From the NCBI GenBank assembly GCA_016180235.1, contig JACPBQ010000004.1, positions 1-34,939 on the forward strand: a DNA stretch of 34,939 nt, in the 5' to 3' direction. The notes under the pieces were generated by a model. The model saw only the letters and a program-made list of their open reading frames with translations, ran no database searches and was not told the origin of the DNA. The translations under genes were made by a program, and so were the position numbers. The stretch is from Candidatus Woesearchaeota archaeon (lineage in GTDB: Archaea > Nanobdellota > Nanobdellia > Woesearchaeales > GW2011-AR4). Within the stretch, counting starts at the first letter, position 1, and every line of letters begins with the position of its first letter. Shown piece by piece: positions 1 to 34,939 of the stretch.

Positions 1-94
1 GGAGCCCCATATCGCGCAAACATAGGCTAATTATTGTTTTATTCTAAAAAAAAGCAAGGATTAATAATGGGTTTTATTTCCTGATGCTGATATC

Positions 95-167
95 GGGCCT
101 ATGGTCTAGTGGCTAGGACATTACCCTCACACGGTAAAGATCCCAGGTTCGAATCCTGGTGGGCCCA
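95..167 (+). tRNA. tRNA-Val (anticodon CAC)
   Basis: A full cloverleaf is visible. The acceptor stem GGGCCTA (95-101) pairs with TGGGCCC (160-166) through one U-G wobble, followed by discriminator A167. The D-arm is GTCT/GGAC. The anticodon stem TTACC/GGTAA encloses loop CTCACAC, giving anticodon CAC. The T-arm CCAGG/CCTGG encloses TTCGAAT. No CCA is encoded. The gene ends 3 bp from the stop codon of the convergent cyclase gene. An AT-rich stretch around 60-71 sits at the right distance for a TATA element, but it is weak. Confidence 0.95.
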
Positions 168-170
168 TCC

Positions 171-803
171 TTACCATTCAAACAAAACAGCCCTCAGAGG
201 AGAAGCATCTGCATCTTTGATTTTTAATGGAAGGCCTATAAAGAAATATCTTCCTTGCCTTATTTTTGACAATTCCAGGCCTTCTATAACTGGAATATTT
301 TTTTTAAATAAAATTTTATGGGTGTCATGGTTTTTTTCATTCCTTTCAATTCCTAAAGTGTCGATGCCAATCAATTTGAGATTCTTATCTGCCAAATATT
401 TTGCGCCGGTTTTTTCCAGATAAGTAAAATTATAATCAAATTTTTTCATCGGGCTTTTTCTTGTCTTCAACAGCACAATATCCTCTTTTTTGATTTTTTT
501 TATATTATTATTTTTTTTAATGTCATTTATTGTTATTTTATTTTTTGCTCTTGTGAAATCCAAAACAATGCAATTTCCGATAAATTTTTCCAGTGGTATT
601 TTTTCTATTGTTTTTCCCTTTGCGAGCATATGGAAAAAAGCGTCTGCATGCGTTCCTGTATGCAAATCCATATCAATCCTTGACTCATTCATGCTGTCTT
701 TGCCATACCTTGCAGTAATTATAAATTTAGGTTTTTTGCTTTCCTTATTTTTCCAGACTGCAATATCTTCCTTAATTTCCATAGATATGTCATAGATTTT
801 CAT
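171..803 (-). CDS. Cyclase-family (KynB-like) metal-dependent hydrolase
   Basis: A 210-residue protein of the putative cyclase family (PF04199), which includes kynurenine formamidase and related zinc or manganese hydrolases. The diagnostic motif HTGTHADAFFH is present near residue 62 and supplies the metal-binding His and Asp residues. The C-terminal part ends in the usual strand pattern (FIGLPLKIKDADASPLRA). I start at the ATG at 803 (MKIYDISMEI), because the family begins with a D-I/L-S strand; the 15 residues upstream in frame are lysine/asparagine-rich and unlike the family. Substrate unknown: no kynurenine-pathway genes are nearby. The gene stands alone, convergent with tRNA-Val. Confidence 0.8.
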   Translation of the reverse strand: MKIYDISMEIKEDIAVWKNKESKKPKFIITARYGKDSMNESRIDMDLHTGTHADAFFHMLAKGKTIEKIPLEKFIGNCIVLDFTRAKNKITINDIKKNNNIKKIKKEDIVLLKTRKSPMKKFDYNFTYLEKTGAKYLADKNLKLIGIDTLGIERNEKNHDTHKILFKKNIPVIEGLELSKIRQGRYFFIGLPLKIKDADASPLRAVLFEW

Positions 804-888
804 TTTAATTTTTTTGCCTTGGTTATTTTTATCCGGGTTTTTATTCAATTTGTTTTATCCAGTCTTCACAACTATTTGTTTTGTCATT

Positions 889-953
889 GTGCATTCCTGC
901 ACACTAGTAGTGGGGTGCTTTGCACCCCACAGTGTTTTATGGCAACGTAAAAC
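889..953. repeat. Three consecutive short hairpins in an intergenic gap
   Basis: Between the cyclase gene and zwf lie three perfect hairpins in 65 bp: GTGCA/TGCAC (889-893 and 898-902), GTGGGGTGC/GCACCCCAC with a TTT loop (910-918 and 922-930, flanked by ACACT/AGTGT at 901-905 and 931-935), and GTTTTA/TAAAAC (934-939 and 948-953). The middle one has the 3-nt-loop form seen at 6545, 23783 and in gatE. Nothing else is evident in the 283-bp gap (804-1086). Confidence 0.7.
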
Positions 954-1086
954 CGGATATGAATTTTTATTTAATTTTAATTATGGATTTCTATATCATC
1001 TCAAATATAAACAAATTTTTGTGAACTTGTTTGGTAACAGTATTGGCATGCGTTTTTTTTTGATTTTCTATTTTAATTGGCTAATT

Positions 1087-2598
1087 TCATTTTTGCAGTA
1101 AAATTGAGTAGCTGGGCTTTTGCGGCACTGCCCATTTCCTGCCGTCTTTTTCAATGAATAAATCTGCTTCTTTTGGGCCCCATGTGCCGGGCTCGTAAAA
1201 GTAAGGCTCAATATTGTGCCATGCATCCCTTACCCCGTCTATAATTTTCCATGAGTTCTCAACTTCGTCCCATCTCGTAAAAAGAGTCTGGTCATTGCGC
1301 ATTATGTCATAGAGAAGCCTTTCGTATGACTCTGCGGTGTTAGGGCCGAACTTGCATTCATGGCAGAAATCCATGCTCACCTGGTCAATCAGGATTTTAT
1401 TTCCCGGGATTTTTGCATTAAACCTAAGGATAATGCCCTCTTCCGGCTGCACTCTGATAATGAGCTGGTTATTCTCAAGGCTATAATCTTTTGCCATAAA
1501 GAGCCTGCTCAATGGCTTCTTATAATTTATTATTATTTCCGTGGCCCTGTCCTTAAGATGCTTTCCGGTCCGCACATAGAAAGGCACATTTTTCCATTTT
1601 TTGTTTTTTATGCGGAACTTTATCGCAAAATAAGTGCTTGTTGCGGAGTTTTTCCTTACATCTTGTTCGCTGCGGTAAGCAATGACTTTCTTTCCGTCCT
1701 GGATGCCGGAAATGTATTGGCCTTTCACGGATTCTTTTCTCAAATTACCACTTTTTGCAACAGCCTTTAAGACTTTTACCTTCTCGTCCCTGATATCATC
1801 TGCACTAAGGCTTTTCGGGCATTCCATCGCAGTCAGGCAGAGAAGCTGCATAAGATGGTTCTGGACAACATCCCTCAAAGAGCCGTTCTTATCATAATAA
1901 CTGCCGCGGCCTTCTATGCCAAGGGTTTCTGCCACGGTAATCTGGACGTGGTCAATATGGTTGGTGTTCCACATTGGTTCAAAAATAGAATTGGCAAAGC
2001 GCATAACAATAAGGTTTTGGACAAGCTCCTTGGCAAGATAGTGGTCAATCCTGAAAATCTGCTTTTCATGGAAGGCCTTGCGGATTTCATTATTGAGGTT
2101 TTTTGCCGTTTCAAAATTATTCCCGAATGGCTTCTCAAAAACAACACGGTTGCTGCTGAATTTTTTGCTGATGCCGGCTAATTTAGCCAACGCGAGGTTT
2201 TTTATGGTAGCATCAAAGAATATTGGCGGAGTTGCAAGGTAGAAAATAATCCCACCACGGGTTATCCTTTTTTTATCCATATATTCTGCAAGAGACGTGT
2301 AATGGCCCGCATCATTGAATTCGAGCTGATGGTAATGTATCCTTGAAAGGAGCTTTCTAAGGCAGCTATCGTCTACTTTGATCCTGGAGAACTGCCTTAT
2401 GGATTTTTCAGCCTCGTTTCGGTATTCTGCATCTGCCTTGCTCCTGCGGGCAGCGCATATTATGGAAAAGCCTTTTGGGAGGGACATATGATGCTCGAGA
2501 AAGTACAAAGCAGGGAGCAATTTGCGGTGTGTTAAGTCGCCGGTAGCGCCAAATATCACCAGGGTATGCGGCTCAACAGCATTGTTTTTATTTTTCAT
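1087..2598 (-). CDS. zwf: Glucose-6-phosphate 1-dehydrogenase
   Basis: A 503-residue enzyme catalysing glucose-6-phosphate to 6-phosphogluconolactone with NAD(P)+, the entry step of the oxidative pentose phosphate pathway. Length is normal for the family. Visible motifs: nucleotide-binding GATGDLTHRKL (residues 17-27), EKPFG (155-159) and the substrate/catalytic motif RIDHYLAKE (183-191) followed by LVQN. The C-terminal G6PDH domain is complete to WAVPQKPSYS. An AT-rich box near 2614-2622 on the minus strand fits a promoter. It lies 63 bp downstream of gnd on the same strand, so the two probably work as a unit. This enzyme is unusual for an archaeon: most archaea lack the oxidative branch. 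The 6-phosphogluconolactonase gene is not in the window. Confidence 0.95.
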   Translation of the reverse strand: MKNKNNAVEPHTLVIFGATGDLTHRKLLPALYFLEHHMSLPKGFSIICAARRSKADAEYRNEAEKSIRQFSRIKVDDSCLRKLLSRIHYHQLEFNDAGHYTSLAEYMDKKRITRGGIIFYLATPPIFFDATIKNLALAKLAGISKKFSSNRVVFEKPFGNNFETAKNLNNEIRKAFHEKQIFRIDHYLAKELVQNLIVMRFANSIFEPMWNTNHIDHVQITVAETLGIEGRGSYYDKNGSLRDVVQNHLMQLLCLTAMECPKSLSADDIRDEKVKVLKAVAKSGNLRKESVKGQYISGIQDGKKVIAYRSEQDVRKNSATSTYFAIKFRIKNKKWKNVPFYVRTGKHLKDRATEIIINYKKPLSRLFMAKDYSLENNQLIIRVQPEEGIILRFNAKIPGNKILIDQVSMDFCHECKFGPNTAESYERLLYDIMRNDQTLFTRWDEVENSWKIIDGVRDAWHNIEPYFYEPGTWGPKEADLFIEKDGRKWAVPQKPSYSILLQK

Positions 2599-2661
2599 AT
2601 TACCGGTTATTTAATTTTATAATGAGATTTTTCCACGATTGTTTTATTATTATTGGCTTTT

Positions 2662-3555
2662 TTACTTTTTCTTCTCGACCACATGGCCGCCAAATTCCCT
2701 CCTCACTGCTGCTATAACGCGCTTGCCAAGAACAAACTTATTTGTTTTATCCAGCCTTATTTTTGCCGCTAGGTCAAATGCCGGAGTATAGCCCTTTACT
2801 GCCATGGCTGTTTGTTTCAGCTCCTTTAGCGTTACACTTTTGTTTATCGGCTCTATTTTTTTGAAGTCCGGACTTTTAAGGGCTATGTTTGTAAGGTCAA
2901 GGAGCCAGCTCCTTATTACAGATGCTGGCTGCCAGACAGAAGTCGCTTTTTTCATGTCTATGGGATGCTTAAATCTGCTTAATAACTCAATCCCTTCTGC
3001 CAAACCCTGCAAATATACATATTCAACTATATTGTGGACGCTTTTTACAAAATGCCCCGAGCCTGCTGTTCCAAAATAGCCGTAGCCTTTTTTTGGAGCC
3101 AAAGCTTTGCAGAATGGCTCTATATATTTGAATTGAGATTTTGGACCGCCAACCATGAGAGTGTAGCCGTTCTTCAGGCCCCATATGCCGCCTGAGACTC
3201 CGCAATCAAAGAAATGAATGCTGTATTTATCACATAATTTCTTGTGCTTTTCGGCATTCTCATAGAAATCGTTTGCCCCATCAATAAGTATATCACCTTT
3301 ACTTAACAAAGGCAATAATTTTTTAATCATGTCATCTGTTGGCTTTCCTGCCGGAAGCATCAGCCAGATGATTTTTCTGCCCGTTAATTTACCGGCTAAT
3401 TCATTGATGGTATAAGCTGGAACAGCTCCTTTTTTTGCTATTTGCCTTGTTTTTTCCGGGCTTCGGTTGTATGCCACAACAGGAATCTTATGCTTAAGGA
3501 GCCCCTCTACCATATTGAAGCCCATCCTTCCCAATCCTATAAAACCAAGCCTCAT
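2662..3555 (-). CDS. gnd: 6-phosphogluconate dehydrogenase, decarboxylating (short Gnd type)
   Basis: A 297-residue protein of the short Gnd (GndA/YqeC-like) class, which converts 6-phosphogluconate to ribulose-5-phosphate and CO2. The Rossmann motif GLGRMG is at residues 7-12, the cofactor loop AYNRSPEKT follows at 28-36, the substrate motif CGVSGGIWG is at 118-126, and the catalytic region VKSVHNIVEY (170-179) contains the expected Lys171 and Asn175. Length matches the short NAD-type family rather than the 470-residue bacterial/eukaryotic dimeric form. The gene precedes zwf in the same direction, so pathway order is reversed relative to transcription. An ACTAAATAAAAAAG box centred near 3578 suggests a near-leaderless transcript. 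The NAD/NADP preference cannot be decided by eye. Confidence 0.92.
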   Translation of the reverse strand: MRLGFIGLGRMGFNMVEGLLKHKIPVVAYNRSPEKTRQIAKKGAVPAYTINELAGKLTGRKIIWLMLPAGKPTDDMIKKLLPLLSKGDILIDGANDFYENAEKHKKLCDKYSIHFFDCGVSGGIWGLKNGYTLMVGGPKSQFKYIEPFCKALAPKKGYGYFGTAGSGHFVKSVHNIVEYVYLQGLAEGIELLSRFKHPIDMKKATSVWQPASVIRSWLLDLTNIALKSPDFKKIEPINKSVTLKELKQTAMAVKGYTPAFDLAAKIRLDKTNKFVLGKRVIAAVRREFGGHVVEKKK

Positions 3556-3620
3556 TTTAAATCACTTTTTTATTTAGTGTCTTTGACTGCTGCTTAAAGT
3601 TACCCATTGATTTAAATAAG

Positions 3621-3631
3621 TTTTTATATTG
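3621..3631 (+). promoter_or_regulatory. TATA box for the FKBP lipoprotein gene
   Basis: TTTTTATATTG is centred about 26 bp before the ATG at 3652, which would place the transcription start at the start codon (leaderless). A second TATA-like TTTAAATAAG lies at 3611-3620. The assignment rests on spacing and composition only. Confidence 0.5.
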
Positions 3632-3651
3632 CCCTGGAATTTATAGAATAA

Positions 3652-4212
3652 ATGAAATACTCAAAATCAATTATCCTGGTGTTTATACTGTTATTTTTGG
3701 TTTCTGCATGCAAAAATAATGAAGTTATTGAGGAAAAAGCTGTCAAAACCGGAAGCACTGTTTCATTTGACTATGCTGCCGGCTTTGTTAACGGGACTTT
3801 GTTTGACACTTCCATAAAAGACGCTGCTGTCAAGGCAGGAATCTTTGACCCTAACAGGGCTTACCAGCCGGAAAATGCTGTTATCGGCCAGGATCCATTA
3901 ATTCCGGGATTGCTGGAAGCATTGATCGGGATGAAAGAAGGGGAAGCAAAGAATGTGATAATAGCTCCGGAAAAAGCCTATGGAAAAATGATAGAGAATG
4001 CCACAAGTGTCGTATCGAAAAGCATATTTGACCAGCCTGAACAGCTCAGAGTAGGAGGCATAATTGTCATAAACACCCCTGAAGGAGACAGGATACCTGT
4101 ATTTGTAAAAGAGCTGAATGAAGAGAATGTAACAATTGACCAGAACCATCCTCTTGCTGGAAAATATATTCAGTTTGCGGTGATTGTGAGGAAAATAATA
4201 AGCGTCAATTAA
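3652..4212 (+). CDS. FKBP-type peptidyl-prolyl isomerase, SlyD-like, predicted lipoprotein
   Basis: A 186-residue protein with a hydrophobic signal segment ending in the lipobox-like LVSAC, so Cys20 is the likely lipidation site and the catalytic domain would face outside. The FKBP fold follows: a VSFDYAAGF strand, LFDTS, then VIGQDPLIPGLLEALIGMK and an insert-in-flap type region beginning APEKAYGK, ending in NHPLAGK, which is characteristic of SlyD-like enzymes. The expected role is catalysis of proline isomerisation and chaperoning of secreted proteins. It is a single gene convergent with the radical SAM gene, overlapping it by 4 bp. The family call is firm; lipidation is inferred from the motif. 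Confidence 0.88.
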   Translation: MKYSKSIILVFILLFLVSACKNNEVIEEKAVKTGSTVSFDYAAGFVNGTLFDTSIKDAAVKAGIFDPNRAYQPENAVIGQDPLIPGLLEALIGMKEGEAKNVIIAPEKAYGKMIENATSVVSKSIFDQPEQLRVGGIIVINTPEGDRIPVFVKELNEENVTIDQNHPLAGKYIQFAVIVRKIISVN

Positions 4213-5690
4213 CCAAGCAACTCTTTCTTGACAGCAACCTTCCCAGTAATTGAGCGCAGCATATGCCCTGTTATCTCCAGATTATAGAATTTTTTTAATT
4301 CCAGTCTTCCTTTGACGCCAACTATCAGCGGATAAGTCCCAAACTGCCTGCAGAAGGTTGTATTTCCGTCGTAGATTTCGGCATAGCAGTTTCTTAATAT
4401 TATACTATTAGGGGCAACTCTCTGAAGCATAGGAAAATCTATCTTCTGTCTTATCTCATTGCGCCATTTCCAGTATAATTTTTTTTGCTTAGCCAGATAA
4501 ACGCTTTTGCTTTTCTCATAAAGCATAGTCCCTTCAAAAATAGCTGCCTGCCTTATGTTAATCCTTCTTAACATCATGCCATCATCATAGATTTTCTTGA
4601 GCCACTGCATATTTTCATCGTTTGTCTTTTTTGTCTCTCCCAAAAGCCCGAATATTATATTTATTCCCGGAAGGAATCTCGGCAGGCCGTCTTCTCCCCT
4701 TTCTGCACCGTATTTGTTTATTATTTTAATGCCTTCGTAAGCTATCTTTGGCGTGGAATTCAAAGTGTTCTGCCTCACAACTTCCCTGTCAAAACTTTCA
4801 ACTCCAAAAGCGGCTATGTTTCCGGAGGTGCAGTACTTTACTATGGATTTTGTTATTTCATGGGTTCTGTCCATAACGACTTTAACCGGATTTACATTGT
4901 CTATATGCAATACCTTGAGTTCGGGACAATAATCCCTTGTTTCCCTCAATAATTCAATCACTTTTGGATAAGTGTAGAAGCATGTCTGTTTTCCATACCT
5001 GAAATATCTTGCTCCCAGCTGGTAAAAAGCTTCCATTTCCCTGAGAATATCATCTTTTTCCCTGAATTCAACCCTGCTTTTTATCGGTTCTGTGCAGAAA
5101 GAGCAATGGCCTATGTCACAGCCTCTTCCAGTTTCTATCTCAATCATCCTCAAGTCCGGAATCTGCCTGAAAATCTCAGCGCCTTTTACTGCATATTCCC
5201 TTACATCACCATAATTAAAGCGGAAAAGATTTGCATCTATTTTGTCAAAAACTGCTTTATCATATTTCTCGAAAAATTTGCCCCCAAACAGCTGCGTGCC
5301 AAAAACTGCCGGGCCTGTCAGGGTTTTTTTGCAAGGAATGCCTTTGATTAATGGTATGAGCTCTTTTATTGTCCCTGGGACTGCCGAAAGGTATTTGCCT
5401 GGCACATGCACTCCAAGCACAATAATCAATTCATCTGTGTCTTCCAGGATTTTTCCTATTTTGCCTGAGTTTTTTGTGAGGTTATAGACGAAGATGTCTG
5501 TTTTTTCCGAGGGCTTTGGCCCTTTGCTTTTTGAGCCGTACTTGCTCCAGAGCCTAAGGTCATCTATGGTTATATAGCTGACCGGCTCATTAAGATAGCC
5601 TGCTATGTACCTTGGGTACGTGCCGAGGTATGGCGGAACACCCAGACCGGCTGCTTCATCCGTGTAACAGTCTAAAATAGTATAGGCCAT
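4209..5690 (-). CDS. Radical SAM enzyme, COG1031-like
   Basis: A 493-residue predicted Fe-S oxidoreductase. The N-terminal signature CYTDEAAGLGVPPYLGTYPR (residues 8-27) is what I recall from the archaeal COG1031 group (radical SAM with C-terminal helix-hairpin-helix). The cluster motif is C191-x4-C196-x2-C199 in GRGCDIGHCSFCTEP, a spacing that differs from the usual CX3CX2C. The middle holds a typical radical SAM barrel (YFRYGKQTCFYTYP, LHIDNVNP, AAFGVESFD, INIIFGLLGETK). I see no clear C-terminal helix-hairpin-helix, so this copy may be short. A CCTTTTTAAAATC box near 5718 fits a leaderless start at 5690. Substrate unknown. Confidence 0.8.
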   Translation of the reverse strand: MAYTILDCYTDEAAGLGVPPYLGTYPRYIAGYLNEPVSYITIDDLRLWSKYGSKSKGPKPSEKTDIFVYNLTKNSGKIGKILEDTDELIIVLGVHVPGKYLSAVPGTIKELIPLIKGIPCKKTLTGPAVFGTQLFGGKFFEKYDKAVFDKIDANLFRFNYGDVREYAVKGAEIFRQIPDLRMIEIETGRGCDIGHCSFCTEPIKSRVEFREKDDILREMEAFYQLGARYFRYGKQTCFYTYPKVIELLRETRDYCPELKVLHIDNVNPVKVVMDRTHEITKSIVKYCTSGNIAAFGVESFDREVVRQNTLNSTPKIAYEGIKIINKYGAERGEDGLPRFLPGINIIFGLLGETKKTNDENMQWLKKIYDDGMMLRRINIRQAAIFEGTMLYEKSKSVYLAKQKKLYWKWRNEIRQKIDFPMLQRVAPNSIILRNCYAEIYDGNTTFCRQFGTYPLIVGVKGRLELKKFYNLEITGHMLRSITGKVAVKKELLG

Positions 5691-5733
5691 ACAGAAAGGG
5701 TTATTTTCCGATTTTAAAAAGGTTTCATATTAC

Positions 5734-6375
5734 TTATTGCTTCTCAGCCTTTACCGCATATCTCCAGAAATTATTCGGAAAAAACCTAAGAGGAATCTTT
5801 ATGCTCTTAATGTTGATAAACCCGTATTTGCCGCAGCAGCCCTTAAATTCTTCCTTTGCCATGTTGCGGTAATTCCATATATATCCCACTATCCTGCTCA
5901 GCACATTTTGGTTGACGCCGATGTTAAGGATAATGCCTTTGTTCTTCAGAACCCTGTGCAATAGAGGGATTATAATGCCAGGGTCTCCATACTCTGACAA
6001 AGCGCCTGTGCTGATCGCCATATCAAAGTACAAACTTTTGAGCTTAAATTTCCTGCCCCCTGGGAATAACCTTAAAGAACTTTCATCATTAAAATCACCA
6101 ATCACAGGCTTGACATTGCCCATGCGGATGCATATCTTCAGCATTTCCTTGGATATGTCTAATCCGGTAATTTCAGCTTTTGGGAATCTTTTTTTTAAAG
6201 GAGCGGTTGCAAGGCCCGTTCCGCAGCCAAGGTCAAGAATCCTTGCGTTTTCAGGCAAGTCCAGGCTGATTGTCCTGATTATATACCTAAGCATCTGAGG
6301 ATACCCCACTAGGCTCATCAATGCATCGTACTTTTTTGCCCGCTTATCATACAAATTCCTTCTTTTATCCTTCAT
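5734..6375 (-). CDS. Class I SAM-dependent methyltransferase
   Basis: A 213-residue methyltransferase. Motif I is LDLGCGTG (residues 47-54), followed by the acidic motif II strand ITGLDISKEM and the motif IV region LYFDMAISTGALSEYG. The N-terminus (NLYDKRAKKYDALM) is the helix common in UbiE/methyltransferase-11 type enzymes. I chose the ATG at 6375 over the upstream TTG at 6393, because a TATAAAATAT box at 6396-6405 lies about 26 bp from the ATG and would overlap transcripts beginning at the TTG. The substrate cannot be read from sequence. Lipid, quinone and small-molecule targets are all possible, and lipid genes lie beyond the divergent gap. Confidence 0.8.
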   Translation of the reverse strand: MKDKRRNLYDKRAKKYDALMSLVGYPQMLRYIIRTISLDLPENARILDLGCGTGLATAPLKKRFPKAEITGLDISKEMLKICIRMGNVKPVIGDFNDESSLRLFPGGRKFKLKSLYFDMAISTGALSEYGDPGIIIPLLHRVLKNKGIILNIGVNQNVLSRIVGYIWNYRNMAKEEFKGCCGKYGFINIKSIKIPLRFFPNNFWRYAVKAEKQ

Positions 6376-6395
6376 TTTAGCTGCAAATTCCAAAT

Positions 6396-6405
6396 TATAT
6401 TTTAT
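6396..6405 (-). promoter_or_regulatory. TATA box for the methyltransferase gene
   Basis: TATAAAATAT on the minus strand is centred about 26 bp upstream of the ATG at 6375. This supports a leaderless transcript and decides between the TTG and ATG starts. Confidence 0.5.
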
Positions 6406-6431
6406 ACTTGTGGTTTTGCCGGCATAGTTAG

Positions 6432-6648
6432 GGCTTTGTCCGAAAACTCCGCTTCGCTACGGGTTAGCAGCTTCTCGCTTTTAATGTTTTGATTGAATAC
6501 TGACATGCTGAAAAACCCAAATGGTTTTCGGCACACCGGAAATCTTTGATTTCCCAGTGTTTCCCGTATGGAGCATCCCCTTTGTCAGTTTACTGGAAAA
6601 TGTTATTAAGCTCGACCTTATGCCGCTAACCACTTTTCGGACAAAGCC
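6432..6648. mobile_element. 217-bp fold-back (MITE-like) element with terminal inverted repeats
   Basis: GGCTTTGTCCGAAAA at 6432-6446 is exactly inverted at 6634-6648. The arms continue imperfectly inwards: GGTTAGC on the left matches the inverted GCTAACC on the right (6625-6631), and ACTGACA (6499-6505) is inverted at 6583-6589. The centre (6506-6582) holds two small hairpins. No long ORF is seen in this 320-bp gap, so it is non-autonomous. No convincing target-site duplication is visible. It sits between two divergent genes without removing their promoters. Confidence 0.7.
6510..6554. repeat. Double-hairpin repeat, copy 1
   Basis: Two adjacent hairpins: GAAAAACC/GGTTTTC (6510-6529, one bulged A) and GGAAATC/GATTTCC with a TTT loop (6538-6544 and 6548-6554). 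The second hairpin plus its right flank (to TTTCCCG at 6565) closely matches the copy at 23803-23832. The linker TTTTCGGCACACCG resembles the linker of the gatE copy, TTTTCGGTGTCCCG. Confidence 0.65.
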
Positions 6649-6660
6649 ATATTTTAGAGA

Positions 6661-6672
6661 ACATTTTTAAAG
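6661..6672 (+). promoter_or_regulatory. TATA box for the lipid operon
   Basis: CATTTTTAAAGG is centred about 28 bp before the ATG at 6696, just outside the right end of the fold-back element. It likely drives the PAP2-decarboxylase-methyltransferase-transferase operon from a nearly leaderless start. Confidence 0.45.
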
Positions 6673-6695
6673 GAAAAACTTTTCAATTTTCAGAG

Positions 6696-7307
6696 ATGAG
6701 CTTATCAGTTTTAGACTATTCAGTCCTTGTCATAATGGCAATAGTGCTGATTATAGGAGGCTATCAGTTCTATTTCTTCTGCCAGAGGCTTGTAATTATC
6801 AAAAGCAGGTCGCTCCATATTTTTATTGATGACTGGTTCCCTCTTTACCCCATATGGGTATGGATCTATACTGCCCTGTATTATCCAATGATAATCCTTG
6901 CGGTCTTCACTGTAAGCAGCATGGAGGAATTCAACTATATCGCGCTTAGCTTCATCATCCTGCTTTTCATGCACATGGCTGCATTTTTGCTTTTTCCGGT
7001 TGAGCTGCCAAAAAGCTGGAGACAGGGTGTTTCTGGCAAGAATCTCTCTGAAAGACTGCTAAAGATCGTGCACAAGATAGATGCCCCGTCCAACTGCTTC
7101 CCGAGCATGCACGTGAGCGTTGCAATGCTCACAGCCCTGCACATACTAAACAACCTGCCTTCCATAGGACTATGGATTTTCCTGTTTCCGCTTCTCACAG
7201 CTTTAAGCGCATTGTATACAAAACAGCATTATTTCCTTGATGTCATACCTGGCGCGTTTTTTGGCTGGATAGCCTTCAAAATATTCCAGCTGACCTATGC
7301 GGGATAA
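6696..7307 (+). CDS. PAP2-superfamily membrane phosphatase/phosphotransferase
   Basis: A 203-residue membrane protein with about six hydrophobic helices. PAP2 motif 2 appears as CFPSMHVS (Ser137, His139) and motif 3 as LYTKQHYFLDVIPG (His178, Asp182). The form PSMH with HYFLDV is typical of the branch related to inositol-phosphorylceramide synthase and sphingomyelin synthase, as well as of lipid phosphate phosphatases. The protein would act on a lipid phosphate or transfer a phospho-head group in the membrane. It is the first gene of a four-gene lipid operon, with psd starting 3 bp after its stop codon. The exact substrate is inferred only from context. Confidence 0.82.
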   Translation: MSLSVLDYSVLVIMAIVLIIGGYQFYFFCQRLVIIKSRSLHIFIDDWFPLYPIWVWIYTALYYPMIILAVFTVSSMEEFNYIALSFIILLFMHMAAFLLFPVELPKSWRQGVSGKNLSERLLKIVHKIDAPSNCFPSMHVSVAMLTALHILNNLPSIGLWIFLFPLLTALSALYTKQHYFLDVIPGAFFGWIAFKIFQLTYAG

Positions 7308-7310
7308 AGC

Positions 7311-7967
7311 ATGGCAAAAACGTTTATAAATTATGGCAGCTTATTGCTGATTATGGTCTGGATTGCGTCTTTTGCTGCCTTGATCTTTCTCCTATTTGTT
7401 GCCTTTCTTTTGAATTTCTACAGGGACCCAAAAAGAGAAATCCCAAGAGGCAGCAATATAGTCAGCCCTGCAGATGGCAGGATCATAAGGATTGTAAGGA
7501 CAAATTCCAATGAGGTGAGAATAAGCAAGGGCCTGTTCGGCAAGATAAGAACATTAACATCAGATATAGCAAAGGACTGCTACGTTATCTCTATCTTTAT
7601 GTCCCCGCTTGACGTGCATGTCAACAGGGCCCCCATAGATGGGCATGTTATTTCAAAAAAATACTCCAGAGGCAGGTTCTTCATGGCTTTTGACCTGGAG
7701 AGATCGCTTAACAATGAAAAAAACGAGATAGTAATAGAAAACGGCAAAATCGGGAAAATCAAGGTCATCCAGATCGCAGGTTTTCTGGCAAGGAGAATTA
7801 TCTGCAATGTGGGCAAAAACGAAAAAGTTAATAAAGGGCAAAAAATCGGCAGAATAGTGTTGGGGAGCCAGGTTACGATAGTATTGCCAGCCAAAAGTGT
7901 CAGGTTGAGAGCAAAAGAAAAACTTAAAGTAAAAGCAGGAACAACAATATTGGCCGAGGTAAAATGA
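7311..7967 (+). CDS. psd: Phosphatidylserine (archaetidylserine) decarboxylase proenzyme
   Basis: A 218-residue pyruvoyl enzyme that decarboxylates the serine lipid to the ethanolamine lipid. It is of the short archaeal/bacterial type with one N-terminal membrane segment (residues 10-35). Visible features: VSPADGRI with Asp55, MSPLDVHVNR with His103, and the self-cleavage site Leu184-Gly185-Ser186 in IVLGSQVTIVLP, where Ser would become the pyruvoyl group. These three residues form the known catalytic set of the family. The Arg after Ser that is common in the family (GSRV) is Gln here. The stop overlaps the next start codon as ATGA (7964-7967), indicating translational coupling. In an archaeon the substrate should be archaetidylserine. 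Confidence 0.92.
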   Translation: MAKTFINYGSLLLIMVWIASFAALIFLLFVAFLLNFYRDPKREIPRGSNIVSPADGRIIRIVRTNSNEVRISKGLFGKIRTLTSDIAKDCYVISIFMSPLDVHVNRAPIDGHVISKKYSRGRFFMAFDLERSLNNEKNEIVIENGKIGKIKVIQIAGFLARRIICNVGKNEKVNKGQKIGRIVLGSQVTIVLPAKSVRLRAKEKLKVKAGTTILAEVK

Positions 7968-8527
7968 ATTCAAAATTAAACTTTTTGGCTAACTATCTGA
8001 AAAAACCGAAAGAAGTTGCTGCGATTTTGCCAAGCTCAAAGTTTGTCATTGGAAGGATAAAGCGCCTGATAGATTTTGAAAAAGCCGACTGCATTGTTGA
8101 ATTCGGGCCTGGTACAGGCAGCGTAAGCAAGATGCTTCTAAGCAATATGAAGTCCAATGCAAAACTCCTATGCTTTGAAACAAACAACAGGTTCTGCTCT
8201 TACCTGAGGCAGAATTTTAGCGACAAAAGGATAACGATAATAAATGATTCCGCTGAAAACCTGGACATTCACCTGAAAAAACTGGATGCAGGCAGCGTGG
8301 ACTATTTTATTTCTTCGATACCCTTTACATTCCTGGACAAAAAAGCCAAAACCATGATTTTAAAAAAAGTAAGCAGCGAGCTGAAGCCAGGAAAGAGACT
8401 TATAGTATCCCAACAGTACAATCTGCACCTCAAAAAGTACCTGCTGGACTATTTTGACAAGGTCATTGTCGATATAGAGCTCAGGAATATACCTCCGTCA
8501 TTCATATATGTGTGTGATAAGGCATGA
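7964..8527 (+). CDS. Phospholipid N-methyltransferase-like protein (COG3963)
   Basis: A 187-residue SAM-dependent methyltransferase. The N-terminus LNFLANYLKKPKEVAAILPS is characteristic of the PmtA/COG3963 group, which binds the membrane with its N-terminal helix. SAM motif I is IVEFGPGTGSVS (Glu46, Gly48, Gly50, Gly52). The family is related to rRNA adenine dimethyltransferases. Its position between the decarboxylase and a CDP-alcohol transferase, with ATGA overlaps on both sides (7964-7967 and 8524-8527), strongly suggests that it methylates the ethanolamine head group of an archaeal lipid. That activity is an inference from family and context; the protein could instead methylate another small substrate. 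Confidence 0.82.
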   Translation: MNSKLNFLANYLKKPKEVAAILPSSKFVIGRIKRLIDFEKADCIVEFGPGTGSVSKMLLSNMKSNAKLLCFETNNRFCSYLRQNFSDKRITIINDSAENLDIHLKKLDAGSVDYFISSIPFTFLDKKAKTMILKKVSSELKPGKRLIVSQQYNLHLKKYLLDYFDKVIVDIELRNIPPSFIYVCDKA

Positions 8528-9561
8528 GAGCTGAAACCAAAAAAAACAGGATTTCTATAACTTTTATCTTGTTCAGGATAGTTTTATCTTTCATTCTTTT
8601 TTTCATAATGATTTCAGGAATCGGGAATATGGCCATCTTTTTGTTTTCACTGGCCGCATTTTTATCATTTTTTGAAATTTTCATATACAAAAAAAACAGG
8701 TCGCAGCTCAGGCCCATATTCAGCTCTTTGGCTGACAAGCTTCTTGTAAACCTGAGTGCAATAGCCCTGGTGCTGACAGGAGTAATCCCCACATGGGCAA
8801 TGCTGGTTTTCCTGGTCAGGGACCTCTTGACTATTGCCGGCGGAACCTATCTTTTTTACAAGGATATAAGGAGGGAATTCCATCCAACTACGATAGGAAA
8901 GATAACGCTTTTCTCGCAGGTCATTGCGCTTATGCCGGCAATTATTGGCCAAGTCGACTGGGTGCTGATGTATGCTGCGGCTGGCCTGACAGCCGTGTCT
9001 GCTGTAGAGCTTTTATTCAAGTCCGAGTTCAGGCCGGTAAAAAGGTCCGATATAAGCGACTTTTTCAGGATTACAAGCCTGGTAAAGTTCTCAGATGTTT
9101 TTACGCTGCTAAATGCCGTCTTTGGGCTGATGGCAATATTTTTTGTAATAAAAAACAGCTTTAATACTGCAGCAGTGTTCCTGATCTTGGCAGTCATTGC
9201 TGATTTTGCAGATGGCGCTGTTGCGAGAAAGCTCAATCAGCAAAATGTTTTCGGCAAGGAGCTTGATTCTTTGGCAGATACAATCTCTTTTGGCGTTGCG
9301 CCCGCGATATTCGGCTTTTCCCTGATACAAACGCCTTTGGCAATAGCTGCATTCGGAATATTCCTGTTTTGCGGCATATTAAGGCTTGCAAGGTACAATA
9401 TCATGCAAATAAAAGAAAGCTTTGAAGGGATGCCCATAACCCTCAACGGGATCATAATACCTGCGCTATTCTTTTTCAATGTCCCTGCAGACTTCTATCC
9501 CTACATATACATAGCATTGGCAATACTGATGGTGTCAAACATAAGGTTCAGGAAGATTTAG
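8524..9561 (+). CDS. Tandem CDP-alcohol phosphatidyltransferase, degenerate N-domain plus PssA-like C-domain
   Basis: A 345-residue membrane protein with two CDP-alcohol phosphatidyltransferase units. The C-terminal unit (about residues 170-345) has the full motif D-x2-DG-x2-AR-x8-G-x3-D-x3-D (Asp227, Asp230, Gly231, Arg235, Gly244, Asp248, Asp252). It most resembles phosphatidylserine synthases, with SDVFTLLNAVFG before it and SFGVAPA after it. The N-terminal unit (1-165) keeps the fold features ITFILFRIVLSF, SLADKLLVN and VRDLLTIAGG but has lost most catalytic aspartates. In the operon it would make archaetidylserine from CDP-archaeol and serine for the adjacent decarboxylase. The start overlaps the methyltransferase stop (ATGA). 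Specificity for serine is inferred from the operon. Confidence 0.85.
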   Translation: MRAETKKNRISITFILFRIVLSFILFFIMISGIGNMAIFLFSLAAFLSFFEIFIYKKNRSQLRPIFSSLADKLLVNLSAIALVLTGVIPTWAMLVFLVRDLLTIAGGTYLFYKDIRREFHPTTIGKITLFSQVIALMPAIIGQVDWVLMYAAAGLTAVSAVELLFKSEFRPVKRSDISDFFRITSLVKFSDVFTLLNAVFGLMAIFFVIKNSFNTAAVFLILAVIADFADGAVARKLNQQNVFGKELDSLADTISFGVAPAIFGFSLIQTPLAIAAFGIFLFCGILRLARYNIMQIKESFEGMPITLNGIIIPALFFFNVPADFYPYIYIALAILMVSNIRFRKI

Positions 9562-9655
9562 GTTTCCAATAAGGCCGGAATTTATTGGCTGTGAGTCACA
9601 TTTATATGCCTCAATATCCATGTAGGCGCAGGCAATTCCTGCACCATTCTTCGTG

Positions 9656-10105
9656 CTAGAATGCAAACAAAGAGCCGAACCATATCAGTACAATAAAATA
9701 CCAAAGCTTTCCAAGAGTAGAATAGAATAAAAATTTCCAGAATTTCATCCTCAATGTTCCCGCGATTACTATAAGCGGATCCCCAATAAAAGGCAGCCAA
9801 CTGAGCAGGAGAAGGCTTAAACCACCCCATCTGTCAAATATGGCCTCAGCTTTTTTTTGTTTCCTTGAGGGCTTTTTAATAAAGAATACCCTTATGCCTT
9901 TCAGCCCTATATAATAATTCACTATGCTGCCGAGTGAACTGCCAATAAGCGATGCAAAAAGCAGAGTATACGGGTCAAAATAATTCGCAGCCAGCAGAAT
10001 TGCAGCATCCGATGGCAAGGGGAGAACAGAGAATGACAAAAAAGTGCTGATTATAATTCCCAATATCCCATAATCAATCATTAAATTTGTGACATACTGC
10101 AGCAT
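9656..10105 (-). CDS. VTT-domain (YqaA/DedA-like) membrane protein
   Basis: A 149-residue integral membrane protein of the SNARE-associated/VTT family (PF09335), closest in size to YqaA (COG1238). Visible signatures: the N-terminal re-entrant segment SFSVLPLPSDAAILLAA, GSSLGSIVNYYIGLKG, and the distal RWGGLSLLLLSWLPFIGDPLIVIAGTLRM. Members of this family are linked to lipid scrambling or carrier recycling and to membrane homeostasis. It starts 1 bp after the stop of the double phosphatidyltransferase gene and is co-transcribed with it, which supports a lipid role. The short 94-bp gap to the convergent operon holds nothing obvious. Confidence 0.82.
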   Translation of the reverse strand: MLQYVTNLMIDYGILGIIISTFLSFSVLPLPSDAAILLAANYFDPYTLLFASLIGSSLGSIVNYYIGLKGIRVFFIKKPSRKQKKAEAIFDRWGGLSLLLLSWLPFIGDPLIVIAGTLRMKFWKFLFYSTLGKLWYFIVLIWFGSLFAF

Positions 10106-10106
10106 T

Positions 10107-11147
10107 CTATTTTTTCATCGATCCCGCTTTTTGGCTGTTTAAAACTTTGTAGATGTCTATGAACATATAAACATATGCCACTAACGCAACCAAAACAAGC
10201 ATCTCGAACCTGTAGATGAAGTTTATTATTATGGCTATAATGACGGCATAAGATACGCCGATAGTTATTTTTCCCAAAGGGCTCGAGCGCACCTCATTAT
10301 ACCGGGAAAAGTACATTGTTTTTGTCAGGGCCAGCGCTATGGAAGGAAACAAAAAAACCAGGACCCAGGAAAAATCCAGAAAGCCCATCAAGTAGAATGA
10401 AACTATAGTGGATATCACCAACGTAAAATCAGTAAAAGCGTCATATACCCGCCCAAATTTTGTAATCTGCTCCATCATTCTTGCTGATATACCATCCAGC
10501 TTATCCGACAAAACAATAATTGTAAAAACGACCAATGCAAAGTTCTTGTTTCCTTGAGACATGCTGATGAGGAACAAAGGGATGAGAAGAAGCCTGAAAG
10601 TAGTGATTATATTCGACAGATTAACCACATTTTCCCCCATCATCCTTCCCATCTTCACCAGGTAGTCTAATCCGGAAACAACAGTTATCAAAACTGCCAT
10701 AAGCATAAGCCACCAGTTGAACGGAATGTTAAGTATCACTGCCACAATAGCTATTATCTGGGATATTGTCTTTATCTTGCCGAGCATTGAAGCGGGTATG
10801 ACAACTTTCTTGGGCAAAAACAGGATTCTGGCTATGGTTATTATAAGTTCCCTTGCAATTATAACCACAGCCATCCAGAGCTCGATTCTTCCTATGAGAA
10901 ATACAAGTGCTGCAGCTATGAGCAGCTTGTCTGCTATAGGATCTATGATTTTGCCAATCTTCGTAGTTTGCTTATGCTTTCTCGCTATATAGCCGTCAAA
11001 AGCATCTGAAAGGGAAAGAATTATGAAAATAAAAGCTGAAATGTAGTCCTTATACGGCAAATCCGAAAGCAAGAAATAAACAAATATGGGTATCAGTAAA
11101 ACCCTTATAATTGTTATCTGGTTTGGCTTTGAAAAAAGCTCTTTCAT
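10107..11147 (-). CDS. Tandem CDP-alcohol phosphatidyltransferase with two intact catalytic motifs
   Basis: A 346-residue membrane protein that is an internal duplication. The N-terminal unit is PgsA-like: NQITIIRVLLIPIF, then the motif with Asp48, Asp51, Gly52, Arg56, Gly65, Asp69 and Asp73. The C-terminal unit repeats the pattern: NIITTFRLLLIPLF, then Asp215, Asp218, Gly219, Arg223, Gly232, Asp236 and Asp240, with the same x8 and x3 spacing. Both active sites therefore look complete. Enzymes of this family move a phosphatidyl or archaetidyl group from a CDP-lipid to an alcohol such as glycerol-phosphate or inositol-phosphate, and normally carry one motif per chain and work as dimers. It is first in an operon with the VTT protein. 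Acceptor unknown. Confidence 0.88.
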   Translation of the reverse strand: MKELFSKPNQITIIRVLLIPIFVYFLLSDLPYKDYISAFIFIILSLSDAFDGYIARKHKQTTKIGKIIDPIADKLLIAAALVFLIGRIELWMAVVIIARELIITIARILFLPKKVVIPASMLGKIKTISQIIAIVAVILNIPFNWWLMLMAVLITVVSGLDYLVKMGRMMGENVVNLSNIITTFRLLLIPLFLISMSQGNKNFALVVFTIIVLSDKLDGISARMMEQITKFGRVYDAFTDFTLVISTIVSFYLMGFLDFSWVLVFLFPSIALALTKTMYFSRYNEVRSSPLGKITIGVSYAVIIAIIINFIYRFEMLVLVALVAYVYMFIDIYKVLNSQKAGSMKK

Positions 11148-11207
11148 TTTTGAGGTAAAAATAGAGGAATCATAAACTTTATAATCCTTATATAGTTTTC
11201 TGTTCTT

Positions 11208-11867
11208 ATGCTAAAGTATGACATACATAACCATACGCACTACTCACCATGCAGCAATCTTAAGCCAGAAATTCTGCTTAAAGTAGCAAAGAAAAAGGGA
11301 TTTAACGGCATAGGGATTGTGGACCACCATACGATAAAAGGAGCTTTAAAAGTCAAAGGGATGAATAAAGACAAGGATTTTGAGGTGATTGTAGGCTCTG
11401 AGATAACGACAAACTACGGGGATGTCCTTTGCCTTTACATTAACAAGGATATAAAATCAAGGAATTTTTTTTCTTTGGTTGATGAGGTAAAGAAGCAGGA
11501 TGGCTTGATAATCATTCCGCACCCGTTCAGAAAATCATTAAACAAAAATCATACTTTTAAGATACCCATAGAAAAAATAAAGAATAAAATTGATGCTATA
11601 GAATGCTTCAATGCAAGGATGCTGCCTCTTGGAGACAATGAGAAAGCGCAGAGGCTTGCAAAAAAATTAAATATAGCCGGGACAGGTGGATCAGATGCGC
11701 ACTTTAGGTTTGAGATAGGGACCGGCTGGACAACCTTTGAAGGCAATTTCAGGAAAGCATTAAAAAGGAAGGAGACAAAATACCACGGAAGGATATTTTT
11801 AGGGCCTTTTGGAGGGCTTTTGAGCTATTTGAGGAACAGGCTGCGTTTGTACAAAATTCCAGAATAA
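11208..11867 (+). CDS. PHP-domain phosphoesterase
   Basis: A 219-residue protein of the polymerase-and-histidinol-phosphatase family. The metal-binding motifs are all visible: DIHNHTHYSPCS (His-x-His) at the N-terminus, GIVDHHTIKG, the IIPHPFRKS strand, and C-terminal GTGGSDAHFRFEIG. It is a predicted trinuclear metal phosphoesterase; 3',5'-nucleoside phosphate or sugar phosphate substrates are typical of stand-alone members. It begins leaderless or nearly so behind a CTTTATAAT box (11178-11186). carS starts 1 bp after its stop, so the two are co-transcribed, but no direct metabolic link is evident. Confidence 0.85.
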   Translation: MLKYDIHNHTHYSPCSNLKPEILLKVAKKKGFNGIGIVDHHTIKGALKVKGMNKDKDFEVIVGSEITTNYGDVLCLYINKDIKSRNFFSLVDEVKKQDGLIIIPHPFRKSLNKNHTFKIPIEKIKNKIDAIECFNARMLPLGDNEKAQRLAKKLNIAGTGGSDAHFRFEIGTGWTTFEGNFRKALKRKETKYHGRIFLGPFGGLLSYLRNRLRLYKIPE

Positions 11868-11868
11868 A

Positions 11869-12405
11869 ATGGCAAACATAATTTTGCAGTGCTTTTACTT
11901 CATGCTGCCGGTATATTTTGCCAACATGGCCCCGGTCATAGCGAAAAAAATCAATTTTCTTAAATTTCCGATAGATTTTGGAAGGGAAATAAAGAACAAG
12001 CCCATATTAGGAAAAAATAAAACTTTCCGGGGCTTGTTTTTCGGCGTTATTTTTGCAATTATAATTTCCTATATTCAATATTACCTGTATAAAAACGGCA
12101 TTTTATTTGATTTGGCCATGATTGACTATTCCAGCTGGCTGTTATTGGGCTTTTTGATGGGCTTTGGCGCGATTTTTGGGGATTTGGTAAAGAGCTTTTT
12201 TAAAAGAAGATTGGGTTACGAGCCTGGAAAGCCATTCGTGCCGTGGGACCAGACCGATTTTGTCATCGGGGCATTAATATTCCTGTTTCCAATAGTAAAA
12301 TTGCCGATAGATAAGATAATGATAATAATTATTTTGAGCTTTATACTGCATATTATCGTGAATCATCTGGCTTTTTACACCGGCGTAAGGAAAGAGAAAT
12401 GGTAG
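11869..12405 (+). CDS. carS: CDP-archaeol synthase
   Basis: A 178-residue membrane enzyme (PF01864, formerly DUF46) that activates digeranylgeranylglyceryl phosphate with CTP to make CDP-archaeol, the common donor for archaeal phospholipid synthesis. Signatures: ANMAPVIAKK near the N-terminus, ILGKNKTFRG, GAIFGDLVKSFFKRRLG and the acidic PWDQTDFVIGAL. About five transmembrane segments alternate with these cytoplasmic motifs. Length is normal. It lies downstream of the PHP gene and close to the CDP-alcohol transferases that would use its product. Its 3' end overlaps a convergent membrane-protein gene by 31 bp. Confidence 0.93.
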   Translation: MANIILQCFYFMLPVYFANMAPVIAKKINFLKFPIDFGREIKNKPILGKNKTFRGLFFGVIFAIIISYIQYYLYKNGILFDLAMIDYSSWLLLGFLMGFGAIFGDLVKSFFKRRLGYEPGKPFVPWDQTDFVIGALIFLFPIVKLPIDKIMIIIILSFILHIIVNHLAFYTGVRKEKW

Positions 12406-12866
12406 TTGATTAATAGGTATAATGACAGTGCAGGAACGAAAAACCACAGGTTCCTGACAAAGATTTCCACATAATTTCTTTTTTTATAATCAAATAATAA
12501 TGAGGCTGCTGGGATGCCGTATAAAAATATCAGTGTGGATTCTATTGCAAATAAATCCGTTATTTTGCTGCTTAGGAAAAATATTATTCCCAGGAGGAAA
12601 TAAACCAATGCGGATTTTTCCAGCCTTAATTTTCCAGCTGCAATGATTATGCCTATAAATAACAAAGCTGATAGTGCCAAGATGACATTAATTCTGTAAT
12701 AAAACAGCAAGAAGGCTATCATGAGAAAAAATATTATTTTTTTGATCAGGATGAAGTATTTTCTCCCGGGCTTCTGCTCTTCCGGAGCCATCTTAATGAG
12801 CATTATCCCGGCTAATAGGCCAATATAGGAGATTATAGAAGCCAAAAAGTAGTTTATTATCTGCAT
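12375..12866 (-). CDS. Uncharacterised polytopic membrane protein
   Basis: A 163-residue protein with about five to six hydrophobic helices, separated by short charged loops such as KMAPEEQKPGRKYF and FDYKKRNYVEI. I do not recognise the family and see no catalytic motif. It starts 2 bp after the rpiB stop codon, so it is the last gene of that operon. Its 3' end overlaps carS by 31 bp on the opposite strand. A lipid or envelope role is conceivable from the neighbourhood but not shown by the sequence. Confidence 0.65.
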   Translation of the reverse strand: MQIINYFLASIISYIGLLAGIMLIKMAPEEQKPGRKYFILIKKIIFFLMIAFLLFYYRINVILALSALLFIGIIIAAGKLRLEKSALVYFLLGIIFFLSSKITDLFAIESTLIFLYGIPAASLLFDYKKRNYVEIFVRNLWFFVPALSLYLLINYHFSFLTPV

Positions 12867-12868
12867 CG

Positions 12869-13327
12869 TTACTTGTCTATCTGCGAGATTTTATTGATTC
12901 TTCTTTTATGCCTTTCTTCGTTGTTGAATTCCGTGCCAAGCCATAATTTTACGGCTTTTATTGCCTCGTCTTTTGCAAGAAACCTTGCGCCCAAAGACAG
13001 TATATTGGTTTTGTTATGGGTTCTTGAAAGTCTTACTATATCAGGGTTCTTTCCGTAATATAAGGCTGCCCTTATGCCTTTGACCTTATTTGCAACTATT
13101 GCTTCCCCTTGTCCAGAGCCTCCGAAGATTATGCCCCTGCTGCCGGGAATTTTTGCGACTTTTCTTGCTGCAGGAAGGATAAAATCAGGGTAATCGTCAT
13201 TAGCATCATGGTTATAGGCTCCTTCGTCAATGACTATATAATCATGCTGTTTAAGGTATCTTTTTATCTCTTCCTTTAGCTTAAATCCCGCGTGATCAGT
13301 TCCCAGAACTATTACCGGCTTTTTCAT
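12869..13327 (-). CDS. rpiB: Ribose-5-phosphate isomerase B
   Basis: A 152-residue RpiB/LacAB-type isomerase interconverting ribulose-5-phosphate and ribose-5-phosphate. N-terminal LGTDHAGFKLKEE carries Asp11-His12. The active-site loop is GGSGQGE with Glu75, the variant described in mycobacterial RpiB, where Glu replaces the catalytic Cys of the E. coli type. SRTHNKTNILSLGAR holds the phosphate-binding His. Archaea more often use RpiA, so a B-type enzyme is notable. It completes the route from the zwf/gnd products found 10 kb away. It follows the Dph2-like gene by 60 bp, in the same direction. Confidence 0.92.
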   Translation of the reverse strand: MKKPVIVLGTDHAGFKLKEEIKRYLKQHDYIVIDEGAYNHDANDDYPDFILPAARKVAKIPGSRGIIFGGSGQGEAIVANKVKGIRAALYYGKNPDIVRLSRTHNKTNILSLGARFLAKDEAIKAVKLWLGTEFNNEERHKRRINKISQIDK

Positions 13328-13387
13328 TATGGATTTTATTTATCTCATTTATTTTAATATTTATTGTTTTTTATCAAAGAAAGAGTC

Positions 13388-13651
13388 TTACCAAGCCCGG
13401 ATATACTCAGAATGGCCCCACTGGATTAATAAGTCTACTCCAAGCTTTTGGACAGAGACCGGAACATCACAGCCACCCCAGCAGCTGCCAAGCCATATGA
13501 CTACATTTGCATCAGTGTTTTTTTCTATGTATTCCTGTATTTCCTTTGCCTTAGGCTTTAGGCCGTCTGGCAACTGGATGCAGACTAATTTGGCACTGGA
13601 TTTCTTTATTTCTTCAACTGCTCTGTTCAATTCGAGGTTGTAGGATTGCAT
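13388..13651 (-). CDS. Dph2-like N-terminal domain, truncated or stand-alone
   Basis: An 87-residue protein matching only the first of the three domains of the diphthamide synthase Dph2/Dph1. IQLPDGLKPKAKEI is the first strand-helix, and GSCWGGCDVP corresponds to the YGACD cluster-cysteine motif, followed by LGVDLLIQWGHSEY. Full archaeal Dph2 is about 330 residues and uses three cysteines, one per domain, to hold the 4Fe-4S cluster; here the second and third domains are absent. The reading frame ends cleanly, and rpiB begins 60 bp later, so there is no downstream remnant. It may be a gene relic or a small protein with a new role. It cannot do the Dph2 reaction alone in the known way. Confidence 0.7.
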   Translation of the reverse strand: MQSYNLELNRAVEEIKKSSAKLVCIQLPDGLKPKAKEIQEYIEKNTDANVVIWLGSCWGGCDVPVSVQKLGVDLLIQWGHSEYIRAW

Positions 13652-13683
13652 AATCAGAAAGAAAGTTTAATCACTTTAAAAGG

Positions 13684-14079
13684 TTATTGAGAATTACACT
13701 CATTTTCCCTTGGAGTTAAAGGAACCCAATAAGTATTACCCTCAGATAAGCCGCTATCTTTAAGCCCGTTTATACTTCTAAATACAATTTGCCCAGTCGG
13801 GGTTGCTCTGCCTTCGCTATGTCTTGCTATAAGGGAGTTTATTCCGTCATTGCTTTGAGCTTGATGTGGCTTAAGTACAAATGTTTTTTTATAATATTCA
13901 GCGCAAGTATTACCAAATTGGTCTTGTCTTAAAGACACCTGTTTAGGGTCCTGCCTGAAAATTTCTGCTATAGCATTTTGTGCTTTGTAAGCTGTGGGTC
14001 GTGTCTCAGACAAAACCACCCCATAAGCAACAGCAACAGCAACAGCTGCACCCCCCAGAAGATATGCAATACTGCCCAT
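13684..14079 (-). CDS. Small membrane-anchored or secreted protein, unknown
   Basis: A 131-residue protein with one N-terminal hydrophobic segment (residues 4-22, AYLLGGAAVAVAVAYGVVL) and a polar, probably extracytoplasmic remainder containing two cysteines (in GNTCAEYY and NECNSQ). I choose the ATG at 14079 because AGGTGA lies 5 nt upstream as a ribosome binding site; a GTG at 14088 is in frame but would consume it. No family is recognised. It follows the 46-residue gene closely and precedes the Dph2-like gene by 32 bp. Confidence 0.6.
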   Translation of the reverse strand: MGSIAYLLGGAAVAVAVAYGVVLSETRPTAYKAQNAIAEIFRQDPKQVSLRQDQFGNTCAEYYKKTFVLKPHQAQSNDGINSLIARHSEGRATPTGQIVFRSINGLKDSGLSEGNTYWVPLTPRENECNSQ

Positions 14080-14088
14080 GTTTTTCAC

Positions 14089-14229
14089 CTACATAAACAG
14101 CTCATCCAGCTCAAAATCAGAAAGATCCTTCTTATTGATTAATTTACCGAAATCCTTGTCCTTCATCTTCTTCCTTTCGTCCCTCATGCTTTGCAGTTCG
14201 CCCTGGTCTTCGTCAAAAAACTCTTCCAT
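14089..14229 (-). CDS. 46-residue acidic charged protein, unknown
   Basis: A short frame beginning MEEFFDEDQGELQSM and ending LSDFELDELFM. It is rich in Asp, Glu and Lys with no hydrophobic helix. A GAGGT ribosome binding site precedes the ATG. The stop codon lies next to the ribosome binding site of the following secreted-protein gene, suggesting coupled translation. No homology is recognised, and it could be a regulatory or adaptor peptide. Support comes from the start signal, gene spacing and protein-like composition. Confidence 0.5.
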   Translation of the reverse strand: MEEFFDEDQGELQSMRDERKKMKDKDFGKLINKKDLSDFELDELFM

Positions 14230-14243
14230 TTTTTTTACCTCGT

Positions 14244-14287
14244 AAAAAAATGCCAGAAAACCGATTCAAAATAGTCTGTCGGTTTTC
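14244..14287 (-). terminator. Hairpin followed by T-run
   Basis: On the minus strand GAAAACCGA and its complement (14279-14287 and 14256-14264) form a 9-bp stem with a 14-nt loop, followed a few bases later by seven T (14250-14244). It could end the upstream transcript carrying the 29-residue frame or attenuate the operon. Confidence 0.45.
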
Positions 14288-14296
14288 GTTGCATCT

Positions 14297-14386
14297 TTAT
14301 TCACCATAGTTCTTAGTATTGTAATCTTCCCCTAATGATTTTTCATATCCTCTTACGTTGTCTATGATTGCGCAGCCTAAGCACAT
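14297..14386 (-). CDS. Possible 29-residue CxxC peptide
   Basis: A frame starting MCLGCAIIDNVRGYEKSL and ending YNTKNYGE. The ATG is preceded by GGGAGTGGT, a plausible ribosome binding site. The single CxxC near the N-terminus could bind metal if the peptide is real. It lies about 70-85 nt downstream of a TATA-like box (14469-14485). It is short enough to be chance, so confidence is low. Confidence 0.35.
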   Translation of the reverse strand: MCLGCAIIDNVRGYEKSLGEDYNTKNYGE

Positions 14387-14468
14387 ATTTACCACTCCCA
14401 ACTAAACTATCAAAAAGACTAGCTAAAGCCTTATCAGAACCTCTTTTCTATTACTACTTGCAGGTAAT

Positions 14469-14485
14469 GTTTTTATATTTAAAGG
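14469..14485 (-). promoter_or_regulatory. TATA-like promoter for the small-gene operon
   Basis: On the minus strand this reads CCTTTAAATATAAAAAC, a good BRE/TATA combination. Transcription would start near 14450 and give a leader of about 65 nt before the 29-residue frame. The 350-bp region 14230-14579 otherwise holds the hairpin and the palindrome described separately. Confidence 0.45.
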
Positions 14486-14512
14486 TTTCGGTCGGCAATA
14501 GAAAAAGCATTT

Positions 14513-14530
14513 ATTTTCAATATTGAAAAT
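14513..14530. repeat. Perfect 18-bp palindrome
   Basis: ATTTTCAATATTGAAAAT is fully self-complementary. It lies between the end of rnp4 and the promoter of the small-gene operon, so it could be an operator or part of a transcription end. No GC-rich core is present. Confidence 0.5.
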
Positions 14531-14579
14531 ATATAAGGGTTTTCAATCGGAAATACGCAAAAAGTTCCTTGTGCCGAGG

Positions 14580-14894
14580 TTATTTCTTATATCTAAACCT
14601 CATAATATGCCTGCAATTCAGGCAATAATAAACAATATGCCCCCTTTGCGCCCTTATCCTAACGTTTTTTCCAGGCATCAAGTAGCTGCGGCAGTGCCCG
14701 CAGAAAGACCTCTTGTAATTTGGAGGTATTTTTACCTTGTACTTCATTGCAATCTTTCTTGCCAGCTTGACATATTTATCAGAAAGCTTAGAGTCTTCCT
14801 TGAACATTGATTTAGCTTCCTTAAAAAGGATATTTACCCGTTCTAAAGCTATATTCTGCTGCTTTACCGGCTTCTTGAGATGCTTATGTTTCAT
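14580..14894 (-). CDS. rnp4: Ribonuclease P protein component 4
   Basis: A 104-residue homologue of eukaryotic Rpp21, a protein subunit of RNase P that assists the RNA in removing tRNA 5' leaders. It has an N-terminal helical half (IALERVNILFKEAKSMFKED) and a C-terminal zinc ribbon with Cys65-x2-Cys68 and Cys91-x2-Cys94, ending in the basic RHIMRFRYKK. Length is normal. It is transcribed divergently from the coiled-coil gene, sharing a 44-bp intergenic region. Confidence 0.92.
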   Translation of the reverse strand: MKHKHLKKPVKQQNIALERVNILFKEAKSMFKEDSKLSDKYVKLARKIAMKYKVKIPPNYKRSFCGHCRSYLMPGKNVRIRAQRGHIVYYCLNCRHIMRFRYKK

Positions 14895-14938
14895 TTTATG
14901 TAAAGTTTTATAAAAAATATAAGAATTTTCCTGTTTCT

Positions 14939-16195
14939 ATGCTAGAGTTCATCAAAAAGCTGCTTTCCAAGGAGGAGAAAAAAGAGGAGGAGGGAGTAAG
15001 CCTGGAAGATTTAGGCAGCTGGATAGACAAAAAAACAAAGCCCATATTCGGGAATTTAAGCAGCGACATAAAAGAGGCAATTAATGCAATAAATGATAAA
15101 AGAGAAAAAGTTTTTGAAAATCTTGAAAAACTGGGGAATGCAAAATTGCAGAACCCAAACATACCAGAAAGGGCAAAGACAGTAATGCAGGGCAACAGGG
15201 AGGCATTCATAAAAAAAGTTACGGGCTTTTTCAACAGCATAGACCTGCAATACACTGATTTCTATGGTTTAATTGAAAAATGCAAGAACCTCGAGAAGGA
15301 AATGGATGAGCTTGGAAAATCAACAGCAAGAAGCTACCAGATATTAAGCCAATTCTTTGCAAGGGAAGTCTCCATAATAGCCGAAAACATAAAAAAAATA
15401 GAAAGCTATTCCAAAGAGATAAGAAAGCTCATAGAGCATGCTAAGATAGAAAATTTTGACAACATAAAGAAAGATTTGGAAGATGCCAAGGCCAAAATAA
15501 GCCTGAAGAAGAGGCTTGAGGGGGAAATCAAAGAGGAAAAGGGAAAGCTGGATGAGGAAAAAAACAGGCTTTCTGATTCTGAGAGCAAGATTGAGGACGC
15601 AAAAAATTCAAAAGAGCATAAGCAATATGAAAATCTGCTGAGGGAAAAAGAGGACAATGAAAGGAGACTAAGAGAAATTGAAAGCAAAATATTCCACGAC
15701 TTTTCTGCAATGGAAAAGGCTCTGAAAAAATATTCCAAGATTGCATTTGAGAACGGGAAATTAGTCGAGGAGTATCTCAAGGAGCCGCTGCGTGCATTAA
15801 TAAAGGACAATAATCTGGAAATAATAAAAATCCTTGAAAATTTGAGCAAGGCAGTCGAGGAAAACAAGCTGGAGCTTGACCAGAAGAAGAATGAAAGGGC
15901 ATTGGGCAAGATAAGAGAGCTTGACAGGGAATATTTTTCAGGCTTGCAGGGAAGCTACAAAAAAACAGAAGAGGCGCTGGAAAAAATAAGCCTGGATATG
16001 GAAGACAATGATGCAAAAAGGCAATTGGATAACCACAACAAAGAGGCTGACAATATTAAAAATAGGATTGAAGATATAAAAAATAATATTTTTGTCAATA
16101 ATTATGAGCTGGAAAAAATAGACATAGATAAATTAAAGAAAAACCTGCAGGAAGAGATAAGAAATGCGCTAAATGAGAAGGTTATTATTCTTTAG
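14939..16195 (+). CDS. Long coiled-coil protein, unknown
   Basis: A 418-residue, strongly charged, mostly helical protein. The centre (about residues 185-260) is a dense Glu/Lys coiled coil (KLDEEKNRLSDSESKIEDAK), and further heptad-rich stretches follow to the C-terminus. There is no Walker motif, so it is not an SMC ATPase, and no signal peptide or membrane segment. The N-terminal part (residues 20-120) looks like a separate helical domain. An AAGTTTTATAAAA box near 14911 implies a leaderless start. Its 3' end overlaps pgk by 11 bp, convergent. A structural, cell-envelope or chromosome-associated role is possible but unsupported. Confidence 0.7.
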   Translation: MLEFIKKLLSKEEKKEEEGVSLEDLGSWIDKKTKPIFGNLSSDIKEAINAINDKREKVFENLEKLGNAKLQNPNIPERAKTVMQGNREAFIKKVTGFFNSIDLQYTDFYGLIEKCKNLEKEMDELGKSTARSYQILSQFFAREVSIIAENIKKIESYSKEIRKLIEHAKIENFDNIKKDLEDAKAKISLKKRLEGEIKEEKGKLDEEKNRLSDSESKIEDAKNSKEHKQYENLLREKEDNERRLREIESKIFHDFSAMEKALKKYSKIAFENGKLVEEYLKEPLRALIKDNNLEIIKILENLSKAVEENKLELDQKKNERALGKIRELDREYFSGLQGSYKKTEEALEKISLDMEDNDAKRQLDNHNKEADNIKNRIEDIKNNIFVNNYELEKIDIDKLKKNLQEEIRNALNEKVIIL

Positions 16196-17390
16196 AACTA
16201 TTATAATGGTTTTCAAGGGCAACCAAAGCCGGGAGCTTTCCTTCTTTTTCTATGAATTCCAAAGATGCTCCTCCGCCTGTGCTTACATGAGTAATCTTGT
16301 CTGATAAATTGAAGCTCTGGACAGCAGCTGCTGAGTCCCCTCCGCCAACAATCTTTTCAGCATCCAAAGAGCCTATAAAATTCCCTATCTCTCTTGTGCC
16401 TTTGGAGAATTTCTCCATCTCAAAAACGCCCAATGGGCCAGCCCATAAAATGGTTTTTGCGTCTTTTAGCTCATTTTCATAATTTTTAATCGTCTCCGGG
16501 CCAATGTCAAGGGACATCCATTCCTTCGGCATTTTATTTGTATTAACAATCTTAATGTTTGCATTATTATCAAATTTGTCCGCTACAACCGTATCAACCG
16601 GAAGTATTAGTTTTTTCCCTGCAAGGCCGATTATTTCCTTAGCAACCGCAAAAGTCTCCTCGTCAAATTTTGAAGAGCCTATGTCATAGCCTTTTGCCTT
16701 CAGGAAAGTATTAGCTAATAAACCTCCAACCAATATTTTGTCTGCTTTTTTTGCCAGAGTTTTTAATGCGCCTATCTTGTCAGCTTTAGCTCCTGCAACT
16801 ATGGCAACGAAAGGCCTTTTGGGATTCAGCAGCTTGCTTAATTCCTTTACTTCTTTTTCCACCAAGAATCCTGCACAGCTTGGAAGCAGCTTGGTTATTG
16901 CCGAGACCGAGGCATGATCCCTATGGGAAGCGCCGAAAGCGTCGTTTACATAAATATCAGCCATGCCGGCTAATTTCCTTGCAAACTCCACGTCGTTTTT
17001 TTCCTCTTCCTTGTGCAGCCTTAAATTTTCCAGCAGTATGACCTCCTTGTCCTCTGGAATATCTATGTCTATGCAATCTTCAACAAAAGCAACTTCCATG
17101 CCAAGAAGCTCGCTTAAATCCTCCGCAACCGGCCTTAAAGTAAGCTCTTTTTTTACATCTTCAAGGCTTTTTCCTTTCTTAAATAAATCCTTGGGCCTTC
17201 CCAAATGAGACATAAGGATTATTTTGCAATGGTTTTCAAGAAGAAAATTGATTGTCGGTATAGTGGCTTTGAGCCTTGTATCATCCTCCACCATGCCGTT
17301 TTTTATCGGCACGTTATAATCAACCCTTACAAGGACTTTTTTTCCTTCTAAACTCATGTCTTTCAATGTGAGGAATTTTATGCTAACCAC
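16185..17390 (-). CDS. pgk: Phosphoglycerate kinase
   Basis: A 401-residue glycolytic/gluconeogenic enzyme that transfers phosphate between 1,3-bisphosphoglycerate and ADP. N-terminal KKVLVRVDYNVPIKNG and MSHLGRPK bind the phosphoglycerate. C-terminal ILWAGPLGVFEMEKFSKGT and VGGGDSAAAVQ form the nucleotide site with the GGG loop. The start is the GTG at 17390, giving the normal N-terminal strand FLTLKDMSLEGKKVL; an internal ATG (residue 12) would cut it short. It is a monocistronic gene between the coiled-coil gene and the AT-rich island. Confidence 0.95.
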   Translation of the reverse strand: MVSIKFLTLKDMSLEGKKVLVRVDYNVPIKNGMVEDDTRLKATIPTINFLLENHCKIILMSHLGRPKDLFKKGKSLEDVKKELTLRPVAEDLSELLGMEVAFVEDCIDIDIPEDKEVILLENLRLHKEEEKNDVEFARKLAGMADIYVNDAFGASHRDHASVSAITKLLPSCAGFLVEKEVKELSKLLNPKRPFVAIVAGAKADKIGALKTLAKKADKILVGGLLANTFLKAKGYDIGSSKFDEETFAVAKEIIGLAGKKLILPVDTVVADKFDNNANIKIVNTNKMPKEWMSLDIGPETIKNYENELKDAKTILWAGPLGVFEMEKFSKGTREIGNFIGSLDAEKIVGGGDSAAAVQSFNLSDKITHVSTGGGASLEFIEKEGKLPALVALENHYNSSKE

Positions 17391-17562
17391 CCGTAAAATA
17401 GTTTAGCTGGGTATTATTTAAAATTTATTGTTTTGGGAAATAAGAACAGAAAAGAAATACTAATTAAACTCAATAATTTTTTGGGATAAAACGAATAAGG
17501 ACGAAAAAACTTGCTACTTTAAAAACGAAAACTTTATACATTTCGATAAAAATACATTAAAA

Positions 17563-18384
17563 ATGGGGGTAGTTTTAAAATTAATTTCAATATTGTATAT
17601 TTTAGTACTTTTACCTATTGTTTATGCTGCACAAGTAACTATAACTCCACAAGTTACACCTGCTAAATCTGTAAATATTGAGTTTGACCAGACTCAACAG
17701 TTCACCGTAACATTAACACAATCAAATACTGTTTGCTCCTTAAATTGCGTATACAAAATAACGGGTGGTATTATTGGGCAAAGTAGCGGATCATTTGTAC
17801 TTAACACCGCTCCTGATAAGAAAATACTCACATTTTCCAAACAAGCCCCACATCGCGGTAAATCATCCGAACAGATTATAATTGATGTTGATTGCCAAGA
17901 GCCAGATTCTTTGATACCTTATTACTGCACTGCTTCTGATACGGGAATATATGATGAAATAATAACTCTCAATTACGATTTGCCTCTTGTAGAAAAGCAA
18001 GCTAAACAATTTCTTGACTCTAATTTAATTTCATTAAGAGAAAATGTTCAAACATTTCAGAAGGAATCCTATAATGTTGATAGCAAAGTTAGAGAGCTTG
18101 ACCCTCTTGTAATTGCCGATGATTTACGACAAATAAATAATGAAATACAAAAAAATTACAATTCTATAAATAGTGCTTTTGACAATAGTTTTAAGGAGTA
18201 TAATAATGAAGAATATGTAAAATCACAGAATTTATTTTCAAATTCTTGGAAATCATCAATTGATTCAAGTTTAACTACAATATCTCAATTAAAATCTGAT
18301 GTTGATGAAAGAATTAGGCAACATAATGAAGCAATTAAGCGCTTGCAGAATTTAATTAAAAGAATCAATGAACAGACATCTTAA
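17563..18384 (+). CDS. Secreted coiled-coil protein, likely the N-terminal part of a frameshifted lipase
   Basis: A 273-residue frame with a clear signal peptide (VLKLISILYILVLLPIVYA, cleavage near AA-Q), a beta-rich domain with four cysteines (residues 25-130), and then a long coiled coil to the C-terminus (KSDVDERIRQHNEAIKRLQN). A CTTTATAC box near 17535 suggests a leaderless start. It ends at a TAA inside a 29-bp overlap with the next frame, which continues the same coiled-coil character and carries an extracellular-looking hydrolase without a signal peptide. One base fewer in the overlap would join them into a secreted protein of about 850 residues. Codon use is AT-richer than that of neighbouring genes. 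Confidence 0.6.
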   Translation: MGVVLKLISILYILVLLPIVYAAQVTITPQVTPAKSVNIEFDQTQQFTVTLTQSNTVCSLNCVYKITGGIIGQSSGSFVLNTAPDKKILTFSKQAPHRGKSSEQIIIDVDCQEPDSLIPYYCTASDTGIYDEIITLNYDLPLVEKQAKQFLDSNLISLRENVQTFQKESYNVDSKVRELDPLVIADDLRQINNEIQKNYNSINSAFDNSFKEYNNEEYVKSQNLFSNSWKSSIDSSLTTISQLKSDVDERIRQHNEAIKRLQNLIKRINEQTS

Positions 18385-20101
18385 ATCAAAAGTATATAAA
18401 AATTATGACGAAGTTAATAATGCAGTATCACAACAGGAACAGAAAATTGAGCAACTAATACAAAAATGGAGGAGTATAGTAGAATCTCAAACTCAAGACA
18501 TCAAAAATATATTATCTCTAGAAATCGATAAAGTATGCAAACAAGCGAATATCTGCTCTTTTGTAATTCCTTCATCATTTGGCGAGACTTTTATAAAATC
18601 CACTTGTGAAGAGTTAAATAGTATCTCTCTTGAGTTTTCAAAATTCAATGGAAAAAAATTGAGTGAATATCAATCATTATTGAATGATGTAAGAAATTTC
18701 AATGATAAAGCTGAAGTAATTAATTCCAAAATAAAAGAATTAAATACATTAACGTTAAAGATTGAAGAATCTATTAATGAATACAGAATTAATATAGATA
18801 CTAGCAATTGTGATAGTGCAATCGCAAAATTAAAAGAAACGAAGAATCAAGGACTACTTGCACAAGATAATGATGTCAATTCAACAATTAGTAATTGTCA
18901 AGTAATTTATGATGAGACTGAGCAAATTAATAGCAAACAAAAAACTCAAACATTATCTGGTTTAAAGAAATTCTTCTTTAAGATTATTAATGTGTTTAGC
19001 AGTAAGAAAAAATTTGATAAACTATTATTATACGATAAAAAAACTGAGCCTGAAAAACCTATACCATTGGAATTGGGTGTAGATGCTACTAATTCATTAA
19101 ATACAGTATGTAAAAGATTTGGTTTAATAAGTAAAACATCAGTTAATATAAAAGAAGCTTTAACCCCAATCGGACAAGAACTTAAAAATGTTGATAGCAA
19201 GGAAATCAAAACAATTGAGAATGAATGTTGTATTTTTGGACAATGTAAAAAATGTTGTGTAGGGGAGCAATGTAGCTCAGATTCATCAACTTACCCTGTA
19301 ATTTTAGTTCATGGTTTTTCAGTGTGGGCAGGTAAACCTCTTCAAGAATCAATAGATGCTCTTAATGAATTTCAAGACAGACTAGTAGACGATGGTTTTG
19401 TTAAAGTTGGAATTTTATTACCTAATGCCAATGTAAATGAGGTACCAAGAGGTGAATGGGGGAAGGGAGGATTTCCGATAACTGTAAGGACAACCTATTA
19501 TATAAATGTTGTAAATCAGGATGGGAAAGTCTATGGAGTAATAGATAAAAATAGAGGAATAAAAGATTATGCTAAAACATTGAGCGAAATTGTTGATATA
19601 TTAAAATACAGGACTGGTAAAGATAAAGTGAATATAATTGCTTTTAGCATGGGTGGGCTTGTTTCTCGTTCCTACATTAAAGATTTCGGTGGAGCATCAA
19701 ATGTGCATAAGCTTATTACTATTGGAACTCCAAATAATGGCGTTTATGATATTGATGGCATTAACTTCGCTTGCGGATTACTTGGACAAAACAAGGAATG
19801 TGTGGATTTAAATGCAAATAATGATTTTATAAAAGATTTAAAGACTTTTGATATTTCAAAGTCTAATGTAAAAACCATTACTGTAGCTGGAAAATGTGGT
19901 GTAAGTTTTAAATCAGGATATGCTTACGATAATGTTGTGCGTGTAGAAAGTGTAGCTTTGCCTGGAGTTACAAATTACGTAATTGACTGTAAAGATCCTT
20001 TAAAGTATTCCTTTGCAAATAATTTCCATGGAGAATTAGTCGTTCCTGATTTGAATCCACAAGCTTATAATTATGTTGAGACATTTTTAAAAAATGGATA
20101 A
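18368..20101 (+). CDS. Alpha/beta-hydrolase (lipase/thioesterase-like), likely the C-terminal part of a frameshifted gene
   Basis: A 577-residue frame. Residues 1-180 are coiled coil, continuing the preceding gene. A cysteine-rich segment (ECCIFGQCKKCCVGEQC, near residues 287-303) precedes an alpha/beta-hydrolase domain. VILVHGFSVW (His315-Gly316) forms the oxyanion region, and AFSMGGL contains the nucleophile Ser427, with Ala replacing the first Gly of GxSxG. FHGELV offers His554 as the catalytic His. The pattern resembles triacylglycerol lipases and palmitoyl-thioesterase-like enzymes. It has no signal peptide of its own although the cysteine cluster implies secretion, which supports fusion with the upstream frame. 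AT-rich codon use suggests acquisition by transfer. Confidence 0.65.
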   Translation: MNRHLKSKVYKNYDEVNNAVSQQEQKIEQLIQKWRSIVESQTQDIKNILSLEIDKVCKQANICSFVIPSSFGETFIKSTCEELNSISLEFSKFNGKKLSEYQSLLNDVRNFNDKAEVINSKIKELNTLTLKIEESINEYRINIDTSNCDSAIAKLKETKNQGLLAQDNDVNSTISNCQVIYDETEQINSKQKTQTLSGLKKFFFKIINVFSSKKKFDKLLLYDKKTEPEKPIPLELGVDATNSLNTVCKRFGLISKTSVNIKEALTPIGQELKNVDSKEIKTIENECCIFGQCKKCCVGEQCSSDSSTYPVILVHGFSVWAGKPLQESIDALNEFQDRLVDDGFVKVGILLPNANVNEVPRGEWGKGGFPITVRTTYYINVVNQDGKVYGVIDKNRGIKDYAKTLSEIVDILKYRTGKDKVNIIAFSMGGLVSRSYIKDFGGASNVHKLITIGTPNNGVYDIDGINFACGLLGQNKECVDLNANNDFIKDLKTFDISKSNVKTITVAGKCGVSFKSGYAYDNVVRVESVALPGVTNYVIDCKDPLKYSFANNFHGELVVPDLNPQAYNYVETFLKNG

Positions 20102-20125
20102 TTCTAGGAACTAGGCACCACAACA

Positions 20126-20163
20126 TTTATATATAAGATATTCTTACTAGCAAGATATTCTTA
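20126..20163 (+). promoter_or_regulatory. Promoter with 12-bp direct repeat (probable antitoxin operator)
   Basis: The TATA box TTTATATATAAG (20126-20137) is followed by two exact copies of AAGATATTCTTA at 20135-20146 and 20152-20163, 17 bp apart, the first overlapping the TATA box. The ribosome binding site AAGGAGG is at 20166-20172. AbrB-type antitoxins commonly repress their own operon, so these copies are the natural operator candidates. Confidence 0.6.
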
Positions 20164-20180
20164 TTAAGGAGGCAAACAAA

Positions 20181-20438
20181 ATGGAAAAACTGGAAATAAC
20201 AAGCATGAGTTCAAGAGGCCAGGTAGTTATACCTTTAGATATAAGGGAGCAGCTTGGATTAAAGGAAGGGGAAAAATTTATTGTGGTAGGAGAGGATGAT
20301 ACAGTTATTCTAAAAAAAGTAACCATGCCTTCCTTCAAAAACTTCGATAAATTAATTCAAAAGACGCAGCAGTTCGCAAAAGAGAAAGGAATAACCAAAG
20401 CTGATGTTGAAAGTGCCATAAAGAGAGCCAGGAAATGA
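20181..20438 (+). CDS. AbrB/SpoVT-domain antitoxin (VapB-like)
   Basis: An 85-residue protein with an N-terminal swapped-hairpin DNA-binding domain: LEITSMSSRGQVVIPLDIRE then LGLKEGEKFIVVGEDDTVILKK (residues 3-47). The C-terminal helical tail (QKTQQFAKEKGITKADVESA) would neutralise the toxin. It is preceded by a strong AAGGAGG and a repeat-containing promoter, and its stop overlaps the toxin start (ATGA, 20435-20438), typical of toxin-antitoxin pairs. Confidence 0.88.
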   Translation: MEKLEITSMSSRGQVVIPLDIREQLGLKEGEKFIVVGEDDTVILKKVTMPSFKNFDKLIQKTQQFAKEKGITKADVESAIKRARK

Positions 20439-20836
20439 AAGTAGTCCTGGACACTAATATATTTATTTCAGGCATCTTTTGGAAAGGCAGTTCTAATAGG
20501 ATTATAACCAATTGGAAAGAAGGAAAATTTACATTGGTAACTTCATTGGAATCAGTTTCAGAAATAATAAAAGTTCTCAAGGATTTTAAAATCAAACTTT
20601 CAGAGGGCATGATAAAGGAATGGATTGATTTAATTGTAAGAAATTCCATAATTGTAGAACCAAAAGAAAAAATACCAATAGTTAAAGACGACCCAAAAGA
20701 CAATATTTTCATTGAAACTGCCGTAACTGGAAATGTTGATTATATAATTTCACAAGATAATCATTTGTTAAAGTTAAAGGAGTTTCGGGGAATTAAAATA
20801 ATCACCCCTGAAGAATTTAATAAAATACTACAGTAA
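20435..20836 (+). CDS. PIN-domain toxin ribonuclease (VapC-like, COG1569 type)
   Basis: A 133-residue PIN nuclease. Acidic residues expected to bind Mg2+ are visible: Asp6 in VVLDTNIFISG, Glu43 in SLESVSEII, Asp89 in DDPKDNIFIE and Asp108 in DYIISQDNHLL. Length and the IITPEEF ending match the 'putative toxin component, PIN family' group. Such toxins cleave RNA, often tRNA or rRNA, when freed from their antitoxin. It is translationally coupled to the antitoxin gene. The promoter of hppA overlaps or closely follows its stop codon. Confidence 0.87.
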   Translation: MKVVLDTNIFISGIFWKGSSNRIITNWKEGKFTLVTSLESVSEIIKVLKDFKIKLSEGMIKEWIDLIVRNSIIVEPKEKIPIVKDDPKDNIFIETAVTGNVDYIISQDNHLLKLKEFRGIKIITPEEFNKILQ

Positions 20837-20837
20837 A

Positions 20838-20848
20838 GTATATAAATC
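20838..20848 (+). promoter_or_regulatory. TATA box for hppA
   Basis: GTATATAAATC follows the toxin stop codon by 2 bp. The expected start near 20870 would give a leader of about 30 nt that includes the ribosome binding site GGAGGTG (20884-20890). Confidence 0.5.
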
Positions 20849-20898
20849 AACAGCTTTCCCAAACGGATAACAATTGTTGAGTTGGAGGTGTATATTCG

Positions 20899-22905
20899 AT
20901 GGTTGATACAAGCATAGTAACTTTGATTATAGGGCTAATAGCTGTAGTTTATGCAGGATACCTTTCATTCAAGATACTCAGGGTAAATCCCGGCTCTGAG
21001 AAGATGCAGCAGATTTCTGATGCGATAAAGGAAGGCGCTATGGCTTTCATGAAAAGGCAGTACAAGACAATAGCAGTCTTTACAGTCATAATCGCTGCAA
21101 TACTGTGGTTTTTGTTCGGGATGCCAGTAGCCTCGGGCTTTATTTTAGGAGCGCTTTTATCCGGATTGTCAGGATTCATAGGCATGAACATTTCTGTCAG
21201 GGCAAATGTAAGGACAGCTGAGACTGCAAAGAAAGGCCTCAAGGAAGCACTGGACCTGGCTTTCAAAGGCGGCTCTGTAACGGGACTGGCTGTTGTAGGG
21301 CTTGCGCTTTTTGCAGTCAGCCTTTTCTATTCTATCTTTAAGGATCCAGTCCTTATGGTCGGCTTGGGATTCGGAGCTTCTTTGGTATCATTATTTGCTA
21401 GAGTAGGAGGAGGCATTTACACGAAAGCTGCTGATGTTGGGGCTGATTTGGTCGGGAAAGTCGAGGCAGGGATACCGGAAGACGACCCAAGAAATCCGGC
21501 TACAATAGCGGACAATGTGGGAGATAATGTAGGAGACTGCGCGGGAATGGGAGCAGACTTGTATGAGACTTATGTTGTAACTCTGCTCGCAGCAATGCTT
21601 CTTGCGCTAATACCATCTGTTTCAGGCATATACAATATGCCGGTAGAATATCCATTGATGCTTGCGGGAATGGCAGTCATAGGATCAATCATCGGGACAT
21701 GGTTTGTAAAGCTCGGAAAATCAAAAAATATCATGGGAGCCTTGTACAAGGGGCTTTTTGTCTCGGGATTAGTTTCGGCAATAGGATTTTATTTTATTAC
21801 AGTGCTTACAAAAAATCCGCTTAATCTCTTCCTTGCAACACTTGTCGGCTTAGTCATTACAATACTGATAAATGTTATAACAGAATACTATACGGCAACA
21901 AAATTCAGCCCGGTCAGGAAGATTGCAGAAGCTTCTGTAACCGGTGCAGGAACAAACCTCATTGCGGGACTGGCTGTGGGAATGCAATCGACAATCATTC
22001 CTGTGCTTGTAATCAGCGGAGGAATTGTTGCAGCATACTGGCTGGCAGGAGTTTATGGCATTGCAATAGCCGCGGTTTCAATGCTTTCGCTGACCGGGAT
22101 AATAATTGCATTGGACAGCTACGGCCCCATTACCGATAATGCCGGAGGCATTGCGGAGATGGCAGGACTGGACAATAAAGTCAGAAAGACAACAGATGCG
22201 CTTGATGCTGTTGGAAACACAACCAAAGCTGTTACGAAAGGATATGCAATAGGCTCAGCTGCTTTAGGCGCATTGGCATTGTTTGTTGCGTTTACCGAGG
22301 AAATAGGAAATGTGATGACAACTCAGGTAAGCTTTGTGCTAACAAATCCAGCGGTAGTAGTGGGACTTTTTATAGGAGCGCTGCTGCCATTTGCTTTTTC
22401 ATCTGTCCTGATGACTGCAGTAGGAAATTCAGCGCATAAAATTGTTTTTGAGGTAAGGAGGCAGTTCAAGGAGATCAAAGGGCTTATGGAAGGCAAGGCA
22501 AAGCCGGAATACGGAAAGTGCGTTGATATTGTGACTAAAGCGGCACTGCACAACATGATCATACCGGCAGGCATTGCAATAATTGCCCCATTATCCGTAG
22601 GATTATTGCTGGGCATCAAGGCACTTGGGGGCTTATTGATTGGAGTGATACTTTCCGGATTGCTCATGGCACTTTTCATGGCAAACACCGGGGCTGCATG
22701 GGACAATGCGAAAAAATACATTGAAGACGGCAAGTATGGTGGAAAAGGCAAGGATGCGCATAAGGCAGCGGTAATAGGAGATACTGTCGGGGATCCGTTC
22801 AAGGACACTGCAGGGCCTGCATTGAACGCGCTGATTAAGGTCATCAATACTTTTGCTATTGTCTTTGCGCCTTTGTTCGTGGCGTACGGCCTAAATCTTT
22901 TTTAG
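20899..22905 (+). CDS. hppA: Membrane-bound proton-translocating pyrophosphatase (K+-independent type)
   Basis: A 668-residue integral membrane pump that hydrolyses pyrophosphate and moves ions out of the cell. Substrate and metal motifs are visible: [11 protein letters not shown] and [20 protein letters not shown] (around residues 178-210), and the C-terminal [12 protein letters not shown] and [15 protein letters not shown]. In [10 protein letters not shown] (residues 439-448) Lys443 and Thr446 occupy the positions that distinguish K+-independent enzymes (GNTTKA) from K+-dependent ones (GNTTAA). Known K+-independent members pump H+. A good GGAGGTG precedes the ATG. It neighbours the convergent ATP synthase operon, so both would share the membrane ion gradient. 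Confidence 0.95.
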
Positions 22906-22955
22906 GCAATTTTTTCTTTATTGTTTTTTATTCCCTAACTTAAGAATCCAGCTAA

Positions 22956-23075
22956 TTACAACAGCTTAATGATTATAATAATTACAACAACAATAAAAAT
23001 CAGCAAATTCAGGATTAAAAAGAATTTCCCGGAATTCTTTATTATTTTCTTTTTTGCTTCCAGGTCTAATGGCAT
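22956..23075 (-). CDS. 39-residue single-helix membrane protein at the end of the ATP synthase operon
   Basis: A short frame MPLDLEAKKKIIKNSGKFF followed by a hydrophobic helix (LILNLLIFIVVVIIIII) and KLL. The ATG is separated from the atpD stop by one base (TAAAATG), the same junction found at atpH-atpI and atpE-atpC, which is good evidence for coupled translation. It has a basic amphipathic N-terminus and one membrane span. I know of no standard A-type ATPase subunit of this form. It could be an accessory or assembly subunit, or unrelated. Confidence 0.6.
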   Translation of the reverse strand: MPLDLEAKKKIIKNSGKFFLILNLLIFIVVVIIIIIKLL

Positions 23076-23076
23076 T

Positions 23077-23700
23077 TTAAGCCCTTGCCTTTATCCTCTT
23101 CATCCTGAAGATGTTTTCCCTTTCCATCTCTTCCAACCTTAGCTGAATGAAGGCCTTTACCTTGTTTAGCCTTGGCATGACAACAAATTCAAGCGCGTTG
23201 ACCCTTCTTTTTGTCTTTTCTATCTCATTAAGCAGCTTCCTCATGGATGTCTCGACTTCAGCAGCCAATAATATTTTTTCAACAACTTTTTCATATGAGG
23301 ATGCTGTCTCGTCAATAGCTGCCGAAGTATGGGCTCCATATCCTCTTTCCATCAATGCCTTTTTTATCTCTGAATGCTCAACCCTGGGGACTTTGACGCC
23401 CATTATATTCCTTGTCTGGAGCTTTATGTCCGGTATCTCCTTCACTGCCAAGGCTGTTGACTTTATCTTTAAATCACCTTCAAGAGTCCTTGCTATGTTT
23501 ATTTTTTTAAAAGCAACTTTGTATTGCTCAACAAGCTCCTGCCTCAAGGTCTTGGCTTTCTTGAGTATTTCAAAGAATTCCAATATTAAGCCGTCCCTTT
23601 TTTTCTTTAATAGAGAATAGCCTCCCTGGGCTAATTTGATTTGCTTTTTTACCTTTAAAAGTTCTGACCTGGTTGGTTTGATGTCTTGAGCCATTTTCAA
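23077..23700 (-). CDS. atpD: A-type ATP synthase subunit D (central stalk)
   Basis: A 207-residue, mostly coiled-coil subunit forming the rotating central stalk that passes through the A3B3 head. The N-terminal signature IKPTRSELLKVKKQIKLAQ and the following GYSLLKKKRDGLILEF are diagnostic, and the C-terminal helix RVNALEFVVMPRL is conserved. Length is normal. Unlike the rest of the operon it is separated from atpB by 283 bp containing hairpins. An AT box TAATTTAAATAG (about 23711-23722) may give it its own promoter. The start could be residue 1 or 3. Confidence 0.94.
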   Translation of the reverse strand: MKMAQDIKPTRSELLKVKKQIKLAQGGYSLLKKKRDGLILEFFEILKKAKTLRQELVEQYKVAFKKINIARTLEGDLKIKSTALAVKEIPDIKLQTRNIMGVKVPRVEHSEIKKALMERGYGAHTSAAIDETASSYEKVVEKILLAAEVETSMRKLLNEIEKTKRRVNALEFVVMPRLNKVKAFIQLRLEEMERENIFRMKRIKARA

Positions 23701-23766
23701 TTAATTTCTATTTAAATTAGTTTTATCCGATATGTTCGCTTCGCTCACAAATGCCTGAAAATCAAA

Positions 23767-23888
23767 GATACTCGAAAATCCTTGGGATTTTCGGTATCTA
23801 CTGGAAATCAGAGATTTCCATTAGATTTCCCGCACCCACTGCGGTGGGTTTTACAGCTCGGTTTCGCTGCCCTAACACACGCGAAACC
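23767..23888. repeat. Hairpin cluster between atpB and atpD (double-hairpin repeat, copy 2)
   Basis: Four stems in 122 bp: GATAC plus CGAAAATCC with a TTG loop (arms 23767-23781 and 23785-23798, one bulged T); TGGAAATC/GATTTCCA with an AGA loop (23802-23820); ACCCAC/GTGGGT (23834-23849); and GGTTTCGC/GCGAAACC with a 13-nt loop (23860-23888). The second stem and its flank match copy 1 in the fold-back element. No gene is evident in 23701-23983. Confidence 0.7.
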
Positions 23889-23983
23889 TCGCAATTTATT
23901 CCAATGAATAGCATCCAATGCGGGGCGCCTAGATGTTGCCCCAAGGGTATTATTATTTTTATCGTGTATGAAACAAATAAAAG

Positions 23984-25351
23984 TTAAATCGATTTAAGGT
24001 ATTTTTTCTTCAAATCCGGGCTTATCCTTGTCAACTCATTCTCGGGCAATATTCCGAGCAATTTCCATCCCAGATCAAGAGTTTCCTGGATTGAGCGGTC
24101 TTCGTCCCTTGACTGCCTTACGAATTTGGCTTCAAACTCCTCAGCAAATTTCAGGAACTTCTTATCACGCTCGCTTAAAGCCTCTTCTCCAACTATCGCT
24201 ACTAACCCCCTTAAATCCCTTCCTTCGGCATAAGCTGCATACATCTGGTCACTTACCTGCTTATGGTCATCCCTTGTCTTTTCCGGGCCGATTCCCAAAT
24301 TCATCAGCCTTGACAAAGAAGGCAAAACATCAATATTCGGATAGACTCCTTTCCTATGGAGCTCTCTCATCAAAACTATCTGCCCTTCCGTTATGTAGCC
24401 TGTAAGGTCCGGTATAGGATGGGTAATATCATCTCCTACCATTGTAAGAATCGGGAGCTGGGTCACGGAGCCTTTCTTTCCTTTAATGACTCCTGCGCGC
24501 TCATACATCGTTGCAAGGTCAGTGTACATATATCCAGGATAGCCTCTCCTTCCGGGAATTTCTTCTCTTGCTGCCCCGATTTCCCTCAGAGACTCGCAAT
24601 AATTGGTCATATCCGTAAGGATAACAAGAACATGGTAGCCATGCTCGTATGCAAAATATTCTGCTGCTGTAAGGGCCATCTTTGGAGTGACTAAACGCTC
24701 GACAGCAGGGTCGTTAGCAAGATTAAGGAACACAACAGACCTTTCCAAAGCGCCAGTCTGCTTAAAATCATTGATGAAATACTGGGCTTCCTCATTTGTA
24801 ATGCCCATTGCCGCGAAAATGACGACGAAATTTTCCTTCTTGCCTATAACTTTTGCCTGCCTTGCAATCTGCAATGCTATCTCATTATGAGGCAGTCCAG
24901 AGCCGGAGAAGATTGGAAGCTTCTGGCCGCGAACAAGAGTGTTCATGGCATCTATTGTTGAGATTCCAGTCTGGATAAAATCATGCGGAGAAGCGCGGGA
25001 AAAAGGGTTTATGGCAGCCCCAATTATATCGAGCTTTTTTTCCGGTATAACTTCCGGCCCGTCATCAATTGGCTGTCCGCGGCCGTTCAAAACTCGTCCA
25101 AGCATGTCCTTTGAAACATTAAGCTTCAGGGTGTCTCCAAGAAACTTTACGCTGCTGTTCACATCTATTCCGGATGTGCCTTCAAAAACCTGCACGACAA
25201 CTATATCATCAGAGGTATCAAGAACCTGGCCGTTTTTTATCTCTCCATTCGGCAATGCAATCTTTACGATGTCTGCATAGCCTATAGGCTCTGTTTTCTC
25301 AACAAAAATCAATGGGCCGGCAATCCTGTTTATAGTCTTATATTCCTTCAT
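23984..25351 (-). CDS. atpB: A-type ATP synthase subunit B (non-catalytic)
   Basis: A 455-residue regulatory head subunit that alternates with subunit A in the A3B3 ring. N-terminal [20 protein letters not shown] is typical. Where a P-loop would be it has [20 protein letters not shown], as expected of the non-catalytic subunit. Other signatures are [28 protein letters not shown] and [10 protein letters not shown]. The start lies 1 bp after the atpA stop (TAAGATG). Length is normal. Confidence 0.97.
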
Positions 25352-25352
25352 C

Positions 25353-27080
25353 TTATTTCAACTCCCTTTCCATCTGTTTTGCAAGCTCATTGAGCAATTT
25401 TTCATAGTCTTTGACGAACTTTACTTCCCCAAGCCTGTCTTTCGCTTTTGTTGCAAGAATTTCCTGGACTCTGGTGCCTCTGTCTAATGAACTATTGGCA
25501 AGCGTGGAAAACTGCATTATTGCTTTCATCATATCATATGTTTTCCTTAAGCTGCAGTAGGTGTCGATGTCGTGGTATGCATTCTGCTGCAGCAAAACTT
25601 CCCTGATCAGCCTAGCGACCTGCAATGTGAGCTGCTGCCTTTCAGGCAATGCATCACTGCCTACAAGCTGCACTATTTCCATAAGCCTTTCCTCTTCCTG
25701 CAATATACCCATTATCCGGCCCACAAGCTCGTGCCAGTCAGGCGCGACATTCTCGGAATAATACTGCTTCAATGTATTAAGGTAAAGGGAATAAGATGTC
25801 AGCCAGTTTATTGACGGGAAATGCCTTCTTTGCGCTAATTTAGCATCCAATGCCCAGAAACATTTTGTAACCCTTAAGGTATTTTGGGTTACAGGCTCTG
25901 AGAAATCTCCGCCTGGGGGGCTTACTGCTCCGATAATGCTTACAGAGCCTTCCTTATCTGTTCCGAAAGGCATTACCCTGCCAGATCTTTCATAGAACTG
26001 AGCCAATCTTGTGGAAAGGTAAGCGGGGTAGCCTTCTTCGCCGGGCATCTCTTCCAGTCTTGAAGATATTTCCCTCATGGCTTCTGCCCATCTTGATGTG
26101 GAATCTGCCATCAAAGCCACGCTATAGCCCATGTCACGATAATATTCTGCAATTGTAACTCCAGTATAGATTGACGCTTCCCTCGCTGCTACCGGCATAT
26201 TAGAGGTGTTTGCAATCAGCACAGTCCTGTTCATCAGTGGCTTTCCGGATTTTGGATCTGCCAGTTTCGGGAATTCTGTAAGTACTTCTGTCATCTCATT
26301 TCCTCTTTCACCGCAGCCGACATAGACAACTATATCAGCGTCAGACCACTTTGCAAGCTGCTGCTGGGAAACCGTCTTTCCGGCTCCGAAAGGCCCGGGG
26401 ATAGCAGCCACACCGCCTTTTGCCAACGGGAAGAGAGCATCAAAAATTCTCTGGCCCGTAATCAAAGGCATCTCAGGATTTAATTTTTGCTTTACAGGCC
26501 TTGCAATCTTAACAGGCCAATGATGCTTAAGCTTTAATTCATAGCCGTTATCAAGCTTTCCGATTACATCATTTACTGTGAATTTTCCTGAGCTTATATT
26601 TGCGATTTTTCCTTTCTGGCTTGGCGGGACAAGGATGCGATGAGGTATTCCGGGATTTTCCTCTACCTCCCCTATGATGCTCCCTCCGATGACAGAATCC
26701 CCTTTTTTTGCAGCGGCCTTAAAATCCCATTTCTTAGTCTGGTCAAGGCCTGGCGCATCCACACCGCGCTTGATAAACTCACCCATCTGCCTGATGAGGA
26801 CGGGCAAAGGCCTCTGTATGCCATCATAAATGCTTCCCAGCATGCCAGGCCCGAGCTCTGCTTTTAGCGGCTCGTGCGTGTTTACAACCGGCTCTCCGGG
26901 CTTAATTCCGGAAGTGTCCTCATAAACCTGGATGATCACCTTATCGCCTTCCAGCTGGATCACTTCTCCCATGAGTTTTTCATTGCCGACCCTGACAACA
27001 TCGTACATCCTGGGCCTTATGCCCTTGGCTACGACCACAGGGCCTGCAATCCTGTAAATAACACCCTTATCCATGCTCAT
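25353..27080 (-). CDS. atpA: A-type ATP synthase subunit A (catalytic)
   Basis: A 575-residue catalytic head subunit. The Walker A loop PGPFGAGKT is at residues 228-236, with the family insertion (non-homologous region) preceding it and [14 protein letters not shown] and [10 protein letters not shown] following. [19 protein letters not shown] is the Walker B/arginine region. I place the start at the ATG at 27080, which overlaps the atpF stop as TGATG and gives [16 protein letters not shown]; a GTG three codons upstream is less likely. No intein is present. Length matches the family. Confidence 0.97.
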
Positions 27081-27379
27081 CAACCCCACAAATCCACTCC
27101 TATTGATTTTTTAATCAAGCGCTTAAGGCTGTCCTGCTCAGCTTTTGTCGATACAGGTATGAAAACAGGGTCTACACTATCCTCAATCTCCTCGCGTTGA
27201 TGCTGCTCAAGAGCTTCCATTATTTTCTCGTCTATGACAACTATGCCAATGTCTTTCCTTTTCCTCAACTGCCCTATGTCCTTCAGCGGCTCGCTGCTCA
27301 CTTCGATTGTTTCCCTTATACCTGCGAGCTGGAAACCGACAACAAATTCATTGCTCCCCAATACTGCTACATTAACCAT
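27080..27379 (-). CDS. atpF: A-type ATP synthase subunit F
   Basis: A 99-residue stalk subunit that docks on subunit D and regulates rotation. [20 protein letters not shown] is the diagnostic N-terminal Rossmann-like strand-helix, followed by [19 protein letters not shown] ribosome binding site precedes the ATG in the 31-bp gap after atpC. The stop overlaps the atpA start by one base. Confidence 0.94.
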
Positions 27380-27410
27380 TTTTTATCCTCAACAACTTTG
27401 CTTCATTATT

Positions 27411-28457
27411 CTAAATAACAATCGTCTTTTCAATAAACTCGTCTTCCATGCCCAGCTGCCTGGCTTTTATTATCCTGGCAAGATTTTTTACCTCAATATC
27501 CTTAAGGAACATATAGCCCAAAATCACATCTACAGACATAGGGTTCTGCCTTATGAGCCTTTTCGACTGCTGCAGCAAAAACTTGTCAAGGTCTATCTCC
27601 AAATCGGTAAAGCTTATTTTGCCTGCCTCTTTAGAGTATTTTTCAGCGATTTCCTTAAAATCGGTGTTTTCCATCTCTTTTATTATGCCGTCAACATCCG
27701 ACTTTGCCATCTTGTCTATTGTTTCCCTCCTTATAGTGCCAAGGCTGAAAACCAAATCCCTTATTTCCTGCTCAGGGACTTTTTCTGCCTTTAACCTAAG
27801 CAGGAGCTTTATGTTGAATATGTCAATCTCATTAAGCAGGAATCTCTTGTAGAGCCTGCCTTCAGTCGTCAGATAGCGCAACTGTGAAAAAACAAAGTTG
27901 AAGTAATATTTGTCCAAAACATTCTCTATCCAAACCAGGGAATTATTGCTCTTAAAATGGTCTAATGCTTCCCTTGCATCTTTTTCTTCCAGAAATTCCA
28001 GGCTGGTGAAGACTTCTTCGACTGTTTTTTGGGCATTGAGCTTGTCAAAATAAGAGCTATCTGCCACTGATACGGGGCTTAGGTGCTTTTTTGCTTCTTC
28101 TGCCGGCATATTGCTGAACTTAGCCCTCATTATGGTCTTTATGTTGTAGATATCATATCTTTTCAGGTAGATTATTATCAAGAGCCTTAAATCATGCGGG
28201 GCTATCTTAAGCAGCTTGTCAAACTTATTCCCTAAATTCAATTGCAAAGTCCTTTCAATTAATTCAATCCCTTTGTATTCCATTGCCAGCTCGTCAACCT
28301 CTTTCTTGTATTCAAAATCTTCCAGGTATTTGCCGATCTGGTCAGGAGTCATCTTAAGGATTTTGTCGTAGTCTGACTTAGTCAAGAGGGCTTTTTTCAT
28401 TACAATTGTCCTTAAGTATGCATAAGGATACTTTTCGAGTATGACCGGCCTTCCCAT
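27411..28457 (-). CDS. atpC: A-type ATP synthase subunit C (rotor adaptor)
   Basis: A 348-residue subunit of the d/C family, which forms the funnel joining the central stalk to the K ring. YPYAYLRTIVMKKALLTKSDYDKILKM at the N-terminus and the repeated three-fold helical pattern (YDIYNIKTIMRAKF, FNIKLLLRLKAEKV, IEVKNLARIIKARQLG-like) support the assignment. I place the start at the ATG at 28457, giving MGRPVILEKY and a TAAAATG junction with atpE; the TTG at 28466 is less likely. Confidence 0.93.
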   Translation of the reverse strand: MGRPVILEKYPYAYLRTIVMKKALLTKSDYDKILKMTPDQIGKYLEDFEYKKEVDELAMEYKGIELIERTLQLNLGNKFDKLLKIAPHDLRLLIIIYLKRYDIYNIKTIMRAKFSNMPAEEAKKHLSPVSVADSSYFDKLNAQKTVEEVFTSLEFLEEKDAREALDHFKSNNSLVWIENVLDKYYFNFVFSQLRYLTTEGRLYKRFLLNEIDIFNIKLLLRLKAEKVPEQEIRDLVFSLGTIRRETIDKMAKSDVDGIIKEMENTDFKEIAEKYSKEAGKISFTDLEIDLDKFLLQQSKRLIRQNPMSVDVILGYMFLKDIEVKNLARIIKARQLGMEDEFIEKTIVI

Positions 28458-28458
28458 T

Positions 28459-29007
28459 TTAATCAAACAGTATTCCTGAAACCTCCTTCACCGTTTTTTC
28501 CCTCAAGTCCGCAAATAAAGATGGGAATGTAAGATTGACCCTCACATTGCCGTCTTTTGTCTCGCATATTATGCCGCCATCGGCCTCTATTACTTTTATT
28601 TTTGCCCCATCTTTGCAGTATTGCTTATCTTTTTCGCTGATGTAGACAGTATCAACGTCAATTTCTTTTTTTGCCATGCCAATCAATTTTTTTATGATTC
28701 CTTCCCTGTCTTTAGCCGGCATATTCCTGATTTTACTGAATGCTTCAGCATAAACCTTGTCTATGAGGCTTTTCCTGGTTTCGAAGAGAATTTTCCTGGA
28801 TTCCATGTTTGCCAGGGAATTTTCCCTGTTTTCAAGGCTCTTCATATCTGCATCAAGCTTTTTTGCTGCTTCGCTCTCCAGTTGTTTCATATGCACGGCT
28901 GCATTGCTTCTTATACTCCTTATTTTTGCTTCTGCTTCAATAAGTATCTCTCTCTCTGCAGCATCTGCTTTATGCAGTATCTCTTCCTTTATTTTTTCAA
29001 GCCCCAT
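28459..29007 (-). CDS. atpE: A-type ATP synthase subunit E (peripheral stalk)
   Basis: A 182-residue subunit with a long N-terminal coiled coil (residues 1-100: MGLEKIKEEILHKADAAERE, then a heptad region ending FETRKSLIDKVYAEAF) and a globular C-terminal domain ending DLREKTVKEVSGILFD. It pairs with subunit H to form the peripheral stalk that holds the head. It starts 16 bp after the atpK stop. Length is normal. Confidence 0.93.
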   Translation of the reverse strand: MGLEKIKEEILHKADAAEREILIEAEAKIRSIRSNAAVHMKQLESEAAKKLDADMKSLENRENSLANMESRKILFETRKSLIDKVYAEAFSKIRNMPAKDREGIIKKLIGMAKKEIDVDTVYISEKDKQYCKDGAKIKVIEADGGIICETKDGNVRVNLTFPSLFADLREKTVKEVSGILFD

Positions 29008-29023
29008 TTTTAAAGCAAGCCAA

Positions 29024-29260
29024 TTACATCCTGCCCATGAGCATTATTGCTATAACCAGGCCGAATATGACCAAAGTTTCCGGCAACAGGATAAAAAACA
29101 ATCCCTTACCAAACTGCTTTGGGTCTTCAACTATTGCGCCGAATACCGCTGCTATGATCTGCTGCTGCGCAAGGCCTGTTCCTATAGCGCCAAGGCCAAG
29201 GGCCAAACCGGCGCCCACACCTAAAAGGCCATTTCCAATTGCGAGTTCAACTCCTGCCAT
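29024..29260 (-). CDS. atpK: A-type ATP synthase subunit K (membrane rotor ring)
   Basis: A 78-residue proteolipid with two transmembrane helices, i.e. a single hairpin per subunit rather than the duplicated form of some archaea. Helix 1 is the glycine-rich LLGVGAGLALGLGAIGTGLAQ. The loop VEDPKQFGKG follows, and helix 2 contains the ion-binding carboxylate Glu61 in LLPETLVIFGLVIAIM. The ligand set around Glu61 lacks the Gln and Tyr of the PETQxIY form often seen in archaeal subunits, so ion specificity cannot be assigned by eye. GGAGGT precedes the ATG. Confidence 0.95.
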   Translation of the reverse strand: MAGVELAIGNGLLGVGAGLALGLGAIGTGLAQQQIIAAVFGAIVEDPKQFGKGLFFILLPETLVIFGLVIAIMLMGRM

Positions 29261-29275
29261 TTTTTACCTCCGATT

Positions 29276-31123
29276 TTAAATCAAGCTTTTTTGCTTTTCA
29301 GCCCCGAAAGGCTCGTAATCTTTTCCCCCACCCTGGTAGAATTTTGAGAAAAATTCCACGTAGTGGAGCCTTATTGAATGCAAAGACGGGCTTAGTATGC
29401 CCAATGCAATATTAAAAGTATGGCCTATCACCAATGATGCCAATGCGAGGGGCCAAAACAATATTCCCTTATGGAAAAGGAAGCTTATAAGGTCGTTGAC
29501 CATCACTGCTATAAAAACTGATGCCAGTCCAACGGCCATCAATCTTGCATAGGACATTATATGCGTGAGGATGCTTGGTATTTCCATAACTCCTGTAAAG
29601 CCCTCTGCCTTCAAAAGCATCAAAACCGCGAGCACAAAAAGGAAAATGCCAAGATAGAATAATTGTTTTGGGACAGCAATCATATTAAGCAGCGGCCCCA
29701 AGAATAAAACTCCGCCTATCTGCAAAATCATCCAGCTTAGCTTTGAATTTGCAGCTTTCATCAATCCATGATGCCTGTATTCCAGCATAAACCCAAGGAT
29801 CAAGCCAAAGTTTACATGGACAATCCCCGCTAAAATTGATATAGTCATCAATGTGCTGAAATCATGGGTTCTCTCAATCCAGAAATGGTATAATTCCAAA
29901 CCGGCAAATTCGCCGTAGAGGAACCCGAATATAATCGCTCCTACTGAAGCAGCGAGCATCATGTTGAAAAACTGCTTGCCGACAGGGAATTTGCCCTTTA
30001 GATAAAAGAACAATGCAAATGTTATGAGGCCGTAAATAACATCCCCAAGCATGAAGCCGTAGAACAACGGGAAAGTATAGGCAACAAGAACAGAAGGGTC
30101 AAATTCTTCATATTTTGGCAAAGCAAACAGCTTGGTAAAGAACTCAGAGTTCTGGACATATTTTGAGTTGCTCAGCTTGATTGGAATGTCTTCTTCATTG
30201 CCCAGAGGCTCCTCTATAAGATGCAGCCTGTTATTGCCGGATTTCATCAGCTCTTCCTTAGTCCTTTCCAAATCGCTTTTCGGCAGGTAACACTTCAGGA
30301 AGAAAGCTTCCCTCGTCGAGCCGAAGCTTAAAGGAATCTGGGCTTTTTCAGCCTCAACAGAAAGGAACTTTTCAGCCTGTGAAAGGAATCCTGAATGTTT
30401 TTTTGACAGGTCTTTTAACTTGTTATTCTGGACTTTTAATTCCGTTTCAAGCTTTTTCTGCCTCGTTGAAAGCTCATGGGACAGTTCACCGGGGCTTCCT
30501 TTAAGGTCGTTAACAGCGGACACATCCATATCGGAAAAAGAAAAGTCTGCGAGGACTTTTGCAAATTGGTCAGCAAAGTTCATGTCAACAAATACTGCAG
30601 CAACGGTATTTTTGTCTTTAGAGGCTGTCTTTATCTCAAACCTATCTGTTATTTCTCCAAGCTTTTCCTCTATGTTTCCGGCTTTAAGCAAGCCAAAATA
30701 TGATTTAATGTAAGATGATTTGAAGAAATTTTCAGGCTGAATTTCCAGAAGAGACATCAATTCCAGCAATTTTTTCTGTTCAGAGATAAGGCTTATACTA
30801 TCCTCAATCTTCTTTATTTTTCCTATAACATCATTGACATCTTCCCTTATCCCGGAAATTTCCTTTTCCATATCCCTTATTTTGAAAGAGGCTAATTTTG
30901 CATTATCAGGGGAAACGCCCAGGTAGCTTATCAGGGACCTTACCTGGACCAGAATACCGCTCAGCTTTTCGAAATTTTCCAATGGAGCGCACAAATCAAA
31001 TTCGTCTTTCTTGTGGTCTATGATATGCGCCACTTTCAGATCATGCAGCCTTGAGACTGCCTTGGGCAAAGCTGACTTTGGGCCAACCACGAACAACTTT
31101 GACATTCTTTCAGGCTTAAGCAT
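29276..31123 (-). CDS. atpI: A-type ATP synthase subunit I (membrane stator, a-subunit)
   Basis: A 615-residue protein with an N-terminal cytoplasmic, partly coiled-coil domain (residues 1-320) that binds the peripheral stalks, and a C-terminal membrane domain of about eight helices (FPLFYGFMLGDVIYGLI, then ILTHIMSYARLMAVGLAS). The latter motif carries the stator Arg in SYARLMAVG that faces Glu61 of subunit K. I start at the ATG at 31123 (MLKPERMSKLFVVG) with a TAAAATG junction to atpH; the longer frame has an unrelated leader inside atpH. Confidence 0.95.
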   Translation of the reverse strand: MLKPERMSKLFVVGPKSALPKAVSRLHDLKVAHIIDHKKDEFDLCAPLENFEKLSGILVQVRSLISYLGVSPDNAKLASFKIRDMEKEISGIREDVNDVIGKIKKIEDSISLISEQKKLLELMSLLEIQPENFFKSSYIKSYFGLLKAGNIEEKLGEITDRFEIKTASKDKNTVAAVFVDMNFADQFAKVLADFSFSDMDVSAVNDLKGSPGELSHELSTRQKKLETELKVQNNKLKDLSKKHSGFLSQAEKFLSVEAEKAQIPLSFGSTREAFFLKCYLPKSDLERTKEELMKSGNNRLHLIEEPLGNEEDIPIKLSNSKYVQNSEFFTKLFALPKYEEFDPSVLVAYTFPLFYGFMLGDVIYGLITFALFFYLKGKFPVGKQFFNMMLAASVGAIIFGFLYGEFAGLELYHFWIERTHDFSTLMTISILAGIVHVNFGLILGFMLEYRHHGLMKAANSKLSWMILQIGGVLFLGPLLNMIAVPKQLFYLGIFLFVLAVLMLLKAEGFTGVMEIPSILTHIMSYARLMAVGLASVFIAVMVNDLISFLFHKGILFWPLALASLVIGHTFNIALGILSPSLHSIRLHYVEFFSKFYQGGGKDYEPFGAEKQKSLI

Positions 31124-31124
31124 T

Positions 31125-31445
31125 TTATTTTTCCAGATTAATGAACTGGCTATATATATACTCAACAGCCTTTTTGCTGTTTTTTGATGCTCTGCTTTCT
31201 ATTTCAGAGGCTTTTTTTTTCGCCTCCTGCACCTTCTTTTTTTTATTTTCTTCGAGGCTTTTTTTCAGATTCTCAAGTTTTTCCCTGTTTATTTGCTCCA
31301 AATAAGCTTCCTTCTTGCCAATAAGCTCTTTTGCAGATGCTTCCGCATCTTTTAGCATCTTTTCTGCCTTTTTCCTTGCATTTTCCGCTTTTGCATCTAT
31401 CTCCTTCTCAGCCTCAAGAATCTCCTTCAAAATTGCGCTGCTCAT
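31125..31445 (-). CDS. atpH: A-type ATP synthase subunit H (peripheral stalk)
   Basis: A 106-residue, nearly all-helical Ala/Lys/Glu-rich protein (ILKEILEAEKEIDAKAENAR, then KKAEKMLKDAEASAKELIGKK). It is the coiled-coil partner of subunit E and is first in the operon as in other archaea. I place the start at the ATG at 31445: the in-frame extension upstream reads through the promoter region and is not protein-like. A TATA box at 31499-31510 lies upstream. Confidence 0.85.
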   Translation of the reverse strand: MSSAILKEILEAEKEIDAKAENARKKAEKMLKDAEASAKELIGKKEAYLEQINREKLENLKKSLEENKKKKVQEAKKKASEIESRASKNSKKAVEYIYSQFINLEK

Positions 31446-31498
31446 GTTTAATTTCTGCAAATAGACTTTGAAAATTGATGATAATTGGCGTAAATGTG

Positions 31499-31510
31499 TT
31501 ATATATAAAG
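31499..31510 (-). promoter_or_regulatory. TATA box of the ATP synthase operon
   Basis: On the minus strand the sequence reads CTTTATATATAA, preceded by AAAAC as a possible BRE. Transcription would begin near 31475, about 30 nt before the atpH start codon. Confidence 0.6.
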
Positions 31511-31559
31511 GTTTTTGTATGCATGCTGCTGAATAAAAGGATAATGATAGTATAATAAA

Positions 31560-31569
31560 GTTTTTAAAA
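31560..31569 (+). promoter_or_regulatory. Probable TATA element of tRNA-Arg
   Basis: TTTTTTAAAA is centred about 28 bp before the first base of the tRNA at 31593, in a region otherwise shared with the divergent atp promoter. Confidence 0.4.
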
Positions 31570-31592
31570 AGGGTTGTTTTCAGCTGGTTTGT

Positions 31593-31701
31593 GCGCCGGT
31601 AGCTCAGCTTGGAGAAGCCTGCGAGCATTCGCTACGCTTCGTGCAAATAGAGCGAAGGGTTCCTAACCCTTAGGCCCGGGGTTCGAATCCTCGCCGGCGC
31701 G
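31593..31701 (+). tRNA. tRNA-Arg (anticodon CCT) with a 36-nt insertion in the D-loop
   Basis: Acceptor GCGCCGG (31593-31599) pairs perfectly with CCGGCGC (31694-31700), with discriminator G31701. Anticodon stem AAGGG/CCCTT encloses loop TTCCTAA, so the anticodon is CCT (31662-31664). The T-arm is CGGGG/CCTCG with TTCGAAT. The D-stem GCTC (31602-31605) only finds its partner GAGC at 31650-31653, because 36 nt are inserted after the conserved GG at 31611-31612. Without the insertion the molecule is a normal 73-nt tRNA. No CCA is encoded. It lies 4 bp from the stop of the convergent gatE. It is either an intron-containing gene or a disrupted one. Confidence 0.85.
31613..31648 (+). other. D-loop insertion (candidate noncanonical tRNA intron)
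   Basis: The inserted 36 nt can be placed at four offsets because AGA occurs at both ends (31613-31615 and 31649-31651). It folds by itself: GAAGC (31614-31618) pairs with GCTTC (31636-31640), enclosing GCGA/TCGC with a GCAT loop. A strict bulge-helix-bulge splice motif is not evident; only a TTG/CAA mini-helix (31609-31611 with 31644-31646) and a 3-by-3 internal loop next to the D-stem are seen. Confidence 0.6.
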
Positions 31702-31705
31702 TTTT

Positions 31706-33226
31706 TTATTTTACGTACTTCTTCAGCAATTCCATAATCCTGCTGCCATCAATCTTGCCGCGGTATTTTGACATGAGGATGCCCATATAGGCACCTAAAG
31801 AAAGGTCTTTCTTTTTTTCTATAAGCTCTTTGATTTCCTTTTCAATGTCTTTTTCTGAAACAGAAGCAAACTTGGCAAAATCAATCTTCTCGTCATTTAT
31901 TTTTTTGACCAGCAAGTCTATCACAGCTTCTTTTGCAATCTTCCCCTTGTTCAGGTAATCCAATATTTCCTCGAAATGCTCGTCTTTTAATTTGGAAGTG
32001 TCCAGCTTAAACCTTGTTTTGATTTCTTTCGGGACATTGATGAGAATATGGGCCACTAGCGAAGACTCCAATTTATTGAATTTTTTGGCTAAATCCTCAA
32101 AATTCTCCTTTTCTATCAGCTCTTTTGCCAGTTCATTGCTTATCCTGTGCCTTTTCTCCAATTCTTCTGCCTTATGCTTCAGCAGTTTTGGCAGGTTTTT
32201 TCTCAGATCATTAACATACCCTTTTTCTATTTTTACCGGTGCCACGTCTGTCTCCGGGTATAATCTTGCTGCTCCCGGCAAAGGCCTGAGGAAGGAGGTT
32301 GTAAAATCCGGCTCTGCTTTCCTTACCTCTTTTTCAAGCTCACTCGAAAAAGCTTTGCTTTTTCGGTGTCCCGAAAAGCTTTGCTTTTCGAGGATTTTTC
32401 CTTTTTTTATTTCATTTAATTGACGCTCAATCTCATAATTTATAACTTTTGGAATGCTTCTTAAATCCTGGAAGCCTTTTATTTCTGTCCTTGCCCCATT
32501 TTTTATTGAAACGTTGACATCCTGCCTTATCGTGCCCAAGCCGCGCCTGACTCCATCGACGCTTCTTAATATCATCCCAATGATAGAGGCTGTTTCCTTT
32601 GCGTGCTCCGGATTTTTTATTTCAGTACCTGTAGCGATTTCTATTAAAGGAATTCCTAACCTGTCGAGCCTGTATCTTACAAAGCCTCCAGAGGAGGTAC
32701 CCGATTCTGTCCGAGCATCTTTTTCACTTTCAAGCTTTTGGGCTGCTTCTTCTTCAAGGCAGATTATAGGAATATTTACTTTTCCCAAAGAAGTTTCAAT
32801 AAATCCGTCCATTGCAACTAAAGCTGTCCTTTGGAATCCGGATACATTGCTGCCGTCAACAACATTTTTCCTCATCACCCGGATCTCATCAACTATTTTT
32901 GCATTCAATAATAAAGCTATTTTCAATGTGGATTCCAGTGCCTTCCTGTTCAGCTCATGCGGAGGCTCTTCGTCATATTCGACCAGGCAGGTATCCTGTG
33001 AGTCGGCCTCGTAAATGAACTTCCTGCGTTTCTGCATCTCATGGGCTGCTGCTATGTCTATCTCTCCTGTTTCCCCGGCAACCGCCCTTAGCCTTCTTTC
33101 AAACTTGACATCAGGCTCTTTATCGGAGTTAATAGTCGTGCAGCTGCAGAATAATTTTTTGCCTTCCAATTGCTGGTGAATTTCGAGACCACACTTGAAT
33201 CCTAATTCATTATAGTTCAGTTCCAT
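31706..33226 (-). CDS. gatE: Glu-tRNA(Gln) amidotransferase subunit E, short form
   Basis: A 506-residue kinase/tRNA-binding subunit of the archaeal enzyme that converts Glu-tRNA(Gln) to Gln-tRNA(Gln). N-terminal KCGLEIHQQLEGKKLFCSC and GLGTIRQDVNVSI mark the GatB/E cradle domain. RPLPGAARLYPETDVAP (residues 314-330) is GatE-specific, and the C-terminal YqeY-like helical domain is present. Usual GatE is about 620 residues because an AspRS-like domain is inserted before the RPLPGAARMYPETD motif; here only about 40 residues occupy that place, and residues 279-295 are encoded by a 50-bp palindrome. It follows gatD and the MJ1316-domain gene on the same strand. Confidence 0.93.
   Translation of the reverse strand: MELNYNELGFKCGLEIHQQLEGKKLFCSCTTINSDKEPDVKFERRLRAVAGETGEIDIAAAHEMQKRRKFIYEADSQDTCLVEYDEEPPHELNRKALESTLKIALLLNAKIVDEIRVMRKNVVDGSNVSGFQRTALVAMDGFIETSLGKVNIPIICLEEEAAQKLESEKDARTESGTSSGGFVRYRLDRLGIPLIEIATGTEIKNPEHAKETASIIGMILRSVDGVRRGLGTIRQDVNVSIKNGARTEIKGFQDLRSIPKVINYEIERQLNEIKKGKILEKQSFSGHRKSKAFSSELEKEVRKAEPDFTTSFLRPLPGAARLYPETDVAPVKIEKGYVNDLRKNLPKLLKHKAEELEKRHRISNELAKELIEKENFEDLAKKFNKLESSLVAHILINVPKEIKTRFKLDTSKLKDEHFEEILDYLNKGKIAKEAVIDLLVKKINDEKIDFAKFASVSEKDIEKEIKELIEKKKDLSLGAYMGILMSKYRGKIDGSRIMELLKKYVK
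32343..32392. repeat. Double-hairpin repeat inside gatE, copy 3
   Basis: Two perfect hairpins: CGAAAAAGC/GCTTTTTCG with a TTT loop (32345-32353 and 32357-32365) and CGAAAAGC/GCTTTTCG with a TTT loop (32372-32379 and 32383-32390). They are linked by a GGTGTCC centre (TTTTCGG/CCGAAAA also pair), and the outermost CTCGAAAA and TTTTCGAG pair too. The length keeps the gatE frame open. It encodes residues 279-295, KQSFSGHRKSKAFSSE and neighbours. Confidence 0.85.
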
Positions 33227-33278
33227 TTTTGATTAAAATCCATTTAATAATAAAAATAATAAATATAATTATAAAAAC

Positions 33279-33518
33279 CTATCTTTTCCAAAAGACAATA
33301 TTGTTTTTTCTTACTTCCCTGATCCTATGCATCGGTATAAAAGATTCCTCATTATTTTTTCCTACAACAATAAAATTATCCTCAAACTTTTTAATATCCA
33401 TATAATTTATTTTAATGAGCTGTTTAGAAATCCTGTCAAAATAGCGGATTGAATACTCTTCCGGTTTTTCCCTCCTGTCCCATTTGATTTTGTTCAATAA
33501 ATCTTTGATCGGCTGCAT
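33279..33518 (-). CDS. MJ1316 RNA-cyclic-group end-recognition domain protein (DUF504)
   Basis: A 79-residue protein consisting of the MJ1316 domain alone (PF04457). The signatures are LLNKIKWDRREKPEEYSIRY, then FDRI, FIPMHRIREVRKNNIVFWKR with the conserved HRIR and terminal WKR. The domain is proposed to recognise cyclic phosphate or other processed RNA ends and occurs fused to RNA ligases, phosphodiesterases and poly(A) polymerase-like proteins. It lies between gatD and gatE in the same direction (35-bp and 52-bp gaps), implying co-expression with tRNA-Gln synthesis. Function is an inference from the family. Confidence 0.85.
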   Translation of the reverse strand: MQPIKDLLNKIKWDRREKPEEYSIRYFDRISKQLIKINYMDIKKFEDNFIVVGKNNEESFIPMHRIREVRKNNIVFWKR

Positions 33519-33553
33519 TAAAAATCGCTTGCCTTTAAGTTATAAAAATATTG

Positions 33554-34852
33554 TCATTGCAAGAATTCGTCCTCTAAAAGGCGCTCGTTTATCTCTCCCC
33601 TTAAATTTTCAGAAATCATTTTCTTGGCTTCCTCTTTCCTATAATTTCCCAGAAGCCATGCCAATTTAATAAAGGCAGTTTCTGCAAGCATATCCTGTCC
33701 AGAAATTACTCCGGCATTGGCCAAGTCTATAGCATCTGAATAAACATGCATCTGCACGCTGCCGAAAATGCATTGTGAAGCCATGACGACAATGCAGCCG
33801 TTTTTCACTATTTTTTTAATTGCTTCAAGATTCTTTTTATGGATTTTTGCTATTTCGTTTGGGGTGCCTACAGGCGCCTGTCCTAACCCAGTTCCTTCTA
33901 TAACCAGCCCTTTATAATTTTTGAAAAATTCAAACTGCTCGGGAAACATATTGGGATGACATTTTAGCAGCCCAGTTTTTTCCTCGAATTTGTCCAATAT
34001 TTTCAATTTATTTTTTTCATTTTTCTTATTGTAATTTTTATTAATAAAATCTATATCTCCGGTTTCATAATTTACTCTTGCAATTGCCTTGTCATTTACA
34101 ACCTTAAATGCATCCCTCCTGCTGGTGTGCATTTTTCTTGTTTTGCATGCTGGCATAATGAGGCAGTTATTGTCTCCTGTTGAGTTGTGCATGCATATCC
34201 CTACACCCACAAAATCCGAGCCTGCAATGAAGCTTGCGGCGCAGATTAAGTTTACTGCTGCATCAGATGAGCCCCTGTCCGAGCTTCTCTGGCTGCCAAC
34301 AAGGAGCACAGGGATGTTAATATTTTCCAATGCAAAACTTAACGCTGCTGCACTGTATCCCAAAGTGTCTGTACCGTGGGTCAATATAATGCCGTCAACA
34401 CCTTTCTTCACCTCTTCTTCTATGGCTTTGCACATCAAAGCATAATGCTTAAAGCGCATATCCTCTGAAAACATATTAGAAATCAGCTTGCTTCTTATAT
34501 TTGCAATATCATTGAGCTCGGGAAACATTTCAAGAATCTCTTCCGGGGAAAACCTTGCAACTACGCCCCCAGTTCTATAGTCAACTTTTGAAGCTATTGT
34601 GCCGCCGGTATGCAAAATTGCTATAGTGGGCTTTTTGGGGTCTTTTTTCAGCTCTTTTTTAGAAGGAGTTTCTTTTGCCCTGTATTTTTCCACTACTTTT
34701 ATTTCATTTATTTTTTTGCTGTCGATGCCGATATTATATCCATTGTCCAGCTTTATTATTACGGAACCTGTCTCCTGGTTCGGCATCAGGATGCCTTCCC
34801 TGATTTCATCTTTGGTTATAATTTTCACTCTGTCGCCTGGTTTTGCATTCAT
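33554..34852 (-). CDS. gatD: Glu-tRNA(Gln) amidotransferase subunit D (asparaginase-like)
   Basis: A 432-residue glutaminase subunit that supplies ammonia to GatE. An N-terminal beta-barrel domain (residues 1-60, KPGDRVKIITKDEIREGILM) is specific to GatD and separates it from free asparaginases. The asparaginase domain follows with HTGGTIASKVDYRTGGV (nucleophile Thr85), LTHGTDTLGYSAAALSF (Thr161, Asp162) and VGSQRSSDRGSSDAAVNL. Length is normal. A TATA-like box at 34874-34885 suggests a nearly leaderless start. It heads the gatD-MJ1316-gatE operon. Confidence 0.95.
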   Translation of the reverse strand: MNAKPGDRVKIITKDEIREGILMPNQETGSVIIKLDNGYNIGIDSKKINEIKVVEKYRAKETPSKKELKKDPKKPTIAILHTGGTIASKVDYRTGGVVARFSPEEILEMFPELNDIANIRSKLISNMFSEDMRFKHYALMCKAIEEEVKKGVDGIILTHGTDTLGYSAAALSFALENINIPVLLVGSQRSSDRGSSDAAVNLICAASFIAGSDFVGVGICMHNSTGDNNCLIMPACKTRKMHTSRRDAFKVVNDKAIARVNYETGDIDFINKNYNKKNEKNKLKILDKFEEKTGLLKCHPNMFPEQFEFFKNYKGLVIEGTGLGQAPVGTPNEIAKIHKKNLEAIKKIVKNGCIVVMASQCIFGSVQMHVYSDAIDLANAGVISGQDMLAETAFIKLAWLLGNYRKEEAKKMISENLRGEINERLLEDEFLQ

Positions 34853-34873
34853 AGACTGAAAAATGAGTATTGT

Positions 34874-34885
34874 TTATTTAAATAT
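34874..34885 (-). promoter_or_regulatory. TATA box of the gatD operon
   Basis: ATATTTAAATAA on the minus strand is centred about 27 bp before the gatD start codon, consistent with a leaderless or short-leader transcript. Confidence 0.5.
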
Positions 34886-34939
34886 TGCGAATAGAAATAA
34901 TGAAAAGGAATGGTTTTATCCCATATAAATAGGCTTCTC

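Follow-up and report, generated by a model that had tools for sequence, protein, structure and literature searches.

A woesearchaeal double CDP-alcohol phosphotransferase joins a bacterial-type PgsA to an unlike paralogue and probably attaches two different head groups

What can a single polypeptide do with two active sites of a superfamily whose enzymes are usually single-domain homodimers? The question is raised by a gene in a stretch of 34,939 nucleotides from a Candidatus Woesearchaeota archaeon (contig JACPBQ010000004.1; hereafter the window), which lies on the minus strand at positions 10107-11147, starts with an ATG at 11147 and encodes 346 amino acids, the plus strand of the same segment being interrupted by many stops. 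A preliminary description had proposed that the protein carries two full copies of the motif D-x2-DG-x2-AR-x8-G-x3-D-x3-D, each preceded by a matching helix, and this observation is confirmed: residues 48-73 (DAFDGYIARKHKQTTKIGKIIDPIAD; positions 10929-11006) and 215-240 (DKLDGISARMMEQITKFGRVYDAFTD; positions 10428-10505) both fit the motif exactly, and an R-(V/L)LLIP helix starts at R15 and at R185. The whole protein is matched twice by Pfam PF01066 (222 bits; cut-off 22), and a search half by half, of the kind that the description had proposed, finds the domain once in the N half (residues 1-170, positions 10638-11147; 147 bits) and once in the C half (residues 172-346, positions 10110-10634; 87.5 bits), which is termed X hereafter. 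By motif and by PF01066 above its cut-off, both halves thus belong to the CDP-alcohol phosphotransferase superfamily. A BLOSUM62 alignment of one half with the other scores 174, against 38 +/- 6.5 (maximum 78) in 300 shuffles. Among 25 intact homologues, all eight positions of the first motif are invariant; in the second, D, D, G, G, D and D are found in 25/25, A in 24/25 and R in 23/25 (the AR pair reads S-R, A-K or A-S in three sequences), and six of the eight positions fall within the only 16 invariant columns of 165 in the C half (hypergeometric p 8e-6). The alignment score and these invariant columns place the double motif far beyond chance.

An assembly error joining two genes was considered as the source of the double frame, and is excluded by the distribution of the gene. 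The fusion protein was searched for in 59 genomes, 36 of which, including that of the window, belong to the same family (f1). An intact full-length PgsA-X fusion is present in 25 of these 36; it is cut by a contig end in G020, its frame is broken in G027 and G035, G004 has the PgsA half only, and no fusion was found in the other seven. In G004, X was looked for and none was found, so that X is dispensable in that genome. The seven include G001, which is 96% complete and the sole other genome of the genus that was searched; it lacks both the fusion and the CDP-archaeol synthase CarS, and its single weak PF01066 match (L164) is surrounded by sugar genes. The junction between the halves is open in 25/25 sequences of the alignment of intact fusions (A1, which omits the four incomplete cases and the seven genomes without a match), and an unfused, overlapping pair of the same genes occurs in another family; the frame retained in 25 of 36 genomes is consequently no artefact. 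The window's own genome (81% complete) has only four PF01066 domains, all within two adjacent double proteins. Across the order, two PF01066 domains in one frame occur in 6 of 116 genomes (G000, G002, G048, G062, G091 and G122), any match at all being found in 68. In the phylum of Orenia (119 genomes, 99 with PF01066), no frame longer than 272 amino acids occurs among the matches listed, so that no bacterial double protein was seen there. A profile scan of contigs returned 80 loci, two of which are Candidatus Woesearchaeota MAGs with double proteins (L039, PgsA-X; L036, with a second arrangement, Y-PgsA, described below), the others being bacterial single-domain matches by their titles; a contig scan with the fusion protein as the single query gave no match. 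As to whether fused forms are already common and characterised in the lineage, a point left open by the preliminary description, they are common there, and no characterised case, indeed no printed account of such double proteins, was found in the literature searched, a search that had most subscription papers outside its reach. The fusion is a real, conserved, lineage-specific double enzyme composed of two unlike paralogues.

The N half is readily assigned. It scores 144.6 bits with TIGR00560 (pgsA), above the curated cut-off of 109.1, and in a predicted model of the fusion (pLDDT 81.8, pTM 0.65; 12 helices, six in each half) it superposes on SaPgsA (7drj_B) with a Z of 21.2 and an rmsd of 2.1 over 163 aligned residues at 44% identity. 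The acceptor residues K74, R99, E100, T104, R107, K126, T127 and Q130 are each retained in 25/25 homologues, as in bacterial PgsA, and in a tree of 94 domains (picked from 152 plus 10 added, with the duplicate G217, the genome of L036, still in) the N halves sit in the bacterial-type PgsA clade (support 99/93). On sequence grounds, the N half counts as a complete bacterial-type PgsA and is predicted to use a glycerol phosphate as its acceptor; the stereospecificity of archaeal enzymes for G1P or G3P is given as unreported in PMC9385802. The N half shares with PgsA (SaPgsA, PDB 7drj/7drk) the motif, the acceptor residues and the fold, but PgsA is a single-domain homodimer, whereas in the fusion it is paired, within one chain, with an unlike paralogue.

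The C half retains one side of the active site and has lost the other. In the numbering of M. tuberculosis PIP synthase, given in square brackets (from PMC6506517 and PMC9385802; the acceptor assignment is from our own alignment), its CDP and metal site comprises N179[D31], T182[T34], D215[D68], D218[D71], G219[G72], A222[A75], R223[R76], T229[T82], G232[G85], D236[D89] and D240[D93]. Over the 25 sequences, the mean frequency of the most common residue at these 11 positions is 0.989, as compared with 0.626 for the whole half, and none of 100,000 random draws was as high; invariance in 25/25 extends to all four aspartates, the two glycines and the N, T and T that contact the base. Both halves are therefore under strong constraint at their donor sites, as expected of the two sites proposed in the preliminary description. 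At the nine positions equivalent to acceptor residues, the mean in X is 0.733, which is not above chance (8% of draws). In X, K74[R94] is replaced by W, F, S or G, R99 by P, E100 by S or A and K126 by S, A or T, while the counterpart of R107 stays basic (K276; 24/25 K and one R); the residue comparison with reference proteins covered 14 of the 25 fusions, with one duplicate removed (G217). The residue following the fourth aspartate is K in 25/25 N halves and W (21), F (2), S (1) or G (1) in the C halves. This position is described as always K or R in PMC6506517; among the reference proteins it is K in 18/18 bacterial PgsA, R in one ClsA, one PIPS and one AIPS-like protein, and non-basic in 13/13 PssA, although a non-basic residue here is no proof of a non-phosphorylated acceptor. 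With its CDP and metal site kept and the PgsA acceptor set lost, X is expected, on these residues, to bind metal and a CDP-lipid, whereas a phosphorylated acceptor should not be held in the known way.

Comparison with the named families leaves X outside all of them. Among the NCBIfam models reached, it passes no cut-off, its best scores being 52.3 bits with pgsA (TIGR00560; cut-off 109.1) and 50.2 bits with ClsA (Cls_cap, NF053678; cut-off 240). As a PgsA it fails on score and on the replacement of K74, R99, E100, K126 and Q130. A serine enzyme is ruled out by 19.7 bits with PssA (TIGR00473; cut-off 107), a typical ClsA by its score, and an inositol enzyme of the PIPS/AIPS type by scores below the family cut-offs, by a non-basic residue following the fourth aspartate and by the lack of an R155 equivalent. 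The CDP-lipid site is common to X and ClsA, but the RD and GK..T pattern of the latter is absent from X. In the predicted model, the C half superposes best on the PIP synthase of R. salmoninarum (RsPIPS, 5d92_B; Z 15.4, rmsd 3.3, 167 aligned residues, 20% identity), in a type of search that is unable to exclude other families. Both halves therefore have a fold like that of known homodimeric enzymes, in line with the preliminary description, and X shares with RsPIPS and MtPgsA1 (6h59; Z 14.1, 18% identity) the same six-helix fold and a complete CDP and metal site, but not the residues that hold inositol phosphate. In the tree, X forms a clade distinct from PgsA (95/86), which contains the C halves together with single-gene proteins of other families. 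A tree constrained to unite the two halves in a single clade is worse by 55 log units (p-AU 0.013; the group tested was chosen after a first tree was seen), which leads us to reject a recent internal duplication and indicates that two different genes were joined rather than one doubled. The phylogeny of both halves that the preliminary description had called for thus bears out its suggestion of paralogues, which, given the differing acceptor residues, are probably of different specificity.

The sequence supplies the domains, the residues, their conservation and the joining of genes; on these it seems probable that one fusion chain attaches two different membrane-lipid head groups. We regard it as an even call that one chain here replaces the usual homodimer, combining a PgsA site with another CDP-lipid site whose acceptor differs and is probably not phosphorylated. 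In such a scheme, CarS (encoded at 11869-12405) would make CDP-archaeol, the donor for both sites. The N site would place the phosphoarchaeol moiety on a glycerol phosphate and so form archaetidylglycerol phosphate, and the C site, if X is catalytic, would transfer it to a different and probably non-phosphorylated acceptor, or possibly to water, in a hydrolysis. Solved homologues dimerise through TM3 and TM4, and the partner chain lines the acceptor pocket (PMC6506517, which names R137 and Y133, and PMC8633023). By analogy with these homodimers, the X half would probably line the acceptor pocket of PgsA and vice versa across TM3/TM4, although the pTM of 0.65 does not fix the arrangement of the halves. 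Since each half has six helices, the active faces would point the same way, placing both sites on one cytosolic face, and the fusion would fix a 1:1 pair already favoured by separate overlapping genes. A more specific form of this scheme, in which the protein is an obligate single-chain heterodimer of two live CDP-lipid phosphotransferases with different acceptors, that of X being used by no known family, is put forward only tentatively. The acceptor pocket of CDP-alcohol phosphotransferases is believed to be formed jointly by the two chains of the dimer, but the two sites of a homodimer are genetically inseparable; in a natural one-chain heterodimer with a separate-gene relative, the sites can be switched off singly and the contribution of the partner can be asked. 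PgsA-X may also carry out a head-group reaction not known before.

Fusion of a CDP-alcohol phosphotransferase membrane domain to a second part is also known from A. fulgidus IPCT-DIPPS (4mnd) and AF2299 (4o6m). In these, however, the second part is not another CDP-alcohol phosphotransferase, as it is in PgsA-X, but a soluble nucleotidyltransferase-type domain.

A doubtful alternative is that X is non-catalytic or nearly so, and holds CDP-lipid and metal, its role being to stabilise the PgsA half or to regulate it, with only the N site turning over. The lost acceptor residues would suit such a partner, as would the faster evolution of X (mean pairwise identity 48%, versus 63% for the N half) and the persistence of PgsA alone in G004. 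Furthermore, an inactive half has been retained in this lineage, in the product of the convergent neighbouring gene (positions 8524-9561, plus strand), a second double protein with an inactive PgsA-like N half and an archaetidylserine synthase (PssA) C half. Of the motif in its N half, the first and second aspartates and the second glycine are gone, although a good part of a PgsA/ClsA-like acceptor side survives there; the C half is an intact PssA (136.6 bits; cut-off 107). In its own predicted model (pLDDT 77.9, pTM 0.73), the C half matches MjPSS (Z 19.3, rmsd 2.6, 158 aligned residues) and the N half still matches SaPgsA (Z 18.3, rmsd 2.1, 157 aligned residues), so that activity cannot be read from a retained fold by itself; the same dead half-PssA arrangement recurs in 20 further proteins of family f1 and in G091 (L144) (alignment A2). 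Unlike this dead half, however, X keeps all of its aspartates, glycines and base-contacting residues in every sequence, and X is encoded by itself in some genomes, in one of which (G047) the fusion-protein search found no PgsA-like match.

It is improbable, though it would account for near-equal scores with ClsA and PgsA, that X is cardiolipin-synthase-like, such that the product of the N half, once converted to archaetidylglycerol by a PAP2 or PHP phosphatase, would be joined to a second CDP-archaeol in two successive transfers. The standalone X proteins of G047, G168 and G185 score 57-62 bits with ClsA, and a PAP2 gene overlaps X in G168. All of these scores are nevertheless far from the cut-off of 240, and in a true ClsA (Oerskovia, 251.9 bits) the fourth aspartate is followed by R, with RD and GK..T further downstream, none of which X has; the genome in addition encodes a possible cardiolipin producer, a protein with two PLD domains, and the reading suits the Y-PgsA fusion better than X. 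Very improbable is the pairing suggested in the preliminary description, by which X is of the inositol-phosphate type (AIPS/PIPS) and the protein makes archaetidylglycerol phosphate and archaetidylinositol phosphate: despite the RsPIPS match and an inositol-phosphate synthase gene that adjoins the fusion on the same contig in G017, it fits poorly because X lacks the phosphate-holding residues, an equivalent of K126 included, and only two of the 36 family genomes yielded the synthase, in one of them beside the fusion, while the window's genome (81% complete) did not; X moreover scores 28.9 and 26.3 bits against cut-offs of 170 and 180, and a separate AIPS-like gene adjoins the fusion in G018 (136.9 bits; cut-off 180).

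Relatives outside family f1 bear on how the two-site protein arose. In G347 (family f57), one strand carries PgsA (L238:5913-6434) and X (L238:6427-6942) as distinct genes, in the order of the fusion and with an 8-base overlap, which is apparently the unfused state; the placement of this X in the tree has middling support (94/84). Single X genes are found among unrelated genes in G047 and G185, and beside PAP2, glycosyltransferase and PHP genes in G168; the neighbours in these three genomes give no firm name for the acceptor. In G062 (family f28), the PgsA-X fusion adjoins CarS. A fusion in the reverse order, Y-PgsA, is present in five genomes of family f14 (G048, G122, G217, G266 and G308; Y-PgsA loci of the family are L036, L115, L117, L244, L245 and L246) and adjoins CarS in 4/4 of those with flanks examined. 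By the tree, Y is neither X nor PgsA, and the halves of Y-PgsA do not form one clade (p-AU 0.009). Y keeps the CDP site and scores 101.2 bits with ClsA, with which it shares the RD/GK..T pattern; with such a ClsA-like acceptor side, Y-PgsA might couple archaetidylglycerol synthesis to a cardiolipin-type step. A search with Streptomyces Cls_cap had retrieved hypothetical Woesearchaeota proteins, as stated in PMC8141893. Fusion of such enzymes seems to have happened independently three times or more in Woesearchaeota (PgsA-X, Y-PgsA and the dead half-PssA protein), perhaps as a way to dress host-scavenged lipids with several head groups from minimal machinery.

The genes around the fusion are largely those of lipid head-group metabolism. 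A VTT/DedA-type membrane protein gene (9656-10105, minus strand; PF09335, 62.8 bits) starts one base past the stop of the fusion gene and is likely to be co-transcribed with it. On the plus strand, a run from 6696 to 9561 comprises genes for a PAP2-type lipid phosphatase (6696-7307; PF14378, 56 bits), a phosphatidylserine/archaetidylserine decarboxylase (Psd; 7311-7967; PF02666, 155 bits), a methyltransferase resembling the lipid N-methyltransferases OlsG and PmtA (7964-8527; 87.4 bits with OlsG, cut-off 350, and 64.2 bits with PmtA, cut-off 250) and, last, the PssA double protein; the genes nearly touch or overlap, that of the methyltransferase overlapping each neighbour by 4 bases. Gene content of this kind suggests an operon leading to archaetidylethanolamine, and perhaps to N-methylated (choline-like) head groups in an archaeon. 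Divergent from the fusion, on the plus strand, lie a PHP-type metal-dependent phosphoesterase gene (11208-11867; PF13263, 53 bits; PF02811, 37.2 bits), whose product is a candidate for the missing head-group phosphatase, and carS (11869-12405; PF01864, 133.7 bits; NF003114, 156 bits, cut-off 148). A gene of similar appearance stands beside CarS and Y-PgsA in G048 (L247), and the PHP gene of G168 lies near its single X (L240).

CarS is present in 29 of the 36 family f1 genomes, and GGGPS, an enzyme of the archaeal lipid backbone, is above its cut-off in none of them. GGGPS and DGGGPS were already reported missing in Woesearchaeota subgroup J (PMC8421398). The G1PDH model PF13685 exceeds its cut-off in 17 of the 36; it also matches bacterial controls such as E. 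coli, and the count therefore decides nothing about G1PDH. Head-group machinery of this kind alongside no recognisable backbone pathway would fit lipid scavenging, and PgsA-X bears on how DPANN archaea without such a pathway produce polar lipids of their own. At the end of carS, the minus strand encodes a membrane protein with no Pfam match (12375-12866), lookalikes of which adjoin RpiB and CarS at loci of families f28 and f14 (L242 and L244-L247).

Follow-up and report, generated by a model that had tools for sequence, protein, structure and literature searches.

Non-canonical introns are an established kind of archaeal tRNA intron, and the positions listed for them include 20/21, with Crenarchaeota and Nanoarchaeota being called rich in such elements (PMC4090602). 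Relaxed splice motifs (hBH, HBh' and BHL) are cut by heteromeric or epsilon-2 EndA (PMC6379350, PMC12397907), and published work ties relaxed motifs to endonucleases that are loop-bearing or heteromeric. Transposition of tRNA introns has been described in Thermoproteales (Fujishima 2010, as cited in PMC4090602 and PMC4033280). For the tRNA introns of Woesearchaeota, a search of an open-access library yielded no description.

The gene considered here lies in a stretch of 34,939 nucleotides, referred to as the window, from a Woesearchaeota genome of 1.04 Mb that is 80.75% complete, where this stretch opens contig 9. It is a tRNA-Arg(CCU) gene with perfect acceptor, anticodon (CCT) and T arms, an intact D-stem (GCTC:GAGC) and an expanded D-loop, and a preliminary description had placed it, correctly to the nucleotide, at 31593-31701 on the forward strand. 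The insert in the D-loop is real, but the 36 nt and the 73-nt product first given for it become 34 nt and 75 nt, because the insert-free site in orthologues reads TTGG-AT-AGAGC. In its unspliced form the gene gives no match to Rfam at the gathering score or in the default mode of ARAGORN; it reaches 28.0 bits against the Rfam tRNA model (cut-off 29), by way of a false D-arm inside the insert. The tRNA-Cys(gca) called on the unspliced gene by the intron mode of ARAGORN is a miscall, and once the insert is taken out the program calls tRNA-Arg(cct). Most of the sequences upstream of orthologous or related genes contain a TTTAAA-like element at about -30, its spacing being kept in most relatives. 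The features of the locus are collected in Table 1.

Table 1. Features of the interrupted tRNA-Arg(CCU) gene and its surroundings in the window; intron and exon limits are those of the favoured reading.
Feature	Position	Strand	Basis or remark
Small A-type ATPase subunit (H/E-like) gene, other flank	31125..31445	-	ORF adjoining ATPase genes
TATA-like promoter element TTTTTAAAAA	31561..31570	+	Starts 32 nt upstream, ~30 nt before mature 5' end
tRNA-Arg(CCU) gene, intron included	31593..31701	+	109 nt; 75 nt spliced, including discriminator
5' exon, G1 to A20	31593..31613 (to 31614 in alternative)	+	Spliced alignment to intron-less orthologue L023
Exon strand UUG of 3-bp central exon-intron helix	31609..31611	+	Pair probabilities 0.75-0.86
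Predicted 34-nt class II D-loop intron	31614..31647	+	Presence/absence at site in orthologues; class II geometry
Intron hairpin GAAGC (31614-31618):GCTTC (31636-31640), enclosing GCGA (31621-31624) and TCGC (31629-31632)	31614..31640	+	MFE structure
GUG, intron side of GA/RNG internal loop	31641..31643	+	Sequence; class II rule
CAA, intron strand of central helix	31644..31646	+	MFE structure, pair probabilities, class II table
AUA, 3' splice-site loop before D-stem strand GAGC (31650-31653)	31647..31649	+	17/17 class II introns
3' exon, anticodon CCT at 31662-31664	31648..31701	+	Spliced alignment; ARAGORN on spliced gene
T-run directly 3' of tRNA gene	31702..31707	+	Sequence; probable terminator
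gatE, syntenic neighbour establishing orthology	31706..33226	-	GatE homologue adjoins tRNA gene in 19/28 loci tested

A search of the family covered 36 genomes, 30 of which contain a match for the tRNA-Arg(CCU) gene. The best orthologue shares 89% identity across all 109 nt (E 1e-35), and a chance origin is excluded because orthologues exist in the family. The same-genus relative G026 has the same D-loop match, and there too the small A-type ATPase subunit gene adjoins the tRNA gene. Spliced alignment to the intron-less copy L023, which served as reference for the family, places inserts of 16 to ~110 nt in the D-loop of L012-L020, L022, L024-L028, L030 and L034, and none in L023, L029, L031-L033, L035, L037 and L039. 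Inserts at this one site are unrelated in sequence between near relatives. Insert-free orthologues with the D-arm AGCTTGGATAGAGC occur within the family beside gatE, several of them from one neighbouring genus, and GatE flanks loci both with and without an insert.

The same tRNA-Arg(CCU) gene carries other introns as well. These include a T-stem intron of ~31 nt (L015-L017, L024, L025, L032-L034, L037, L039), introns at 37/38 (L018, L039) and T-loop introns (L028, L030, L031, L035), and they occur in several combinations among relatives. In one genus, a T-stem intron of ~31 nt and related sequence is common to the tRNA-Arg(CCU) and tRNA-Arg(UCU) (L084) genes. A separate peculiarity was seen in L021 (1449-1660; G011:C62), where two tRNA-Arg(CCU) copies stand head to head with overlapping T-arms, one without and the other with a class II D-loop intron (defined below); this palindrome may reflect either a chimeric assembly or a duplication in inverted orientation.

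Pattern searches of the order, the phylum and the GTDB genome set, combined with the family orthologues, yielded 34 distinct inserts at the site, which sit in tRNA-Arg(CCU), tRNA-Arg(UCU), tRNA-Arg(UCG) and tRNA-Lys(CUU). They come from Woesearchaeota, Aenigmatarchaeota, Nanohaloarchaea and DHVE2, and the earlier statement that D-loop introns are known mainly from Thermoproteales needs qualifying in view of this range and of the listing of 20/21 in PMC4090602. The pattern matches L096, L101, L109 and L107 (Zoogloea, S32M) were discarded as normal bacterial tRNAs following a chance GCTCAG. Class I inserts mostly form a strict bulge-helix-bulge, in which the 5' bulge is mostly AYA, the exon YUGG pairs with CCAA or CCAG of the intron, the 3' bulge is ANA and the hairpin follows the 5' bulge immediately; L065 and L116 are textbook cases. 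The latter (1910-1990) is a tRNA-Arg(CCU) of the DHVE2 group with the pairing CUGG:CCAG. Class II comprises 17 of the 34 inserts, including that of the window. Here the exon UUG pairs with CAA over 3 bp, G19 lies opposite a G, (A/U)G(A/U) follows UUGG, the hairpin begins two nucleotides past UUG with a G:C pair, and RNG separates the hairpin from CAA, creating a GA/RNG internal loop. AUA precedes GAGC in all 17 class II introns, compared with a variable ANA in class I.

The strict motif, a 4-bp helix with two 3-nt bulges, is absent from the window gene, with its 3-bp helix, G-G mismatch and 2x3 loop, whereas the majority of class I inserts at this site have it. The remark that no clean bulge-helix-bulge is seen thus applies to this gene but not to the site, as orthologues even in the same family have a clean one. 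The window insert does qualify as a relaxed bulge-helix-bulge, since exon and intron form a helix next to the cut sites and the bulges are irregular; the minimum free energy structure of the unspliced gene has a z-score of -2.75. All three UUG:CAA pairs are kept in 16 of the 17 class II introns. A hairpin of at least 4 bp at the class II offset is present in 17/17 class II inserts (shuffle mean 0.29), and at the class I offset the same inserts form 0-2 bp. With L106, which fits either class poorly, counted as class I in these pairing statistics, 32 of the 34 inserts form at least three of the four central-helix pairs, whereas shuffled sequences do so in 10 cases on average and in 16 at most. 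The pairing count alone does not fix the register, because register +1 also gives at least three pairs in 28/34 inserts (A-rich ends); the register adopted here is based on the class I sequences together with the offset of the helix. L116 and L105 show double changes at the outermost central pair, where four other CUGG exons are unpaired.

The position of the insert is ambiguous within AGA...ATA, which allows 31614-31647, 31613-31646 or 31615-31648. The AGA repeat noticed earlier on both flanks is indeed present and is read here as the pair of splice-site bulges. The middle nucleotide, the U of AUA, is invariant in class II and variable in the class I 3' bulge. If U20a came from the 3' exon in class II and from the 5' exon in class I, both would yield the D-loop of the insert-free genes, which favours 31614-31647. 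Standard bulge-helix-bulge geometry would instead define an intron at 31615-31648, with the junction at 20a/21 and a G at 20a. The exact cut points are accordingly given as two predictions: 20/20a, at which the product equals that of intron-less relatives and the spliced junction would read TTGGATAGAGC, or 20a/21, at which it would read TTGGAGAGAGC.

The splicing machinery of the host was also considered, the type of tRNA splicing endonuclease having been proposed as a check. The catalytic subunit was found: EndA is a protein of 192 aa with both Pfam domains (PF01974, 98 bits), closest by sequence, among solved structures, to the catalytic subunit of Nanoarchaeum equitans (3iey). The ligase RtcB is likewise encoded (PF01139, 576 bits). 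The Crenarchaea-specific loop, an insertion present in the A. pernix and S. tokodaii proteins (3p1z/2cv8), is absent from host EndA. No beta subunit was recognised in the 36 genomes, in which only the alpha gene exceeds the PF01974 cut-off and the beta model NF007085 retrieves the alpha gene itself or weak unrelated matches. Of the weak PF01974 matches, those in G001 and G035 belong to MoxR-type ATPases, and the one in G025 is without EndA similarity. Either a very divergent beta subunit was missed or the host enzyme differs. In most family loci examined, a conserved protein of ~311 aa is encoded directly beside endA (L042:1834-2766); it matches nothing in the PDB and nothing significantly in Pfam, and is not claimed as an EndA subunit. 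Judging by the sequence, its N-terminal part may be a winged helix and its C-terminal domain nuclease-like.

Other tRNA genes of the host show irregularities of their own. The tRNA-Arg(UCU) gene (G000:C5:66696-66822, minus strand; L051/L147/L150), missed by the genome-wide Rfam search, has ~52 nt extra in the anticodon arm, which are probably two introns, and its predicted spliced D-arm, AGCTTGGATAGAGCGA, is intact. Many further tRNA genes are over-long (L004-L010, matches of 85-123 nt), apparently through anticodon-arm introns, although some of the longer ones may have long variable arms instead. Another interrupted tRNA-like gene, L149 (G000:C4:14702-14726), has the intact D-arm GCTCAGCCTGGTAGAGC.

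The insert is very probably a protein-spliced archaeal tRNA intron at a non-canonical D-loop site, 20/20a or 20a/21. Its removal restores a canonical tRNA, it is precisely absent from orthologues, and EndA and RtcB are both encoded, as is the case for archaeal tRNA introns. In the precursor, the D-stem would form normally and U17-U17a-G18 would pair with the CAA at the intron's 3' end. The remainder of the intron would fold into the hairpin, so that the 5' site would lie in a GA/GUG loop and the 3' site in an AUA loop. EndA would cut both loops, and RtcB would join the exons into a normal 75-nt tRNA for AGG codons. We infer that excision actually takes place and that EndA alone accepts the relaxed motif. 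Among the four options initially offered (a relaxed-motif intron, an element insertion repaired by splicing, a tolerated expanded D-arm or a dead tRNA), the evidence speaks strongly for the first, and the remaining three are disfavoured.

It is extremely unlikely that the insertion destroyed the tRNA and left AGG to be read by tRNA-Arg(UCU) alone. Standard finders do miss the gene, and the existing tRNA-Arg(UCU) could read AGG by wobble; however, in 15 interrupted genes all 315 of 315 exon-stem pair cells are standard, with compensatory double changes at five pairs, and the promoter element and synteny are kept. Moreover, AGG is the main arginine codon, accounting for 95 of the 150 in eight genes of the window, and tRNA-Arg(UCU) probably has anticodon-arm introns of its own. 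A second intact tRNA-Arg(CCU), proposed earlier as a sign of a pseudogene, was not found in the host genome, which at 81% completeness could be missing another copy. A tolerated hairpin, with the 34 nt retained after maturation, is consistent with an insert that prolongs the D-arm as a stable helix. This reading is nevertheless very improbable given the length range among near relatives, their unrelated insert sequences and the lack of any insert in some of them, and given the textbook splice motif of class I relatives at the same site. The same gene also has anticodon- and T-loop introns requiring removal.

A remnant of a mobile element or group I intron, sitting in the gene by chance, has hardly any likelihood. 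Group I introns are reported in archaea by a paper that mentions Woesearchaeota too (PMC6125680), and related class II inserts in both tRNA-Arg(CCU) and tRNA-Arg(UCU) mean that movement between genes may have occurred. Nevertheless, 34 nt is far below the size of a group I core, target duplication is limited to the bulge nucleotides, and the Rfam matches are only tRNA-like.

For the proposed intron, gain and loss appear frequent. On an EndA tree of 22 genomes with weak forks, the three insert states (none, class I, class II) need at least nine changes; 69 of 200 label shuffles gave a number as low, so the states cluster no more than shuffled labels do. A well supported sister pair differs, G010 having a class II insert and G020 none. 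Class II inserts are also located in the tRNA-Arg(UCU) genes L068 and L158, as well as in L153 and L154, whose anticodon arm resembles tRNA-Arg(UCU) with an intron of its own. These sequences suggest that class II introns moved between isoacceptor genes, as in Thermoproteales. Having no intron, class I, class II or several introns in close relatives, the tRNA-Arg(CCU) gene offers a natural series for the study of intron gain and loss. Since standard tools miss or misname such tRNAs, the tRNA repertoires of DPANN archaea look poorer than they are.

Compared with the non-canonical introns removed by EndA (Sugahara 2008, as reviewed in PMC4090602), the window insert is likewise short and interrupts its tRNA gene at a site other than 37/38, its sequence pairs with the exon alongside both cut sites, the host encodes EndA and RtcB, and one gene may contain several introns; the insert differs in a cut-site structure that is not a strict bulge-helix-bulge and in its host lineage, Woesearchaeota. 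As in the transposition reported for Thermoproteales (as cited in PMC4090602 and PMC4033280), similar introns occupy different tRNA genes and are gained and lost rapidly, but here this is seen, by pattern search, only between arginine isoacceptors. Unlike N. equitans (3iey), which has a beta subunit, none is recognisable in the 36 genomes; the nanoarchaeon Nst1, in which no beta gene was identified either, raises the same question (PMC3655853). Enzymes acting on hBH, HBh' and BHL motifs also differ, as a beta subunit and the Crenarchaea-specific loop were both sought here without success; the lack of a recognisable example calls into question whether relaxed tRNA introns depend on these features. 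It is a possible, though rather doubtful, extension that Woesearchaeota share class II with other DPANN archaea as a separate D-loop splice-site architecture, for which the cutting enzyme is an alpha-only EndA without beta subunit or specificity loop; if true, this would be a further route to relaxed substrate specificity. With the published relaxed motifs (PMC6379350, PMC12397907) the window insert shares a shortened central helix and irregular bulges. The new part is the class II architecture, whose geometry, unlike theirs, is constant: a 3-bp UUG:CAA helix, a GA/RNG loop, a hairpin closed by G:C and AUA.
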